Source: an uncultured Paracoccaceae bacterium
GTDB lineage: Bacteria; Pseudomonadota; Alphaproteobacteria; Rhodobacterales; Rhodobacteraceae
Direction: 5' to 3'
Length of the DNA stretch: 64,000 nt
Assembly (NCBI GenBank): GCA_947499725.1
Contig: CANMPK010000002.1
Coordinates: forward strand, 62,001 to 126,000
Notes under the pieces: generated by a model
Told to the model about the DNA's origin: nothing
The model's database searches: none
The model's input: the letters and a program-made list of their open reading frames with translations, nothing else
Part shown: positions 1 to 64,000 of the stretch, one piece after another
Layout of the letters: every line of letters starts with the position of its first letter
How positions within the stretch are numbered: the stretch's first letter is position 1
Program-made: the position numbers and the translations under genes

Positions 1-719
1 CGTTCTTCCAGCTCAGGATTGGCAGGGATCACGCCGTAATAGGTTTCCGCCAGCGCCTTCACCTCGTCCGGCGTCACATCACCGGCGACAACCAGCACCG
101 CATTATTGGGCGCATAGAACCGCTCGTAAAAGGCCATCGTGTCTTCAAGGTCCAGCTGCTCCATCTCGTGCTTCCAGCCAATGATCGGCACACCATAGCG
201 ATGGTTCATATACTGCGCAGCCGTGGCTTGTTCGCGAAACAAAGCCCCCGCGCTGTTTTCCGTGCGCTGATTGCGCTCTTCCAAGATCACATCCCGCTCG
301 GTCAGAATATCGTCTTCGATGATGCGGATATTCACCATACGGTCGCTTTCCATCTGCATCATCAGCTCCAGCCGATCCGCCGCCACGCGTTGGTGATAGG
401 CCGTGTAATCGAGGCTGGTGAACGCATTGTCCTGCCCACCATTGGCCGTGACAATCTGAGAAAACTCACCGGATTCCAAAGTGTCCGTCGCCTTGAACAT
501 CAAGTGTTCCAGAAAATGCGCTACGCCAGAGACGCCCGCCGGCTCATCCGCCGACCCCGCTTTGTACCAGACCATATGCATAACAACCGGCGCACGGTGA
601 TCTTCCACCACGACCACCTGCATCCCATTATCCAGCATGAAATCCGTCACAGCCTCTTGGGCTCGAAGCGGTAAAGCTGCCAAGGCAGCCAGTCCCGCCA
701 GCATAAACATACGCCGCAT
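1..719 (-). CDS. M16 family zinc metallopeptidase, C-terminus cut off by window edge
   Basis: Reading leftwards from an ATG at 719, the product begins with a hydrophobic signal peptide ending near Ala-Gln. It continues as an insulinase/pitrilysin (M16) domain. The inverted zinc motif HFLEH is present about 70 residues in, in the context GVAHFLEHLMFK, and supplies two zinc-ligand His and the catalytic Glu. A periplasmic processing peptidase is expected. Only about 239 codons are inside the window, so the rest of the gene lies beyond base 1. The BamF-like gene and lspA lie upstream on the same strand. The substrate is unknown. Confidence 0.9.
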   Translation of the reverse strand, partial: MRRMFMLAGLAALAALPLRAQEAVTDFMLDNGMQVVVVEDHRAPVVMHMVWYKAGSADEPAGVSGVAHFLEHLMFKATDTLESGEFSQIVTANGGQDNAFTSLDYTAYHQRVAADRLELMMQMESDRMVNIRIIEDDILTERDVILEERNQRTENSAGALFREQATAAQYMNHRYGVPIIGWKHEMEQLDLEDTMAFYERFYAPNNAVLVVAGDVTPDEVKALAETYYGVIPANPELEE

Positions 720-838
720 AGCGTCTCCTCTTGCGATTTAAGATGATAGTTACGCCCTATTCACGCCGCTTCAACCCTGCTGGCGCGATCGTGAGGAGGG
801 TTTATGACATTTCACCAAAGGCAAGAGGCCACGTCTGC

Positions 839-870
839 GCATCGCCCTCCTACGGGAGGTGGGCCGATGC
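839..870. repeat. REP-like imperfect palindrome between the M16 and BamF-like genes
   Basis: An imperfect inverted repeat whose arms begin GCATCG and end CGATGC, around a CTCC-TACG-GGAG core. It lies in the 192-base gap 720-911, which holds no credible gene. A similar GCATCGCCC...GGAGG...GCGAT element is found at 52968-52997. It may be a dispersed palindrome, or a transcription terminator for the leftward BamF-like gene, although it has no strong T-run. Confidence 0.4.
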
Positions 871-911
871 CCAAACCTACGGTCCGGGGCCAGTCGTCAA
901 ATTAGATAAAC

Positions 912-1427
912 TTATGGCGCTGGTGGTGCCGTTGGCGTTTTCACACCAGCCGCGCGCCAGCGAGACAGCTCGCGACCCGCGTTCAGGTGATAACGGCGGT
1001 ACACTTCGTTGTACCGATCCGGATTGGCCAAACGCCAACCAGTGAACCGCGCAAAGTTACCACGGATCTTTTCATCATCTTGCGCCAGTTGCTCGCGAAT
1101 GCCAGCACCGCTGCCAGACCGTGCTGCATAGGAAACCAAAGCACTGTCAGATGACGGGAAAGACCCATCCGCGCTTGGATTGTCTGCACGACCACCCAAA
1201 GCCACAGCCACATCCGCAAACGGATCTTGATCTGTCAGGTTGCTGCCACCCGGCGTTGGGGCAGGCAGTTCGGCATAGGTTTCAGGCGCAGTCAAAGGCT
1301 TGCTCGGAATAATCGCAAATTCATCTGGTCCATTGTCGCCAGAATCCAACACACGAATGCCGCGCTCGTTCGCACAAGCAGACACCAAAAGTGCCATTCC
1401 TACCAAGACCACGCGGGCTATGCGCAT
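912..1427 (-). CDS. DUF3035 lipoprotein, BamF-like outer-membrane assembly subunit
   Basis: A 171-residue protein with a lipoprotein signal peptide and a lipobox (LVSAC) that places the acylated Cys at residue 18. The Gly/Pro/Ser-rich middle and the C-terminal segment with DDEKIRGNFARFTGWRL match the DUF3035 family. That family includes the alphaproteobacterial BamF subunit of the beta-barrel assembly machine. The role of this copy is inferred from the family. It lies just downstream of lspA, the signal peptidase that would mature it, 50 bases apart on the same strand. The C-terminal tail is Ala/Pro-rich. No catalytic residues are expected. Confidence 0.8.
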   Translation of the reverse strand: MRIARVVLVGMALLVSACANERGIRVLDSGDNGPDEFAIIPSKPLTAPETYAELPAPTPGGSNLTDQDPFADVAVALGGRADNPSADGSFPSSDSALVSYAARSGSGAGIREQLAQDDEKIRGNFARFTGWRLANPDRYNEVYRRYHLNAGRELSRWRAAGVKTPTAPPAP

Positions 1428-1477
1428 TGCTCAACTCCTGCCATTTCCGACAGCTTTAACGTATCCTGTCGCTGTCG

Positions 1478-1948
1478 TCACGCCTGCTTTTGCTCTCCGC
1501 CCCAAATGGCAAGACCCAGCGCACCGGCGAAGATCGTAATATCAGCCACGTTAAAGGCATAAGGGTTCACAAACCCACAGCAAGACATATTCAGAAAATC
1601 CGCCACCGCGCCATACAGCACGCGATCCACGACATTGCCCAGCGCGCCGCCAATCAGCAAACCGCCAGAGATCAAACCCAGCTTGCCCGGGCGATCCTTC
1701 AACATCCAAAAATAAACAAAGGTACAAATCGCAACGGCCACCCCAATCAGCAGCCATTTCGCCAGCACCGAGCTATCAGACAACAGACCGAAGTTGATGC
1801 CACGGTTCCAAGCCATGTGGAAATTCAACAAAGGCGGCAGCACTTCAATGCGCCCCACTTCGCTTAGGTTCAGGCCATGTACCACAAAGTACTTGCTCGC
1901 CTGATCCACAAGAAACGCCCAAAAGCCTGCCCAAAACACCAGTTTCAT
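1478..1948 (-). CDS. lspA: lipoprotein signal peptidase (signal peptidase II)
   Basis: A 156-residue inner-membrane aspartyl protease that removes signal peptides from prolipoproteins. Four hydrophobic segments are visible. The conserved motifs NRGINFGLL, GNVVDRVLYG and AFNVADITI are present, and the last two each carry one of the two catalytic Asp residues. The ATG at 1948 was chosen because a GAGG ribosome-binding site precedes it and the family begins at the first membrane segment; the longer frame from 2029 lacks family similarity. It lies between purH upstream and the BamF-like lipoprotein gene downstream, probably one leftward transcription unit. Confidence 0.95.
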   Translation of the reverse strand: MKLVFWAGFWAFLVDQASKYFVVHGLNLSEVGRIEVLPPLLNFHMAWNRGINFGLLSDSSVLAKWLLIGVAVAICTFVYFWMLKDRPGKLGLISGGLLIGGALGNVVDRVLYGAVADFLNMSCCGFVNPYAFNVADITIFAGALGLAIWGGEQKQA

Positions 1949-2049
1949 CGCCCGGTCCTCTACATTGTCCCATACGGGTCCCTGGCTGGGCCTATCGCCT
2001 CTACTGGGAGCCAGACTGACCCGCCCCAAGGGGCAGGCCAGATGTTATA

Positions 2050-3639
2050 TTAGTGGCGGAAGTGACGCATGCCTGTAAAGACCATTGCGATTCCCGCTTC
2101 ATCTGCCGCGTCGATCACTTCTTGATCGCGCATAGAGCCACCCGGCTGGATCACACATGTGCCACCTGCCGCAGCCGCTTCCATCAGACCGTCTGCAAAT
2201 GGGAAGAACGCATCAGACGCCACAGCAGAGCCCTTCGCAAGGCTTTCATCCAAACCAAGTTCAGCCGCCATACGCGCCGCTTTCGCCGCTGCCACGTTGG
2301 CACTGTCCAAACGGCTCATCTGGCCGGCACCAACGCCAACCGTTGCACCATTCTTCACGTAGACAATCGCGTTGGATTTCACGTGCTTTGCCACTTTCCA
2401 CGCAAATTGCAGATCTTCCATCTGCTCTGCGCTTGGCGCAACCTTGGTCACAACCTTCAGCTCGTCTTCGGCAACTGCGCCCACATCTTTATCCTGAACC
2501 AGCATACCGCCAGCCACTTGCTTGAACGATGTGATCGGCTGACGTGGATCAGGCAGACCCTCTGTCAGCAGCAAACGCAGGTTCTTCTTCGCCGCAAACA
2601 CTTCAATCGCATCGTCAGACGCGCCAGGTGCAATCACAACCTCGGTGAAGATTTCAGTGATCTTCTTGGCTGTTTCCACATCCAAAGGCTGGTTCAGCGC
2701 AACGATACCGCCAAAGGCAGATGTGCGGTCGCAATCAAACGCCTTTTGGTAAGCTTCCACCAAGCTAGAACCCACAGCCACACCACAAGGGTTCGCGTGT
2801 TTGATAATCGCAACCGCTGGGCCATTGGCCGGATCAAACTCAGACACCAGCTCAAATGCTGCATCTGTGTCGTTGATGTTGTTGTAAGACAGTTCTTTAC
2901 CCTGCAGCTGCTTGGCTGTCGCCACACCTGGGCGGCCAGAGCCATCTGTGTAGAACGCCGCCTCTTGGTGGCTGTTCTCACCGTAACGCAATGTCTGCAC
3001 CACTTCGCCCGCAAAGGAACGACGGCGCGGCGTATCCAGATCAATCGCGCCTGCCATCCATGTGCTCACCGCAGTGTCATAGGCGGCTGTGCGGCCATAA
3101 GCCGTTTGCGCCAGCTTGCGACGGAACGCCAAAGTTGTCTGACCCTCGTTTGCTTCCAGCTCAGCCAGCAGCGCGTCGTAATCCTGAACGTCTGTCACCA
3201 CGTTCACAAAACCATGGTTCTTCGCCGCAGAGCGGATCATCGCCGGACCACCGATATCGATGTTCTCGATGCAGGTCATGTAATCCGCGCCTTTGGCAAC
3301 GGTCTCTTCAAATGGGTACAGGTTCACAACCAGCAGATCGATCGTGCCAATCTCATGTTCGTTCAGCGCCGCAACGTGATCGTCATTGTCACGCAGCGCC
3401 AGCAGGCCACCATGCACAATCGGGTGCAGCGTCTTCACGCGGCCATCCATCATTTCTGGGAAACCAGTGACCTCAGACACATCCTTAACCGCCAAGCCCG
3501 CATCACGCATCGCCTTGGCCGAACCACCAGTAGAGAGCAATTCAACGCCACGCGCACTCAGCGCTTGGCCCAGCTCAATCAAGCCAGTCTTGTCAGAAAC
3601 AGAAATCAGCGCACGGCGGATAGGATAAAGATCAGTCAT
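2050..3639 (-). CDS. purH: bifunctional AICAR formyltransferase / IMP cyclohydrolase
   Basis: A 529-residue enzyme for the last two steps of de novo purine synthesis: formylation of AICAR, then ring closure to IMP. The N-terminal MGS-like cyclohydrolase domain spans about residues 1-150 ([26 protein letters not shown]). The transformylase domain follows, with KHANPCG at about 280-286 carrying the catalytic Lys-His pair. Length is normal for the family. The start is only 18 bases from the stop of the upstream heparinase-like gene, so the two are probably cotranscribed. The region between purH and lspA (1949-2049) holds a GCCCC-TT-GGGGC hairpin without a T-run. Confidence 0.97.
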
Positions 3640-3657
3640 CAGGGTGTCGGGTCCAAA

Positions 3658-5400
3658 TCAATGTGTCAGGTCGGTCTCATCTCGGTTCAGGTCTCGGATC
3701 GCAACCGCGCTTTCTTGCGCTTTGGACAAAGACCACCGGATGCGCGTCGCATACTCCATAGCGACACCGGATAAAACAATCTGTTTGGCCGCACGGGGCT
3801 TTAATCGCCCTTTTTCCAAATAAACCGAGGGTAAAAGGCTCAAACTCGCCCCTGAATTGTGTCGAAACACCCAAAGCTCACCACTTTTAAGGGCCAAAGA
3901 CACGGCCAATCCGCCCATATCCACCGAGGCATCCACATCCGGATGCAAATGGAATCGCACCTGATAGGGCACGCCTTGCAGGTTTTTGGCGTCCATCACG
4001 CGATCAAACTGGCGCTTGTTGGCATCTTTCATCGCCAGCAAAAGATCCTCGCCCACCATGCCGCGGCCGTCAAATGTCAGCTCCAAAGTACGGGCATGGG
4101 TCAAACCATGCGTGGCCTCGAACCCGTCATGCCCGCCTTCAAACCGTGTGCCGTCATTGGCGCTGCTCAACTGCACGGGCACGGTCTTAGGCGCATCAAT
4201 CAATTGCTCTTCACGCCATCCATTACCCGCCTCGCCCAGACGGCCAGACGAGAACCCATCCAGCGACAAAGCGCTATGGCTTGGCGTCGCCCGCCCAGCG
4301 CGGTGCCAGTCTTCGCCAAAGCTCATGCCAGAGCCGCAATTCACCACCACAGGCCGCCGCCCACTGGTCAGCTCAAACGCCAAAGTAGACGCATGGGCAT
4401 TCACCGAATGCACGCCCTTGGGCGGCACGGTGGCATCCACGATCAAACTCGTGCGCCCCGCCGACAAGCGCGCATAGCCCATGGCCATACCGTTAGCGTT
4501 GCGTTCTTTAATCTCACTCGCCGCAAGCGCCGCATCCAACCGGCCCTCCATCCCACGACCACCGCCATGGAACCGCGCCAAACTGCCATCCGCATGGCGC
4601 AAGGTGCGCAATGTGGGTGCAATCCGCGTGATCGCCTCTTGATGGAACATCGCCGGCTCACGCCCCGCATCCGCAAGCGCCGCCCGCGCCCAGGTCAGCA
4701 AGGTGAACACTTCCAGCAACTCTTCTGGGTTACGCGTCGCCAATCCGCCCTGCTCATCGATCTGCGCCTTGCATTCCTTGCTCAGCGCTTTCAAAGCAGG
4801 CTCCACATGCTGCGCCATGCCTTCCAGCGCCAACCCTGCGTAAATCACACCGGTCAACGCCTCAAACCGCGGCAACCCAGCAGGCGCCGTATGCCAGCGA
4901 CGCGACAAGAAAATCACCTGCTGCCCAAGCGAGCGGTAAAACGCATCTGATTGTTCTTTGTCTTGGCCATGCAGCAAAAAGATCGCGTGGTTGATCCAAC
5001 GGATCAGGCGACGCCCTGCCAATTCTGGCGTCCAACCCGGGCCACGTCCGCGCCCAAACCGATCAATCCAACGCCACACCCAAGCCTGCGCAGACTTGCG
5101 CGCTGCAGAATCACCTACGGCTGCCAAATCATCGAGCCAAGCAAACCCATGCAGATCTTGGCCGAACTCTTCATCCGGCGCATCCAGATCCCAAATCGAC
5201 GTTTCTGGCGCCACAATCAGATGACCCGCGAACAGGAAATTTCCGGCTAAAAGCTGGCGTCCCTTAGCAAAAACACCAATCGTGCGGGGTTCTGGTGTCG
5301 AGGTAAACGCCGTCGCCGGCTGCGCCATAGCGCTCAGCCGTGCATGCACCCTGTGCATGGCACGCGTGTATCGCGATCCAAGACCATCTGGATTAAACAT
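3658..5400 (-). CDS. heparinase II/III family protein
   Basis: A 580-residue protein. An alpha-helical N-terminal half is followed by a C-terminal heparinase II/III-like beta domain, visible in FHGGGRGMEGRLDAALA, HASTLAFELTSGRRPVVVNCGSG and THGLTHARTLEL. The family includes uronic-acid-containing polysaccharide lyases, but the substrate cannot be read here. No classical signal peptide is evident, although the first residues are weakly amphipathic. ATG at 5400 is preferred over the TTG at 5403; a GAGG lies about 9 bases upstream. Co-directional with purH, 18 bases away. I recall the order rsmB - heparinase - purH as common in roseobacters, and here a cytochrome c gene separates the first two. 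Confidence 0.85.
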   Translation of the reverse strand: MFNPDGLGSRYTRAMHRVHARLSAMAQPATAFTSTPEPRTIGVFAKGRQLLAGNFLFAGHLIVAPETSIWDLDAPDEEFGQDLHGFAWLDDLAAVGDSAARKSAQAWVWRWIDRFGRGRGPGWTPELAGRRLIRWINHAIFLLHGQDKEQSDAFYRSLGQQVIFLSRRWHTAPAGLPRFEALTGVIYAGLALEGMAQHVEPALKALSKECKAQIDEQGGLATRNPEELLEVFTLLTWARAALADAGREPAMFHQEAITRIAPTLRTLRHADGSLARFHGGGRGMEGRLDAALAASEIKERNANGMAMGYARLSAGRTSLIVDATVPPKGVHSVNAHASTLAFELTSGRRPVVVNCGSGMSFGEDWHRAGRATPSHSALSLDGFSSGRLGEAGNGWREEQLIDAPKTVPVQLSSANDGTRFEGGHDGFEATHGLTHARTLELTFDGRGMVGEDLLLAMKDANKRQFDRVMDAKNLQGVPYQVRFHLHPDVDASVDMGGLAVSLALKSGELWVFRHNSGASLSLLPSVYLEKGRLKPRAAKQIVLSGVAMEYATRIRWSLSKAQESAVAIRDLNRDETDLTH

Positions 5401-5540
5401 CAACTCTGCCTCTACGCTCTTGTGGCGTTTTAACAGATTTTACGCGCGGTGGGGATGAATGTCACCGATTGAATCTTCAGAAATCATCACACTCAATAAA
5501 TGAGTTACAAACCCAAGCAAAAATGAAGGCGAATTGAGCC

Positions 5541-5571
5541 TTGACCTTCCAGCAGGTGGAAACCCTATCAG
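5541..5571 (+). promoter_or_regulatory. CueR/HmrR-type copper-responsive promoter candidate
   Basis: TTGACC at 5541-5546 forms a -35 box. The dyad CCTTCC-N7-GGAAAC spans 5545-5563, with TTCCA and TGGAA forming a perfect inner inverted repeat. A -10-like TATCAG lies at 5566-5571. The -35/-10 spacing is 19 bp, the abnormal length typical of MerR-family promoters, and the dyad resembles the CueR consensus CCTTCC-N7-GGAAGG. The -10 is part of a second small palindrome, CCTATC-A-GATAGG. It sits 25 bases before the cytochrome c start. No MerR-type regulator gene is in the window. Copper control is inference. Confidence 0.55.
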
Positions 5572-5595
5572 ATAGGAAAACACAGGTCGGACTCC

Positions 5596-6030
5596 ATGAA
5601 CAAAATACTGCTCATCGCAACCCTTTCGCTTTCAGCCACGGCGTCCTTTGCCGCACATGAACTCGAAAACCGTGACATCACAAATGGCCAAACGCTCTAC
5701 GCCGAAAACTGCGCCGCCTGCCATGGCGCCCAACTGCAAGGCCAACCAAATTGGCAAACACCAGACGAAAACGGCACCATGCGCGCGCCTCCACATGACG
5801 CGTCAGGTCACACATGGCATCACGACAATCAACTACTGTTTGATTACACTTGGTTTGGCGGCCAACAGTCCCTCGCCGCACGCGGGGTCACTGGATTTTC
5901 CAGCAACATGCCCGCCTTCCAAGACACCATCACCCAAGAAGATGTCTGGGATATTCTCGGATACATCCGCTCCACGTGGCCAGAATACGAGCGCCGCGTC
6001 CAAGACAGCCGCAACCCACCTCATAACTAA
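5596..6030 (+). CDS. small c-type cytochrome, possibly copper-responsive
   Basis: A 144-residue secreted class I cytochrome c. The signal peptide ends near residue 20. The heme-binding motif CAACH is at residues 39-43, and a likely axial Met lies in NMPAF at about residue 105. The middle region is rich in His and Trp (PHDASGHTWHHDN), which may be relevant to metal binding. It is a single-gene unit facing away from the heparinase-like gene and convergent with the rsmB-like gene, whose stop is 18 bases away. The upstream MerR-type promoter suggests induction by copper or a similar metal. The redox partner is unknown. The family assignment is firm and the physiological role is not. Confidence 0.85.
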   Translation: MNKILLIATLSLSATASFAAHELENRDITNGQTLYAENCAACHGAQLQGQPNWQTPDENGTMRAPPHDASGHTWHHDNQLLFDYTWFGGQQSLAARGVTGFSSNMPAFQDTITQEDVWDILGYIRSTWPEYERRVQDSRNPPHN

Positions 6031-6048
6031 ACGATGGGATAAGGCGGC

Positions 6049-7320
6049 TTAGGCAGACTTACGCAAACAGGCGATGTAAAAGCCGTCCATGCCGCCTTTA
6101 TCCGCCCAATAATCCGGGCGCAGACGCAAACCGCCCTCTTCCGTGATCCACGTCGGATCAATCCCCGGCAGCATCAGCGCTTCGCGATCCGCAGTGATGT
6201 CTTTATGGCGCGCCAAAGCGTCTTCCACCTGACATTCACCCTCATCCGGCAACAAAGAGCAGGTGCAGAACACCAAACGCCCACCAGGCAGCAGCAAATC
6301 AATCGCATGATCCAGCATACGCGCTTGCAGCTCGATCAACGGACCAATCTCTGATCCGTCTTTCGCATAAGGCAGATCCGGATGGCGGCGCATCGTGCCC
6401 GTCGCAGAACACGGCGCATCCAGCAAAATCGCCCGCCATTTGCCGTTTTCATTCAGCGCGTCATTCACCACCAAACGCGCATCCAACTTGGTGCGCTTCA
6501 GGTTCTCGCGCACGCGATCCATCCGCGCGGGGTTATCATCCACCGCTCGCACCTTCGCGCCAGCCGCCGCCAATTGCATGGTCTTACCACCGGGCGCTGC
6601 GCAAAGTTCCAGAATGCCTTCGCCCTCTTGCGGGTCCAAAATCTGCACCGGCAAAGCCGCCGCTGCATCCTGCACCCACCAGCTGCCTTTCTTAAAGCCC
6701 GGCATGGTCGAGACCTGCCCGTGCTCTTGCAAACGCACCGTGCCGGTTTCCAGCATCTCGCCCTTCAGCGAGCGGTGCAGCGCACCTTTGTCGCCCTTGG
6801 CCGTCAAATCCAAAGGCGCACCGGCATAATGCGCCTTCTCAATTTCCGTAATCGTATCCGCGCCCCAAGCCATCACCAAAGGATCGCGAATCCATTTCGG
6901 CATACGTGGCACACGTAATTCGTCCCATGCGTCAGGACCGCCCTCGGCAATCTTACGCAGAACCGCGTTCACCAAGCCCTTCATCGAAGCCGTGCGCTTA
7001 TTGCGCCCCACGATCTCCACCGCGCTGTTCACAATCCCATGGGCTGCACCGCCTTGGCACAGCTCCACAGTGGCCACACGCAAGGCATTGCGCACCGTCA
7101 AAGGTGGCTGCTTTTGCAGGTGTTTTTGCAGCAAACGATCCGCGCGCTCTAGGCCCCGCAACGTATCCGTCGCCAAACGCTGCGCCGTCGCGCGCTCTGC
7201 CGGTTGCAGCTTTTCCAAAGCGCCCGAGGTGATCAATTCGGACATCAAACGCCCCTCTCCCATGACCTGATCCAGCAGATAAACGGCAGAACGCCGTGCT
7301 TGAACGCCGGTTTGCGACAT
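6049..7320 (-). CDS. RsmB-type rRNA cytosine-C5 methyltransferase
   Basis: A 423-residue SAM-dependent methyltransferase of the RsmB/Fmu (NOL1/NOP2/Sun) family, expected to make m5C in 16S rRNA. An N-terminal NusB-like helical domain is followed by the catalytic domain. The SAM site is ELCAAPGGKTMQLAA, the Cys of the DAPCSATGTMRRHPD motif is the base-releasing Cys, and the FCTCSLLPDEGE motif carries the nucleophile. The ATG at 7320 is preferred over an earlier in-frame codon at 7347 because AGGAG lies 8 bases upstream and NusB-like similarity starts there. It is divergent from the SdhAF4 gene. Confidence 0.92.
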   Translation of the reverse strand: MSQTGVQARRSAVYLLDQVMGEGRLMSELITSGALEKLQPAERATAQRLATDTLRGLERADRLLQKHLQKQPPLTVRNALRVATVELCQGGAAHGIVNSAVEIVGRNKRTASMKGLVNAVLRKIAEGGPDAWDELRVPRMPKWIRDPLVMAWGADTITEIEKAHYAGAPLDLTAKGDKGALHRSLKGEMLETGTVRLQEHGQVSTMPGFKKGSWWVQDAAAALPVQILDPQEGEGILELCAAPGGKTMQLAAAGAKVRAVDDNPARMDRVRENLKRTKLDARLVVNDALNENGKWRAILLDAPCSATGTMRRHPDLPYAKDGSEIGPLIELQARMLDHAIDLLLPGGRLVFCTCSLLPDEGECQVEDALARHKDITADREALMLPGIDPTWITEEGGLRLRPDYWADKGGMDGFYIACLRKSA

Positions 7321-7397
7321 GAAGGGACTCCTAGATGACTTGTCCAATTGGGATGGGGGCGTATATCAAGGGCCTAAGTTGAAAGGAACCCCGCAGC

Positions 7398-7583
7398 ATG
7401 AGCGAATCCGAAAAAGACACAAACGCCCTGCCCGCAGCCGCCCAACGCGCACTGGCAGAAGCAGAAGAGCGCCGTAAAAAAGCGCAAGAGCTAGAGCTCG
7501 CCCCAGAACTCGGCGGCCGCGACGGCCCAGAGCCTGTGCGCTTCGGCGACTGGGAGAAAAAAGGAATCGCTGTCGATTTCTGA
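7398..7583 (+). CDS. succinate dehydrogenase assembly factor 4 family (DUF1674)
   Basis: A 61-residue soluble protein. The C-terminal signature GPEPVRFGDWEKKGIAVDF is the hallmark of DUF1674, the family of the eukaryotic SDH assembly factor 4, which helps protect flavinated SdhA before complex II assembly. The N-terminal half is a charged, Ala-rich helix. Length is normal for bacterial members. No sdh genes are in the window, so the role is inferred only from the family. A GGAACC sequence lies upstream as a modest ribosome-binding site. Transcribed divergently from the rsmB-like gene with about 77 bases between starts. Confidence 0.85.
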   Translation: MSESEKDTNALPAAAQRALAEAEERRKKAQELELAPELGGRDGPEPVRFGDWEKKGIAVDF

Positions 7584-7737
7584 TTTGCGTGCTGCGGCCC
7601 CAAGCCTTGGCCCAAAACCCACGTGCGCCTTCGTCGCAGCCCACGCGTATTGCAGAGGGATACCTCCCTCACTAGATTGCCCTTAGCACTGTGCCCCCGG
7701 CCCTTTCGCCGCGCGGCACATCGCTTAGGAGCATATC

Positions 7738-8148
7738 ATGCAGACCCAACACCTCGAAGATCGTCCGATGAAACAAGCCCTGATGCGGGGTTTGAAACTG
7801 CGCTGCCCAAACTGCGGCGAAGGGCATCTGTTGCATTCCTATCTGAAAACCCACGATAGCTGCAGCGAATGCGGGGAAGAATTGCACCACGCCCGCGCCG
7901 ATGACGGCCCGGCTTATGTGACCATCATGATCGTTGGCCACCTCGTAGGCTTGGCGCTGCATATCGTTTGGTCCCACCTGCGCCCCTCACCGATGATGAT
8001 GGCGCTGACCATTTCCGCCGTCGCAGTGGTTGGCGCGTTGTTGCTGCTGCCTCGGGTGAAGGGGTTTATCATCAACTACCAATGGGCCAAGCGCATGTTT
8101 GGCTTTGGTCATGTGGATGTGAAAGCCGAGGCCTCAGAAACAGCATAG
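7738..8148 (+). CDS. DUF983 membrane protein with zinc ribbon
   Basis: A 136-residue protein. Near the N-terminus a CPNCGEG...CSECGEE pair of CxxC motifs forms a zinc ribbon. Two hydrophobic segments follow (VTIMIVGHLVGLALHIVW and MMALTISAVAVVGALLLL), ending in a cytoplasmic charged tail. This is the DUF983 layout, a family common in alphaproteobacteria with no firm function. TAGGAG upstream of the ATG at 7738 is a good ribosome-binding site; an internal ATG at 7768 is also possible. The 154 bases upstream hold no recognisable gene. Convergent with dapB. Confidence 0.85.
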   Translation: MQTQHLEDRPMKQALMRGLKLRCPNCGEGHLLHSYLKTHDSCSECGEELHHARADDGPAYVTIMIVGHLVGLALHIVWSHLRPSPMMMALTISAVAVVGALLLLPRVKGFIINYQWAKRMFGFGHVDVKAEASETA

Positions 8149-8190
8149 GCGACCCGCTTAGGGCCGCCCGCTGACTATCGCCTTCGGCGA

Positions 8191-8206
8191 AGGTATTTGA
8201 ACCAAG
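8191..8206 (-). repeat. 16-bp dispersed intergenic motif, copy 1
   Basis: On the minus strand this reads CTTGGTTCAAATACCT. Close variants are at 48003-48018 and 48054-48069, all in intergenic DNA at gene ends next to hairpins; here it adjoins the CGCCTTCGGCG hairpin at 8179-8189. It lies between the convergent DUF983 and dapB genes. The role is unknown; it could be part of a composite terminator or repeat. Confidence 0.4.
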
Positions 8207-8223
8207 CAGAAATCTAGGGGTGT

Positions 8224-9033
8224 TCAGAGCCCCAGAACGTCGATCATATCATAGGCGCCCGGCGCTTTGCCTTGCCCCCACAGCGCTGCCTTGAGGGCGC
8301 CGCGCGCAAAGATCACGCGATCCGTGGCCATATGGCGCAGCACAATACGCTCGCCCGCTGCGGCAAACAGCACATCATGTTCGCCCACAATGTCGCCGCC
8401 GCGAATAGCGGTGAACCCGATGTCGCCTTTCTTACGCGCGCCGGTGATACCGTCCCGCCCAGAATCGCGCACATCCGCGAGATCAACACCGCGCCCTTCC
8501 GCCGCCGCTTCGCCCAGCATCAAAGCTGTGCCAGACGGGGCATCCACTTTGTGATGGTGGTGCGCTTCGATCACTTCGATATCAAAGTCGTCATCCAGCG
8601 CCGCCGCAACCTTTTTGGTCAGCTGCGTCAGCAGATTCACCCCAAGGCTCATATTGCCTGCGCGGATCACCGCTGTTTCCTTGCTGGCCGGTTCAAGCTG
8701 CGCGATCTCTTCATCCGTCATGCCCGTTGTGCCAATTACATGCACACAGCCGGTTTGGGCCGCCACTTTGGAAAAGGCAATCGTCGCCACAGGCGCTGTG
8801 AAATCAATCACCGCATCCGCCTTTTCAAAGGCTTCCAACGCGTTATCCGTCGCAACGACCCCCACAGGCGCGCCACCCATGGCAACGCCCACATCTTGGC
8901 CCACCCAATCATGGCCCTCACGCTCCACCGCGCCAACCAGACGGGCTTTATCGCTGTCCATCACGGTCTTCATCAACATCTGGCCCATACGGCCCGATGC
9001 GCCGGTGATCACAATGCCTGGCAGCTCTTCCAT
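8224..9033 (-). CDS. dapB: 4-hydroxy-tetrahydrodipicolinate reductase
   Basis: A 269-residue NAD(P)H-dependent reductase of the lysine/diaminopimelate pathway. The Rossmann nucleotide site GASGRMG is at residues 11-17. The substrate/catalytic motif [15 protein letters not shown], with the His pair near 158-159 and Lys162, is intact. Full length for the family. GGAGAG lies a few bases before the ATG at 9033. Divergent from rbfA, with 84 bases between the start codons. Convergent at its 3' end with the DUF983 gene. No other dap gene adjoins it; the aminotransferase at 30792-31970 may or may not belong to the same pathway. Confidence 0.97.
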
Positions 9034-9117
9034 CTGTCTCTCCTTTACGGTATTGCCCTGCCTTTACTGTAATCTGCCCCGCTTGGCAAAGGGGGCAAAA
9101 CCGCTTAAGTGAGCCCT

Positions 9118-9531
9118 ATGGCAAAGAACAGCTTTCATGACGGTCCAAGCCAACGCCAGTTGCGCGTTGGGGAAACCATTCGCCGGGCGATGTCCGAGAT
9201 CCTGATGCGTGGGGAAATCCACGACACAGACTTGAACCGCATGTCCATCACCGTGGGCGAGGTGCGCGTGTCCCCTGATCTGCGCATTGCCACCGCTTAT
9301 GTGCTGCCTCTGGGCGGCAAAGGCAAAGACGAAGTCATCAAGCTTTTGGCCCGCAACCAGCACGAAATGAAACGTATGATCAGCCACAAGCTGAAACTGA
9401 AACATACGCCAGAAATGCGCTTCCAGCTCGATCTGACCTACGATCAGATGGACGCCACCAAACGCATGCTGGATGACGCCGCCGTACGCCGCGACGTCGA
9501 TGGTGATGGCGATGCGGAGAGCCCTGAGTGA
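9118..9531 (+). CDS. rbfA: 30S ribosome-binding factor A
   Basis: A 137-residue protein with a KH-like fold that acts in late 16S rRNA processing and 30S maturation. The family core is visible in [38 protein letters not shown] and [17 protein letters not shown]. The ATG at 9118 fits family N-termini best; a GTG at 9109 in frame is an alternative. The stop overlaps the GTG start of the DUF2233 gene in a GTGA arrangement, so the two are translationally coupled. truB follows, giving the common rbfA-truB association with one gene interposed. Confidence 0.95.
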
Positions 9532-10265
9532 TCCGCCTCCTTGGCCTTCTCGCATCCCTTGCGCTTTGGCCAATCTGCGCCGCGGCTGTTGACTGCCGTA
9601 ACGACACTTTCGAAGGCAACCGCCTGACCGTTTGCGAAGTCGATACAAGCAGCGAAGACCTGCGCCTGTTCCTGCGCGATGAGGATGGGCAAATCCTCGG
9701 TCATTTCTCTGCCATCGACACACAACTGCCCAAAGGCGAAACGCTGAGCTTTGCCACCAACGCAGGCATGTATCACCCAGATCGCCGCCCCGTTGGCTAT
9801 TACCTTGAAAACGGCACGCAAGAGCAGCGCCTCTTCACCAATGCCAGCCCCGGCAACTTCGGCCTGCTGCCCAATGGTGTCTTCTGTATCGGCACGGGCC
9901 GCGCGGATGTCTATGAAACGCTTGATTTCGATGCTCAGAAACCAGATTGCCGCTTCGCCACCCAATCCGGCCCGATGCTGGTGATCGATGGCGAGCTGCA
10001 CCCAAAGTTCCTCGCAAACAGCACATCCGCCTTTATCCGCAACGGCGTAGGCACATCCGCCGATGGCCGTCGCGCGGTCTTTGTGAAATCCGAGAATTCG
10101 CTGAACTTCCACACCTTCGCGCGCTACTTCCGCGACGCACTGAACCTGCCACAAGCGCTGTACTTTGATGGCAAAGTCAGCCGCATGCATGTGCCGTCCC
10201 TCGGCCGCTCTGATCCCGGCTTTTGGCTTGGGCCGATTGTGGGCGTCGTGGAACCCGCACAATAA
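9528..10265 (+). CDS. phosphodiester glycosidase family (DUF2233) secreted protein
   Basis: A 245-residue protein with an N-terminal signal peptide ([17 protein letters not shown]). The rest matches the DUF2233/NAGPA-like fold: [41 protein letters not shown] and AVFVKS are family-like segments. Related proteins hydrolyse phosphodiester-linked sugars. The substrate here is unknown and a periplasmic location is inferred. Translation starts at a GTG overlapping the rbfA stop by 4 bases. It sits inside the rbfA-truB operon, so it is probably expressed with ribosome-maturation genes. Confidence 0.8.
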
Positions 10266-10337
10266 GCGCATTGACGAAACACCCCTTGTTTTGTACCCCC
10301 CGCGCCTTGAAACACCGTACCAAGTTTGAGGATTCCC

Positions 10338-11258
10338 ATGGGCCGCACCCGCAAAGGACGTGACATCTCTGGATGGCTGATTGTCGACAAACCGGCAGGC
10401 ATCACCTCAACATCGGTGGTCAACAAGGTGCGCTGGGCGCTTGGGGCCAAAAAGGCCGGCCACGCAGGCACGCTTGATCCAGATGCCACGGGCGTTCTGG
10501 CCGTTGCCTTGGGCGAGGCCACCAAAACCGTGCCCTACATCACCGACGCTTTGAAATGCTACGAATTCACCGTGCGTTTGGGCCAAGCGACCAACACCGA
10601 TGATGCCGAAGGCGAAGTGATCCGCGAATCTGCCAATCGCCCGAATGATGACGAGATCAAAGCCGCGCTCGGCCAATTCGTCGGCGACATCCAGCAAGTG
10701 CCGCCAAAATTCTCTGCCGTGAAAATCGACGGTCAACGCGCCTATAAACTCGCCCGCGATGGCGAAGACATCACGATAAACGCCCGCCCACTTTGGGTCG
10801 AAAGCCTCGTGATGCTAGACCGCGAAGACGAAGACCATGTCTTCCTCGAACTGACCTGCGGCAAAGGCGGCTACGTGCGCTCCATCGCCCGCGATCTGGG
10901 CGAGGCTCTGGGCTGCTACGGTCACGTACGCGAATTGCGCCGCGTCTGGTCTGGTCCGTTCGAAGCTAGCGATGGGCTGAGCATGGAGCAAATCGAAGAG
11001 ATGGCCAAACAGCCAGAACTAGACACGCACCTGCGCCCGATCGCCGAAGGTCTCACCGATCTGCCAGAGGTCACCTGCACACCCGAAGGCGCCGTGCGTC
11101 TGCGCAACGGGAACCCCGGCATGGTGATCGCACAAGACGTGGACTATGGCGAAGATTGCTGGGCCAGCCTGAACGGTGTGCCCGTCGCAGTCGGCACCTT
11201 CAAAGCCGGAGAACTGCACCCAAATCGCGTGTTTGTCTTGCCGGAAACTACCTCTTAA
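10338..11258 (+). CDS. truB: tRNA pseudouridine-55 synthase
   Basis: A 306-residue enzyme that forms pseudouridine 55 in the T-loop of tRNAs. The catalytic Asp is Asp47 in [13 protein letters not shown]. Further family motifs are [38 protein letters not shown] and [16 protein letters not shown], and a C-terminal domain follows. ATG at 10338 with GAGGA 7 bases upstream is chosen over an in-frame TTG at 10326. truB normally neighbours rpsO; here three genes lie between them. Confidence 0.97.
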
Positions 11259-11300
11259 ATCTTCGCAGTTGCGTTAACCTTTGCGTTCACCAATTCTGCC

Positions 11301-11358
11301 CATGTACGGCGCTTTCGGGAATCGTACATTTCAGACCCTGAAAAACGCGAATTGACAC
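11301..11358 (+). repeat. dispersed structured repeat, copy A
   Basis: Starts CATGTACGG and forms an inverted repeat with CGTACATTTCAG, then runs to GCGAATTGACAC. The same order of blocks (CATGTA-GG, GTACATTTCAG, GAAA, GCGAATTG-CAC) recurs at 54409-54471 upstream of the DUF4041/GIY-YIG gene. Here it ends 8 bases before the DUF1643 start codon. Function unknown. Confidence 0.5.
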
Positions 11359-11366
11359 ATTAGCGA

Positions 11367-11903
11367 ATGATTAAGCGACAGTTCCAAAAAGAAGATGCCG
11401 CCTCCGAGGCGTGGTATTCAGACGACGAAGTCTACCGCTATGCGCTGACCCGAATCTGGGATGAGGCAGCGCAAAAAGTTGCCTTTGTGATGCTAAACCC
11501 TTCCAAAGCCACAGAAATTCAGAACGACCCCACCATCGAACGCTGCGAACGCCGCGCCCGTGCTTTGGGATTTGGCGGCTTTCGCGCGGTGAATATCTTT
11601 GCCCTACGCGAGACAGACCCGCATAAAATGCGGCGCCACACTTCCCCAGAAGGCCCTGAAAACAAACAAGTTTTGCAAGACACCTGTGATTGGGCAGATG
11701 TCATTATCGCCGCTTGGGGCACCCACGGCGCGCATCTGGATCAGGGCGAAAAAGTGCGTGATTTGCTCTTTGCAGCGGCCCAAAAATCCAGCCGCGATCT
11801 CTATACATTTGGCCTCACCAAACACGGCCACCCGCGCCATCCGCTTTATGTGGCCTATGCGCAAAAGCCGGAAGTGTGGCATCAACCCATTGAAATAAGG
11901 TGA
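11367..11903 (+). CDS. DUF1643 domain-containing protein
   Basis: A 178-residue cytoplasmic protein. The family pattern is clear: YRYALTRIWDE, VAFVMLNPSKATEIQNDPTIERCERRARALGFGG, NIFALRETDPHKMRR, VIIAAWGTHG and a C-terminal HPRHPLYV. DUF1643 has no established biochemical function and is patchily distributed in bacteria and phages. No signal peptide or membrane segment. The upstream 108-base gap contains the structured repeat copy A. The DUF5665 gene follows after 4 bases, so the two form an operon. It is one of the genes separating truB from rpsO. Confidence 0.8.
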   Translation: MIKRQFQKEDAASEAWYSDDEVYRYALTRIWDEAAQKVAFVMLNPSKATEIQNDPTIERCERRARALGFGGFRAVNIFALRETDPHKMRRHTSPEGPENKQVLQDTCDWADVIIAAWGTHGAHLDQGEKVRDLLFAAAQKSSRDLYTFGLTKHGHPRHPLYVAYAQKPEVWHQPIEIR

Positions 11904-11907
11904 TAAA

Positions 11908-12174
11908 ATGAACAGCACTGACCAAGCCGCTCTGAATTCTCTGGCCACAGAACTGGCGCGTTTGAACAAACACCGCTTCATTCGCGTGCAAGATTCCTAC
12001 TGGCGCTTGATCCTGTTCCAATTCACCCGTGGCTTGGCCTTCGGTCTGGGCTCCGCTGTTGGCGCAACGATCTTGCTTTCGGCCGTAACCCTCTGGCTCA
12101 GCCAAATCGAATTCCTCCCCATCATCGGAGATTGGGCCGCACAGATCGTTCAGCAAATCGAAAGCGCGCAGTAA
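11908..12174 (+). CDS. DUF5665-like small membrane protein
   Basis: An 88-residue protein: a polar N-terminus (ELARLNKHRFIRVQDSYWRLILFQFTRG), then one long hydrophobic segment (LAFGLGSAVGATILLSAVTLWLS) and a short amphipathic tail. This resembles the DUF5665 family of single-span inner-membrane proteins, with no known function. GGTGATAAA before the ATG supplies a weak ribosome-binding site. Probably cotranscribed with the DUF1643 gene. Confidence 0.65.
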   Translation: MNSTDQAALNSLATELARLNKHRFIRVQDSYWRLILFQFTRGLAFGLGSAVGATILLSAVTLWLSQIEFLPIIGDWAAQIVQQIESAQ

Positions 12175-12281
12175 CCACGATCTACTCGGGCTATTAACCA
12201 ACAATCTAAGTTGTTGTTTATGCTTGTGAAAAAACGTGTTCCAATAAGGAGGCTTTGGGTAAGCACCTTAGGGGAACACGC

Positions 12282-13184
12282 ATGTGGATCATTGCAAGCC
12301 TATTGGGAATGGTGGCACTGGGGGCGTCCTTCGTGGGCGTCTCCAGCTCTACCGGTTCCGATGTGGCTGATGATGACAGCCACGAAGAAGACACCACTCA
12401 AGATCAAATCTTCTCCGGCAATACTGGCGCAGATCAATTGTTGGGCGATGCAGGGGAAGATCAGATAAATGGATATGAAAACAACGACTTAATCACCGGC
12501 GGCGCAGGCGATGACCGTCTGTTTGGTGATCTGGGCGACGACACTTTGCAAGGCGGCGCCGATGCAGATTCTTTACAAGGCGGCGCGGGCCAAGACCTGT
12601 TGCAAGGCGATGACGGTAACGACTGGCTCGCCGGCGCAACGGGTGATGACACGTTGCATGGCGGCGCGGATGATGACTCTCTGAACGGCGGAACAGGCGA
12701 TGATACGCTGCATGGCGATGCCGGTGATGATTGGCTAAGTGGTGGAAATGGCAGTGATTTTCTGCACGGCGGCACTGGCGGAGATACCCTCAGCGGCGGC
12801 GAAGGCGCAGACATCCTCGATGGCCGCGCAACCGACAACACAGGCGACAGCCTGTCTGGCGGCAATGGCGAAGACACGATTTTTGCAGGCAAAAACGATC
12901 TGATCACCGGCGGCGCAGATGCGGATACAGTCTATATCGGCGATTGGCTTGGCGAAGATACGCCAGCGATATGGACCGATTTCAACCCTGACGAAGACAA
13001 TGTGGTTCTGATGGTCCCGCTAGATGATCTGGACAACGCCTACATCTCTGTCCTGCCCGACCCCACAGATTCCAACATCGCCCACGTTTCGCTCAACGGC
13101 GAAACCCTGCTGCACATCCATGGCGGCGGCATGCTCACCGCGGCAGATATCTCGCTTGTACCCGCCACGCCAAACAACGAATAA
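12282..13184 (+). CDS. calcium-binding RTX-repeat protein with N-terminal hydrophobic anchor
   Basis: A 300-residue acidic protein. It begins with a hydrophobic segment ([22 protein letters not shown]) followed by an Asp/Glu-rich linker. Then come about a dozen Gly-Gly-x-Gly-x-Asp nonapeptide-type repeats, roughly residues 45-190, of the hemolysin-type calcium-binding class. A non-repetitive C-terminal domain of about 100 residues follows. The leading hydrophobic segment is unusual, because RTX proteins are normally exported by type I secretion using a C-terminal signal. No ABC/HlyD genes are nearby. ATG at 12282 has AGGGGA upstream; a TTG at 12255 is possible but sits too close to its AAGGAGG. 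Function unknown. Confidence 0.8.
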
Positions 13185-13329
13185 CCCCTTCCAATCCCAG
13201 TAAAATAAGCCTATACGCCCCCATCTGCTGATGGTTCCGCAATGGAATCACCTGCGGGTATTTTACAGGACCTTGCTGGACGACATCCCGGCTTGTGCCC
13301 TTAACCCTTTAAAAACAAAGGAGATCCCG

Positions 13330-13599
13330 ATGTCGATCACTGTTGAAGAAAAAGCACGCGTTCTGAAAGAATTCGCAACAAAAGAGGGCGACACTGGTTC
13401 CCCTGAAGTACAAGTTGCGATCCTGTCTTCCCGTATCTCTACGCTGACAGAGCACTTCAAAACACACAAAAAAGACAACCACGGCCGTCGCGGCCTGCTG
13501 AAAATGGTTGCTCAGCGCCGTAAGCTGCTGGACTACCTGAAAGGCAAGGACGAGGCGCGTTACGCGGACCTGATCAAACGTCTTGGCCTGCGTCGCTAA
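13330..13599 (+). CDS. rpsO: 30S ribosomal protein S15
   Basis: An 89-residue primary 16S rRNA-binding protein. The signature [38 protein letters not shown] is complete, as is the C-terminal [22 protein letters not shown]. The ATG at 13330 is preceded by AAAGGAG at ideal spacing; the longer in-frame extension to 13231 is not family-like. The 145-base upstream gap is probably its promoter and leader. A strong terminator separates it from pnp. In E. coli S15 represses its own translation through a leader structure; I cannot confirm that here. Confidence 0.98.
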
Positions 13600-13618
13600 G
13601 ACCAGATCATTCGGATCG

Positions 13619-13652
13619 AAACGCCCGTTGCTTTGCAGCGGGCGTTTTTCTT
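13619..13652 (+). terminator. Rho-independent terminator after rpsO
   Basis: A 12-bp stem, AACGCCCGTTGC (13620-13631) paired with GCAGCGGGCGTT (13635-13646) with one G-T wobble, has a 3-base loop and is followed by a T-rich tail. It lies 20 bases after the rpsO stop and should uncouple rpsO from pnp. Confidence 0.85.
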
Positions 13653-13798
13653 TGGGGCAAGGCGCAAACCCACCGCCTTTTTCTTCCCAAACCTAAAAAA
13701 ACAATGTATGGGCGATCTATCTGAGACGGTGCGCCCACGACCCGGGGCCATCAAAGCAAGATATTCAGGGTCGGCGGCAATGGGGCCGTCATTTAAAC

Positions 13799-13827
13799 GG
13801 GAGACCCGGAGGGCCGGGAGTGCTCCC
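13799..13827 (+). promoter_or_regulatory. nested hairpin in the pnp leader
   Basis: An outer stem GGGAG/CTCCC (13799-13803 with 13823-13827) encloses an inner stem CCCGG-AGGG-CCGGG (13805-13818). It ends 4 bases before the AGGA ribosome-binding site of pnp. In E. coli, pnp autoregulation uses a leader hairpin cut by RNase III. A similar role here is inference from position. Confidence 0.45.
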
Positions 13828-13842
13828 ATCTAGGATACGATG

Positions 13843-15984
13843 ATGTTTAACGAAGTTAAAAAATCGATGCAGTGGGGCGAAGAGACGCTCACACTGGAAA
13901 CGGGTAAAGTTGCCCGTCAGGCTGATGGTACTGTGATCGCCACTTTGGGTGAAACCAGTGTTATGGCCAACGTGACCTTTGCAAAGGCACCAAAACCAGG
14001 TCAGGATTTCTTCCCTCTGACCGTGCACTACCAAGAGAAATACTATGCCGCGGGTAAAGTCCCAGGCGGTTTCTTCAAGCGCGAAGCGCGCCCAACTGAA
14101 AAAGAAACACTGACAGCCCGTCTGATCGACCGTCCGATCCGCCCGCTGTTCGTGGAAGGCTTCAAAAACGAAGTTCTGGTCATGTGTACCGTTCTGTCCC
14201 ACGATCTGGTGAACGACGCAGACATGGTTGCAATGATCGCGGCATCCGCGGCACTGACCATCTCTGGCGCACCATTCATGGGCCCAATCGGCGCAGCACG
14301 TGTTGGCTTTGAAGATGGCGAATATGTTCTGAACCCAACTGTTGATGACATGCAGGACCTGCGCAACAACCCAGACCAACGTCTGGATCTGGTTGTAGCC
14401 GGTACCAAAGACGCTGTGATGATGGTTGAATCCGAAGCTTACGAACTGTCCGAAGCAGAAATGCTGGGTGCGGTTAAGTTTGCGCACGATGCTTTCCAGC
14501 CAGTGATCGACCTGATCATCGATCTGGCCGAAGACGCGGCGAAAGAGCCGTTCGACTTCCAACCACCAGAATACGCTGACCTGTTCGCAGCTGTAAAAGC
14601 AGCCGGCGAAGAGCAAATGCGCGCAGCATTCGCACTGACAGACAAGCAAGAGCGTACATCCGCTGTTGCCGCAGCACGTGAAGCGATCAAAGCAGCGCTG
14701 AGCGAAGAGCAACTGGAAGACGCGAACCTGGGTTCCGCAATGAAAAAGCTGGAAGCAGGCATCCTGCGCGGCGACGTTGTGAAAACAGGTACGCGTATCG
14801 ATGGTCGCGCAACAGACACTGTTCGCCCAATCGAAAGCCAGGTTGGCTTCCTGCCACGTACACACGGTTCCGCACTGTTCACACGTGGTGAGACACAGGG
14901 TCTGGTTGTGACCACGCTGGGTACTGGCGACGACGAGCAAATCATCGACGCGCTGCACGGCAACTTCCGCAGCAACTTTATGCTGCACTATAACTTCCCT
15001 CCATACTCTGTGGGTGAAGTTGGCCGCGTGGGTTCCCCAGGTCGTCGTGAAATCGGTCACGGTAAACTGGCATGGCGCGCGTTGCAGGCGGTTCTGCCAG
15101 CGGCAACTGACTTCCCTTACACAGTACGTGTTGTGTCCGAGATCACTGAATCCAACGGTTCCTCCTCTATGGCATCTGTCTGTGGTGGCTCCCTGTCCAT
15201 GATGGACGCGGGTGTTCCACTGAAAGCAGCCGTCGCTGGTGTTGCGATGGGTCTGATCCTGGAAGACGATGGCTCTTACGCGATCCTGACAGACATTCTG
15301 GGTGACGAAGATCACCTAGGTGACATGGACTTCAAAGTGGCGGGTACCGAAAACGGCATCACGTCTCTGCAGATGGACATCAAGGTTGCAGGTATTACAC
15401 CTGAGATCATGGAAAAAGCGCTGGCACAGGCGAAAGACGGCCGGATGCACATCCTGGGTGAGATGAACAAGGCGCTGTCTGGCACCTCTGACTTCTCCGT
15501 TCACGCGCCTCGCATCGAGACCATGAACATCCCAACCGACAAGATCCGTGAAGTGATCGGTTCCGGTGGTAAGGTTATCCGTGAAATCGTTGAAGTGTCC
15601 GGCGCGAAAGTCGACATCAACGACGAAGGTGTGATCAAAATTGCATCTCCGAACGGTGACTCCATCCAGAAAGCCTACGACATGATCCACGCGATCGTGG
15701 CAGAGCCAGAAGAAGGCGCGGTTTACACTGGTAAAGTGGTTAAGATCGTAGACTTCGGTGCTTTCGTGAACTTCTTCGGCAAGCGCGACGGTCTGGTCCA
15801 CGTGTCTCAGATCGAAAACCGCCGCTTGAACCACCCTTCCGACGTTCTGAAAGAAGGTCAGGAAGTTAAGGTTAAGCTGCTGGGCTTTGACGATCGCGGC
15901 AAGGTTCGCCTGTCTATGAAAGTTGTAGATCAGGAAACCGGCGAAGAGATCGCCCCAGAGAAAAAAGAAAAAGCTGACGACTAA
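13843..15984 (+). CDS. pnp: polyribonucleotide nucleotidyltransferase (PNPase)
   Basis: A 713-residue phosphorolytic 3'-5' exoribonuclease and degradosome enzyme. Two RNase PH domains (first with [11 protein letters not shown], second with [22 protein letters not shown]) flank an alpha-helical domain. A KH domain ([15 protein letters not shown]) and a C-terminal S1 domain ([20 protein letters not shown]) follow. Codon choice is biased, as expected for an abundant protein. ATG at 13843 is preferred by family; an adjacent ATG at 13840 is in frame. Preceded by a hairpin leader and followed by its own terminator. Full length with no damage. Confidence 0.98.
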
Positions 15985-16004
15985 GGTCTGATTGCTTGAA
16001 ATAG

Positions 16005-16034
16005 AAAGGCCCTCGCGATTGCGGGGGCCTTTTT
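16005..16034 (+). terminator. Rho-independent terminator after pnp
   Basis: AAAGGCCCTCGC pairs with GCGGGGGCCTTT (one wobble) across a GATT loop, followed by TTTT. It begins 20 bases after the pnp stop and isolates pnp from the glycosyltransferase genes. Confidence 0.85.
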
Positions 16035-16081
16035 GATTCAGTACTGTGGACCTTGTCAGTGAAACTCACTACCAAATCGAC

Positions 16082-16801
16082 ATGGTTAACTCATACATCA
16101 TTCATTTAGAACGCAGCACACAACGTAAGCCACTGGTTGAGGACCTAAAGCGTGCTTTACCCAATGCAATCGTTTTGTCAGCGATCGATGGTAAAGAAAT
16201 TTCAGAATTAGAGTTATCGAAAGTTATTCGGCAAAAGGTTTTTGAACCAAAATACCCATTTACACTGGGAAAATCAGAAATTGGCTGCTTTTTGTCTCAC
16301 CGCGCTGCTTGGCAGAAAATTGCAAACGGGCAAGCCGATTTTGGCATCGTTGTAGAAGATGATATTCAAACCGGCCCCGACTTTGATGCCATTTTGCAAG
16401 AAGCACTCGCACTTGCAAACAAAGACTCCCTGATACGCTTCCCAATAAAAAACCGAGAACGCCCTGCACAGGATGTTGTTGTGAACAACATAGCTCATTT
16501 TTTCAGACCAAAGGAAATTGGCCTTACGGCTGCTTTGTATGTTCTCGGAAAGACCGCAGCTGAGAGACTTGTTGATAGATCTGAGTTCATTGATCGTCCT
16601 GTAGATACCTGGCTACAAATGCGCTGGGTCACAGGTGTGGATAGCCTCACAGTTTGGCCAAGTCACATCTCAAGCGCAGCAAGCCTTCACGGCGGCTCTA
16701 CAATACAAGTTAAACAAAGAAATTTATGGCATAAACTAAAGCGTTCGATTTCTCGCAGTCGTTATCGTGCCTATATTACCCGAAAATCCAAAATCTCATG
16801 A
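16082..16801 (+). CDS. glycosyltransferase family 25 (LPS/surface glycan)
   Basis: A 239-residue predicted cytoplasmic glycosyltransferase. Family 25 signatures are present: VNSYIIHLERSTQRK at the N-terminus, GKSEIGCFLSHRAAW, and the acidic metal/nucleotide motif VEDDI. The C-terminal tail is basic. GT25 enzymes usually add galactose or similar sugars to LPS core; donor and acceptor are unknown here. A GTG at 16046 in frame is an alternative start, but family similarity begins at the ATG at 16082, which has a poor ribosome-binding site. The sequence is visibly AT-richer than its neighbours, suggesting transfer. Its last 4 bases overlap the next gene (ATGA). Confidence 0.8.
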   Translation: MVNSYIIHLERSTQRKPLVEDLKRALPNAIVLSAIDGKEISELELSKVIRQKVFEPKYPFTLGKSEIGCFLSHRAAWQKIANGQADFGIVVEDDIQTGPDFDAILQEALALANKDSLIRFPIKNRERPAQDVVVNNIAHFFRPKEIGLTAALYVLGKTAAERLVDRSEFIDRPVDTWLQMRWVTGVDSLTVWPSHISSAASLHGGSTIQVKQRNLWHKLKRSISRSRYRAYITRKSKIS

Positions 16802-17637
16802 TCTATTGTCGTTTTCATGGCCGCACCGGCAATCAAATGTTTCAATACGCTGCGGCACGAGCACTGTCTTTGCGCCATGACGTCGATGTCGTTTTAGATG
16901 ATCGTCGTGCATTGGCACGAGGCGAACGATCCCTGACGCGAGTATTCGACCTAAATCTAGCAAGTTCGACTGACCTACCGCCAGCACAACACACCCATAA
17001 ACTACAATACCATTTGTGGCGGGCTTTTGGCCGAAGCCCCAAATTTTATCGAGAGCCAAAACTTGGTTTTTGCCCCGAAGTGCTAAGCCTTCCGGACAAT
17101 GTATATCTGCACGGGTACTGGCAGTCGGAAAAGTACTTTTCCGATTGTGCCGAAACCATTCGGGACGACTTCAAATTTCCAGAAGCTAAAGGCAAAAACG
17201 CCGAATTGGTCCAACAGATTAGTGAAACGAAAAACGCCACTTCATTGCACCTGCGGCGCGGCGACTATGTCTCTAACGCCTCTCATGTCGTATGTGCACA
17301 GCCCTACTATGACAGGGCTCTTGCAGCTTTGCAGGAAAAGCTTCCAGAAGAGTTCCAAATCTTTGTCTTCTCTGACGACCCAGTCTGGGCCGCGAACAAC
17401 CTGCAGCTCCCGGGAACAACTGTAATCGTCGATCACAACGGTGAAGAAAGCGACTATGCGGATATGCACCTGATGTCTTTGTGCCAACACAACATCATTG
17501 CGAATAGCTCGTTTTCTTGGTGGGGCGCTTGGTTGAACCAAAACGAAAATCGCAATGTCATCGCACCGCAAACTTGGTTTGGTAAAACAAAATTATCCAA
17601 CCCCGATATTTGGGCTCAGGGCTGGACAAAGGTCTAG
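16798..17637 (+). CDS. alpha-1,2-fucosyltransferase family (GT11)
   Basis: A 279-residue enzyme of glycosyltransferase family 11. The N-terminal GRTGNQMFQYAAARALS motif and HLRRGDYV at residues 151-158 (GDP-fucose binding) are diagnostic, as is the C-terminal SSFSWWGAWLN. It probably transfers L-fucose or a related 6-deoxyhexose to a surface glycan. Coupled to the GT25 gene by a 4-base overlap, so the pair likely acts on the same glycan. No GDP-fucose synthesis genes are in the window. It converges with the peroxiredoxin gene with only 3 bases between stops and no visible terminator. Confidence 0.88.
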   Translation: MIYCRFHGRTGNQMFQYAAARALSLRHDVDVVLDDRRALARGERSLTRVFDLNLASSTDLPPAQHTHKLQYHLWRAFGRSPKFYREPKLGFCPEVLSLPDNVYLHGYWQSEKYFSDCAETIRDDFKFPEAKGKNAELVQQISETKNATSLHLRRGDYVSNASHVVCAQPYYDRALAALQEKLPEEFQIFVFSDDPVWAANNLQLPGTTVIVDHNGEESDYADMHLMSLCQHNIIANSSFSWWGAWLNQNENRNVIAPQTWFGKTKLSNPDIWAQGWTKV

Positions 17638-17640
17638 GTT

Positions 17641-18291
17641 TTACTCAGGCGCTTTTGTCTTGCGCAAGTATGGGAAGATCGTCTCGAACTCACCGAATTT
17701 CGCAGTCGCATCTTCGTTCGAAACCGTTGGCGGAATGATCACATCTTCGCCTGGCACCCAGTTCGCAGGCGTCGCAACACCCTTGCCAGACATCTGCAAA
17801 CCATCCAGCGCACGCAGGATTTCTGCAAAGTTGCGGCCCACGGTCATTGGATAGGTCATAGACAGCTTCAACTGCTTGTCTGGCCCGATGATAAAGACAG
17901 ACCGCACCGTCGCGCTGTGTGCGGGCGTACGACCGTCTGGCAGATAGGCCTCGGCTGGCAGCATATCAAACAGCTTAGAAACCTTCAGCTCACCATCCGC
18001 AATGATCGGAAAACCAGCCGGCGCATTGCCGTAGGCTTCTATGTCTTTCTTCCAGCCCTTGTGCTCTTCCACGCCATCTACGGACACACCAATCACCTTG
18101 GTGCCACGTGCCGCCCATTCATCAGCCAATTGTGCGACGGCTGAAAATTCTGTGGTGCAAACCGGAGTAAAATCTTTTGGGTGCGAGAACAGGATCGCCC
18201 AGCTATCGCCAATCCAATCGTGGAATGAAATTTCGCCCTGATCGGTTTCTGCCGTGAAATCAGGTACCACGTCGTTAATTCTTAGTCCCAT
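17641..18291 (-). CDS. 1-Cys peroxiredoxin (Prx6 type)
   Basis: A 216-residue thiol peroxidase that reduces H2O2 and organic hydroperoxides. The active site FSHPKDFTPVCTTEF places the peroxidatic Cys at residue 45 with the conserved Thr at 42. No other Cys is present, so it is a 1-Cys enzyme needing an external thiol. The extended C-terminal domain (PMTVGRNFAEILRALDGLQ) typifies the Prx6 subgroup. GGGAGG precedes the ATG at 18291. The 84-base gap to the RluA gene holds a CAAGCG/CGCTTG hairpin without a T-run. Confidence 0.93.
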   Translation of the reverse strand: MGLRINDVVPDFTAETDQGEISFHDWIGDSWAILFSHPKDFTPVCTTEFSAVAQLADEWAARGTKVIGVSVDGVEEHKGWKKDIEAYGNAPAGFPIIADGELKVSKLFDMLPAEAYLPDGRTPAHSATVRSVFIIGPDKQLKLSMTYPMTVGRNFAEILRALDGLQMSGKGVATPANWVPGEDVIIPPTVSNEDATAKFGEFETIFPYLRKTKAPE

Positions 18292-18375
18292 TGGAACCTC
18301 CCGAATTGCATTAAATCATGCGCACACAGGAGCCCGCATTTCACCGAGCGTCAAGGGGCAAGCGAGGGCGCTTGA

Positions 18376-19029
18376 TTAAAATGGGGCCTTGGCGCGAAAG
18401 CTCAAGCCCTTGCCGCTTTCAGGATGGCTGATGCGCAGCTCTTCAGAATGCAGCATCAAACGCGGATATGCCAAAGCAGCCCCGGTGGCATACAGCGGAT
18501 CGCCCAAGATCACATGGCCCAAGGCCAGCATATGCACGCGCAGTTGGTGCGAGCGGCCTGTCTTCGGGGTCAGGCGTACCCGCGTTTCATCATCCGTCTG
18601 CTTCAGAACCCGCCAATCGGTGATCGCCACTTTGCCGGTCTCGTGGCACACTTTCTGCAAAGGGCGGTTCGGCCAATCCACGATCAGCGGCAAATCAACG
18701 GTGCCGGTTTTCTCGGCCATCTTGCCAAACACCCGCGCCACATAGGTCTTTTTCGTCGTCCGCTTTTCAAATTGCATCGACAGGGTACGCTGCGCATGAG
18801 CGGTCAAGGCAAAGACCATCACACCAGAGGTATCGCGGTCCAATCGGTGCACCAATAAAGCCTCTGGGAAAACGGCCTGCACACGGCTGATCAAACAATC
18901 CGCCAGGTGCTCTCCCCGCCCGGGCACAGACAGCAAACCGCTGGGTTTGTTCACCACAACGATATGCGCATCTTCATGCAGGATATCCAGCGGGTCTTGC
19001 GGCGGGTCATATGGGGTGATCTGGCTCAT
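18376..19029 (-). CDS. RluA-family pseudouridine synthase
   Basis: A 217-residue RNA pseudouridine synthase. The catalytic motif HRLDRDTSGVM with its Asp is present, as are the family's NKPSGLLSVPG and GRSHQLRVHMLALGHVILGDPLY. There is no N-terminal S4 domain, which fits RluA (dual 23S rRNA/tRNA) rather than RluC/D, but the target cannot be fixed from sequence. The ATG at 19029 is preferred; an in-frame start at 19077 would add 16 residues. Same strand as the peroxiredoxin gene. Confidence 0.9.
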   Translation of the reverse strand: MSQITPYDPPQDPLDILHEDAHIVVVNKPSGLLSVPGRGEHLADCLISRVQAVFPEALLVHRLDRDTSGVMVFALTAHAQRTLSMQFEKRTTKKTYVARVFGKMAEKTGTVDLPLIVDWPNRPLQKVCHETGKVAITDWRVLKQTDDETRVRLTPKTGRSHQLRVHMLALGHVILGDPLYATGAALAYPRLMLHSEELRISHPESGKGLSFRAKAPF

Positions 19030-19186
19030 AGGCTTGGCAATACAGCGTTGCGCATTGCGCAGCAAGCAACGGGCCAAACTCTGCTTACGTGCGCGTCGGG
19101 AAAATCTGCAAAGAAATACAAAAACCGCGACGGAAACTCAAAGCTGAGGCGTACAACCTTTTGAACCACACAAAAAGGGGCACCCA

Positions 19187-19462
19187 ATGGTCTATGCCTA
19201 CGCTTTGATTGCCGCGATCGGCACCGCATCCCTTCTGGGCTATGCGGTCAAATACGCAGCAGCACCGGCCCAAGCACAGCCCGCCCTTTTAAACAAACCA
19301 ACAGACATCAGAACCACATGTTTAGCCAATGCGACTGTCAGCTCCCCAACGACAGCCGCATTTCCCGCGTCATGCCAATATGACGTATCTTTGCGTTTAC
19401 CACACTCAACAAAGATGCGGCATGAAACCAATTTCGTCCTAACTGGTTTCTGGCATGGCTAG
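19187..19462 (+). CDS. small hypothetical exported protein
   Basis: A 91-residue frame preceded by AAGGGG 8 bases before the ATG. The first 30 residues are hydrophobic and end in an Ala-rich stretch (YAAAPAQAQPA), consistent with a signal peptide or anchor. The mature part has two Cys (TTCLANA and ASCQYDV), which could form a disulfide in the periplasm. I recognise no family. The last bases overlap the end of the convergent FAD-GcvT gene at 19459-19462. Real status is uncertain: signal-like start and ribosome-binding site argue for, lack of similarity argues against. Confidence 0.4.
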   Translation: MVYAYALIAAIGTASLLGYAVKYAAAPAQAQPALLNKPTDIRTTCLANATVSSPTTAAFPASCQYDVSLRLPHSTKMRHETNFVLTGFWHG

Positions 19463-21912
19463 GCTTTGACCCGAGATGATGTGGGATCGTACATGGGGCG
19501 CAGCGACGCCTCAGCCGTGATACGATCCCCCATAACATCAATCTCGTAAGTCGAAGCCAACACCTCGGCGGCGCTTTGGCCAGCGCAGGGAATGTATCCT
19601 AGGCCCATCGCGCCGCCGAGCGTGTGCCCATAGTTGCCCGAGGTCAGGTAGCCCACGATCTCGCCATCGCGCAGGACCGGTTCGTTGTGATACAGCAGCG
19701 GTTCAGGATCGGTCAGTTTGAACTGCACAAGGCGGTTTTCAGGGCCGGTTTCTTTACGGCGTAAGAAGGCCTCTCGCCCAATGAAGTCGCTGCCTTTATC
19801 TGGCTTCACCGCAAAGCCCAGCCCAGCATCCAGCACGTGATCTTCACAGGTTATATCGTGCCCGAAGTGACGATAGCCTTTCTCCAGCCGCGCGCTATCC
19901 ATCATGTGCAGACCACACATCGACATGCCAAACTCTTGTCCGGCTGCGTGCAGGGTCTCAAACACATGCCCAGCCATATCGGTCGACATGTAAATCTCCC
20001 AGCCCAGCTCGCCCACATAGGTCACGCGATGCGCACGGGCGAGGCCCATGCCAATCTCGATCTCTTGCGCTGTGCCAAATGGATTGCCCTCGTTGGTGAA
20101 GTCCGCATTCGAAACCGCCTGCAGCACCTCACGCGATTTCGGCCCCATAATCGCCAGAACGCCTTCGCCCGCGGTGACATCCGTCAGCACCACGTTGAAT
20201 TCGCCTTTGTTACGCATCATCCACGTCTGATCCGCTTGGCGCGTCGCCGCTGGGGTCACCACCAGATACACGGTTTCAGACAGACGCGTGACGGTCACAT
20301 CCGCCTCGATCCCCGCATTGCGGTTCAGGAATTGCGTGTACACGATCTTGCCCACTGGCACGTTGTAATCGCCGCCACCGATATAGTTCATAAAGGCCTG
20401 CGCATCCGGCCCCTCGACGCGAATTTTGCCGAAGCTGGACATATCATACATGCCCACGTTTTCACGAATGGCGCGATGCTCGGCCGCGCTGTTCTCAAAC
20501 CAGTTCTGGCGCTTCCAGCTGTAGTCATAGGCTGGCGTCTGACCGTCTTTGGCGAACCAATTGGCGCGCTCCCAGCCAGAGAATTCACCCATCACGCCAC
20601 CCAAATCCAGCAGCTGCTGATGGAACGGAGACCGGCGCACACCACGTGCCGTCGCCTTTTGGCGATACGGGAAGTGATCCGCATACAGCAGACCCAGCGT
20701 TTCTTTAGACCGCTCATACAGATAAGAGCTGTTGCCTTGGAACGGCTGCATCCGGCTGATGTCCACATCGCCCAGATCAAAGGGCTTCTCGCCTGTGTCC
20801 ATCCACTCAGCCAAAGCCATGCCAGCCCCGCCAGCCGATTGAATCCCGATCGAGTTAAACCCAGCCGCAACCCAAACATTGTCCATCTCTGGCGACAGAC
20901 CCAAGTGATAGGCATCATCCGGCGTAAAGCTCTCGGGGCCGTTAAAGAACGTATGAATGCCCGCCTCAGCCAGCAAAGGGACACGTTCCACGGCCTGTTC
21001 TAGAATCGGTTCGAAGTGATCGAAATCTTCAGGCAATTGGTCAAATTCAAAACTGTCCGGAATGCCTTTCATCGCCCAAGGCTTGGCCTCTGGCTCAAAG
21101 GCGCCCAACAGGATTTTACCGGCATCTTCTTTGTAATAGGCGCACTCATCCGGCACGCGCAGCACCGGCAGTTGGGTCATGCCCTCGATATTGTCCGTCA
21201 CGATATAGAAATGCTCGCAGGCATGCAGCGGCACGTTGGTGCCCGCCATCTTGCCAACTTCGCGCCCCCACATGCCCGCGCAATTCACGATCATATCGCA
21301 GGCGATATGGCCACTGTCGGACCCATCATCGGCTTCCCAATCCACGCCGATCACTTCGCGGCCCTCTTTGGCAATGCCCGTGACCTTCACCCGTTCCTGA
21401 ATGCGCGCGCCTTGCATCTTGGCGCCCTTGGCCAAGGCCAACGCAATATTGGCCGGATCACCCTGCCCATCCTTCGGCAGGTAAACCGCGCCTTTCACGC
21501 CTTCCAGATTGATATGCGGATACAGCTCTGCAACCCGTTCGTTGCTGATCTCTTCCACCTCAACCCCAAAGGCCCGCGCCATGGCAGCTTGGCGATAAAT
21601 CTCTTCTTTGCGCTCTTCTGTCAGCGCCACGGTGATCGAACCGCAACGCTTAAACCCAGTCGCTACACCAGTCTCCGCCTCCAGCTCGCCGTATAGCTCT
21701 TGCGAGTATTTCGCCAACTTCGTCATGTTCTTGGTCGCCCGCAGTTGCGCAATCAAACCCGCCGCATGCCATGTGGTGCCAGAAGTCAGCTGTTTACGTT
21801 CCAGCAGCACAATGTCAGTCCAGCCCTTCTTGGCCAGATGGTAGGCCACCGAACACCCGATCACACCGCCGCCGATGATCACAACCCGCGCTTTGGTTGG
21901 ATGCTCTTTCAT
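19459..21912 (-). CDS. FAD-dependent dehydrogenase with GcvT domains (dimethylglycine/sarcosine dehydrogenase-like), first of a pair
   Basis: An 817-residue fusion. An N-terminal DAO-type FAD domain (GGGVIG at 14-19) carries SGTTWHAAGL, whose His49 corresponds to the histidine covalently bonded to FAD in mammalian dimethylglycine and sarcosine dehydrogenases. A central FAO_M-like segment and C-terminal GcvT/GcvT-C domains follow, which bind tetrahydrofolate and accept the one-carbon unit. It probably demethylates an N-methylated glycine or related amine; the exact substrate is unknown. The second paralogue lies 9 bases upstream, and an XRE-cupin regulator upstream of that, so the three form one operon. 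ATG at 21912 follows AGGAGATC. Confidence 0.85.
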   Translation of the reverse strand: MKEHPTKARVVIIGGGVIGCSVAYHLAKKGWTDIVLLERKQLTSGTTWHAAGLIAQLRATKNMTKLAKYSQELYGELEAETGVATGFKRCGSITVALTEERKEEIYRQAAMARAFGVEVEEISNERVAELYPHINLEGVKGAVYLPKDGQGDPANIALALAKGAKMQGARIQERVKVTGIAKEGREVIGVDWEADDGSDSGHIACDMIVNCAGMWGREVGKMAGTNVPLHACEHFYIVTDNIEGMTQLPVLRVPDECAYYKEDAGKILLGAFEPEAKPWAMKGIPDSFEFDQLPEDFDHFEPILEQAVERVPLLAEAGIHTFFNGPESFTPDDAYHLGLSPEMDNVWVAAGFNSIGIQSAGGAGMALAEWMDTGEKPFDLGDVDISRMQPFQGNSSYLYERSKETLGLLYADHFPYRQKATARGVRRSPFHQQLLDLGGVMGEFSGWERANWFAKDGQTPAYDYSWKRQNWFENSAAEHRAIRENVGMYDMSSFGKIRVEGPDAQAFMNYIGGGDYNVPVGKIVYTQFLNRNAGIEADVTVTRLSETVYLVVTPAATRQADQTWMMRNKGEFNVVLTDVTAGEGVLAIMGPKSREVLQAVSNADFTNEGNPFGTAQEIEIGMGLARAHRVTYVGELGWEIYMSTDMAGHVFETLHAAGQEFGMSMCGLHMMDSARLEKGYRHFGHDITCEDHVLDAGLGFAVKPDKGSDFIGREAFLRRKETGPENRLVQFKLTDPEPLLYHNEPVLRDGEIVGYLTSGNYGHTLGGAMGLGYIPCAGQSAAEVLASTYEIDVMGDRITAEASLRPMYDPTSSRVKA

Positions 21913-21921
21913 CACGATCTC

Positions 21922-24366
21922 CTATGCCCGCAAACGTGCGTTCTCTGGGTCAAACATCGGCTCATCGGCTTGCACGATCGCTTTGCAACGCACCCCGAAA
22001 ATATCCACTTCCAGCTCTGTACCTGGCGTGGTGCAATCTGCTGCCACCATGCCCAGCGCGATGGATTTATTCACGCGATAGCCAAAGGCCCCGCTGGTGG
22101 TTTCGCCCACCACTTTGCCGTCTTTCCACAGGGTCGACATGTAAGGCGCATCGCTGTCACTGTCTTCTACAACAAGGGTCACAAAGCCCTTTTTAGAGCC
22201 TGTTTTTGTCTCTTCAACCAAAGCAGCCTTGCCGGGGAAATCTCCCTCTTTGGTCAGCTTCACAAAGCGGCCCAAGCCAGCCTCGAGCATGGAATAGTCA
22301 CTCGACAAATCGCCCTTCCACGTGCGGTATCCCTTCTCGATCCGCATCGCATCCAGCGCGTACATCCCGAAAGCAGACGCGCCAGCATCGCGCAACGCCG
22401 TGTACACCGCCGCCGCATCTTGGGTGGCGCAATGCACCTCCCAGCCAAGTTCACCCACAAAGGAAACCCGCGCCAAGGTGCAAGCTGCTCCAGCCAGTTG
22501 TGTCTGTTGATGCGAGAGCCAAGACAACGATAGATCAGCCTCTGTTAGCTCCGCAAACAGATCTCGCGATTTCGGACCCGTAACCAAGAATGTCGCCACG
22601 TCTGAGGTTTTATCCACCAAGGTCAGGCCAAACGGCATCGCACGCCATAGCAGTTCAAAGTCATGCCATTGCGCCACGGCGGCGGTCATCAGGGTGAACT
22701 GATCCTCCCCCTCACGAATGCACGACATTTCCGTCACGATCCGCCCGCGCGTATCTGCGAAATAGATCAGGTTCATCCGGCCCACCTTCGGCAAGCCACC
22801 CGTCACCTGCCCACGCAGCCAATCCGCCGCGCCCGCACCAGACAATTCGTAGCGAGAGAAACCACACATATCGATCACACCCACACCAGTGGTGACCGCC
22901 TCGACCTCTTCTTTCACGCGCACCGCCCAAGGGCCGTTACGCTCCCATGTTTCGGTGGCCGCTTCACTGATGTCGTCACCCTCTTTGGCAAACCAATTGG
23001 CACGTTCCCAACCGTTATAGGCCCCCATCTGCGCGCCATCGGCCAGCAAACGCTCATGGTTTTGCGACTGTTTCTTATCGCGCGCCGCCGGCCATTCATG
23101 ATGCGGGAAATGCATCGCATATTCGTGGCCATAGGTTTCCAGCGCCTTGTTCAGGCAGAAATCGAAATCCGCATGTTCGGTGTAGCGACGGCTATCCACC
23201 GCCCACATATCCCATTCGGTTTCCCCTTCGGTGATCCATTCCGCCATGACCTTGCCAGCGCCACCAGCCTGCACGATGCCGAAGGTAAAGCTATGCGCTT
23301 CAAAGGCGTTCTTCACGCCCGGCATTGGGCCCATCAGCGGCAAACCATCCGGTGCATAGGGGATCGGGCCATTGATCACGCGGCCCACGCCCTGCGTGCC
23401 CAACAAAGGCACACGCTCCATGGCGTCTTCGATATACCATTCCAAACGATCCAGATCGTCAGGGTAGAGTTGGAAACTAAAGTCCTCGGGCATCGGGTCC
23501 TGTTGCGTCACCCAATGGGCCTTACAGTTCCGCTCGTACGGGCCAAGGTTCAAGCCATGCTTGTCTTGGCGCAGGTAGTAAGAGCTATCCACATCCCGCA
23601 CCATCGGCAGCTTGCGCCCATTCTCTTTGGTCCAAGCTTCGATTTCAGGGATTTCTTCGGTCAGGAAATACTGGTGCGACATCACCGTCAAAGGCACATC
23701 CCGCCCGCCATAGGGCTTAAACCACTCGCCCACGCGTTTGGCGTAATAGCCTGCGCAGTTCACCACGAACTCGCACTTAATGTCACCTTTGTCCGTATGC
23801 ACGACCCATTCGTCGCCCTCACGGCTCACGCCCGTCGCAGGACAGAACCGCTGGATCTTCGCCCCCAAATCACGCGCGCCTTTGGCCATGGCTTGAGTCA
23901 ACTGCGCAGGATCAATGTCGCCGTCCAAAGGATCCCAAAGCACGCCTTCCAGATCATGGGTTTCCATGAACGGGTAATACTCCAGCGCTTCTTTGGGGCT
24001 CATCAGGTCCATTTCCAACCCCTGATATCGCGCCATCGACGCCACGCGCTCAAACTCTTGCATCCGCTCTTTCGTGTGACCCAACCGCAAAGCGCCGGTC
24101 ACATGGTAGTTCATCGGGTAATCAACCTCATCGGCCAGCCCGCGATACATTTCCAACGAATAGCGCTGCATGTTCATCACCGCCCAAGAGGCCGAGAAGT
24201 TCGGGCAGTTGCCTGCGGCATGCCACGTAGACCCAGCCGTCAGCTCGTTCTTTTCCAGCAATACACAATCGGTCCAGCCCGCCTTGGCCAGATGATACAG
24301 CGTGGACACACCAATCGCGCCCCCACCAATAATCACGACGCGCGCCGTGGTCGGAAAATCAGACAT
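21922..24366 (-). CDS. FAD-dependent dehydrogenase with GcvT domains, second of a pair
   Basis: An 814-residue paralogue with the same domain order: GGGAIG FAD site, AGSTWHAAGN with His49 at the covalent-flavin position, FAO_M-like middle, then GcvT and GcvT-C. It differs enough from its partner that a distinct substrate is likely. Two such enzymes in tandem would fit successive demethylations, for example dimethylglycine to sarcosine to glycine, but this is inference. ATG at 24366 follows AAGGAGCC at good spacing; the frame extends to 24405 inside the regulator gene but lacks family residues. The upstream regulator stop is 11 bases away. Confidence 0.85.
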   Translation of the reverse strand: MSDFPTTARVVIIGGGAIGVSTLYHLAKAGWTDCVLLEKNELTAGSTWHAAGNCPNFSASWAVMNMQRYSLEMYRGLADEVDYPMNYHVTGALRLGHTKERMQEFERVASMARYQGLEMDLMSPKEALEYYPFMETHDLEGVLWDPLDGDIDPAQLTQAMAKGARDLGAKIQRFCPATGVSREGDEWVVHTDKGDIKCEFVVNCAGYYAKRVGEWFKPYGGRDVPLTVMSHQYFLTEEIPEIEAWTKENGRKLPMVRDVDSSYYLRQDKHGLNLGPYERNCKAHWVTQQDPMPEDFSFQLYPDDLDRLEWYIEDAMERVPLLGTQGVGRVINGPIPYAPDGLPLMGPMPGVKNAFEAHSFTFGIVQAGGAGKVMAEWITEGETEWDMWAVDSRRYTEHADFDFCLNKALETYGHEYAMHFPHHEWPAARDKKQSQNHERLLADGAQMGAYNGWERANWFAKEGDDISEAATETWERNGPWAVRVKEEVEAVTTGVGVIDMCGFSRYELSGAGAADWLRGQVTGGLPKVGRMNLIYFADTRGRIVTEMSCIREGEDQFTLMTAAVAQWHDFELLWRAMPFGLTLVDKTSDVATFLVTGPKSRDLFAELTEADLSLSWLSHQQTQLAGAACTLARVSFVGELGWEVHCATQDAAAVYTALRDAGASAFGMYALDAMRIEKGYRTWKGDLSSDYSMLEAGLGRFVKLTKEGDFPGKAALVEETKTGSKKGFVTLVVEDSDSDAPYMSTLWKDGKVVGETTSGAFGYRVNKSIALGMVAADCTTPGTELEVDIFGVRCKAIVQADEPMFDPENARLRA

Positions 24367-24377
24367 CAAAAGGCTCC

Positions 24378-24950
24378 TTAATAAACCGGCGGTGCGATCA
24401 CCCAAATGGCAACCGCTGGCGCGTCATAGGGGTTGAACCACTGATAGGCCTCTCCGCGAATGCGGAAGCTATCACCGGCAGACACAGTGAAACGGCGATC
24501 CCCGATCTGCAGATCCAATTGGCCTGAAATCACATAGGCCACCTCTTGGGTCGGGCGGCGGATCGGGTCTTTTAGCTTGGAATGGGGCTGAAAGGTGGAA
24601 TGCACCATTTCGAAATCATCGGTCAGATCAGGCGAGAGCAGCTCTTCGATCAACCCCTCCTCGCCAGAGCCCATCGGCCGACGCGAGGCCGCCCGCACGA
24701 TATACCCCTGCTCTTCTGCGGGAACCGCGTCATGGCTAAACAGCATCGACATCGACACCCCAAGGCAGCGCGCAAAGTCTCGCAGATCTGAAATCGACGG
24801 CTCTGATTTGTCACGCTCCACCTGCGACAACCAACCGACAGAGCGATCCATTTGCTCGGCCAATTCCGTCAGGGTCAGGCCGCGCGTTTTGCGCAGGGCA
24901 CGCAAATCTGCGCCCAGAGTTTTGGCGCGATCTGGTGGGGCAAAGGACAT
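24378..24950 (-). CDS. XRE-family transcriptional regulator with cupin sensor domain
   Basis: A 190-residue regulator. An N-terminal helix-turn-helix (LRALRKTRGLTLTELAEQMDRSVGWLSQVERDKSEPSISDLRDFARCLGV) is joined to a C-terminal cupin (EVAYVISGQLDLQIGDRRFTVSAGDSFRIRGEAYQWFNP) that probably binds the inducer. This architecture commonly controls amine and amino-acid catabolism. It is the first gene of the operon with the two FAD-GcvT dehydrogenases and probably regulates them. Two matching inverted repeats in its promoter region (24968-25032) are likely its own operators. GGGAG precedes the ATG. Confidence 0.92.
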   Translation of the reverse strand: MSFAPPDRAKTLGADLRALRKTRGLTLTELAEQMDRSVGWLSQVERDKSEPSISDLRDFARCLGVSMSMLFSHDAVPAEEQGYIVRAASRRPMGSGEEGLIEELLSPDLTDDFEMVHSTFQPHSKLKDPIRRPTQEVAYVISGQLDLQIGDRRFTVSAGDSFRIRGEAYQWFNPYDAPAVAIWVIAPPVY

Positions 24951-24967
24951 GAGATTCTCCCGATTTA

Positions 24968-24994
24968 CATGAAAATTTGAACGACTTTTTCATG
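24968..24994. promoter_or_regulatory. operator candidate 1 of the XRE-cupin regulator
   Basis: A perfect inverted repeat CATGAAAA-N11-TTTTCATG, 18 bases upstream of the regulator ATG. The second site at 25008-25032 shares the TGAAAA-N11-TTTTCA core with identical spacing. The two centres are 39 bases apart. Tandem equal-spaced dyads upstream of a regulator gene suggest cooperative autoregulation. Confidence 0.6.
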
Positions 24995-25007
24995 ATGGCC
25001 GTCATTG

Positions 25008-25032
25008 GTGAAAAATCAACAAGAATTTTCAC
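25008..25032. promoter_or_regulatory. operator candidate 2 of the XRE-cupin regulator
   Basis: A perfect inverted repeat GTGAAAA-N11-TTTTCAC with the same core and spacer as candidate 1. It lies in the 148-base divergent region between the regulator and the STAS gene, so it could affect either promoter. Confidence 0.6.
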
Positions 25033-25098
25033 GACCTAATCAGACATTGGTAACCTTTTGCCCCTAGGCTTGATTTCAGTGCAAAAAATGAGGGTTCC

Positions 25099-25437
25099 AT
25101 GAACTTAACAACAGACACCCATGGCGATGCTGTGGTGCTTTTGGTGCAAGACCCGCGCATCGATGCCTCTGCCGCGCTGCAATTCAAAGAATCGGTGCGC
25201 AGCGCTGTAGATCTTTCGGTAAAGCGTGTGATCCTAAACCTGCAAAACGTGGATTTCATCGATTCAAGTGGGCTGGGTGCCATCGTCGCCGCGATGAAAT
25301 TGATGGGCAAAGACCGCAGCTTTGAATTGGTTGCGCTGACGCCAACCGTGCAAAAGGTTTTCACCCTCACACGGATGAACACGATCTTCGAAATTCACGA
25401 CACGCTCGAAGATGCGCTGGCGCCAGAAACACTTTGA
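25099..25437 (+). CDS. STAS-domain anti-sigma factor antagonist
   Basis: A 112-residue SpoIIAA/RsbV-like protein consisting of one STAS domain. The phosphorylation loop DSSGLGA at 55-61 is intact; by homology to SpoIIAA the second Ser (Ser57) is the likely phosphorylation site. Partner-switching antagonists bind the cognate anti-sigma kinase when unphosphorylated. The gene for a HATPase kinase starts 35 bases downstream, making a probable pair. No sigma factor gene or PP2C phosphatase is in the window. GAGGG precedes the ATG. Confidence 0.9.
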   Translation: MNLTTDTHGDAVVLLVQDPRIDASAALQFKESVRSAVDLSVKRVILNLQNVDFIDSSGLGAIVAAMKLMGKDRSFELVALTPTVQKVFTLTRMNTIFEIHDTLEDALAPETL

Positions 25438-25472
25438 ACGGAACACTCAGACATCATGGATGAGACTTAACA

Positions 25473-25952
25473 ATGCCCGCTGTGACAGAGCTGTTTCAAA
25501 AAACATCGTCGCCAGACCCTTCACTGGAAGAGGTGCGCGAAACCATGCTGCAATTGGGCAGTACGCTGTCCCAACATGCACTTGGCGATACGGCCCGCAC
25601 CTCAACCGAAATCGTTGTGACAGAAGTGCTGAACAACATCGTAGAACACGCCCTTCCTACCACAAATTCCGGTTGGTTTTCAGTGACCTGCTGGCGTCAG
25701 GCGGGGTGTTTGCGCTTTGAAATCGCCGACAACGGAATTTCCATGCCGCACAATCAATTACCTGCAGGCCTGCCGCCCAACATCGATACAGAATTGCAGG
25801 ATTTACCCGAAGGCGGCTGGGGTTGGTCACTGGTTCGCAGCCTAACCCAAGACCTAAACTACCAACGCGTTGAACCTGTGAACACAGTGCAGTTCGTCAT
25901 CCCCGATGCACCCGAAACGGCCCTAGAAGATGAAATGCAAAACGGCGCCTAA
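25473..25952 (+). CDS. RsbW-like anti-sigma serine kinase (HATPase)
   Basis: A 159-residue GHKL ATPase-type protein. The N-box-like EIVVTEVLNNIVEHAL, the G1-like FEIADNGI with its Asp, and the glycine-rich GGWGWSLVRSL lid region are visible. This fits the anti-sigma regulatory factor family, which phosphorylates the STAS partner and binds a sigma factor or other output protein. It follows the STAS gene in the same direction. Ends 12 bases before the convergent hspQ stop. The output target is unknown; in alphaproteobacteria such pairs do not always control a sigma factor. Confidence 0.88.
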   Translation: MPAVTELFQKTSSPDPSLEEVRETMLQLGSTLSQHALGDTARTSTEIVVTEVLNNIVEHALPTTNSGWFSVTCWRQAGCLRFEIADNGISMPHNQLPAGLPPNIDTELQDLPEGGWGWSLVRSLTQDLNYQRVEPVNTVQFVIPDAPETALEDEMQNGA

Positions 25953-25964
25953 CAGCGCCGCATT

Positions 25965-26291
25965 TTAGTTCATATGGAAATGAAGCGGGTAATGCCCGTC
26001 TTCAAACGGTCCGAACAAATCATTGATGTCAGGATGCTCGACCGGCTGCCCTGAATAGTCAGCAATCAAATTCTGCTCAGAAACATAGGCCACATAATAG
26101 CTTTGATCGTTCTCAGCCAGCAAATGATAGAAAGGCTGTTCTTTCTTCGGGCGGCTTTCTTCGGGAATGGCATCATACCATTCTTCCGTGTTTGAAAACT
26201 CGGGATCCACGTCGAACACCACACCCCGAAACGGATGCTTCCGGTGACGAACGATTTGCCCAAGGTAATATTTCGCGCGAGTGTGATTCAT
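25965..26291 (-). CDS. hspQ: heat shock protein HspQ / hemimethylated-DNA-binding family
   Basis: A 108-residue protein of the YccV/HspQ family. Recognisable segments are AKYYLGQIVRHRKHPFRGVVFDVDP, QPFYHLLAENDQSYYVAYVSEQNL, and the C-terminal FHMN. In E. coli HspQ is a heat-shock protein that acts as a specificity factor for Lon and binds hemimethylated DNA in some assays. Length is normal. The region 26292-26513 upstream is AT-rich and non-coding, shared with the divergently transcribed transglycosylase gene. Confidence 0.93.
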   Translation of the reverse strand: MNHTRAKYYLGQIVRHRKHPFRGVVFDVDPEFSNTEEWYDAIPEESRPKKEQPFYHLLAENDQSYYVAYVSEQNLIADYSGQPVEHPDINDLFGPFEDGHYPLHFHMN

Positions 26292-26475
26292 AACATGCAG
26301 CCCCTACCGGCCAAAACTAACGCTTTCAAGGGGTATTTGTCCATTTGAGGACGCCCTATTTTTGCGAAACAGTCTGTCTACCAACTGCCACCATCACGCT
26401 TGGAACACACGCAAGAAATCGCCGTTCAAAACCAATCAACGCAGGATTGTGATTTAAAATTTTTGCGAATCCCGC

Positions 26476-26481
26476 TATAAT
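26476..26481 (+). promoter_or_regulatory. putative -10 box for the lytic transglycosylase gene
   Basis: A perfect TATAAT lies 32 bases before the ATG at 26514, in an AT-rich stretch. A TTTAAA 17 bases upstream is a poor -35 candidate. The rest of 26292-26513 holds no gene I can see. Confidence 0.35.
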
Positions 26482-26513
26482 CTAAGAAAAATTATACAAA
26501 GAGCGAGAGGCCA

Positions 26514-27104
26514 ATGAGCAGATACTTTCGCGCCCTAGCACTTCTTTTGCTCGTCGCAGCCTGCGGCGGCGGGAATACATCGGCGCCCAGAAACTTAAAC
26601 GATGCCTGTTCCATCTTGAACCAGCGCCCACAGTTTGTGCGCGCCTTCAAAGCGACCGAACGTCGTTGGGGTGTCCCAACCCATGTGATCATGGCGATGC
26701 TCTACCAAGAGAGCAAGTTCATCTCTAATGCACGTCCACCGCATCGCTATGCGCTTGGCGTCATTCCAATGGGGCGCGCCAGCAGCGCCTATGGGTATTC
26801 TCAAGCGCTCGACGGCACGTGGGACGACTACCGCAAAGCCCGCGGTCGCCCAGGGGCACGACGCACCGATATCGGTGACGCAGCAGACTTCATGGGCTGG
26901 TACATGAACCAAACGCGCGAACGTAACGGCATTTCTTTGCATGATGCGCGTCGCCAATACCTCGCCTATCACGAAGGTCATACGGGTTACGCCCGGGGCT
27001 CTTACAACCAAAAAGCATGGCTTGTTCGCGTGGCTGCCGAAGTCGGCACCCGTTCCGATCGCTACAGAACGCAATTGGCCAGCTGCCGCCGCTATCGCCG
27101 TTAA
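26514..27104 (+). CDS. lytic-transglycosylase-like lipoprotein
   Basis: A 196-residue lipoprotein with lipobox LVAAC (Cys17). An SLT/lysozyme-like domain follows: MLYQESKF carries the catalytic Glu66, with GYSQALDGTWDDY and YLAYHEGHTGYARG further on, all typical of peptidoglycan lytic transglycosylases. It should act on murein from the outer membrane. GAGCGAGAGG before the ATG is the ribosome-binding site. The C-terminus is Arg-rich. It shares a bidirectional terminator with the convergent lolA gene. Confidence 0.85.
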   Translation: MSRYFRALALLLLVAACGGGNTSAPRNLNDACSILNQRPQFVRAFKATERRWGVPTHVIMAMLYQESKFISNARPPHRYALGVIPMGRASSAYGYSQALDGTWDDYRKARGRPGARRTDIGDAADFMGWYMNQTRERNGISLHDARRQYLAYHEGHTGYARGSYNQKAWLVRVAAEVGTRSDRYRTQLASCRRYRR

Positions 27105-27125
27105 CGGCAGGCACCAAACAGATAC

Positions 27126-27154
27126 AAAAAAGGGGCCCAAGCGGCCCCTTTTTT
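27126..27154. terminator. bidirectional terminator between transglycosylase gene and lolA
   Basis: A symmetric hairpin: six A, GGGGCC, a CAAGC loop, GGCCCC, six T. It can terminate both the rightward transglycosylase and leftward lolA transcripts. Confidence 0.85.
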
Positions 27155-27171
27155 ACATCATACCGCGCAGA

Positions 27172-27786
27172 TCAATCGTCGTCCGCCGGCGCATTCAATT
27201 GCTTCAAGCGCTCGATATTAAACAAGCGGTTCGCCAAGGAAACCGATTGATCCAAATCTCCCAAAACCACGGTCGTCTCCCCGCCGTTGGAATCATTGAT
27301 CACCCATTGGCGCAGCTGTACCGGATCGCCCGTGAAATGCAGTTGGATCGAGCCATATTCAGGGTTCTTAGGATCCTGCGCTGTAATCGTCGTGGCCGTG
27401 CCATCATAGCTATGCCCCACCACCATATCGCGCTGCTTCAGGTTCACATTGGGCTCTAGAATAACCCACAGCGGCGTCTTGCGCAGCGGATAGGATTCAG
27501 GGGCCTCGTTAGACTTCTTATCAAAGATCGCAACCTGACCGCTGCCCGCCATCACCAAAGCCGCCTCTGGCGGATCATATTCAAACCGCGCACGGCCCGG
27601 GCGTTTGATCATCAACGTGCCAGTTGAGATCGAATTGTCATCATTAATCTGCGTAAAGCTCGTCTGGGCGGCGCCCAGCTTGTTCAAATAGGCAGAGATA
27701 TCATCAAGCGAGAGCTTTTCAGCCCAGCTTGGCGCAGCCATCGCAACCCAAAGGGCGGGGGCCATCAAAAACGTCATCTGTTTCAT
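27172..27786 (-). CDS. lolA: outer membrane lipoprotein carrier protein LolA
   Basis: A 204-residue periplasmic chaperone that ferries lipoproteins from LolCDE to the outer membrane. It has a signal peptide (MKQMTFLMAPALWVAMAAPSWA). The LolA fold is indicated by QTSFTQINDDNSISTGTLMIKRPGRARFEYDPPE, DKKSNEAPESYPLRKTPLWVILE and INDSNGGETTVVLGDL. The ATG is weakly served by a ribosome-binding site and lies only about 18 bases after the T-run of the ftsK terminator, so the promoter may overlap that hairpin. Confidence 0.92.
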   Translation of the reverse strand: MKQMTFLMAPALWVAMAAPSWAEKLSLDDISAYLNKLGAAQTSFTQINDDNSISTGTLMIKRPGRARFEYDPPEAALVMAGSGQVAIFDKKSNEAPESYPLRKTPLWVILEPNVNLKQRDMVVGHSYDGTATTITAQDPKNPEYGSIQLHFTGDPVQLRQWVINDSNGGETTVVLGDLDQSVSLANRLFNIERLKQLNAPADDD

Positions 27787-27803
27787 AAGATCAATCTAGT
27801 AAT

Positions 27804-27834
27804 AAAAAAGGGCGGTTACAGCCCGCCCTTTTCA
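27804..27834 (-). terminator. terminator after ftsK
   Basis: On the minus strand GGGCGG pairs with CCGCCC across a 7-base loop and is followed by six T. It lies between ftsK and lolA, so lolA may depend on its own promoter or on read-through. Confidence 0.75.
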
Positions 27835-27862
27835 ATAAATTGTCACTTTGGCCAAAAAGCGC

Positions 27863-30775
27863 TTATTGCTCTGGCACCAAAATTTCGCGTTTACCCACAT
27901 GGTTGGCCGAAGACACAACGCCTTCGTCTTCCATCTGCTCCACCAGTCGCGCGGCTTTGTTATAGCCAATCGCCAGTTTCCGCTGAATGTAGGATGTCGA
28001 GCATTTGCGATCCTTGATCACAATCGCCACCGCTTGGTCATACAGCGCATCTTCGCCGTTGGTGTTGCCACCCAAACCAAGCACCGCATCGATGTTATCG
28101 GCTTTGTCCTCTTTCGGACCATCCACAACACCGCCCACATACTCTGGCTCACCAAAGCTCTTCAGGTGGTTCACGATCTCTTCGACTTCTTCATCGCTTA
28201 CGAATGGGCCATGACAACGTGTGATCTTCGCGCCGCCCGCCATATACAGCATGTCACCCATGCCCAGCAGTTGTTCGGCGCCCATCTCGCCAAGGATCGT
28301 GCGGCTGTCCACTTTGGATGTCACTTGGAAGGAAATCCGCGTTGGGAAGTTCGCTTTAATCGTACCGGTAATCACATCAACAGACGGTCGCTGCGTCGCC
28401 ATGATGATGTGAATACCAGACGCACGGGCCATCTGTGCAAGGCGCTGAATACAGGCCTCGATCTCTTTGCCGGCCACCATCATCAGGTCGGCCATCTCGT
28501 CGACCACGACGACGATATACGGCATCTTTTCTGGAATGATCTCTTCGGTCTCAAACACTGGCTCGCCAGTCTCATCGTCAAAACCGGTTTGAACCGTCCG
28601 GCTAAATGTTTCGCCCTTGGCCAGCGCATCTTCGACACGGCTGTTATAGCCATCGATGTTCCGCACACCCATCTTAGACATCTTGCGATAGCGATCTTCC
28701 ATCTCGCCAACTGTCCATTTCAGAGCCACAACCGCCTTTTTAGGGTCTGTAACGACAGGGGACAGCAGGTGCGGAATGCCATCGTAAACTGACAGTTCCA
28801 GCATCTTCGGATCGATCATGATCAGGCGGCACTCTTCCGGCGTCAGCTTATACAGCAGCGACAGGATCATCGTGTTGATCGCAACGGATTTACCGGAACC
28901 GGTTGTACCCGCAATCAGCAGGTGAGGCATCTTCGCAAGGTTTGCGACAACCGGGTCACCGCCAATGTCTTTACCCAAAGCCAGCGGTAGCTTGCCACTA
29001 CCAGTCTCATATTCACGAGAGCTCAGGATCTCACGGAAGGCCACCATCTCGCGTTTCTCGTTCGGCAGTTCGATACCAATCACAGACCGGCCCGGCACCG
29101 TGGAAACACGTGCAGACAAAGCAGACATAGAGCGCGCAATATCGTCAGACAGACCGATCACACGGCTGGCTTTCAGACCTGGCGCAGGCTCAAGCTCATA
29201 CATGGTGACAACAGGGCCCGGACGCACAGAAACAATCTCGCCCTTCACGCCATAATCATCCAGAACCGCTTCGAGCATACGCGCGTTTTCTTCCAACGCC
29301 TCATCGCTCAGAACATAGCGTTCAATGTTTTGCGGGCTGGTCAAAAGGTTCAAAGGCGGCAGTTCAAAATCACTGCCTTTCTCTTCAAAGGCCAACTGCG
29401 GCTGCGCCTCGGCTTGCGCACGAGCGGACGGCTGCACAGCTTTGCGCGGCGGATGTTGCACCACTTTGCGCGGCTCGGCTGTTGGAATCTGTGGCGCAGC
29501 TTGCGGCATCGGCTGAGGAACCGGTTGCGGCGCGGGCTGCGGAGCAGGTTGCATGGCCGTTGGCTGCAATTGCACAACGTTTGCTTCCATCACTTCTTCT
29601 TCCGCTTCGATATACGGCGCCTGATCTTCATACACAGGTTGCGGCGCAGCCATATTCGCCGTCAACGGCGGCTCTGGCGGCAGACCATGTGCGGCGGCTT
29701 CTTGACCCGGCTGCAACACCAACGGCTTCGGGCCACGGCCCAATCCTTTGGTCACAGGCGCAAGGTCGGGCGCGTAAACAGGCTTGTTGCTGCGCACACG
29801 GCTTTTGATCACATCCGCGATCTTCGCTTTGATACGCTCTTCACCCGGCGCTTCCATGTCCGGCGCGCTCAGCTCCGGCTCCACCAATTCTGGCTCAGGC
29901 ATCACAACCGGCTCAGACCGTTTCACAAGGCCCGGCACACGTGCCAACAGGCCTGGCTTCGGCGCGTCTTCAACAACAGGCTCATCATACTCTGGCGCAT
30001 AATTCTGCGCGTATTGGTCATCAGGCATATCATCCATAGAGGCCGCCCAACCCTGTGTGACCTGCGTTTGCTCGCGCTTTTCGCTGCGACGCGCCTGCAT
30101 CGTTTGCGCGGCGGAAACCGCACCAGTCGCTCCACGGCCCAACAAGGTCATCAGATTGGCATAGGTCATGATCACGCCGACCAACAAGAAACGCCCCACA
30201 AAATTCAATTCCGGACGGGTAAAGCCCGTCACGAACAGCATCAGCGCCAAAACACCAAGCCCCATCAAGAAAGACAGCACCTTCAAACCAAAGGCTGTGC
30301 CCACAGGCAGAACGGTCAGCAAAGCACCCAAAATCGTATCGCCAAACAGACCGCCATAGCCAAAGCTATGGGTCCAAGTTTCGCTCGGCACCAAAGTCGC
30401 CGCATAGACAGAAGCAACCGCCAGAACGATTGGTGCGAACAACACACGGCTGACAGCGCGATCTTCCCCACGGTGCAGCGTAAAACGCAGGCCCCATGCC
30501 AAAGCAATCAGCGCAATGCCCCAGCTGCCCCAACCAATAATCATGAACAATGGCGCAGAAAGTGAGGCACCAAAGCGACCCATCCAGTTCTGTACAGGCG
30601 CATCCGTGGCAGACATCCAGTTCGGATCATCCGGCGTATAAGACGCAATCATCGCCGCGGCCATCAGCCCTGCCAAAAGCAGAGCAATGCCAATCAGCTC
30701 TTTGCCGCGTTTTTCAATCGCCGCCTGCGTGTTGCTATCCAGAAGCGGATCCCGCCCGCGCGCCTGATATGCCAT
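27863..30775 (-). CDS. ftsK: DNA translocase FtsK
   Basis: A 970-residue divisome-anchored motor that pumps DNA at the septum and activates XerCD recombination. About four membrane segments fill residues 25-215. A long linker with Pro/Gln repeats at about 404-428 follows. The RecA-like motor has Walker A GTTGSGKS at 623-630 and Walker [13 protein letters not shown], then the C-terminal gamma domain that reads KOPS. The gene is 17 bases from the upstream aminotransferase stop, suggesting one transcript. Its own terminator lies just downstream. Confidence 0.97.
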
Positions 30776-30791
30776 GGTTACACCTCGAACT

Positions 30792-31970
30792 TTATGCGTA
30801 GAGCGTGGCGTGAATTGTCTTCAGCGCCGCTTCTACGTCGTTTTTTGGGGCCAATAGTGCGACCCGAATATATTTATGACCGGGGTTCTCCCCGTCTACA
30901 TCGCGGCTGAGGTATGCGCCCGGCAGCACACGCACGCCGGTCTCTGTCCACAGTTTCAACGCCGCTGCTTCCCCGTCTTCTACAGGGAGCCACAAGAAGA
31001 AACCCGCCTCAGCGCTGGCATAGCCCGGCACATCCGCGAAGATCCGATCTGCAATGTCGAATTTTTCCGCATAAAGGCGGCGGTTCTCTTCCACATGGAC
31101 CTCATCAGCCCACACTTTCTCCGCCGCACGCTGCAAAGGCAGCGGCAAAGGAGAGCCTGAATAGGTGCGCAACTGCTTGATATGCTGCAGGTTCTCTGGG
31201 CCACTGGCCACAAACCCGCTGCGCAATCCGGGCAGGTTGCTGCGTTTGCTCAGCGAATGGAACACCAGAACGGTCTCAGGGTTTGCGCCCATATCCTGCG
31301 CCACTTTCAGGGCGCTCTCTGGTTTCACATCGCGGTAAATCTCGGAATAGCATTCATCCGCAAAGACTTTGAAATCGTACTTCTCGGCCAGCGTGATCAG
31401 CTTTTCGAGGTAATCCCGGCTTGCCACGGCACCCTGCGGATTAGACGGCGAACAAATGAACGCAACGCCCACACGTTTCAGCACCTCTTCGGGCAGCTCG
31501 CTATAGTCCGGCATAAAGCCATTCTCGACAGTCGCGGCACAGAAATACGGCTCAGCCGCCACAGAAATCGCGCCAACCATATAGACCTGATAGAACGGAT
31601 TTGGGATCAAAATGATCGGCTTTTCACCGTTTTTCGTCTCAGGGCACAGCGCCATCGTGGCGTTATACAGCCCTTCACGCGTGCCATTCAGCGCCATAAC
31701 CTGCGTCGCCGCATCCACTTTCGCACCGAACCGGCGCTGCAGCCAATCGGCATTGGCCTGCTGCAACTCAGGCGCGCCTTCATTCGGAGGATATTGGTTA
31801 AAGCCAGCCGCGTTATCAACGATAACCTGCGTAACCCATTGAGGAAACTCGTGTTTTGGCTCCCCAATTGTCATGTGTACGACTTCGCCACCTGGCTCAT
31901 GAGAGTCCAGAAGGCTCCGCAAGCGCGGAAACGCATAAGCCGGAAGGTTCGAAAACCGCTCGGGAAACAT
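30792..31970 (-). CDS. PLP-dependent class I/II aminotransferase (DapC/AlaC-like)
   Basis: A 392-residue fold-type I aminotransferase. The PLP Lys lies in [25 protein letters not shown] and the SNPQG motif in [14 protein letters not shown] complete the cofactor pocket. Similar genes are annotated as N-succinyldiaminopimelate or LL-diaminopimelate aminotransferases, but substrate specificity cannot be read from sequence. Upstream of ftsK and downstream of the amidase gene after a 136-base gap, which contains one DnaA-box-like 9-mer judged to be chance. Confidence 0.88.
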
Positions 31971-32106
31971 ATAACACTGCCTCAGTTTGTCGGGATCATT
32001 GGCGCCCCGTTTGTGGATAAGTTAACCAACTCCACGGCGCCCGTCCAGAAAAACCCAGAACAATCTGCCAGAGTTTCCCGCCAGTTGTGGCTTTTACGCC
32101 AAGCGG

Positions 32107-33435
32107 TTAGGCCAAAGCCTGTTCCGCCGCAGCGGCCAAACGCAGTGTGCGTTCTTCCTGATGTGGCTGCCCATTGATCAACAAACCACAGCTTGGCACG
32201 CCGGTTGGCAAGCTCACGCCGCACAAGCCCATCAAATTGCCAATCCGCGTATTGCGCAGCGCCAGCAGGTTTTCGGTGACGTAATATTCGTGATCGCTTT
32301 GCAGGCGCGCCAAATTCGGCGGCAAGATCGGCGCGGTTGGGGTCAGCACAGCGTCATACCCCGCCACACGTGCATTCCAAATTTTGCGAATCTCTTTCAG
32401 CTCCCGCCACGCCGCCACGTAATGCGCCGCACTAAACTGCGCCCCGCTGCGGAAGCGTTCACGGATTTCAGCAAACATCGCATCAGGATTAGCTTCAATC
32501 GCCTCCTGCCAAACGCCGTAAGCCTCTGATGTAAACAGCACCCCACTCAAAGACATCGCCCGCGCCAGTTCCGGCACGGCAATCGTTTCGATATGCGCGC
32601 CCGCCTCACGCAGACGATCCACAGCGCTTTCAAACGCCTGCATCGGCGCCTCGCGCACATCGTCCAAAGCCACGGTTTCCAAAACCGCAAAGCGCCGCCC
32701 TTTCAGCGAAGCATTTTTTAAATCCGCCACGGCAGAGCCATCCAGAACAGCCAAAGCCTGCGCCGCATCTTCCACCGTGCGCCCAATCGGGCCAATCGTA
32801 TCAAACTTCGGGCACAGCGGCACAACGCCGCCTTTGCCAATCCGGCCAGAGGTGGTTTTCAACCCCACCAAATCATTCCAAGCCGCCGGAATACGCACCG
32901 ACCCGCCTGTGTCCGTGCCAATCGACAAAGGCGCCAGCCCAAAAGCCACCGAGGCTGCCGACCCAGAAGAAGACCCGCCAGACACCGCCCCCGCATCGTT
33001 CACACAAGGCGGCGAGGCGGTGACAGGATTCATGCCCAAGCCCGAAAAGGCCAGTTCAGACATATGCACCTTGCCCAAACACACCAGCCCCAACTGCGTG
33101 GCGCGCTGCAGCACATCCGCATCCTGCGCGGGCACGCGGTCTTTCAACAAAGCTGATCCGGCTTCTGTCGCCACACCTGCTGAATCAAACAGGTCTTTCC
33201 AGCTCACCGGAACCCCATCCAAAGGCGACAGACGCTCGCCCGCACGGGCACGCTCTGCCGCAGCTTCCGCTTCAGCCAAAGCCCGATCATGGGTCACACG
33301 CGCATAAATCTGATCGCGCAAGGCATGGCTGTCGATGGCGCCAAGAAACGCTTGAGTCAAAGCCACAGGGTCAATCGCCCCATCGCCAATCCCCTGCCCC
33401 AACTGGGTCGCGCTCATTTTCAGCCAATCAAACAT
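32107..33435 (-). CDS. amidase signature family hydrolase
   Basis: A 442-residue amidase. The Ser-cisSer-Lys triad is visible: Lys80 in DGVPVSWKDLFD, the cis-Ser at about 155 in GGSSSGSAA, and the nucleophile Ser179 in GTDTGGSVRIP, with the usual 24-residue spacing between the two Ser. The substrate is unknown; family members act on amides such as indoleacetamide, allophanate or Gln-tRNA, and absence of gatB/gatC neighbours argues against GatA. ATG at 33435 with GGAG upstream is preferred over 33477. Divergent from the UbiH-like gene. Confidence 0.88.
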   Translation of the reverse strand: MFDWLKMSATQLGQGIGDGAIDPVALTQAFLGAIDSHALRDQIYARVTHDRALAEAEAAAERARAGERLSPLDGVPVSWKDLFDSAGVATEAGSALLKDRVPAQDADVLQRATQLGLVCLGKVHMSELAFSGLGMNPVTASPPCVNDAGAVSGGSSSGSAASVAFGLAPLSIGTDTGGSVRIPAAWNDLVGLKTTSGRIGKGGVVPLCPKFDTIGPIGRTVEDAAQALAVLDGSAVADLKNASLKGRRFAVLETVALDDVREAPMQAFESAVDRLREAGAHIETIAVPELARAMSLSGVLFTSEAYGVWQEAIEANPDAMFAEIRERFRSGAQFSAAHYVAAWRELKEIRKIWNARVAGYDAVLTPTAPILPPNLARLQSDHEYYVTENLLALRNTRIGNLMGLCGVSLPTGVPSCGLLINGQPHQEERTLRLAAAAEQALA

Positions 33436-33518
33436 TTCATGCTCCAAATCTGGTTTTGTGAACGGTAGCGACCCCAAGGCGCATGGACAATCCCGAAGCG
33501 ACCATCATATTGAAGCTT

Positions 33519-34733
33519 ATGGATTTTGATTGCGATATTCTGATTGCAGGCGGCGGCCTAAACGGCCCTGCCCTCGCGCTGGGTCTGGCGCAAGCTGGCT
33601 TTAGCGTCATCATGGTCGACGCCCGCCCCCAAACCGCGCGGGCCGAGGGCGATTTTGACGGACGTGGTTATGCCCTTGCACTGGCTTCAACACGGCTCTT
33701 GCGCGCCATTGGCGTGTGGGACGCGGTCGAAGACACAGCCCAACCCATGCTGGATATCAAAGTCACCGACGGGCGCGCAGGCGAAGGGCCTTCGCCCTTC
33801 TTCCTGCACTTCGATCACGCCGACATGGAAGAAGGCCCTATGGGCTACATGCTCGAAGATCGTTTTCTCTATCGCGCCTTCTTGTCTGCTGTGAACAGCA
33901 ACGACAAGATCACCCTGATTTCCGAAGACAGCGTTGTGGCGCAAGATGTAGACGATCAAGGCGCAGCGATCACGCTGGCCTCTGGCAAAACCCTGCGCGG
34001 GCGCCTGCTGGTAGGCTGCGATGGCCGTCAAAGCGGCGTGGCCCAACGCGCGGGCATCACCCGCACCGGATGGGACTACGAACAAACCGCGCTCGTTTGC
34101 GCCCTCCAGCATGAATTGCCCCACAACGGCGTCGCGCATCAGTTCTTTATGCCAGCAGGGCCTCTGGCCATTCTGCCTTTGTCGGGCAATCGCAGCTCTA
34201 TCGTCTGGACAGAAACCGCCGAGAACGCCGCCGCCATCCACGCCCTACCGGATGACGATTACATCCAGGTGCTCAAGCCGCGCTTTGGGGATTTTCTGGG
34301 CGAGATCACACTTGCCGGCAGCCGCTTCACCTATCCGCTGGGCCTCACAGTGGCAGACCGTTTCATCGCCAACCGCACCGCACTGGTGGGGGATGCCGCC
34401 CACGGATTGCACCCCATCGCGGGCCAAGGCCTGAACGCAGGTCTGCGCGATGTGGGCGCTTTGGTGCAGGTGCTGACCGAAGCCAAACGCCGCGGCGAAG
34501 ACATCGCCTCGATCTTGGTGCTCGAACGGTATGAACAATGGCGCCGTTTCGACACGCAGGCCATGGTCGCCGCCACCGATCTCAGCAACAAGATCTTCTC
34601 CAACGACAACCCGCTGCTGCGCTTGGGCCGCGATCTAGGCATGGGGCTGATCAACAAAAGCCCCGCATTGCGCCTGCGCTTCATGCGCGAGGCTGCGGGG
34701 CTATCAGGTGATTTGCCAAAGCTGATGCGCTAA
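33519..34733 (+). CDS. UbiH/Coq6-family FAD-dependent hydroxylase
   Basis: A 404-residue flavoprotein monooxygenase probably acting in ubiquinone biosynthesis. The N-terminal FAD site IAGGGLNGPALALGLAQAG, the VGCDGRQSGVAQRAG DG-motif, and GDAAHGLHPIAGQGLNAGLRD are all family marks. The specific ring position hydroxylated cannot be assigned. ATG at 33519 matches family N-termini; an in-frame ATG at 33483 would add 12 residues. Its stop is 4 bases before that of the convergent Trm112 gene. Confidence 0.9.
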   Translation: MDFDCDILIAGGGLNGPALALGLAQAGFSVIMVDARPQTARAEGDFDGRGYALALASTRLLRAIGVWDAVEDTAQPMLDIKVTDGRAGEGPSPFFLHFDHADMEEGPMGYMLEDRFLYRAFLSAVNSNDKITLISEDSVVAQDVDDQGAAITLASGKTLRGRLLVGCDGRQSGVAQRAGITRTGWDYEQTALVCALQHELPHNGVAHQFFMPAGPLAILPLSGNRSSIVWTETAENAAAIHALPDDDYIQVLKPRFGDFLGEITLAGSRFTYPLGLTVADRFIANRTALVGDAAHGLHPIAGQGLNAGLRDVGALVQVLTEAKRRGEDIASILVLERYEQWRRFDTQAMVAATDLSNKIFSNDNPLLRLGRDLGMGLINKSPALRLRFMREAAGLSGDLPKLMR

Positions 34734-34737
34734 GCGC

Positions 34738-34920
34738 TTAATCCAGCTCGCGCGCCTCATCCAGCAACATAATCGGAATGCCATTGCGAATCGGAAACGC
34801 CAAACGCGCGTTCTCCGAAATCAGCTCTTGCGCCTCGGCGTCATACTTCAGGCGCCCTTGGCTCTGCGGACAGATCAAGGCTTCCAGCATTTTCGGGTCA
34901 AACTTTGATGTCTCGCTCAT
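34738..34920 (-). CDS. Trm112-family small protein
   Basis: A 60-residue protein of the Trm112 family, seen in the CP motif region ([17 protein letters not shown]) and the C-terminal [19 protein letters not shown]. Eukaryotic and archaeal members activate methyltransferases; bacterial members are poorly characterised. Only one Cys is present, so the zinc site of archaeal relatives is not conserved. Overlaps the upstream Lon-N gene by 4 bases (ATGA). Confidence 0.9.
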
Positions 34921-35549
34921 TGCATCCTGTCCTCTGCATCGCCCCCCAGCAACGAGAACTCTAGCAAAGTCGCCAGTATCTCTCGCCGCTGCGCAAGGCT
35001 TGGCGCCTCCAACAGCGCCTGTTTGTCTTCTGTATTAAAATCCAAAAGCATCGCCAATGAATTGATCAACATTTCATTGTCCGCTTCCTTCAAAGACACC
35101 CAATCCGTGTCCAATTCCTGCGCATCAAAGTAACGCTCCAACAGCCCAAGAAACGGTTTACGATCAAACCCTTCATCCTTTTCAGCACTGCTCAAATCGC
35201 GCTGAAACCCGCCCCATTTCACGCGGCACCGGCGATAGGGCTGAAACCCATCCACCTCGGCATCGATCTCAAAGCGTGAAATTCCAGACAGGGTGATCAT
35301 ATAGCGCCCGTCTTCCGTTTCCGAAAACTGCGTCACGCGCCCGGCACAGCCAATGTGATGCAAAGCCTCATCCATCGGACAGGGCTGCACCATCCCAATC
35401 ATCCGATGCGGCGTTTTCAGCGCATCCTCTAGCATCGCCAAATAACGCGGCTCAAAGATATGCAACGGCAAACGCGCCCGCGGCAACAGCAGCGCGCGCG
35501 GCAAAGGAAACACCGGCAACAGGTCGGGAAGGTCGGCTGCTTTGATCAT
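34917..35549 (-). CDS. LON N-terminal (substrate-binding) domain protein
   Basis: A 210-residue protein formed only of a Lon-N domain: [87 protein letters not shown] and the C-terminal [12 protein letters not shown]. It lacks the AAA and protease domains, as do the stand-alone YcgA-type proteins of this family; it is not a broken Lon. Function is not established. The stop overlaps the Trm112 start. 27 bases downstream of the thioredoxin-TPR gene. Confidence 0.9.
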
Positions 35550-35576
35550 ACGTAAGAGCCTAGCGCGGAAATGCGT

Positions 35577-36491
35577 TTAGGCAAATATCAGAGAGCTTAG
35601 TTTGCGGCGGCCATTCAGCACAATCGCGTCTTCCGGCTTCAGCGCACCAAAGATCGTGAACAACTGCGCCTTGGCCGCGCCATCGTTCCACTCACGGTCA
35701 CGACGGAACAATTCCAGCAGCTCATCCACAGCGCCTTCAGCGTCACCCGCCGCATGCATCGCCTGCGCCAGATCAAACCGCGCTTGGTGATCATCCGCAT
35801 TCGCATCCACAACAGCACGTAGTTCAGCTACAGGGCCAGCGGTTTCCGCCTGACGCGCCAGCGCAATCTGCGCCCGTACAGCCTCGACCTCAGCAGAGCT
35901 CGCCACAGCACCTGTCGCTTCGTTCAAGATCGCCTCGGCCTGATCCAGATCACCCATCGCAATGGTCGCACGCGCCAAACCCGCCAGCGCCACAGCGCTT
36001 TCAGGGTCTTCGCCCAAGATGGCCGCAAAAGTCTGCGCCGCATCTTCAAACGCACCTTCTTCCAGCATGGTCTCAGCCGCTTCCAGCGCTTCACCCAAAC
36101 CACCATCAGCAGAACCACCAGACTTTTCGATCACACCCGCCACAAAAGCTTCAAGCTCGCTTTGCGGCACCGCGCCTTGGAAGGCGTCAATCGGCTGACC
36201 TTGGAAAAACGCATAGACCGTCGGCACAGATTGCACGCGCAACTGGCCGGCAATGGCTTGGTTCTCATCCACGTTGACTTTGGCCAATGTCACCGCGCCT
36301 TTGGCTTTGGTCACAGCCGCTTCCAACGCAGGCATCAAGGTTTTACATGGGCCACACCACGGCGCCCAGAAATCCACAATCACAGGCGCTTTCATCGACG
36401 CTTCAACAACGTCCTGCATAAAGGTCGCTTCGGTGACGTCTTTGATCAGATCCGCCGCCGGTGCTTCTGTGCCTTGACCGAGTTCAAACAT
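35577..36491 (-). CDS. thioredoxin-fold protein with TPR-like tail (YbbN/CnoX-like)
   Basis: A 304-residue co-chaperone-type protein. The N-terminal thioredoxin domain has an intact WCGPC (Cys46/Cys49) and cis-Pro motif SVPTVYAF. The C-terminal two-thirds is Ala-rich helical repeats (TPR-like), as in CnoX, which passes oxidatively damaged proteins to GroEL. E. coli YbbN has a degenerate CxxC, whereas this one is complete, so it may have redox activity. AAGAGG upstream of the ATG. Heads the operon with Lon-N and Trm112. Confidence 0.9.
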   Translation of the reverse strand: MFELGQGTEAPAADLIKDVTEATFMQDVVEASMKAPVIVDFWAPWCGPCKTLMPALEAAVTKAKGAVTLAKVNVDENQAIAGQLRVQSVPTVYAFFQGQPIDAFQGAVPQSELEAFVAGVIEKSGGSADGGLGEALEAAETMLEEGAFEDAAQTFAAILGEDPESAVALAGLARATIAMGDLDQAEAILNEATGAVASSAEVEAVRAQIALARQAETAGPVAELRAVVDANADDHQARFDLAQAMHAAGDAEGAVDELLELFRRDREWNDGAAKAQLFTIFGALKPEDAIVLNGRRKLSSLIFA

Positions 36492-36577
36492 GGAAAACCT
36501 CTTGGTATGTGTTGCGCCCTATATGGCGCGTTCCATGCCCCCTGCCAAGGGGCGCATGGTGACAAATCAACGAAGTG

Positions 36578-37366
36578 TTACAGATCAAACGTCGCAAACA
36601 CAGGCGCATGATCGCTTGGCTTTTCCCAACCGCGCGCATCACGCAAAACACGACTGGAATGGCCCGCGCTGGCAATATCCGCCGTCGCCCAAATATGATC
36701 CAAACGACGGCCTTTATCCGCCGCATCCCAATCCTTGGCGCGATAGCTCCACCAGCTGTACAGCAGACCCTCTGGAATATCTTGGCGGGTCACATCCACC
36801 CAGTTGCCGGCCTCTTGCACCTCAGCCAGATGCTCCACCTCGATTGGCGTGTGGCTGACGATCTTCAAAAGCTTCTTGTGATCCCAAACATCATCTTCCC
36901 GCGGTGCGATGTTCAAATCCCCCACAAGAATAGACTTCTTCGGCGCCTCAGCTTTGAAGTAATCCCGCATCTCGGTCAGGTAGTCCAGCTTCTGGCCAAA
37001 CTTCTCGTTGATCTCGCGATCCGGCTTATCGCCCCCCGCAGGCACATAAAAGTTATGCACCGTCACGCCGTTCTCCAGCTTGCCCGCAATATGCCGCGCA
37101 TGGCCCAGGCTTGCGAAATCCTCAGAAGCCGCTTCCTCCATCGGGATCTTCGAAAAGATCGCCACGCCATTGTACCCCTTCTGCCCCCGCGCAACGCGAT
37201 AGGTATAGCCAAGCGCTTCAAACGCTTCGGTTGGGATCAACTCCACAGGGCTCTTACACTCCTGCAAACACAGCACATCTGGGGCTTCTTCGCTCATCAG
37301 CTTTTGCACAATCGGCTCCCGCAACCGCACAGAGTTGATGTTCCAAGTGGCAAGAGTGAAAGACAT
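36578..37366 (-). CDS. xth: exodeoxyribonuclease III
   Basis: A 262-residue EEP-superfamily AP endonuclease/3'-5' exonuclease in base excision repair. The motifs are TLATWNINSVRLR at the N-terminus, LQECK with the metal-binding Glu, VGDLNIAPREDDVWD, and the C-terminal SDHAPVFATF with the catalytic Asp-His. ATG at 37366 was chosen over 37387, where the extra seven residues lack family similarity. The 254-base gap upstream (37367-37620) holds a terminator on the minus strand and no gene I can see. Confidence 0.93.
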   Translation of the reverse strand: MSFTLATWNINSVRLREPIVQKLMSEEAPDVLCLQECKSPVELIPTEAFEALGYTYRVARGQKGYNGVAIFSKIPMEEAASEDFASLGHARHIAGKLENGVTVHNFYVPAGGDKPDREINEKFGQKLDYLTEMRDYFKAEAPKKSILVGDLNIAPREDDVWDHKKLLKIVSHTPIEVEHLAEVQEAGNWVDVTRQDIPEGLLYSWWSYRAKDWDAADKGRRLDHIWATADIASAGHSSRVLRDARGWEKPSDHAPVFATFDL

Positions 37367-37445
37367 AGCGCGCTCCGGATGTGGCAATTTCAGCAGAGCC
37401 TACTAAAAGCGCAAAACCAACACCACAGCAATCCGAAACCCGCGC

Positions 37446-37476
37446 AAAAAAAGAGGCCCAAGCATTTGCTCGGGCC
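37446..37476 (-). terminator. terminator for the OmpR-type regulator gene
   Basis: On the minus strand GGCCCGAGC pairs with GCTTGGGCC across an AAAT loop (one wobble) and leads into TC and seven T. It lies about 145 bases past the regulator stop. Confidence 0.75.
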
Positions 37477-37620
37477 AGTCCAACAGGGAGGTACATATCA
37501 TTACCCGGATATGCACGGGGTCTTAACTTACAGTCAGAATCTCACATCCAGACTCGTTCCGTCAACGCAGCCAAACCAGTTTGGCTTATTATGTTGCATT
37601 TGGAACTCACCTATAAGTTG

Positions 37621-38307
37621 TCAAGATACCAGACGATAGCCACCAGACTCTGTCACCAACAGGCGCGCATTGCTTGGATCCGGCTCAATCTTCTGACGCA
37701 GACGATAGATATGCGTCTCCAAAGTATGCGTGGTCACACCCGCATTATAGCCCCAAACCTCGTGCAACAGGATGTCACGTGGCACCACACCATCTGTGCT
37801 GCGGTACAGGAACTTCAGAATGTTGGTTTCTTTCTCGGTCAGGCGGATTTTACGCTCATCCTCAGTGACCAAAAGCTTCATCGCTGGCTTGAACGTATAT
37901 GGCCCAAGCGTGAACACAGCGTCTTCGCTTTGCTCGTGTTGACGAAGCTGCGCACGGATACGCGCCAAAAGCACAGGGAATTTGAACGGCTTAGACACAT
38001 AGTCATTCGCGCCCGCATCCAGACCCAAGATGGTGTCTGCATCGGTGTCATGACCGGTCAGCATCAAGATCGGGCTCTTCACACCCTGCTTGCGCATCAG
38101 GCGGCACAGCTCGCGACCGTCTGTATCCGGCAAGCCCACATCAAGGATCACCAGATCAAACAGGCCCTCCTTTGCGCGGCTCATGGCATCGGCGCCATTC
38201 GCGGCTTCGAAGACATCAAAGTCTTCTGTCATAACAAGTTGCTCGGCCAGCGCGTCGCGCAGATCATCGTCATCATCAACGAGTAGAATTTTCTTGAGCT
38301 GTCCCAT
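37621..38307 (-). CDS. OmpR/PhoB-family response regulator
   Basis: A 228-residue two-component regulator. The receiver domain has the DDDD acidic pocket at 11-14, the phosphoacceptor Asp56 in VILDVGLPD, and the KPF Lys. A winged-helix DNA-binding domain follows (LTEKETNILKFLYRSTDGVVPRDILLHEVWG and THTLETHIYRLRQKIEPD). No histidine kinase gene adjoins it, so it is an orphan here. Target unknown. Divergent from ribA, separated by 160 bases that include the 12-bp palindrome CACGTCGACGTG. Confidence 0.92.
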   Translation of the reverse strand: MGQLKKILLVDDDDDLRDALAEQLVMTEDFDVFEAANGADAMSRAKEGLFDLVILDVGLPDTDGRELCRLMRKQGVKSPILMLTGHDTDADTILGLDAGANDYVSKPFKFPVLLARIRAQLRQHEQSEDAVFTLGPYTFKPAMKLLVTEDERKIRLTEKETNILKFLYRSTDGVVPRDILLHEVWGYNAGVTTHTLETHIYRLRQKIEPDPSNARLLVTESGGYRLVS

Positions 38308-38381
38308 CGGGCGTCTCCGTGTTTGTTTGAACTAAAACTGCGCCCAGTTGCGCCTTTTCTCAAGGTGTGCTGCAATCATTT

Positions 38382-38393
38382 CACGTCGACGTG
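38382..38393. promoter_or_regulatory. 12-bp palindrome upstream of ribA
   Basis: The perfect palindrome CACGTCGACGTG lies 75 bases before the ribA start and 75 bases from the response-regulator start, in their shared upstream region. It could be a dimeric-regulator site; no family matches it in my memory. Confidence 0.3.
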
Positions 38394-38467
38394 TAAATGC
38401 GTGTAGAAATGTTTCACTTTTGTTTAGAAGGCACTACATGTCACGGGCTACTGGAAAAGAGTCTGAT

Positions 38468-39559
38468 ATGAGCTTTGCGCCAAACATCTTAGAACGCCTT
38501 GCCCGCGCCCGCGCTGATCTGCGCATGGGGGTGCCAATTGTGCTGTTTGATGATGCGCAAGCCTTCCTCGTTCAAGCCGCAGAAACCATTACAGATCAAC
38601 GTCTTACGCAAGCCCGCAGCCTTGGAGAGCCGCTCAGCCTCGTGGTCACCGCGCGCCGTGCAGAAACCCTCAAGGCGCAGGTTTATGACGGCGATATCAG
38701 CCGCATTATCCTGCCCGATGACGCCATGTCTGGCTGGGTCAATTGCGTCGCAGATCCGGCGGATGATCTGAAAATGCCGATTAAAGGACCATTTAAAACA
38801 GAGCGTGATGGCGACGTTTCGTTACATCGTTTGGCCATCGATTTGGTCAAATCAGCGCAGCTTTTGCCCTCTGTCGTGATGAGCGCCCTGCCAAACGCAG
38901 CAGATTTCGCCCTGCAAAACGGCCTCACCAGCCTACCAAAAGAGGCGTCTCTGCCGCATCTGGCCAGCTCCAGCCCCATGCATTCCGTGGCGGGCGCCAA
39001 GCTGCCGATCCAAGCCTCGAATGCCGGCAAATTGCATATCTTCCGCCCCGAAGACGGCGGCGCGGAACATTACGCCATCGAAATTGGCAAGCCTTCGCGC
39101 GGCGCTCCGGTGCTGGCACGCCTGCACTCCGCCTGCTTTACCGGCGACGTTCTTGGCTCTTTGAAATGCGACTGTGGCCCGCAGCTAAACGCAGCCCTGC
39201 GCCAAATGGGCGACGAGGGCGCAGGCGTTCTGCTGTACCTCAACCAAGAGGGCCGCGGCATCGGCCTCGCCAATAAAATGCGCGCCTATGCGCTGCAAGA
39301 TCAGGGCTTTGACACGGTCGAAGCCAACCACCGCCTCGGCTTTGAAGACGACGAGCGCGACTTCCGCATCGGCTCAAATATCCTCAAAGAACTCGGCTTC
39401 GGCGCGGTACGTCTGCTGACGAACAATCCGAAAAAGATCAACATGATGGAAGAAAACGGCATTTCCGTCAGCGAACGCGTGGCGCTTCAGGTGGGCGAAA
39501 ACGACTTCAACCGCGCCTACCTCGCCACCAAAGCCTCTAAATCTGGGCATATGTTTTGA
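38468..39559 (+). CDS. ribA: GTP cyclohydrolase II
   Basis: A 363-residue protein whose C-terminal ~190 residues are a GTP cyclohydrolase II, the first enzyme of riboflavin synthesis. The zinc site LHSACFTGDVLGSLKCDCGPQ has its three Cys, and QEGRGIGLANKMRAYALQD and TNNPKKI are intact. The N-terminal ~170 residues are not a DHBP synthase by motif, so this long form is not a typical RibBA; I do not recognise that part. ATG at 38468 chosen; an in-frame ATG lies at 38438. The stop region overlaps the next gene's possible TTG start. Confidence 0.85.
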   Translation: MSFAPNILERLARARADLRMGVPIVLFDDAQAFLVQAAETITDQRLTQARSLGEPLSLVVTARRAETLKAQVYDGDISRIILPDDAMSGWVNCVADPADDLKMPIKGPFKTERDGDVSLHRLAIDLVKSAQLLPSVVMSALPNAADFALQNGLTSLPKEASLPHLASSSPMHSVAGAKLPIQASNAGKLHIFRPEDGGAEHYAIEIGKPSRGAPVLARLHSACFTGDVLGSLKCDCGPQLNAALRQMGDEGAGVLLYLNQEGRGIGLANKMRAYALQDQGFDTVEANHRLGFEDDERDFRIGSNILKELGFGAVRLLTNNPKKINMMEENGISVSERVALQVGENDFNRAYLATKASKSGHMF

Positions 39560-39564
39560 GCGAC

Positions 39565-40050
39565 ATGATTCTGACCCCAACGGGTCTTCTCTACGCAGGC
39601 CGCCGCTTTCCTTGCACCATCGGCAAAGGCGGCATCTCCACCAATAAACGCGAAGGCGACGGGGCCACACCGGTGGGCACCCACCGCATCCTCGGCATGA
39701 TGTACCGCCCAGACCGCCTGGCTGCCCCTCAGCCATGGGCCGATCCAATTGGCACCTTTGATCTCTGGTCCGATGCCAGCGGCCAACCCGATTATAACCA
39801 ATGGGTGCGCGCGCCATACGGGCATAGCCACGAAAAATTACGCCGCGCTGATCCGCTGTATGATCTTGTTCTGATGACAGATTGGAACTGGCCAAATGCT
39901 AAAGAGGGCAAAGGCTCCGCCATCTTCTTGCATCAATACCGCCGGAAAGGCTTCCCAACCGAAGGCTGCGTCGCCTTCCGCCGCGATCATCTGCATTGGA
40001 TCGCAAAGCATATTACGTTTGGCACCCGCCTGATCGTGCGGGCGCGCTAG
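39565..40050 (+). CDS. L,D-transpeptidase-like (YkuD) protein
   Basis: A 161-residue YkuD-domain protein. The active-site region IFLHQYRRKGFPTEGCVAF contains the His and the GC nucleophile Cys in the spacing of the family. KREGDGATPVGTHRI is the conserved N-terminal strand. These enzymes form 3-3 peptidoglycan crosslinks or attach lipoproteins. No signal peptide is visible, which is unusual for the family, although many short YkuD proteins of this type lack one. A TTG at 39556 overlapping the ribA stop is an alternative start. Convergent with the YggS gene. Confidence 0.85.
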   Translation: MILTPTGLLYAGRRFPCTIGKGGISTNKREGDGATPVGTHRILGMMYRPDRLAAPQPWADPIGTFDLWSDASGQPDYNQWVRAPYGHSHEKLRRADPLYDLVLMTDWNWPNAKEGKGSAIFLHQYRRKGFPTEGCVAFRRDHLHWIAKHITFGTRLIVRAR

Positions 40051-40053
40051 GCC

Positions 40054-40707
40054 TTAGCCGTAGTCCCGCGCCCCAAAGATCGCAGACCCCACACGCACAT
40101 GGGTCGCGCCCAAGGCCACGGCCTTCTCAAAATCCGCGCTCATGCCCATGGATAGGCCTTCAACATCATTGCGCGCTGCGATCTTCGCCAGCAACGCAAA
40201 ATGCAGGCTTGCCTCTTCATCCACTGGTGGAATGCACATCAAGCCCTTCACCGGCAAATCAAGCGCGCGACATTCCGCAATGAAAGCATCCGCATCCGCA
40301 GGCAGCACACCGGCTTTCTGCTCTTCCTCACCCGTGTTCACCTGAACAAACAGATCAGGGCAACGACCAATCTCTTGCGCCAAACGCGCCAACGTATTGG
40401 CCAGCTTCGGGCGATCTACGGAATGAATGGCGTCAAACAGCTCCATCGCCTGACGGGCTTTATTGGTCTGCAAGGGCCCAAGCAAATGCACCTTGGTGTC
40501 AGGGAAGGCCTCGCGAAAAGCCGGCCACTTCCCAGCCGCTTCCTGCACCTTATTTTCCCCAAACAGCCCGTGGCCCTCTTTCAGAACCGCCTCAACCCGT
40601 TCATTCGGCTGGACCTTGGACACAGCAATCAACTGAACGCTCCCTTCGGCGCGCCCTGCTTTGGTTTCCGCTTTGTGAATGCGTGCTTGAATATCAGAAA
40701 GTGACAT
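40054..40707 (-). CDS. YggS/PROSC-family PLP homeostasis protein
   Basis: A 217-residue fold-type III PLP-binding protein. The PLP Lys is Lys31 in LIAVSKVQP. GENKVQEA, HLLGPLQTNKARQAMELFDAIHSVD, QVNTGEEEQKAGV and LSMGMSADFEKAVALGATHVRVGSAIFG are all family segments. Members buffer PLP and affect amino-acid metabolism and have no known enzymatic reaction. ATG at 40707 fits family N-termini. Convergent with the L,D-transpeptidase gene, 3 bases apart. Confidence 0.95.
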   Translation of the reverse strand: MSLSDIQARIHKAETKAGRAEGSVQLIAVSKVQPNERVEAVLKEGHGLFGENKVQEAAGKWPAFREAFPDTKVHLLGPLQTNKARQAMELFDAIHSVDRPKLANTLARLAQEIGRCPDLFVQVNTGEEEQKAGVLPADADAFIAECRALDLPVKGLMCIPPVDEEASLHFALLAKIAARNDVEGLSMGMSADFEKAVALGATHVRVGSAIFGARDYG

Positions 40708-40760
40708 CTGATTTGCCCTCTTACGTCTTTGATGCGCACAGAACACCAAATGCGGGCAAA

Positions 40761-40790
40761 AGAAAAGGGCAGGTCAAATGACCTGCCCTA
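40761..40790 (-). terminator. strong terminator after the porin gene
   Basis: On the minus strand GGGCAGGTCA pairs perfectly with TGACCTGCCC across a 2-base centre and is followed by TTTTCTTTT. It lies 26 bases past the porin stop and just before the yggS-like gene. Confidence 0.85.
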
Positions 40791-40815
40791 AACTTAGGTA
40801 CTTCAGCTTCTAAAA

Positions 40816-41640
40816 TTAGAAGGAGAAGGAGATACCCAGGTCAGCAACAGTTGTGCCGCCGATTTCGCCTACTGCACCAGCAACTGTCGCGCCGCCCAGG
40901 TCGTATGCAACACCGATGCCGTATGCGTCTGCGGAACCGTCGTCAGCATATGCTGCGGAAACAGTTACGTCGCCAGTTGTGTACGCAACGTACAGACCGT
41001 ACGCGTCAGCTGTACCAACTTCGCCGTAAGTTGCTTTTGCGGAGATCGCGCCAGCAGAGTAACCAGCTGTCAGGTGCCAGAAGTCTGTGCCGCCTGTGTC
41101 GCCTGCGCCCAGATCAACGGAGAATGCGTCGAAGGAAGCAGATGCACCGATCGCCCAATCGCCAGAAGCGGAAGAGTCTGTGGATGCTGCAACGGAGATG
41201 TCACCGAAGGAGTAGTCAACACGAACGTCGTCGCCGCCGAAGCCGCGAGTTGTGCCTACGCCTGGCTCTTCTGCAACGTCATCGATGCCGATGCCGTCGT
41301 AACCCAGGTCAGACAGACCACCACGGTCAGCTGCGGAGTCGATGTCGCCTACGGACAGTTTCAGACCGTTGTAGGAGATGAACACTTCTGGATCGCTAAC
41401 AGCGTTAGTTGTGCTTGTGGAATTGTTGGAGTCTGCGTCCAGGTCGATGGATGCACCGAATGCAACGCCGCCGTCTGTTTCGCCTGTGCCAACAATGTTG
41501 AAGTCGATTTCGTTATGAACAGTTGTTGTAGTACCGTTGTACTTCAGACCCATGTTCGCGCCACCAGTGATGGCGATATCTGCGGATGCAACACCAGCTG
41601 TCAGTACCAGCGCGGTGGATGTAAAGAGAACTTTTTTCAT
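40816..41640 (-). CDS. general porin (outer membrane beta-barrel)
   Basis: A 274-residue outer-membrane porin. Signal peptide MKKVLFTSTALVLTAGVASA with cleavage before DIAITGGANMGL. The rest is alternating beta-strands rich in Gly, Ala, Asp and Ser and ends GISFSF, the terminal Phe signal for Bam insertion. Strongly biased codons and a clean terminator point to high expression. It belongs to the small Rhodobacteraceae porin group. The 284-base upstream region 41641-41924, shared with the divergent DUF3576 gene, must hold the promoter; I could not fix its boxes. GAGGGAAA is the ribosome-binding site. Confidence 0.92.
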   Translation of the reverse strand: MKKVLFTSTALVLTAGVASADIAITGGANMGLKYNGTTTTVHNEIDFNIVGTGETDGGVAFGASIDLDADSNNSTSTTNAVSDPEVFISYNGLKLSVGDIDSAADRGGLSDLGYDGIGIDDVAEEPGVGTTRGFGGDDVRVDYSFGDISVAASTDSSASGDWAIGASASFDAFSVDLGAGDTGGTDFWHLTAGYSAGAISAKATYGEVGTADAYGLYVAYTTGDVTVSAAYADDGSADAYGIGVAYDLGGATVAGAVGEIGGTTVADLGISFSF

Positions 41641-41924
41641 AGTCTTTTCCCTCGGATTTCCAAATTACTGCCCCAGCCGGTGAATCCGGAAAGGGTATGA
41701 CGAGGGTTTCGCTTTTTTCGGGGGTACTTTGCAAGCTTGGCAAAAGCTTCACGCAAAATGTGGCAATAAGTTGATGCAATGTTGTCACACTAACCGCACC
41801 TAGCCCCTTATTTACGGCATGCTTTCAGTGCCTCAAGGCAATTCCCCGCCGACAGCCCCTCTATATATACAGAATAGGGAAAATCCTTGCTCTGCACCGT
41901 TTGCTTAGATAGGACGTTACAGAA

Positions 41925-42437
41925 ATGAGCAGATTGGGCGAGACCATGACCTTCACATCCCGAACAAAACTAACTGTGGCCTCTTTGGCGCTAACGGCAC
42001 TGGTATCCTGTGGCGGATTCGGAAATGGCGGCGGATCAGGCACAACAGACGGCGCTGATTCTTCCAATCGTGCGATTCCTGTTGAAGAGCGCGGGACGTC
42101 CATTTGGGATATCTTCAAGCCAAACAACAGCGACATCACTGTTAAAGTGAATAAATACATTTGGGCGGCCTCGCTCGAAGTGCTCGATTTCTTGCCAATC
42201 GAATCTGTCGACCCATTCTCTGGCGTCATCGTCACCGGCTATGGCACACCGCCAAACGGCGGCCGCGCCTATCGCGCGACTGTTCTGGTCCGTGATCCAG
42301 CTCTGGATGCGCGCTCTTTGCACCTTTCACTGCAAACGCGCGGTGGTCGTGATGTCTCTGCAAGCACAACCCGTGCTGTCGAAGACGCGATTCTGGCTCG
42401 CGCGCGCCAACTGCGCATTCGCGACGGCCGCTTCTAA
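41925..42437 (+). CDS. DUF3576 lipoprotein
   Basis: A 170-residue protein with a lipobox (ALVSCGG) placing the acylated Cys at residue 29 from this start. The DUF3576 core is clear: SIWDIFKPNNSDITVKVNKYIWAASLEVLDFLPIESVDPFSGVIVTGYG and a C-terminal basic helix ARARQLRIRDGRF. The family is restricted largely to alphaproteobacteria and has no assigned function. An in-frame ATG at 41946 is an alternative start and would shorten the signal peptide. Divergent from the porin, convergent with the GT4 gene. Confidence 0.88.
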   Translation: MSRLGETMTFTSRTKLTVASLALTALVSCGGFGNGGGSGTTDGADSSNRAIPVEERGTSIWDIFKPNNSDITVKVNKYIWAASLEVLDFLPIESVDPFSGVIVTGYGTPPNGGRAYRATVLVRDPALDARSLHLSLQTRGGRDVSASTTRAVEDAILARARQLRIRDGRF

Positions 42438-42487
42438 AGCGCTCTCTTAGTTACAAGCCGAACAAAAAACCGCGCAAAAGGTGCAGA

Positions 42488-43744
42488 TCACTGATCTACG
42501 CCACCTGCTTCCATCGCATAAAGGCGCTCCACCCATTCTATCTGGGCAGGCAAGCAGACAGTCTTCAGATCGTAACGCTCTTTCACCAAAGCCCGTGCCG
42601 CTGCGCCCAGCTTGGCTTGTGCCGCTTCATCCTCCAGCAAAGCGCTCACCTCATTGGCCAAAGCCTCTGGATCAAAGAAATCCACCAGTCGCCCTGTTTC
42701 ATTATGGGTGATCACCTCTTCGACCGGCTTCGTGCGACTCGCCACAATCGGCGCGCCGCTGCTCATGGCTTCAAGCAAAGACCAGCTCAGGACGAACGGA
42801 TAGGTCAAATACACATGCACCCGCGCGATCTGCAAAAGCGATAGGAACTGATCATAAGGAATCTGACCGATGAAATGCACACGCGCCCAATCCTCATCCG
42901 AAATCTGCCCACGCACCTCATCGATAAAGATCTGCTTCCAACTGCCACCCTGCGCAGGGGCTGGACCATAAGATTGCTTATCGCCCCCCACCATAAGAAT
43001 CTGCGCATTTGGGCGATCGCGCAAAATCTGCGGAAGGGCCCGCATAAAGATGTGATACCCGCGATAGGGCTCCAGATTTCGGTTCACAAAGGTGACCACC
43101 TCATCGGCACGACTAAATTGACGCCCCTTCACCGACAAAACCGCATCAGGATTTGGCGCCGCCTGTTCTGTATCAATCCCATCATGAATGACGCTAATGC
43201 GGTCTTGATACTTCTGCGGGAAGGTCTGCGCTTGATAGTGGGTCGGGCTCAGCCCCATATCCCCCAAAGGGTAATGCAGCTCGTTATTCAGGTTCTTCAG
43301 CCGCAACCGCATCGCGTCGTCTTCCGCCGTTGCCTTCACAAACTCTGGATCAAACCCAACATCTCCGGCATCCAAACCATAGAACAATTCGTAAAACAGA
43401 CCGATCCGCGCATTCGGCCAAACATCCCGTAAAAACATCGCCTCACCCCAACCCGGGTGCGCCACGATGACATCTGGCGTAAAGCCCTTGTCCTTCAACT
43501 GACGCGCAGCGCGCATACAAGCCTCGCCGCGAATAACCTTCGCCTCTAGATCCTGAAGCCAAGGATGCACCCCCTGCCCCTGCTTGCGCTTAATCGCATA
43601 GGGCAGCAGGCGCACACCGCGCCATGTCTTCGACTCCTTCACCCGCTTCGTCAGAGCCACGCAGCGATGCCCCTTCGCCGCCAAAGCTGGCGCAAGGTTT
43701 TTAAACTGCCCTGGGAAGTTCTGATGGATGAAGAGAATATTCAT
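42488..43744 (-). CDS. glycosyltransferase family 4
   Basis: A 418-residue GT-B retaining glycosyltransferase. The N-terminal domain begins NILFIHQNFPGQFKNLAPALAAKGH. The GT4 donor site includes VTFVNRNLEPYRGYHIFMRALP and the C-terminal E-x7-E-like region SWSLLEAMSSGAPIVASRTKPVEEVI. Probably builds a surface or exopolysaccharide chain; the sugar is unknown. ATG at 43744 fits the family; the frame is open far upstream but without similarity. A single gene, divergent from the small ORF and leuS. Confidence 0.88.
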   Translation of the reverse strand: MNILFIHQNFPGQFKNLAPALAAKGHRCVALTKRVKESKTWRGVRLLPYAIKRKQGQGVHPWLQDLEAKVIRGEACMRAARQLKDKGFTPDVIVAHPGWGEAMFLRDVWPNARIGLFYELFYGLDAGDVGFDPEFVKATAEDDAMRLRLKNLNNELHYPLGDMGLSPTHYQAQTFPQKYQDRISVIHDGIDTEQAAPNPDAVLSVKGRQFSRADEVVTFVNRNLEPYRGYHIFMRALPQILRDRPNAQILMVGGDKQSYGPAPAQGGSWKQIFIDEVRGQISDEDWARVHFIGQIPYDQFLSLLQIARVHVYLTYPFVLSWSLLEAMSSGAPIVASRTKPVEEVITHNETGRLVDFFDPEALANEVSALLEDEAAQAKLGAAARALVKERYDLKTVCLPAQIEWVERLYAMEAGGVDQ

Positions 43745-43801
43745 AAACGCCCGCAAAAACTGTGCTGTCAGAGGGAACTGACCTCTTAGAACCTTATAGA
43801 C

Positions 43802-43930
43802 ATGTCTGAATCCCGCGTTAAACCCGCATTTTTCACCCGCCAGCACTGGACCAAGCCCTTTCAGGCGCATATCACCGGCCTAACGCCCACAAAGGGCCAA
43901 GACCACGATTGCAAAGGGATTCCCCCATGA
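43802..43930 (+). CDS. 42-residue small ORF overlapping the leuS start
   Basis: An open frame of 42 codons from ATG 43802 whose TGA overlaps the leuS ATG in an ATGA arrangement. The residues are mostly polar and basic ([18 protein letters not shown]...) with no signal peptide. It has no Leu run and so is not an obvious leucine attenuator. A weak ribosome-binding site precedes it. The overlap strongly suggests translational coupling with leuS, if it is translated at all. I recognise no family. Confidence 0.4.
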
Positions 43931-46482
43931 CGCGCTACACACCCGCTCAGATCGAAGCCAAATGGCAAGAGGCTTGGGCCAAGGCCGATACCTTCAAAGC
44001 CGTTCGCGACGAGAACAAGCCGAAGTATTACGTGCTCGAGATGTTCCCGTATCCATCGGGCAAGCTGCACATGGGGCACGTGCGCAACTACACCATGGGT
44101 GACGTTGTGGCGCGCTATAAGATGTCCACCGGCCACAGTGTTCTGCACCCAATGGGCTGGGACGCGTTCGGCATGCCGGCAGAAAACGCCGCGATGAAAT
44201 CCAACGGCCACCCAAAAGACTGGACGTACAACAATATCGCCACGATGAAAGAGCAGATGAAACCGCTCGGCCTGTCCATCGACTGGTCCCGCGAATTTGC
44301 CACCTGCGATCCAGAATACTACGGCCAACAACAGGCCATGTTCCTCGACTTCCTCGATAAGGGCCTCGTCTACCGCAAAAACGCTGTGGTGAACTGGGAT
44401 CCAATCGACATGACCGTTCTGGCGAACGAACAGGTCGAAAACGGCCGCGGCTGGCGCTCTGGCGCCTTGGTCGAACGCCGTGAACTCACACAATGGTTCT
44501 TCAAAATCTCTGAGTTCTCCGAAGACCTCTTGGCTTCGCTCGACAGCTTGGAAAACTGGCCGGCAAAAGTGCGCCTGATGCAGGAAAACTGGATCGGCAA
44601 ATCCCGCGGTCTGGAATTCGGCTTTGAACGCACCGATGGCGAAGGCACAATTGATGTCTACACGACCCGCCCAGACACGCTGATGGGCGCATCCTTCGTG
44701 GGCATCTCTCCGGATCACCCGATCGCCAAACAGCTCGAAGCAGAAAACGACGATGTCGCAGCCTTCGTGGCGGAATGCCGTAAGGGTGGCACAACAGAAG
44801 AAGCCATCGAAACCGGCGAAAAGCTGGGCTTTGACACAGGCCTGAAGGTGAAACACCCGCTGGACCCAAGTTGGGAACTGCCGGTCTGGATCGCCAACTT
44901 CATTCTGATGGACTACGGTACAGGCGCAATCTTCGCCTGCCCCGCCCATGATGAACGCGACTTCGAATTCGCCACCAAATACGATCTGCCGATTGTTCCG
45001 GTGTTCGAACCCACCAACGGCGAAGACGTGAAGGGCGCATTCGTTCCAGGCAAAACCGACAAAGTCAGCTACGTCAAAGGTTTTGCCTCCTCTGGCGAAA
45101 CCACAGGCGACGAGGCTGTGAACGCAGCCGTTGATGCTGCCGAAGATTCAGGCTGGGGCCAAGGCGTCACCAAATACCGCCTGCGCGACTGGGGCCTCTC
45201 CCGTCAGCGCTATTGGGGCTGCCCAATCCCAGTGGTCCACTGTGATGACTGTGGCGTTGTCCCAGAGAAAAAAGAAAACCTGCCGATCGAGCTGCCTTAC
45301 GATGTGAACTTCCAAACACCGGGCAACCCGCTGGACCGCCACGAAACATGGCGCGACTGCGCATGCCCAGCCTGCGGCAAGCCGGCCAAGCGTGAAACCG
45401 ACACGATGGACACATTCGTGGACAGCTCTTGGTATTACGCCCGCTTCACCGCACCTCAGGCCGACACGCCAACCGATCCGGTCGAAGCAGATTACTGGAT
45501 GAACGTCGACCAATACATCGGCGGCATCGAGCACGCGATCCTGCACCTGCTCTATTCCCGTTTCTTCGCCCGCGCGATGAACATCGCAGGCCACCTGCCA
45601 GAAAGATCCAAAGAGCCATTCAACGCGCTCTTCACCCAAGGCATGGTGACCCACGCGATCTACAAAAACGCAGAGCGCACAGATGAACACGGCCGCGATG
45701 TCTTCCACTTCCCAGAAGAAGTCGAAGAACGCGATGGCGAAACTGTTGTGAAAGAGACAGGCGAGAAGATCACCGTGATCCCATCCGCCAAAATGTCCAA
45801 ATCCAAAAACAACGTGGTGGACCCTCTGGCGATCATCGACTCCTACGGCGCAGACACAGCCCGCTGGTTCGTTCTCTCCGATTCCCCTCCAGAGCGTGAC
45901 GTGGAATGGACAGCCTCTGGCGCCGAAGCCGCGCACAAACACCTGAACCGTGTGTGGAATCTCTGCGACAAAATCGGCGCAATGGATGCCGATGCCAAGG
46001 GCCAAGGCGACGAAGACCTGCTGCGCGAAATGCACAAAGCCATCCGCGATGTCACCAACGGCGTGGAAAGCTTCGGCTTCAACGCAGCCATCGCCAAGCT
46101 GTATGGTTTCACCGCAACCCTGTCTAAATCCAAAGCAGGCGCAGCAGCGCAAAAGCAAGCCATCATGACTTTGGCGCAACTGATGTCCCCAATGACCCCG
46201 CACCTCGCGGAAGACATCTGGGCACACCAAGGCGGCGAAGGTCTGGTGATCAACGCGCCATGGCCAGTGGCTGATGAATCTATGTTGGTCGAGGCCAATG
46301 TCACGCTGCCGATCCAAATCAACGGCAAACGCCGCGCAGAAATCAGCGTGCCAGCGGACATGAGCAAGGAAGAGGTTGAAAAAATCGCCCTCGCACACGA
46401 AGCTGTCGAACGTGCGCTGGATGGGGCCCAGCCCAAGAAACTCATTGTTGTCCCCGGCCGGATTGTGAATGTCGTCATTTAA
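43927..46482 (+). CDS. leuS: leucyl-tRNA synthetase
   Basis: An 851-residue class I aminoacyl-tRNA synthetase. HMGH at 48-51 is the HIGH motif, in [18 protein letters not shown]. The CP1 editing domain follows ([20 protein letters not shown]). The KMSKS motif appears as [10 protein letters not shown]. The anticodon-binding and C-terminal domains complete it. Full length. ATG at 43927 with AAGGGA upstream; the stop is overlapped by lptE. Start of a run leuS-lptE-holA that is typical in alphaproteobacteria. Confidence 0.98.
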
Positions 46483-46966
46483 TCGTCGCAGCTTTCTAAC
46501 ACTGGCAGCTGGCCCGCTTCTTATGGCGGGCTGCGGCTTTACCCCTGCTTATGGGCCAAACGGCGCAGCCAATGCGCTGCGCAATACGGTTCTGGTGGAT
46601 GAGCCAAACACTAGCAACGGCTTCTACCTCACACGCCAAGTCGAACACCGCTTGGGCCGCGCCGCCACCCCCACCTATGGGCTGTCAGTTGCCATCGATA
46701 CCAGCACCGAAGGCGTGGCGCTGACGTCAGACAACGAAACCACCCGTATCGAAGTTCTAGGCAACGCCACCTACGCGCTGCGTGATCTTGGCACGGGAGA
46801 AGTGCTGATCAGCGGCAAGGTTGAAAGCTTCACAGGCTATTCCACCACGGGCTCCACCGTCTCCGAACTCTCCGCAGAACGCGACGCTTTCGAGCGCCTG
46901 ATGGTGATCCTCGCCGATCAAATCGTGCTGCGCCTTGTCGCCAAAGCCGACAGCCTGCCCGCATGA
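46469..46966 (+). CDS. lptE: LPS assembly lipoprotein LptE
   Basis: A 165-residue lipoprotein with a twin-Arg-like start ([22 protein letters not shown]) and lipobox Cys22. The CGFTPAYGP motif right after the Cys and the C-terminal [10 protein letters not shown] match alphaproteobacterial LptE, which plugs the LptD barrel in LPS export. Overlaps leuS by 14 bases and holA by 4. Position between leuS and holA is the usual genomic location. Confidence 0.9.
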
Positions 46967-47988
46967 AACTCAACGCGCGGGACGCCAGCCGCTACTTTGC
47001 CAAACCAGATCCCAGCCGCACAGGCATCCTGATCTACGGCCCAGACGCCATGCGCATTGCCCTCAAACGGCAAGAGCTCATCGCCGCTCTGATCGGCCCG
47101 CAAGGCGAAGAAGAAATGCGCCTGACGCGTATTCCCGGCGCCAGCCTGCGCAAAGACCCTGCCCAATTGGTGGATGCGCTCAAAGCCGTCTCCTTCTTCC
47201 CCGGCCCGCGCGTGGCCTTCGTGGAAGACGCAACAGATGCCGCCGCCCCAGCCATTTTGGCCGCCCTCGAAGACTGGGCGCAAGACGATGCCCAGCTTGT
47301 CGTCACCGCAGGGCAGCTCAAAGCCAGCTCCAAAATCCGTAAAGCGTTTGAAACTCATTCCAACGCCTATGCCGTCGGCATCTACAACGATCCCCCCAGC
47401 CGCGAAGAGATCGAAGCCGAACTGAACAAAGCTGGCCTGCAGAACATCGACCGCGAGGCCATGACCGACCTCACAAACCTATCGCGCGAACTCGATCCGG
47501 GCGATTTCCGCCAAACCGTAGAAAAACTCGCGCTCTATAAGTATGGCGACACCTCCGCCGCGACATCCGAAGACGTGGCCGCCTGCGCCCCGCTCTCAAC
47601 CGAAGCCGCACTGGATGATGTGCTCAACATCGTCGCCGAAGGCCGCCCCGGCGAAATCGGCCCGATCATGATGAAACTACAGGCCCAAGGCACCCAGCCC
47701 GTGGGTCTTTGTATTGGCGCCACCCGCCACTTCCGCGCACTTTACACAGCCGCCTCCGATCCAGGCGGCGCAGCCCAAGGCATCGCCCGCATGCGCCCAC
47801 CGATCTTTGGCCCCCGCCGCGACCGCATGTTGCGCCAAGCCCAAGGCTGGGGTGCGGCCAAACTGGAACAAGCGCTGACGATCCTCACAGACACCGATCT
47901 GCAACTGCGCAGCGCGGGCCAAAACGCACCCGCCATGGCCCTCGTCGAACGCGCCCTTCTGCGCCTCGCCATGCTGGCCCGCCGCTAA
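46963..47988 (+). CDS. holA: DNA polymerase III subunit delta
   Basis: A 341-residue clamp-loader delta subunit. N-terminal AAA-like domain with GILIYGPDAMRIALKRQELIAAL and an ATP-binding-like region without a true Walker A, as expected for delta. The helical C-terminal region with LEQALTILTDTDLQLRSAG matches the family. Starts within lptE (ATGA). Followed by a hairpin terminator and two copies of a dispersed motif. Confidence 0.93.
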   Translation: MKLNARDASRYFAKPDPSRTGILIYGPDAMRIALKRQELIAALIGPQGEEEMRLTRIPGASLRKDPAQLVDALKAVSFFPGPRVAFVEDATDAAAPAILAALEDWAQDDAQLVVTAGQLKASSKIRKAFETHSNAYAVGIYNDPPSREEIEAELNKAGLQNIDREAMTDLTNLSRELDPGDFRQTVEKLALYKYGDTSAATSEDVAACAPLSTEAALDDVLNIVAEGRPGEIGPIMMKLQAQGTQPVGLCIGATRHFRALYTAASDPGGAAQGIARMRPPIFGPRRDRMLRQAQGWGAAKLEQALTILTDTDLQLRSAGQNAPAMALVERALLRLAMLARR

Positions 47989-48002
47989 ACCCCCCGCTTT
48001 TT

Positions 48003-48018
48003 CTTGACCCAAATACCT
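48003..48018 (+). repeat. 16-bp dispersed intergenic motif, copy 2
   Basis: CTTGACCCAAATACCT, a close variant of the 8191-8206 motif. It stands just before the holA terminator hairpin. Confidence 0.4.
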
Positions 48019-48021
48019 AAA

Positions 48022-48052
48022 AAGGCCGCGCCAAAGCGCAGCCTTCTCTTCT
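48022..48052 (+). terminator. terminator after holA
   Basis: AAGGCCGCGC pairs with GCGCAGCCTT across a short CAAA loop, with one mismatch, followed by a T/C-rich tail. It lies between motif copies 2 and 3. Confidence 0.6.
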
Positions 48053-48053
48053 T

Positions 48054-48069
48054 CTTGGTCTAAATACCT
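48054..48069 (+). repeat. 16-bp dispersed intergenic motif, copy 3
   Basis: CTTGGTCTAAATACCT follows the terminator hairpin directly and shares 13 or more of 16 positions with the other copies. Confidence 0.4.
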
Positions 48070-48086
48070 AAAACGCCAACAGCGCC

Positions 48087-48512
48087 TCAACCACCGCCAT
48101 ACATGGCCAAAATCTCTGCCTCCGTCAGACGCGGATGATCCCCCTCAAAGGCATAGCCCTCCGGTTTGCGATCAACATAAATCTCGCTCGTCAACGGGAT
48201 GCCACTCTGATCATCTAGCGTGCCAAAACCGATATGGTGATTGTCAAAATGCGGCCCCTCCAGTGTCACGCGGTAAAACAACGAGCTTCCGCATTTTTTG
48301 CAAAAACACCGCTCCGCCCAATCACTGCTTTTGTAGCGGCCAATATGTTCTTCACCCTTCAAACGCACCTCTGCACCGGGCACCCGAAAGGCCATGTAAA
48401 TCCCGCCGCTCCATTTGCGGCACATGCCGCAATGACACGCCCCCGCTTCGGTCGGCCGCTCTTTCACCTGATATCGCACGGCGCCGCACAGGCACCCTCC
48501 ATTGGCTGGCAT
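48087..48512 (-). CDS. GFA-family (glutathione-dependent formaldehyde-activating) zinc protein
   Basis: A 141-residue protein of the GFA/CENP-V family. The zinc ligands appear as GGCLCGAVRYQV, ACHCGMCRKWSG and CFCKKCGSSLFYR. Despite the family name most members are not proven formaldehyde enzymes, so I do not assign a reaction. ATG at 48512 is preferred because AAGGAG lies at ideal spacing; an in-frame ATG at 48527 is too early. Confidence 0.88.
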   Translation of the reverse strand: MPANGGCLCGAVRYQVKERPTEAGACHCGMCRKWSGGIYMAFRVPGAEVRLKGEEHIGRYKSSDWAERCFCKKCGSSLFYRVTLEGPHFDNHHIGFGTLDDQSGIPLTSEIYVDRKPEGYAFEGDHPRLTEAEILAMYGGG

Positions 48513-48564
48513 ATCTCGCTCCTTCATAAGATCACTCTTTGAAGAACCGTATCACCCCGCCCTG

Positions 48565-49740
48565 TCAGCCAATGTCAGCAGAGCGTTCCAAATACGCCAA
48601 ACCATGCTGCCCGGCCCAAAGCCCCGTGGCCAAACAAGCGGTCAACAAATAGCCCCCCGTGGGCGCTTCCCAATCCAGCATTTCACCAGCCGCAAAGACC
48701 CCCGCGCGATCCTTGATCATCAGCCCGTCATTCAAGGCATCAAACCGCAAACCACCCGCCGTCGAAATCGCCTGATCCATCGGCGCAGGCCCAGCCAAAG
48801 CCACCGGCAGCGCTTTCAAAACCCCCGCCAGATCATCCGGCAACGGGCGCGCAAATTCCATCAACAACGCCTGCTTCACAGGGTCCAGCTTCACCACCTT
48901 GCGAAGATAGTTCGAGATACTCATCTTCCCGCGCGGCTTCTCCAAACGCCTCCGCAGATCCGCCTCCGAAACATCCGGCAGCAAATCCAACGTCAAGGCC
49001 GCGCCCTCACGCAATGCACGCGAGACAGCGTAAATCCCGCCACCTTCCAAACCGCTCTGCGAAATCACAAACTCCCCGCGCCCGCGCAGATCACCCGCCT
49101 GCAACGCAACGCCCTTCACCGGCGCGCCAAAATGCTTGGCCATATGCGGTGACCAATCCACCGCGAACCCTACATTCGCAGGCGCAAAGGGCGCGCAGGC
49201 CTCCCCCAGCATATCCGCCCAAGCCCCGTCAGAGCCCAGCCGCGCCCAGCTCGCGCCGCCACAGGCCAAAACCACGCAATCGGCGTTCAAAACCTGCCGA
49301 CCCTCAGCCGTGTCAAATCCAAACCCATCCTCAGACCAATCCACCCAACGATGCCGCGTACGCACCTCAACACCCTGCGCGCCCAGCTTCCCAAGCCAAG
49401 CCCGCAACAAAGGTGACGCTTTCATCGTCTTCGGAAAAATACGCCCTGTAGAGCCCGTAAACACCTCTTGCCCCAGCCCTTCAGCCCAAGCCACGGCCTG
49501 CTCTGGCCCAAATTGCGTAAGCATCGGCCGCAAATCATCGGCCGCTTCGGCATAGGCCGACAGAAACCGGTCAAACGGCTCATCCTTCGTCAGGTTCAAA
49601 CCCGACTTACCGGCCATCAACAACTTCCGTGACAGGCTCGGCTTGGCCTCCGCCACAACAACAGAATGCCCCGCCGCCGACAAAACATCCGCCGCCATCA
49701 GGCCCGCAGGCCCGCCTCCGATAATCAATGCTTGTGCCAT
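48565..49740 (-). CDS. HI0933/BaiN-like NAD(P)/FAD flavoprotein (TIGR03862 type)
   Basis: A 391-residue flavoprotein. N-terminal FAD site LIIGGGPAGLMAADVLSAAGHSV; AGKSGLNLTKDEP, TGSTGRIFPKTMKASPLLRAW and the C-terminal AGEMLDWEAPTGGYLLTACLATGLWAG are typical of the HI0933/BaiN family. Relatives reduce unsaturated bile acids or have no known substrate. Predicted cytoplasmic. The MscS-type gene lies 8 bases upstream on the same strand. Confidence 0.88.
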   Translation of the reverse strand: MAQALIIGGGPAGLMAADVLSAAGHSVVVAEAKPSLSRKLLMAGKSGLNLTKDEPFDRFLSAYAEAADDLRPMLTQFGPEQAVAWAEGLGQEVFTGSTGRIFPKTMKASPLLRAWLGKLGAQGVEVRTRHRWVDWSEDGFGFDTAEGRQVLNADCVVLACGGASWARLGSDGAWADMLGEACAPFAPANVGFAVDWSPHMAKHFGAPVKGVALQAGDLRGRGEFVISQSGLEGGGIYAVSRALREGAALTLDLLPDVSEADLRRRLEKPRGKMSISNYLRKVVKLDPVKQALLMEFARPLPDDLAGVLKALPVALAGPAPMDQAISTAGGLRFDALNDGLMIKDRAGVFAAGEMLDWEAPTGGYLLTACLATGLWAGQHGLAYLERSADIG

Positions 49741-49748
49741 GATTGATC

Positions 49749-51071
49749 TTATTCCCCAGAAGACGGCAAGCCGCCTTCGATCTTCACCACACGATGCGGA
49801 TACGGAATTTCAATGTCGTTGTCTTTCAGCGCATTCCAAACCGCGAACATCACCTGTGGCGTGAACTTGTTCTTACCGTCATCAATGCCGTTCACCCAGA
49901 ACTCCACCGCGAAATCCACGCCAGAATCCCCAAAGCCACGCAGCTCACAATCCGGCCCGTCAGGGTCATCCAAAACGAAATCCAATTTGGCCACAGCCTC
50001 TTCGATGATCGCAGGCACCTTGTTGATGTCGGTCTCATAGCTCACAGAAAACGGTGCTTCGTATCGATTGGCCGAGCCACTATCGGAATAGTTCACCACC
50101 CGTGTTGTGATGAAATCCTCGTTCGGCACCACAATCCAGCGCCCATCGAAGGTCTCCAAGATCGCCGCCCGCGCGGTCATCTTCACGATCGTACCCGCTT
50201 CGCCGCCATCCAGCTCGACATAATCGCCAACCGTCGCTTGCCCTTCCAGCAGCAGGATCACACCCGAGATAAAGTTCGACGCGATCTTTTGCAGACCAAA
50301 ACCCAGACCAACACCAATGGCACCACCCAGCACCGCTAGCGATGTAAGCGAGATCCCCATGATGTTCATCAACAACAAGAAGGCGATGCCAAAGATAAAG
50401 ATCTCTGCCGCTTTCGTCGCCAATTCCCGCGTCGCAGGACGCATCTCTTCCTGCTTCTGGATCAACGCCGTGGATTGCGCGTTCGACCACCGCCCCAACC
50501 AGAAGATCGCGCCACCCACAATGGCAAAGCGCACAAGGAACAACAGCGAGAAGCTCAGGTTGCCCAGCGGCACCACAGTGGCATCCAGCTTGGTGGTCAC
50601 CAACTCCAGCAAGCCCAGCGCATGCAAAGCCGCCACTGGGATCAATAGGTATTTCCCAAGCACCTTCAGGAAACTATCCTGAACGACCTCATTCACCAGA
50701 ATGCGCACCGCCAAGAACAGGATCAACCGGTTCCCAAAGGCGATCACCGCGCCAGAGCCAAACATGCTGCGCGTGATATTCTCGCCAATTCCGGTCAACG
50801 CATAGGCCACCAGCGGCAAAAGCAGCGGCACAAATTGCAACACAAAGCGACGTGCGCTGGCAATATAGCCCTGCTGCCCTTCAGGCGGCGTCAGCCATTT
50901 CGTAATCAAAGGACGCAAGCGCTTGGTAATCCAAAGCGCAATCAGGAACGCCACCACAAGAATGGCAAATTGCGACCAAGCCGCAGGGCTGATCAACCAC
51001 TCTTTCGCAATCTCCCAACCTTGCTGCGCATAGCCCAGCGCGTCATGTACAAATTGCGGTGCGTTTTCCAT
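49749..51071 (-). CDS. mechanosensitive ion channel (MscS family)
   Basis: A 440-residue channel that opens under membrane tension to release solutes. It has an N-terminal extension with several hydrophobic segments, then the MscS core pore helix GGAIGVGLGFGLQKIASNFISGVILLLEGQATVGDYVEL and beta domain (EAGTIVKMTARAAILETFDGRWIVVPNEDF). The extension makes it longer than E. coli MscS. ATG at 51071 with GGGG upstream was chosen; 51098 is also possible. The upstream 382-base gap is described separately. Confidence 0.92.
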   Translation of the reverse strand: MENAPQFVHDALGYAQQGWEIAKEWLISPAAWSQFAILVVAFLIALWITKRLRPLITKWLTPPEGQQGYIASARRFVLQFVPLLLPLVAYALTGIGENITRSMFGSGAVIAFGNRLILFLAVRILVNEVVQDSFLKVLGKYLLIPVAALHALGLLELVTTKLDATVVPLGNLSFSLLFLVRFAIVGGAIFWLGRWSNAQSTALIQKQEEMRPATRELATKAAEIFIFGIAFLLLMNIMGISLTSLAVLGGAIGVGLGFGLQKIASNFISGVILLLEGQATVGDYVELDGGEAGTIVKMTARAAILETFDGRWIVVPNEDFITTRVVNYSDSGSANRYEAPFSVSYETDINKVPAIIEEAVAKLDFVLDDPDGPDCELRGFGDSGVDFAVEFWVNGIDDGKNKFTPQVMFAVWNALKDNDIEIPYPHRVVKIEGGLPSSGE

Positions 51072-51453
51072 GCTTTTGCCCCTTTGGCATAACCTCATGT
51101 CGCCTATTCTTGCCTGCTCGAACTGCAAACCTCAAGAGAAACGATTTGAACGGCCCAGCCCAACACAAAGCCGCAAGATTCTTGCGTAAACCATGCTGGC
51201 CCCGCCATCAATTTATACAAAAATTTACCGCCAGATCAAAATTTGAGCACATAACCCTTTAAATTGTTTCATAAAATTCTATTCGCGCTTTCGACGAAAA
51301 ATTCGCCTAGAAATCCCCTGTTTAAACAGGCATTTTACCTACCAATAAAGAACACTGTGCACAGCTAGAGTGACGGGGCATGACGCACAGTCAAAAACCA
51401 TGCCTCACAAAACGACAAAGAACGGTCAAAAAGACCGAGCAAAGGGGATAGTA
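51072..51453. promoter_or_regulatory. AT-rich intergenic region with two palindromes (mscS-like / AGCS gene)
   Basis: No gene is visible in this 382-base divergent gap. It is markedly AT-rich around 51220-51330 and likely contains both promoters. Two perfect palindromes stand out: CCTGTTTAAACAGG at 51317-51330 and CTGTGCACAG at 51355-51364, about 37 bases apart and 90-137 bases before the AGCS start. They could be operators for the transporter gene. I could not assign -35/-10 boxes. Confidence 0.4.
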
Positions 51454-52878
51454 ATGTCTGTAATCGAAGGATTCTTCGGGATCATTGGTGATCTCACGTG
51501 GGGGTGGGCGCTGATCCCATTCCTGGTGGTCTTTGGTGTGTTCATCACCATCGGCACAAACTTCGTACAATTCCGTTATTTCAAACGCATGTTCCGCGTG
51601 CTGTCTGGCGACGCGCAATCCGCGGATCCAAACACCATCACAGCCCGCGAAGCGCTCTTCGTTTCCGTTGGTGGACGCGTCGGCGGCGGTAACATCGCCG
51701 GTGTCGCTGTCGCGATCACATTGGGTGGACCAGGTGCGGTCTTCTGGATGTGGGCGATTGCCATCGTTGGCATGGCCACAAGCCTTGTGGAATGTTCCTT
51801 GGCACAGGTCTACAAACGCCGCCAAGACGACGGCGCCTTCCGCGGTGGCCCAGCACGCGTCATCCTGCACGGTCTTGGTGAAAACTACCGCTGGCTCGCC
51901 GTGATCTACGCTGTCTGTCTGATCGCAGCCTTCGGCATCGGCTTCCCTGCGTTCCAAGGCAACACAGTGGCCGGCGCAGCAGAAAACGCCTTCGGCCTGA
52001 ACCGCCTCGTCACAGGCGCGCTTTTGACAGCCGGCACAGGCTTCATCGTCTTCGGTGGCATCCAGCGTATCGCGAAAGCCTCTGACATCATCGTTCCGTT
52101 CATGGCGCTTGGCTATATCGCAATGGCGCTGATCGTGATCGTGATCAACATCGCAGACATCCCAGCAGCCTTCGGCAGCATCTTCGCCAACGCATTCGGC
52201 TTCCAAGAAGCAGTCGGCGGCGGCATGGGCGCAGCCATCGCACAGGGTCTACGTCGTGGTCTCTTCTCCAACGAAGCCGGTCTGGGTTCCGCACCAAACG
52301 TTGCGGCGACAGCAGACGTACGTCACCCAATCAGCCAAGGTATCACACAGTCTTTCTCTGTGTTCATCGACACAATCATCATCTGTACATGTACAGCCCT
52401 GATGATCCTTGTCAGTGACGTGTACCAACCGGGCGCAGACATCGATGGTGTTGTGCTGACGCAAAACGCTCTGGTCGAGAACCTCGGCGCATGGACAAGC
52501 TACTTCCTAACCTTCGCGGTTCTGTTGTTTGCTTTCAGCTCCATCATCTACAACTACTACTTGGGTGAAAACGCGATCACCGTGCTGACCAAAAACAGCG
52601 GCGCGATCTTCATCTTCAAGCTGGTTCTGATGGCCATCGTCTTCTTGGGAGCCTCAGCCCCAGGTGCCACAGCGATCTTCTTCTTCTCCGATCCGCTGAT
52701 GGGCGTTCTGGCCATCGTCAACCTTTTGGCTCTGATGATGCTCTTCCCAATCCTGCGCCGCGTTCTGGCCGACTTCGACGAGCAACGCAAAGCAGGCGTG
52801 GCACGCCCAGTGTTCGACCCAGCCAAGTTCCCAGACTTGGACGTAGATCACACTGCATGGACACAAAAAGCCGACTAA
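51454..52878 (+). CDS. alanine/glycine:cation symporter (AGCS family)
   Basis: A 474-residue polytopic inner-membrane carrier that imports alanine or glycine with Na+. The AGCS signature is visible in ALFVSVGGRVGGGNIAGVAVAITLGGPGAVFWMW. GLRRGLFSNEAGLGSAPNVAAT is the second conserved block. About ten hydrophobic segments. Start at 51454 with AAAGGGG upstream; the frame is open to 51370 without family similarity. Codon use is biased toward C-ending codons, suggesting good expression. Possible link with the one-carbon/glycine operon at 19.5-25 kb is speculative. Confidence 0.92.
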   Translation: MSVIEGFFGIIGDLTWGWALIPFLVVFGVFITIGTNFVQFRYFKRMFRVLSGDAQSADPNTITAREALFVSVGGRVGGGNIAGVAVAITLGGPGAVFWMWAIAIVGMATSLVECSLAQVYKRRQDDGAFRGGPARVILHGLGENYRWLAVIYAVCLIAAFGIGFPAFQGNTVAGAAENAFGLNRLVTGALLTAGTGFIVFGGIQRIAKASDIIVPFMALGYIAMALIVIVINIADIPAAFGSIFANAFGFQEAVGGGMGAAIAQGLRRGLFSNEAGLGSAPNVAATADVRHPISQGITQSFSVFIDTIIICTCTALMILVSDVYQPGADIDGVVLTQNALVENLGAWTSYFLTFAVLLFAFSSIIYNYYLGENAITVLTKNSGAIFIFKLVLMAIVFLGASAPGATAIFFFSDPLMGVLAIVNLLALMMLFPILRRVLADFDEQRKAGVARPVFDPAKFPDLDVDHTAWTQKAD

Positions 52879-52901
52879 CCTCGGCCCATAGCAAAACAAT
52901 G

Positions 52902-52929
52902 AAACGCGGCAGACCCCTGCCGCGTTTTT
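52902..52929 (+). terminator. terminator after the AGCS gene
   Basis: AAACGCGGCAG pairs with CTGCCGCGTTT across an ACCC loop and is followed by TTC and TTTT. It begins 24 bases after the stop. Confidence 0.85.
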
Positions 52930-52967
52930 CTTTTGGCTGAAATATGAACCAGCCCGGCCCCGCCCGG

Positions 52968-52997
52968 GCATCGCCCGACCTCCCCCAGGAGGGCGAT
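52968..52997. repeat. REP-like palindrome between AGCS and DUF4041 genes
   Basis: ATCGCCC pairs with GGGCGAT around a CCTCC-CCCA-GGAGG core; a GCCCGG/CCGGGC stem precedes it. It resembles the 839-870 element and lies between the AGCS terminator and the end of the DUF4041/GIY-YIG gene. May act as a bidirectional terminator or a dispersed repeat. Confidence 0.4.
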
Positions 52998-53010
52998 TTT
53001 GCATTTTACT

Positions 53011-54345
53011 TCAGATAGCTAACGGTAGAGCCTCTTCCTCGCTCTCGACGATGGACTGCAGCTTTTCATTCCGGCGCGCCATGGTTTCATGCCATTCTTG
53101 TGCTTCCCTGTCTTGGAAGAAATCCGCATCTGGAGCGAGCTTTGCCACAGCTTCTTCAACATCATTCAGCGAGACACGAAAGAACTCCTTACGCATATTC
53201 GCCATATTCACGCGCTTTTCAGAAAACTCTTTGTGAAGCGCTGCCTCTAAAGCAGGGGCCTCCTCAGAATAGATCATCGCATGAGTGTCAAAGCCGAACG
53301 GAACACTAGCATCTCCGAGTTCTTTCACCCGGTCCGTTGGGTCGAGGCGGCGCGTCAATCCAATTTTGACCATGTCTTCACCGAAGGATCCGACATTCGA
53401 GATGACATAGACAAATCCAGACTTGGTCATCTCCGCCATCGAACGCGCACGCTCGGTATTGTCATGCGCCTCCTGCAAGGCCGCTTCCAACTCTTCGATC
53501 TTTCGTTTCATTTCTGCGCTGGTGTTGCCTCCGCTCACCTCTTTGCGCGCCTTTTCAAGCAAAGCTTGAAACTTCATCTCTTCTTTCTCGGCTGCCCGCG
53601 CTTCGGCAAGAAGTTTTTTCTCTTCCCTTTCAGCTCTCGCTATCTCTGCACGTTCTTCTTTTTCGATCTTTAACTGTTCGCGATATTCATGGGTGCAATG
53701 CAACTCATCCAATTTCAAGGCAACATATTCATCGTTGATGAACAGGTTCATAGACGTATTCTCTTTCGAGATGGCTTTTGCTGAATTCAGAATTCGTTTT
53801 TCCATGGCAACCACATTGTTCCAGCGTGTGTTGGCGATGGCCGCTTCACATTCGTTATTAAATGCTCTCAGTGTTAAGCGCACCTGACGATTTATCATTG
53901 CTTGCCCCTTGGAGCGACTGCCATCAACAGTCCAATCAGTAGGGCACATAGTAGCTTGTTTTGCTCGAACCATGTCCTTTTGCCGGCTACGAAGCGCCTT
54001 GATTTGCTCTTTGAATTCCTCACTATCTCCAAACTCAAAATGAGGTTCATAAACACCAAGCTCAGAAAATGATAAGCGTTCGTCATAAACGGCAACCTTT
54101 TCGGTAAGCCGATCTAGATACCTCTTTTTTTCAGCATAAGTTTTCCGAAGTTTGTCTTGATCTCCTTCAAGGCTCAGCTTCTCACTCTTTAGGCGATCTA
54201 CTTCGTTTTCTATCGATTGTATCTCAGAGTATTTCTCAAGCTCCAACTTAGCTTTTGAAAGTTTCCGCTTCCCTAATAGCCATAAAATAAAAAACAAAGG
54301 CGCACCGATAAACCAAACCAATGCCATAATAAAAAAAGGGTCCAT
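53011..54345 (-). CDS. membrane-anchored DUF4041/GIY-YIG nuclease, SNIPE-like anti-phage candidate
   Basis: A 444-residue protein. Residues 5-25 form a hydrophobic N-terminal anchor. A long coiled coil runs about 27-90. A DUF4041-type domain follows, roughly 100-235 (TVDGSRSKGQAM, RQVRLTLRAFNNECEAAI). A second charged coiled coil is at 225-300. The C-terminal GIY-YIG (T5orf172-like) nuclease is at 310-400: FVYVISN, VKIGLTRR, the probable catalytic Glu367 in LEAALHKEF, and RKEFFRVS. This is the architecture of the recently reported SNIPE family, membrane nucleases that cut phage DNA as it enters. The sequence is AT-rich compared with its neighbours, and it is a lone gene between conserved metabolic genes. 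Activity is inferred, not shown. Confidence 0.85.
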   Translation of the reverse strand: MDPFFIMALVWFIGAPLFFILWLLGKRKLSKAKLELEKYSEIQSIENEVDRLKSEKLSLEGDQDKLRKTYAEKKRYLDRLTEKVAVYDERLSFSELGVYEPHFEFGDSEEFKEQIKALRSRQKDMVRAKQATMCPTDWTVDGSRSKGQAMINRQVRLTLRAFNNECEAAIANTRWNNVVAMEKRILNSAKAISKENTSMNLFINDEYVALKLDELHCTHEYREQLKIEKEERAEIARAEREEKKLLAEARAAEKEEMKFQALLEKARKEVSGGNTSAEMKRKIEELEAALQEAHDNTERARSMAEMTKSGFVYVISNVGSFGEDMVKIGLTRRLDPTDRVKELGDASVPFGFDTHAMIYSEEAPALEAALHKEFSEKRVNMANMRKEFFRVSLNDVEEAVAKLAPDADFFQDREAQEWHETMARRNEKLQSIVESEEEALPLAI

Positions 54346-54408
54346 AAATCACCTAAAGTACTCAAACAAATCTTGGTGACGTTACTAGGTGCCCGCTTTC
54401 AGAACAAT

Positions 54409-54471
54409 CATGTAGGAAAGTCAGTTTCCCTCAATTGTACATTTCAGCCGTCGAAAGGGGCGAATTGCCAC
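54409..54471. repeat. dispersed structured repeat, copy B
   Basis: Read on the plus strand it has CATGTAGG, then GTACATTTCAG, GAAA, and CGAATTGCCAC in the same order as copy A (11301-11358), with about five extra bases in the loop. It lies 64 bases upstream of the DUF4041/GIY-YIG start (minus strand). Relative orientation to the adjacent gene is opposite to that of copy A, which argues against a shared promoter role. The remaining gap 54346-54537 shows no gene. Confidence 0.5.
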
Positions 54472-54537
54472 CTTTCTGAAGTGTTAAGGCTCCGCCCACA
54501 GGACAGCAAACCACGCAACGGTTTCGCCGCGAAACGC

Positions 54538-55155
54538 CTAGGCGCCGTTGCACATGGCCTTGATCTGCGCCGCAAGATCAGGCTTTGCCGCCAAAGCCAA
54601 AGCCGCCAACTCTCGTGCGGTTTTCATCAGATTTTCCGGCTCCACAATGCGATCAATCACCCCAAAATCATACGCCTCTTGCGCCGTGATCTTCTGCCCC
54701 GCCATAAAAATCATCTTAGCGCGCGCTGGCCCTGCCAGTTCAGACATCCGTTTCACATCGGAGGGTTGCGGCAAAAACCCAAGGCTCATCACCGGATAAA
54801 ACACCTTCGCCGTCGGCACGGAAATCCTCAGATCACAGGCCAAAGCCATCCCATTCGCGCCGCCTGCCAGCGTTCCGTTTAAGGCCGCAATCGTCAGGCA
54901 AGGCAAGTCCGCAACAGCGCTGGAAAGCTCTTCCCACAAAGGGCTGGTCGCCAAGCCTGCGCGGGCTTCTTTCAGATCTGCCCCTGCCGAAAACACCTTG
55001 CCTTCACCCTTAATAATAAGGGCTTTCGCGTCTTTCGCCGCCTTTGAAATGCGGATCAATTCCTGCAACATTTCAGCCGTCAAAGCATTCGCTTTATCCG
55101 GCCGGTTGAGCGTTACAACCCAAAGCCCGCTGTCTTCTTTGATCAAATCAATCAT
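54538..55155 (-). CDS. enoyl-CoA hydratase/isomerase (crotonase) family
   Basis: A 205-residue crotonase-fold protein. WVVTLNRPDKANALT, the first oxyanion segment VFSAGADLKEARAG, and the second AALNGTLAGGANGMALACDLRIS are present. It is shorter than typical crotonases (about 260), mostly at the C-terminus, so it may be a minimal family member. Catalytic Glu residues of true hydratases are not clearly present, and the substrate is unknown. The start at 55155 overlaps the SDR stop by 8 bases, so the two are coupled. Confidence 0.85.
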   Translation of the reverse strand: MIDLIKEDSGLWVVTLNRPDKANALTAEMLQELIRISKAAKDAKALIIKGEGKVFSAGADLKEARAGLATSPLWEELSSAVADLPCLTIAALNGTLAGGANGMALACDLRISVPTAKVFYPVMSLGFLPQPSDVKRMSELAGPARAKMIFMAGQKITAQEAYDFGVIDRIVEPENLMKTARELAALALAAKPDLAAQIKAMCNGA

Positions 55156-55903
55156 GACAACCACTGGCTTTTCGAACCACCTCATCGCGCAATTTCACTT
55201 CGCCGCCCAAGTATTCATCTGCATCCGCGCTGCACATCCACAGCAAGGCTTTGGCCGGCCATTCCGGCGGCACGTGATCTTCCCAGTCCAAAGTGCTGAC
55301 AGCGTTCATCCCGCTCGCCTTAATATCCCGCTGCATCTGCGTTGCCACAGTGCCTGGAGACAGGCTGATCGCGCGAATGCCTTTCGCGCCAACTTCATTA
55401 TGGACCGTCCGCGTCAACATCAAAGCCGCCGCTTTAGATGCACAATAAGCGCCCCAACCTTCGTAAGGGTTAGACGCAGCGCCCGATCCAATCGTCAGAA
55501 TAGTCCCGCCCCCTTGCTCTAACATCATCGGAATCGCCGCACGCATCCCATTGAAAACACCTTTGGTATTTACATCAATCACATGCCCCCAAGCCTCAGG
55601 GTCGGCTTCGTGCAAATGCCCAATCGGCTCTAGAATGCCCGCGTTGTTGATCACGATGTCCAAGCTGCCAAAGGTTGCCGCGCAAGCCGACATTGCCTTT
55701 TCCACTTCCCAGAACCGACTGACATCACACGGAATCGCCATCGCCTTTGGCCCGATTTCGGCAGTCAGATCGCCAATCGCATCTCCATTGCGCGCCACAA
55801 GACAGACATTCGCCCCCGCATCGGCAAAAACCCGCGCGGCGGCGGCGCCAATTCCTCGGCTCGCCCCCGTGATGAAAACCGTTTTTCCTGACAAATCGCT
55901 CAT
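55148..55903 (-). CDS. short-chain dehydrogenase/reductase
   Basis: A 251-residue classical SDR. Cofactor site TGASRGIGAAAARVF at the N-terminus, NNAG in DIVINNAGI, the catalytic Ser in TIGSGAAS, and YCASK with the Tyr-x3-Lys pair. An alcohol/ketone oxidoreductase acting with NAD(P). Operon with the crotonase gene suggests an acyl-CoA or related pathway, but the substrate is not identifiable. ATG at 55903; the first ten residues of the longer frame are not family-like. Confidence 0.92.
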   Translation of the reverse strand: MSDLSGKTVFITGASRGIGAAAARVFADAGANVCLVARNGDAIGDLTAEIGPKAMAIPCDVSRFWEVEKAMSACAATFGSLDIVINNAGILEPIGHLHEADPEAWGHVIDVNTKGVFNGMRAAIPMMLEQGGGTILTIGSGAASNPYEGWGAYCASKAAALMLTRTVHNEVGAKGIRAISLSPGTVATQMQRDIKASGMNAVSTLDWEDHVPPEWPAKALLWMCSADADEYLGGEVKLRDEVVRKASGCHD

Positions 55904-56033
55904 GTCAGACCCCCAATGGTTGCATTTTCCCAAGTGCTAACGCCGCTTCCGAGTCGGGTCTAGCCCTAAGCCCTTGACCCGATGGGGGTGAGACCCGAAG
56001 TTAATAGGGACTTTATTTTTGAAAGGGTTCCAG

Positions 56034-57542
56034 ATGACACGTTGGACTCAATTGGTTGGCGGCACCGCAATGGCCTGCGCGCTGACATCGACAACAGCAT
56101 TCGCAGATATTACCGGCGCCGAGGTTTGGGCCGACTGGCAAACTTACATGAGCGAGTTTGGCTATCAGATCAAAGCCAACGAGGTGACCTCCGGCGATAC
56201 GCTGACTGTAACCGACCTCGTCACAACCATGGAGCTGCCTGAAGACGAAGGCCGCATAAACATGACCTGGCCCAAACTGACCTTCACCGACCAAGGTGAT
56301 GGCACAGTGGCCTTGGGCTTTCCTGAAAAAGCCACCATGCAATTTGATGTGCGCCCAGCGGCAGGCGAAAGCGCCGTCGCAACGGTAGAGATGGATATGT
56401 CCGACATGTCCACGATCGTGTCTGGTGATACGGGCAGTCTGAATTACGACTACAGTGCCGCTTCTATTTCAATCGCGCTGACAGATTTGGAAGTGCAGGG
56501 CGAAGCACCAGACGAGGTCATTTTTGAAGTCTCGCTTAATGATGTTTCAGGCAGTTCGACAATGGACATCGGCGAGATGCGCGATGTGCAGCAATCCTTT
56601 GAGGCTGAAACCACCACCTACAATGTGCGTTTCATCGACGCTTCTGAAGATGCAAATATCATCATGACCGGTGCGGTCGAAGGCATGCGCTTTGAAGGTG
56701 AAGGCTCAATTCCAACCGAATATGATGCAACCGACCCAACGGCCTTCTTTAACGCCGGATTTGCCTTTGCGGGCACCTTCGCACAAGACGGCGCACAAGC
56801 CTCGGTACAAGCTGTGGCCGATGGTGATCCGTTCTCAATGGAAATGAGTTCTGGCTCTGGCTCCTTGGACATGGCCTTGGGCGAAGACGGGTTTGATTAC
56901 ACAGGCAAAGGCGACGATATCTCGGTCAGCTTGGCGGGCGCTGATATTCCGCTGCCTGTGTCGTTTACGATGGAAGAAGCTGGCTATACGCTGAAAATGC
57001 CTCTGACTGCTTCTGAGGACGACAAAGAGTTTGGATTTGGCATGACCCTTGGCGGCCTTGTTGTACCTGACTTGCTGTGGAACCTCTTTGATCCAGCAGT
57101 CGTCTTGCCCCGCGAACCCGCCACAGTGGCCTTTGATCTGACCGGTCAAATGCGTCTGTTCCAAGACCTGATGGACCCATCCATTGAAGAGGCAGACGAA
57201 TTCCCAGGTGAATTGAAAACATTGCAACTGAATGATCTGGTTGTTGAACTTGCGGGTGCTGAACTGACTGGGTCTGGCGATTTTACCTTCGATAATTCTG
57301 ATATGGAAAGCTTTGACGGCTTTCCACGCCCTGAAGGCGCGGCAGACTTCCGTTTGCTCGGCGGCAATGGCCTGCTGGATAATCTAATCAAAATGGGCAT
57401 CGTCAGCGAACAAGACGCGCTTGGTGCGCGGATGATGATGGGCTTGTTTACCCGTCCAGGCTCTGCCGAAGACGAGTTGACCTCGCGCATTGAAGTCACC
57501 GAAGAGGGCAATGTTCTGGCCAACGGTCAGCGCATTAAATAA
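56034..57542 (+). CDS. DUF2125 domain-containing exported protein
   Basis: A 502-residue protein with a signal peptide (LVGGTAMACALTSTTAFA). The mature part is acidic, with beta-rich segments (MRFEGEGSIPTEYDATDPTAFFNAGFAFAGTFAQDG) and matches DUF2125, which is largely confined to Rhodobacterales. Function unknown; periplasmic location inferred. AAGGG precedes the ATG at 56034. Upstream, three GACCCGA-type 7-mers and a CGGGTCT/AGACCCG inverted repeat lie at 55954-55998. Divergent from the SDR gene. Confidence 0.8.
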   Translation: MTRWTQLVGGTAMACALTSTTAFADITGAEVWADWQTYMSEFGYQIKANEVTSGDTLTVTDLVTTMELPEDEGRINMTWPKLTFTDQGDGTVALGFPEKATMQFDVRPAAGESAVATVEMDMSDMSTIVSGDTGSLNYDYSAASISIALTDLEVQGEAPDEVIFEVSLNDVSGSSTMDIGEMRDVQQSFEAETTTYNVRFIDASEDANIIMTGAVEGMRFEGEGSIPTEYDATDPTAFFNAGFAFAGTFAQDGAQASVQAVADGDPFSMEMSSGSGSLDMALGEDGFDYTGKGDDISVSLAGADIPLPVSFTMEEAGYTLKMPLTASEDDKEFGFGMTLGGLVVPDLLWNLFDPAVVLPREPATVAFDLTGQMRLFQDLMDPSIEEADEFPGELKTLQLNDLVVELAGAELTGSGDFTFDNSDMESFDGFPRPEGAADFRLLGGNGLLDNLIKMGIVSEQDALGARMMMGLFTRPGSAEDELTSRIEVTEEGNVLANGQRIK

Positions 57543-57558
57543 ACGCCTTTTTTCAGGC

Positions 57559-57595
57559 AAAGGGCCGTCTGGCAGATATGCTGGGCGGCCTTTCG
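57559..57595 (+). terminator. probable terminator after DUF2125
   Basis: An imperfect hairpin with AAAGG-CCG...CGGCCTTT arms and an inner CAG/CTG stem, followed by TCGTTT. It lies 17 bases after the stop. Confidence 0.5.
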
Positions 57596-57662
57596 TTTGG
57601 CCCACCCTTGCCTTGCATCTTTGGGCAGTCTACCTGAATTATAACGAAAAGCCGGAGGCCCT

Positions 57663-59009
57663 ATGAGCGATCAGATGCAAGACCTGGCCCAGCGTTTGCT
57701 GGACGCCGCCAAAGCCGCAGGTGCAGAGAGCGCGGATGCGATTGCATTGCAGGGCACTTCTGTGTCGATTGATGTGCGCGCGGGCAAGCTAGAACACGCT
57801 GAACGGTCCGAAGCCACAGACATCGGTTTGCGGGTTTTTGTCGGGCAACGTCAGGCGAATGTGTCTGCTTCTGACATCAGCCAAGGCACGATCGATATGA
57901 TGGCCGAACGCGCAGTGGCTATGGCCAAGGAAGCACCGGAAGATCCTCATGTGGGTCTGGCCGATCCAAGCCAATTGGCAACCGAATGGGATGTCGACGC
58001 GCTTGAGCTTTATGATCCCTCTTCGGAGCCTGATCCGAAGGCCTTGCAAGACGATGCCGCAGAAGCTGAAGCTGCGGCCATGGCTGTTGATGGCATTTCA
58101 CAGGTGCAATCGGCCTCGGCGGGCTATGGTGAAACCAAAATCTTCTTAGCGGCCAGCAATGGGTTTGCCGGCGGTTATCAACGTACAGATCGCGGCTTAT
58201 CTTGTGTGGCCATCGCAGGCACAGGTGCCGAGATGGAGCGCGATTACGACGGGGACGGCCGTATCTTCCAAGCGGACCTGCGCAGCCCAACCGAGATTGG
58301 ACAAACCGCGGCGGAACGCGCATTGGCGCGGCAAGACGCCAAACAACCACCAACTGGAGCGTTCCCAGTTTTGTTTGATGAACGGATTTCTGGTTCGTTG
58401 ATCGGCCACTTGCTTGGCGCATCCAACGGCGCAGCAATTGCGCGCGGATCTTCTTGGCTGTTGAACGCTTTGGGTGAACAGGTGCTGCCAGATGGTATTT
58501 CCTTGATTGAAAACCCGCACCGCCCGCGGGTCTCTGGATCGCGGCCGTTTGATGCGGAAGGCCTGCAAACACACAAGCGCGCCATCGTGGATGAAGGCAC
58601 GCTCACCGGCTGGACCTTGGATCTGGCCAACGCGCGTAAACTTGGCATGGAAAGCACCGGCAATGCCGCGCGCGGCGTGGGCGGCCCGCCCTCCCCAAGC
58701 AGTTGGAATGTCTCCCTGACACAGGGGCAGAAAAGCCGTGAGGACTTGATCGCTCAGATGGGCACGGGTTTGATCGTGACCTCGATGATTGGCTCGACCA
58801 TCAACCCCAACACCGGCGATTATTCACGCGGAGCCGCAGGGCTTTGGGTGGAAAATGGTGAAATCACCCATGCGGTGAATGAATGCACCATTGCTGGCAA
58901 TCTGCGCGACATGCTGCGGTCTATCATCCCAGCCAATGACGCGCGCACCCACCTGTCGCGCGTTGTACCCTCTTTGCTGGTAGAGGGGATGACTCTTGCC
59001 GGCCAATGA
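57663..59009 (+). CDS. TldD/PmbA-family protein (TldE/PmbA type)
   Basis: A 448-residue protein of the modulator-of-gyrase family. The N-terminal AKAAGAESADAIALQGTSVSIDVRAGKLEHAERSEATDIGLRVFVG and C-terminal GTGLIVTSMIGSTINPNTGDYSRGAAGLWVENGEI match PmbA/TldE. TldD/TldE form a zinc protease that processes peptides such as microcin precursors; TldE itself lacks the metal motif, and I see none here. The TldD partner is not in the window. GGAGG upstream. The next gene starts inside its last codons (14-base overlap). Confidence 0.92.
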   Translation: MSDQMQDLAQRLLDAAKAAGAESADAIALQGTSVSIDVRAGKLEHAERSEATDIGLRVFVGQRQANVSASDISQGTIDMMAERAVAMAKEAPEDPHVGLADPSQLATEWDVDALELYDPSSEPDPKALQDDAAEAEAAAMAVDGISQVQSASAGYGETKIFLAASNGFAGGYQRTDRGLSCVAIAGTGAEMERDYDGDGRIFQADLRSPTEIGQTAAERALARQDAKQPPTGAFPVLFDERISGSLIGHLLGASNGAAIARGSSWLLNALGEQVLPDGISLIENPHRPRVSGSRPFDAEGLQTHKRAIVDEGTLTGWTLDLANARKLGMESTGNAARGVGGPPSPSSWNVSLTQGQKSREDLIAQMGTGLIVTSMIGSTINPNTGDYSRGAAGLWVENGEITHAVNECTIAGNLRDMLRSIIPANDARTHLSRVVPSLLVEGMTLAGQ

Positions 59010-59766
59010 TCTTGCGCTTTTGATCGAGGCTGCGAAAGCCGCCGGAGAGATCGCCAGCCCTTTCGCGGGTCAAAACCCAGAGGTTTGGGACAAGCCTGAT
59101 GACGCCGGCCCTGTGACCGAGGCGGATTTGGCGGTGAACCGTATGCTCGAGGCCGAACTGCAAGCTGCGCGGCCAGACTATGGTTGGCTGTCCGAAGAAA
59201 GCGAAGCGGATGATGCGCGTTTGAACGCGGATCATGTGTTCATTATTGATCCGATTGATGGCACACGCAGCTTTATCAAAGGCGAGAACACTTGGGCGCA
59301 TTCCCTTGCCATTGCGCATAAGGGCGTTGTGACAGCGGCGGCGATATACTTACCTTTGCTCGGTAAGCTGTACACTGCCTCTGCAGGTGAAGGCGCTTTC
59401 CTTAACGGAAAACCATTGTCCATCGGGACCCGTACGGACCTTATTGGCGCAGAAGTTCTTGCCGCGCGGCCCGCCATGGATGTAGTGAATTGGGCGCAGA
59501 TGCCTCAGGTCAATCGCAGCCACCGCCCATCGCTGGCCTATCGGCTTTCCTTGGTGGCAGAAGGGCGGTTTGACGCCATGCTCACCTTGCGCAAAACATG
59601 GGAATGGGATGTGGCGGCTGGCGATTTGATCGTTCAAGAAGCTGGAGGCGTCACCCGCGATAAAAAGAATGCGCCGTTGCGGTTTAACAACCCTGATCCG
59701 CGCCTGCGCGGCATGATCGCGACCAACCCAGATTTGCTCCCGCAAATCCTTGGCGCTTTGGCCTGA
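58996..59766 (+). CDS. inositol-monophosphatase-family phosphatase (CysQ-like)
   Basis: A 256-residue Mg2+/Li+-sensitive phosphatase. The metal motifs GPVTEADLAVN, SEES, DPIDGTRSFIKG and WEWDVAAGDL are all present. The family includes inositol monophosphatase and 3'(2'),5'-bisphosphate nucleotidase CysQ; the length and DPIDGTRSF form suit a CysQ-like role, but this is not certain. TTG start at 58996 with GAGGGG upstream, overlapping the PmbA gene by 14 bases. It begins a cluster leading into KDO and lipid A genes. Confidence 0.85.
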   Translation: MPANDLALLIEAAKAAGEIASPFAGQNPEVWDKPDDAGPVTEADLAVNRMLEAELQAARPDYGWLSEESEADDARLNADHVFIIDPIDGTRSFIKGENTWAHSLAIAHKGVVTAAAIYLPLLGKLYTASAGEGAFLNGKPLSIGTRTDLIGAEVLAARPAMDVVNWAQMPQVNRSHRPSLAYRLSLVAEGRFDAMLTLRKTWEWDVAAGDLIVQEAGGVTRDKKNAPLRFNNPDPRLRGMIATNPDLLPQILGALA

Positions 59767-59792
59767 TGCTGCGGATCTGGTAATAGATCGAT

Positions 59793-61022
59793 ATGGTGCG
59801 CTCTCTTCCACTTTCCGCCTATTTGGCCTTTGCAAGACGCGAAACGCCAACTTGGGAAACCCCTGATCAAGCGCGCCCAGATGGCCCTGTGATCTGGATT
59901 CATTGCGCGGACCGAGAGCATGCCAGCGCGATGGCACATCTCGCGCTGAGGTTGGTTGCTCAACGCGGCGAAGGCCAAGTGATACTGACGATCCCCAATC
60001 GCAAAGCACAGCCATTCAGCCTGCCCGATGGCATTTGGGCCATTGCAGCCCCCTCTGAAAACCCTGCGGACGTGGCACAGTTTCTCGATTTCTTTCAGCC
60101 AGACATCTTGTTGTGGCATGGTCCAGGTATGCGTCCCGCACTGATACATGGCGCCCACCAAAGGAATGTCCCTTGCTTTCTGTTAGGCGCAGATGAACTC
60201 GCGCTAGAACAACGTAATTGGCGCTGGCTGCCTGATAGTTTGCGCGCAACATTGCAATTGTTCACAGCGATTTACGCCCGCAACAAAACCAGCCATTTTA
60301 GACTAAGCCGATTGTTGGCGGGCTATACCCAAGTGCATCAAAGCGGCCCGCTTCTTGAAGAGTGTCCTGCGCTCAAATGTTCGGAAACCGATCTAGAAGA
60401 CCTCAGCGAATGCTTAACGGCGCGCCCCGTTTGGTTGGCGGCCTATGTTGACAAAACGGAGTTGGAAACAATTCTCGCCGCCCATCGCACGGCCTTGCGA
60501 CAATCCCCAAGATTGCTTTTGGTTCTGGTTCCGCACACCCCCAAAGAGGCCTCTGAAATTCACTCAAAGCTGCAATCCGAAGATTGGCGTGTTGCATTGT
60601 GGGATGAAGGCGAAATGCCTGTTGAGAAAACCCACATCCTTCTGGCAGAGAACGCCGCCGAGCTTGGGCTATTTTATCGGACCGCTCCGATCACGCTGAT
60701 GGGCAGTTCTTTGGTCGCTGGCCAAGGTGGTCGCAATCCGTTCGAAGCCGCTGCCCTTGGTTCGGCAATCCTTTATGGCCCAAGCGTGCGATATCATCTG
60801 GATGCTTACTCGCGACTGGCCCGCGCAGGGGGCGCACGGATTGTCAAAGATGAACAAAGCCTGTCTGCCGCATTGGACAGCCTGATGGCGCCTGATAAAG
60901 TGGCGCAAATGGTTCATGCAGGATGGGAAACCGTTTCTGAAGGAGCTGCCGTGATTGATCAAATCCTTTCTGGCGTCAGCGACGCAATGGATCAAAAGGC
61001 CGAGGGCGATGCAAGCACCTAA
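59793..61022 (+). CDS. KDO transferase-like protein (WaaA/KdtA family)
   Basis: A 409-residue GT30-type glycosyltransferase, predicted to transfer KDO to lipid A. The C-terminal donor half shows [16 protein letters not shown] and the conserved [27 protein letters not shown]. The N-terminal domain lacks the usual first transmembrane helix and is more divergent. lpxK follows directly with a 14-base overlap, which supports the lipid A role. Overall identity with characterised WaaA looks modest. Confidence 0.82.
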
Positions 61023-62004
61023 GTTCTGGAACACGCCTGCTGATGCGCCCTCATGGAAAGCACGGGCTTTATCTCCACTCGGCGCACTTTATGCGAAGGC
61101 CACAGCCAAGCGCATCGCGCAAGCTCAGCCATTCAAAGCGGATGTGCCTGTATTGTGCATTGGCAACCTAAACGCAGGCGGCACCGGCAAAACCCCAACA
61201 GCGATTGCATTGATCCAACATCTGCAAAGCCGTGGTGTACAGGCACATGTTGTCTCACGCGGATATGGCGGATCGCTCGAAGGGCCTGTGCAGGTCGATG
61301 AACGCAGCCATCGCGCGGATCAAGTTGGAGACGAGCCGCTTCTGTTGGCCGCCTTTGCCCCAACATGGGTTTCCAAAGATCGCGCAGCGGGTGCCAAGGC
61401 CGCACAAGAGGCTGGCGCCGAGATTATTCTGCTGGATGACGGGTTTCAGAACCCGTCTCTGCACAAGGATGCCTCGATCATTGTGGTGGATGCCAAACGC
61501 GGCTTCGGTAATGGCCGCTGCATCCCAGCGGGGCCTTTGCGTGAACCGGTTCCCGTGGGGATGGCGCGTGCAGATTTGACCCTCAGCATCGGCGCGGCTG
61601 CCGATCAGACCAGCTTCGCTGGTGCTTGGGGCGACGCGATCACAACGACCCATGCGACAGGTGAAGTCTCCCCACTGCAAACTGGTATGGATTGGACAGG
61701 TACGCCCTTCCTCGCTTTTGCTGGCATTGGCTACCCAGAGAAGTTCTTTGCAACGCTACGTGGCCTTGGCGCGACTTTGCTGCAAACCCATGCGCTGGAT
61801 GATCACCAACCGCTAAGCAATGCCTTGCTCGCTCGACTGGATGCAGATGCCGCAAGGTTGGGCGCGCAGCTTGTGACCACCGAAAAGGATTCCGTGCGCT
61901 TGCCGAAAGACTACCGCATGCGTGTGCTCACCCTGCCTGTGCGCCTAGAAATCACCGATTGGGCACCCATCGACACGCTTTTGGATCGCATCCTGTCCAA
62001 ATAA
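61009..62004 (+). CDS. lpxK: tetraacyldisaccharide 4'-kinase
   Basis: A 331-residue lipid A kinase. Walker A is [13 protein letters not shown] with Lys61, followed by SRGYGG and [24 protein letters not shown] and the C-terminal [10 protein letters not shown] match LpxK. It phosphorylates the 4' position of the lipid A disaccharide at the inner membrane. ATG at 61009 with GAGG upstream, inside the end of the KDO transferase gene; the longer frame from 60955 is not family-like. Convergent with dsbA across a bidirectional terminator. Confidence 0.93.
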
Positions 62005-62035
62005 AAACGCCCGCGCTATGGCGGGCGTTTCAGTA
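62001..62035. terminator. bidirectional terminator between lpxK and dsbA
   Basis: AAACGCCCGC (62005-62014) pairs with GCGGGCGTTT (62021-62030). The better T-run (TTTTTATTT) is on the minus strand, for dsbA; the plus strand has only TTTC. Confidence 0.75.
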
Positions 62036-62055
62036 ATTCAGTTAAGCGCTAAAGC

Positions 62056-62733
62056 TTACTCCAGACCTTCCAGAGTAGACTTGAAGTCTGCGTAGTTCAT
62101 GTTGCCGAATTTCTCGCCATTGATGATGAAAGACGGCGTGCTGGAAATGTCGTCTTTCGCGGCGTTGTCTTGGTACCATGCCACCAGTGCTTTGGCGTTG
62201 TCTTCGTCTTGCAGGCAAGACTGCAGGTTCTCTTCGCTCAGACCTGCCAGACGACCCACTTTGCGGATCGCATCCGCGATGCCGACAGGATCGCCTGCCT
62301 GTGTCCAATCCGCTTGGGATTTGAACAGCAGATCGGTGATGCCGAAGAAACGCTCTTGGCCGCCACAACGTGCAATCATGGACGCCCACAGACCAAAGCG
62401 ATCAAAATACACTTCGCGGAACACGAATTTCACTTTGCCTGTGTCGATGAAATCCGCTTTCAGCTGCGGATAGGTGTTTGTGTGAAAGCTGCCGCAGTGT
62501 GGGCAGGTGTAGGATGCATATTCGATCACTGTGATCGGCGCGTCTGGATCGCCCAGCACCATGTCTTGGATGCCGTCTGTTTCCGTGGCTGCTGCAGTGT
62601 CTTCTGCTGCGGTTTCAGCGGCTACTTCTGTGGTTTGCGCGATGGCTGCGTTGTTGCCGCCCTGCGTGAAGAAGTACAAGCCTGCGCCAATGGCCAGAAC
62701 AGCCACAGCAATCATTGGGATGATACGGTTCAT
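62056..62733 (-). CDS. DsbA-family thiol:disulfide oxidoreductase
   Basis: A 225-residue periplasmic thioredoxin-fold protein. It has an N-terminal hydrophobic segment and an Ala/Thr/Glu-rich linker. The active site CPHC is at residues 77-80 in EYASYTCPHCGSFH. The cis-Pro region is SSTPSFIINGE. It should form or isomerise disulfides in secreted proteins such as the c-type cytochromes. Overlaps the DUF721 gene upstream by 4 bases (ATGA). Confidence 0.9.
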   Translation of the reverse strand: MNRIIPMIAVAVLAIGAGLYFFTQGGNNAAIAQTTEVAAETAAEDTAAATETDGIQDMVLGDPDAPITVIEYASYTCPHCGSFHTNTYPQLKADFIDTGKVKFVFREVYFDRFGLWASMIARCGGQERFFGITDLLFKSQADWTQAGDPVGIADAIRKVGRLAGLSEENLQSCLQDEDNAKALVAWYQDNAAKDDISSTPSFIINGEKFGNMNYADFKSTLEGLE

Positions 62734-63248
62734 TTCTGAAACCTTCCTGAGTTCTTTGATTTGGATAATACGTTTGTCGCCAGAGTTTCCAGCGCTGCGC
62801 GTAGCCCATCATCTTGGACGGGCGACGCAATGGTGTTCGCTTCTTTTGACACCGCAGGATCTGGCGGTGGTTTTTCGGCCTTAGGCGCCGGCGCAAATTG
62901 CGCCTGACCTTCAGCAAATCCGGTAGGGGCTGTCTGCGTGATCCGCAGCTTAGAGATCGCGTTATAGCCATAGGCGGCATTCACCCGCTCGCGCAGCTTT
63001 TCCTGCTGCATCTCAAGCATCGGCGCTTGGGCACCGGTTGTCAGAACGGTCAAGGTCGCGCCAAATCCTTGGCGGCCATATTTCACATCAACCGGTTTGC
63101 ATACAGCAGCGGTATCTTGCCCGACGATCTCGGCCCAATGGGTCAAAACACGCGTCACGGCGAATCCACGCGTTTCACCCGCTTCGCGGATCTTATCGCG
63201 GAGCAGGGTAGACGTGCGTTGAAAGCCTTTGTAGGACGGACGGCGCAT
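62730..63248 (-). CDS. DUF721 (DciA-like) protein
   Basis: A 172-residue protein with an N-terminal DUF721 domain (TSTLLRDKIREAGETRGFAVTRVLTHWAEIVGQDTAAVCKPVDVKYGRQGFGATLTVLTTGAQAPMLEMQQEKLRERVNA) and a Pro/Ala-rich tail. DciA, a related DUF721 protein, loads the replicative helicase in many bacteria. Whether this copy does so is unproven. ATG at 63248 follows AAGG; the first ATG at 63263 is in frame. Divergent from mutY. Confidence 0.85.
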   Translation of the reverse strand: MRRPSYKGFQRTSTLLRDKIREAGETRGFAVTRVLTHWAEIVGQDTAAVCKPVDVKYGRQGFGATLTVLTTGAQAPMLEMQQEKLRERVNAAYGYNAISKLRITQTAPTGFAEGQAQFAPAPKAEKPPPDPAVSKEANTIASPVQDDGLRAALETLATNVLSKSKNSGRFQK

Positions 63249-63335
63249 CAGGAACCTTGTCATTTCGGGTTAAGCGCTAGTGTAAAGCGCCTAGACGCAA
63301 TGACCAGTGCCACATTGACCCAGAGGATATAACAC

Positions 63336-64000
63336 TTGCGTGATCTTCCGAAAGCCCTTGATTTGCTGGACTGGTATGACGTGCATGCCCGTAAGATGCC
63401 TTGGCGTGTGGGTCCTGCGGACCGCAAGGCCGGTGTGATCTCTGATCCGTATAAGGTTTGGATGTCTGAAATCATGCTGCAACAGACAACCGTTGCTGCT
63501 GTGAAAGACTATTTCCTGCGCTTCACCAAACGCTGGCCTACGGTGCAAGATTTAGCTGCTGCCGAAGATGGCGACCTGATGGGAGAATGGGCAGGCCTTG
63601 GTTATTACGCGCGCGCGCGCAACTTGCTGAAATGCGCGCGGTATGTGGTGGATGAATGCGATGGGCGCTTTCCTGAAACCTACGATGCTTTGCTGAAACT
63701 GCCCGGCGTTGGCCCTTATACAGCAGGCGCCGTCAGTGCGATTGCCTTTGATCAGGCCTCTGTCGTGGTAGATGGCAATGTAGAACGCGTGATGTCGCGC
63801 TTGTTTGATGAACACACGCCTTTGCCAACTGCAAAGCCGATTTTGACCGAGTTTGCGGCTTCGCTAACCCCGCAAGAGCGCCCCGGCGACTATGCGCAGG
63901 CCGTGATGGATTTGGGCGCTACGATCTGCTCGCCCAAGAATCCAGCCTGCGGCATCTGCCCTTGGCGCGCGCCATGTAAAGCACGCATCGCTGGAACGGC
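63336..64000 (+). CDS. mutY: A/G-specific adenine glycosylase, C-terminus beyond window
   Basis: About 221 codons of MutY, which removes adenine opposite 8-oxoguanine. Glu45 in MSEIMLQQT, the helix-hairpin-helix LPGVGPYTAGAV (122-133) and the catalytic Asp146 in VVDGNVERV are intact. The iron-sulfur Cys set is visible as CSPKNPACGICPWRAPCKAR. Starts at a TTG at 63336 with AGAGGA upstream; an in-frame TAA lies two codons before it, so this is the only nearby start. The C-terminal domain that reads 8-oxoG is outside the window. Divergent from DUF721. Confidence 0.93.
   Translation, partial: MRDLPKALDLLDWYDVHARKMPWRVGPADRKAGVISDPYKVWMSEIMLQQTTVAAVKDYFLRFTKRWPTVQDLAAAEDGDLMGEWAGLGYYARARNLLKCARYVVDECDGRFPETYDALLKLPGVGPYTAGAVSAIAFDQASVVVDGNVERVMSRLFDEHTPLPTAKPILTEFAASLTPQERPGDYAQAVMDLGATICSPKNPACGICPWRAPCKARIAGT

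What the first reader, a model, noticed from the sequence alone, without database searches (positions are those of the whole stretch)
53011..54345. Lone AT-rich DUF4041/GIY-YIG membrane nuclease: SNIPE-like phage-entry defence candidate
Seen: N-terminal hydrophobic anchor, two coiled coils, a DUF4041-type core and a C-terminal GIY-YIG nuclease with plausible catalytic residues, in one 444-aa gene whose base use is AT-richer than the flanking AGCS symporter and SDR/crotonase genes. Known, from memory: the SNIPE family joins these parts and cuts phage DNA during injection at the membrane. Inference: this is a Rhodobacteraceae member and may guard a different injection route than the enterobacterial one. 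It is the best candidate for an unusual defence system here.
Basis: partly seen in the sequence, partly recalled or inferred. Interest (0 to 1): 0.75.

Follow-up and report, generated by a model that had tools for sequence, protein, structure and literature searches.

The report
SNIPE-family phage-entry nuclease gene
This gene encodes a full-length relative of SNIPE, a known membrane-anchored bacterial enzyme that cuts virus DNA as it is injected; it is an ordinary new member of that family, found here in bacteria that appear to lack the sugar transporter SNIPE docks to in E. coli.

Summary
The 444-codon ORF at 53011-54345 (-) has an N-terminal hydrophobic anchor, DUF4041 and a C-terminal T5orf172/GIY-YIG nuclease. 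Against a phage-borne PD-lambda-1 protein that carries all nine residues I checked from the 2026 Nature paper, it is identical at 205 of 440 aligned positions and keeps the catalytic glutamate (E414 = E367). The gene is patchy: 0 of 8 congeners have it, and 11 of 394 family genomes, own included, have DUF4041 over the cut-off. In 6 of 8 congeners the MscS and crotonase genes lie within 360 bases, with neither SNIPE nor AGCS between. The gene is AT-rich. 'A different injection route' gains support: no ManZ-type EIID in any of 394 family genomes, no ManY-type EII-Sor in the own genome; but defence without ManYZ is already published. AGCS is not a conserved neighbour (0 of 38 loci). Nothing was tested experimentally. 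New member of a known kind, modest interest.

The parts
53011..54345 (-). SNIPE (PD-Lambda-1) gene, 444 aa
54274..54330 (-). hydrophobic membrane anchor, residues 6-24
   Evidence: Kyte-Doolittle 2.46 over 19 residues, 0 of 1000 shuffles reach it; 6 K/R and 3 D/E follow in residues 25-45
54061..54255 (-). helical N-terminal stalk, residues 31-95
   Evidence: helices 3-40 and 45-95 in the model; residues 31-85 poorly conserved (37.5% mean identity)
53713..53877 (-). DUF4041 domain, residues 157-211
   Evidence: Pfam PF13250, 63 bits; pLDDT 86-95 by blocks of ten over residues 151-210
53431..53712 (-). long helix between DUF4041 and nuclease, residues 212-305
   Evidence: model helices 205-271 and 277-306; K305 and I308 of the E. 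coli protein align here (Q260, L263), T319 aligns with a gap
53140..53418 (-). T5orf172/GIY-YIG nuclease domain, residues 310-402
   Evidence: Pfam PF10544, 65.5 bits; residues 306-402 are the most conserved of seven regions, 77.5% mean identity
53245..53247 (-). codon of predicted catalytic Glu367
   Evidence: aligns with E414 of E. coli SNIPE, whose alanine mutant lost defence (PMC13190303); E in 36 of 36
51129..54537 (.). segment with AGCS and SNIPE genes, not found between the MscS and crotonase genes in 6 of 8 congeners (in the other two the MscS gene is not beside crotonase)
51370..52878 (+). AGCS (Na:alanine) symporter gene, neighbour; not shown to belong to the system
   Evidence: Pfam PF01235; no AGCS hit in 38 homologue loci; GC3 67.2%, unlike SNIPE

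Best explanation
[quoted passage not shown] The N-terminal helix anchors it in the inner membrane. DUF4041 and the following helix contact DNA and the tape measure protein of an injecting siphovirus-type phage. The C-terminal GIY-YIG nuclease, with Glu367 as a catalytic residue, cuts the phage DNA as it enters. Shown here by sequence: domain content, a predicted anchor, the equivalent of the catalytic residue, family membership, patchy distribution, and no ManZ-type (family) or ManY-type (own genome) homologue found. Shown by others for the E. coli protein only: membrane location, cutting during injection, and tape measure binding (the last for a mutant form). Inferred: that the window protein does the same, with a partner other than ManYZ or with none.
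For: PADLOC PD-Lambda-1 PDLC03977 E 3.6e-168 over residues 53-431 and PDLC03976 E 4.7e-160 over 28-436. DUF4041 and T5orf172 over cut-off. XSB42081, annotated PD-lambda-1 in Escherichia phage PhiR26_1, has E223, N250, L253, W257, E264, K305, I308, T319 and E414 at the numbers used in PMC13190303, so it serves as the reference; the window protein is identical at 205 of 440 aligned positions and keeps E414 as E367. G310, Y313, K327, G329, R333 and E367 of the nuclease and R160, N163 and E165 of DUF4041 are the same in 36 of 36. Mean identity to the window protein is 36.9% for residues 1-30, 71% for DUF4041 and 77.5% for 306-402, the order the paper reports. Patchiness and site. Carried by phages (34 records; 318 viral stretches) and plasmids (184 records at 1e-20).
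Against: No experiment on this protein. More than half of the aligned residues differ from E. coli SNIPE; of the nine residues checked, N250, W257, K305 and I308 differ (A209, H216, Q260, L263) and T319 has no counterpart. The model is moderate (mean pLDDT 77.4, pTM 0.41), with low confidence over much of residues 301-360 in the nuclease. It gave no PDB match with E <= 0.001 and one viral match with E <= 0.001. No NCBIfam model matched at E 0.1.
Confidence: 0.9

Rival explanations
1. A variant of the main reading: SNIPE by descent, retuned to another inner-membrane entry protein of these hosts, with the N-terminus as the docking part.
For: No EIID (ManZ type) match in any of 394 family genomes, own included (own), and no EII-Sor (ManY type) match in the own genome; E. 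coli, B. subtilis and L. lactis ring as controls in each of these searches. Residues 1-30 are the least conserved of seven regions (36.9%). Many alphaproteobacterial homologues share an MDP...LVW...P..LW-like pattern (read by eye). The paper suggests the N-terminus as an adapter.
Against: The paper shows ManYZ-independent defence, put down to tape measure contact, so no partner is needed. A shared pattern may only reflect a common membrane anchor. No partner was identified; Pfam at E 1 on residues 1-91 gave six weak matches, all below cut-off.
Confidence: 0.35
2. The adjacent AGCS symporter is SNIPE's docking partner, brought along in the same insertion as a two-gene module.
For: Neither gene is found between MscS and crotonase in 6 of 8 congeners.
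Against: No AGCS hit in any of 38 homologue loci (flanks of up to 6 kb, shorter at contig ends). The two genes differ in composition (GC3 67.2% and 48.3%) and strand.
Confidence: 0.03
3. A selfish or homing GIY-YIG endonuclease rather than a defence protein.
For: GIY-YIG/T5orf172 domains are common in mobile endonucleases (recalled); the gene is patchy.
Against: Anchor and DUF4041 are both present. PADLOC PD-Lambda-1 covers residues 53-431, most of the soluble part. The gene lies between genes; no interrupted gene was seen in the site comparison.
Confidence: 0.04
4. A decayed or inactive copy.
For: Some homologue loci give only partial ORFs away from contig ends (L038 and L040) or a split ORF (L090), so loss seems to occur. 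L039 and L089 end near a contig end and do not count.
Against: Here the ORF is whole, and it has the nuclease and DUF4041 residues that are the same in 36 of 36 sequences.
Confidence: 0.04

Closest known systems
SNIPE / PD-lambda-1 of Escherichia coli (PMC13190303; that its first report is PMC9519451 is recalled); sequence used: XSB42081 of Escherichia phage PhiR26_1
   Same: Same order of parts: N-terminal anchor, helical stalk, DUF4041, long helix, GIY-YIG nuclease; 205 of 440 aligned residues identical; catalytic E414 = E367.
   Different: Shorter (444 against 500 aa, mostly in the N-terminal stalk and the C-terminal tail); W257 is H216, N250 is A209; no ManZ-type EIID found in the host family; lies on a 622-kb contig among metabolic genes, with no phage gene among the four neighbours scanned.
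phrog_1847 (phage protein family of unknown function)
   Same: Best phage family, E 1.7e-130 over residues 35-428.
   Different: Unnamed family of phage-borne proteins.
PDC-S57 in PADLOC
   Same: Matches the nuclease end, residues 306-414, E 5.2e-20.
   Different: The match covers neither the anchor nor DUF4041.
Zorya and Kiwa (membrane-linked entry defences; from PMC13190303 part 5, and passages of PMC12904381)
   Same: Act at the membrane during phage entry.
   Different: Multi-gene systems with other sensors (partly recalled); not searched for here.

Membership tests
SNIPE (PD-lambda-1) | Whole-protein match to the PD-Lambda-1 profiles | tested here: met
   PDLC03977 E 3.6e-168, PDLC03976 E 4.7e-160
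SNIPE (PD-lambda-1) | DUF4041 domain in the middle | tested here: met
   PF13250, residues 157-211, 63 bits, cut-off 27
SNIPE (PD-lambda-1) | C-terminal GIY-YIG nuclease with catalytic Glu (E414) | tested here: met
   PF10544 residues 310-402; E367 aligned to E414; E in 36 of 36. Activity not tested
SNIPE (PD-lambda-1) | N-terminal membrane anchor (in the paper 59% of homologues have one TM, 7% two, 34% none) | tested here: met
   Predicted only: hydropathy peak at residues 6-24; 29 of 34 full-length homologues pass a hydropathy threshold of 1.6 in the first 110 residues
SNIPE (PD-lambda-1) | Defence against phage, lost with the catalytic mutant | not testable with these tools
   needs a phage challenge
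SNIPE (PD-lambda-1) | Binding to tape measure protein | not testable with these tools
   needs crosslinking or proximity labelling
SNIPE (PD-lambda-1) | Association with ManYZ (E. coli protein; not required for all of its defence, so not defining) | tested here: not met
   No EII-Sor and no EIID match in the own genome; no EIID match in 394 family genomes

The most novel reading that the evidence does not exclude
In this bacterial family, where no ManZ-type permease component was found, SNIPE has a different docking partner: its N-terminal module reads a so far unknown inner-membrane entry protein used by siphoviruses of these hosts. SNIPE N-termini could then serve as bait to find phage entry routes in bacteria where none is known.
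Probability: 0.3. Interest if true: 0.55.

Novelty: new member of a known kind. Interest (0 to 1): 0.25.

Why it matters
It is a full-length SNIPE in a family where none of 394 genomes searched has a ManZ-type permease component, so the E. coli ManYZ docking model cannot hold here as it stands. It offers a natural case for asking whether tape measure contact is enough or whether other entry proteins are used. Otherwise it adds one member to a published, widespread family.

Tried and rejected
AGCS as partner: rejected. 0 of 38 homologue loci have an AGCS hit (flanks of up to 6 kb, shorter at contig ends), and its composition is unlike that of SNIPE.

Gene transfer agent as target: I asked whether SNIPE avoids genomes with a GTA/siphovirus tail marker (TIGR02218; its link to GTA is recalled, and several genomes have up to six matches, so it probably hits prophages too). 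315 of 394 family genomes have it, and so do 10 of the 11 genomes with DUF4041 over the cut-off; the one without is the window's own. No sign of exclusion; dropped.

Defence genes around homologues: ten neighbour proteins from nine homologue loci, out of the ORFs of 38 loci, gave no PADLOC match at 1e-10, so no defence island was shown. One protein of each of three recurring neighbour families was scanned with Pfam: a strawberry-notch type helicase, a Toprim_3/DUF7146 protein and a YspA-type SLOG protein, which I recall from alphaproteobacterial mobile elements.

Insertion ends: no shared word of 9 bases between the MscS-AGCS and SNIPE-crotonase spacers or between the AGCS-SNIPE and SNIPE-crotonase spacers; two 9-base words are shared by the MscS-AGCS and AGCS-SNIPE spacers, short enough to be chance. 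The three spacers gave no blastn match at 0.01 in the 8 congener stretches. No tRNA gene in the window. No mark of a specific integration mechanism.

Structure: no meaningful PDB relative by sequence (best E 0.07), no PDB fold match with E <= 0.001, one viral fold match with E <= 0.001. Residues 1-91 gave six weak Pfam matches, all below cut-off. NCBIfam gave nothing at E 0.1.

Literature: DUF4041 (3 papers); SNIPE with phage, tape measure and nuclease (2 papers); PD-lambda-1 with Rhodobacter (0 papers). Of PMC13190303 I read the outline, parts 1-5 of 13 and searched passages; of PMC9519451 and PMC12904381 only searched passages. A word-start search for 'Rhodobacter' and 'alphaproteobacteria' finds neither in the main text of PMC13190303; its supplements were not seen.

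Full report
OBSERVATION. The ORF at 53011-54345 on the minus strand is whole, with an ATG start and 444 codons. Pfam gives DUF4041 (157-211) and T5orf172 (310-402), with an overlapping MUG113 match, all over their cut-offs. A hydrophobic stretch at residues 6-24 has a mean hydropathy of 2.46, which 0 of 1000 shuffles reach. GC3 of 48.3% is the second lowest of 42 mechanically picked, non-overlapping window ORFs of 200 aa or more.

WHAT IT IS. PADLOC's PD-Lambda-1 models match at E 3.6e-168 and 4.7e-160. PD-lambda-1 is the provisional name of SNIPE (PMC13190303). As reference I took XSB42081, annotated PD-lambda-1 in Escherichia phage PhiR26_1. It carries E223, N250, L253, W257, E264, K305, I308, T319 and E414 at the numbers the paper uses, which I take to identify it as the paper's SNIPE or a near copy. 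Against it the window protein is identical at 205 of 440 aligned positions. Of the other eight, E223, L253 and E264 are kept (E182, L212, E223), N250, W257, K305 and I308 differ (A209, H216, Q260, L263), and T319 falls in a gap. At the W257 position 19 of 36 sequences have R and 10 have H, in line with the paper's remark that W257R is frequent among homologues.

FAMILY PATTERN. A scan of genome contigs gave 39 loci. For 38 an ORF matching the window protein was found (L046 was lost at this step); 34 of these are 400 aa or longer. Mean identity to the window protein over these 34 plus the E. coli protein is 36.9% for residues 1-30, 37.5% for 31-85, 62.5% for 86-156, 71% for 157-211 (DUF4041), 62% for 212-305, 77.5% for 306-402 and 54.2% for 403-444. 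The paper reports the same order: nuclease highest, DUF4041 less, N-terminus very low. 29 of the 34 pass a hydropathy threshold of 1.6 in the first 110 residues; L023, L037, L042, L043 and L044 do not. The paper describes anchorless members too.

DISTRIBUTION. A protein search over 120 genomes, own included, found matches in 4. Only the own match is full-length; the other three are partial (E 1.4e-20, 9.7e-11, 8.9e-5), and none of the 8 other genomes of the genus has one. In a sample of 394 family genomes, own included, 12 match DUF4041 at E <= 0.001 and 11 over the cut-off. Of these 11, 9 have one ORF that aligns over about 400 residues or more; L089 covers residues 1-232 near a contig end, and L090 is split into two ORFs. 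The twelfth genome's match and a second, weak match in G217 (L093, L094) gave no blastp hit to the window protein. In 6 of 8 congeners the crotonase gene is followed by the MscS gene after 47 to 355 bases, measured between alignment ends, where the window has 3.4 kb with AGCS and SNIPE; in three of the six the spacer of 321-355 bases may hold a small gene of its own. In the other two the neighbourhood differs: L081 has the FAD gene beside crotonase and no MscS match, and L075 has neither in the 18 kb examined. No SNIPE or AGCS match at 1e-8 was seen in any of the 8 stretches. Homologues occur in 34 phage records, all below 60% identity, 184 plasmid records at 1e-20 and 318 stretches of viral contigs, of which 80 were kept. 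Among 11 homologue genes whose composition I printed, several (for example L009, L016, L019, L024) are also AT-richer than their surroundings, while L012, L014, L026 and L041 are much closer to theirs. The gene evidently moves between genomes, but no integration signature was found here.

HOW IT WORKS. By homology: inner-membrane anchor; DUF4041 plus helix contacting DNA and the tape measure protein; GIY-YIG cutting of incoming DNA. For the E. coli protein the paper's authors give the evidence; crosslinking to the tape measure protein was seen with an enhanced mutant and not with the wild type. For the window protein all of this is inferred. The ManYZ association cannot hold here as it stands: no EII-Sor or EIID match in the own genome and no EIID match in 394 family genomes, 347 of them at least 90% complete and at most 5% contaminated; E. 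coli, B. subtilis and L. lactis ring as controls in each search. EII-Sor was not searched across the family. As the paper reports ManYZ-independent defence, put down to tape measure contact, the simplest reading is that this protein works through the tape measure alone; an unknown partner is possible.

MODEL. AlphaFold2 on a 27-row alignment (P0001 and 26 of the 39 loci) gave mean pLDDT 77.4 and pTM 0.41, confident in DUF4041 and poor over much of residues 301-360. Fold searches added little: no PDB match with E <= 0.001, and one viral match, E 1.2e-16, to a siphovirus protein labelled helicase.

VERDICT. Observation confirmed, interpretation supported, new member of a known kind. What could become more interesting is the apparent absence of the E. 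coli docking partner from the host family.

Noticed in passing
window 16046-17637 (+): Two AT-rich genes beside the PNPase gene: a family 25 glycosyltransferase (LPS type, lowest GC3 of the 42 ORFs) and a family 11 glycosyltransferase (third lowest); they look like another acquired, surface-sugar segment.
   Followed up: partly
L077, L078, L080, spacer between MscS and crotonase: In three congeners the spot holds a spacer of 321-355 bases that reads by eye like a small HNH-type gene; not tested.
   Followed up: no
own genome G000: No match to the tail marker TIGR02218, which 315 of 394 family genomes have; the genome may have lost its gene transfer agent (the link of this marker to GTA is recalled).
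   Followed up: no
L012, L014, L015, L032, L035 (right of SNIPE): A related protein of about 1180 aa, in L012 a strawberry-notch type helicase, begins about 2.4 kb to the right of SNIPE in five loci; Toprim_3/DUF7146 and YspA-type SLOG relatives recur beside it across the group (with L010, L013, L017). SNIPE may ride on a shared mobile element there (one protein per family scanned).
   Followed up: partly
L042, L044: Homologues in Nocardiopsis and Micromonospora begin (from the first possible start codon) with proline- and tryptophan-rich stretches and fail the hydropathy test for an anchor.
   Followed up: no
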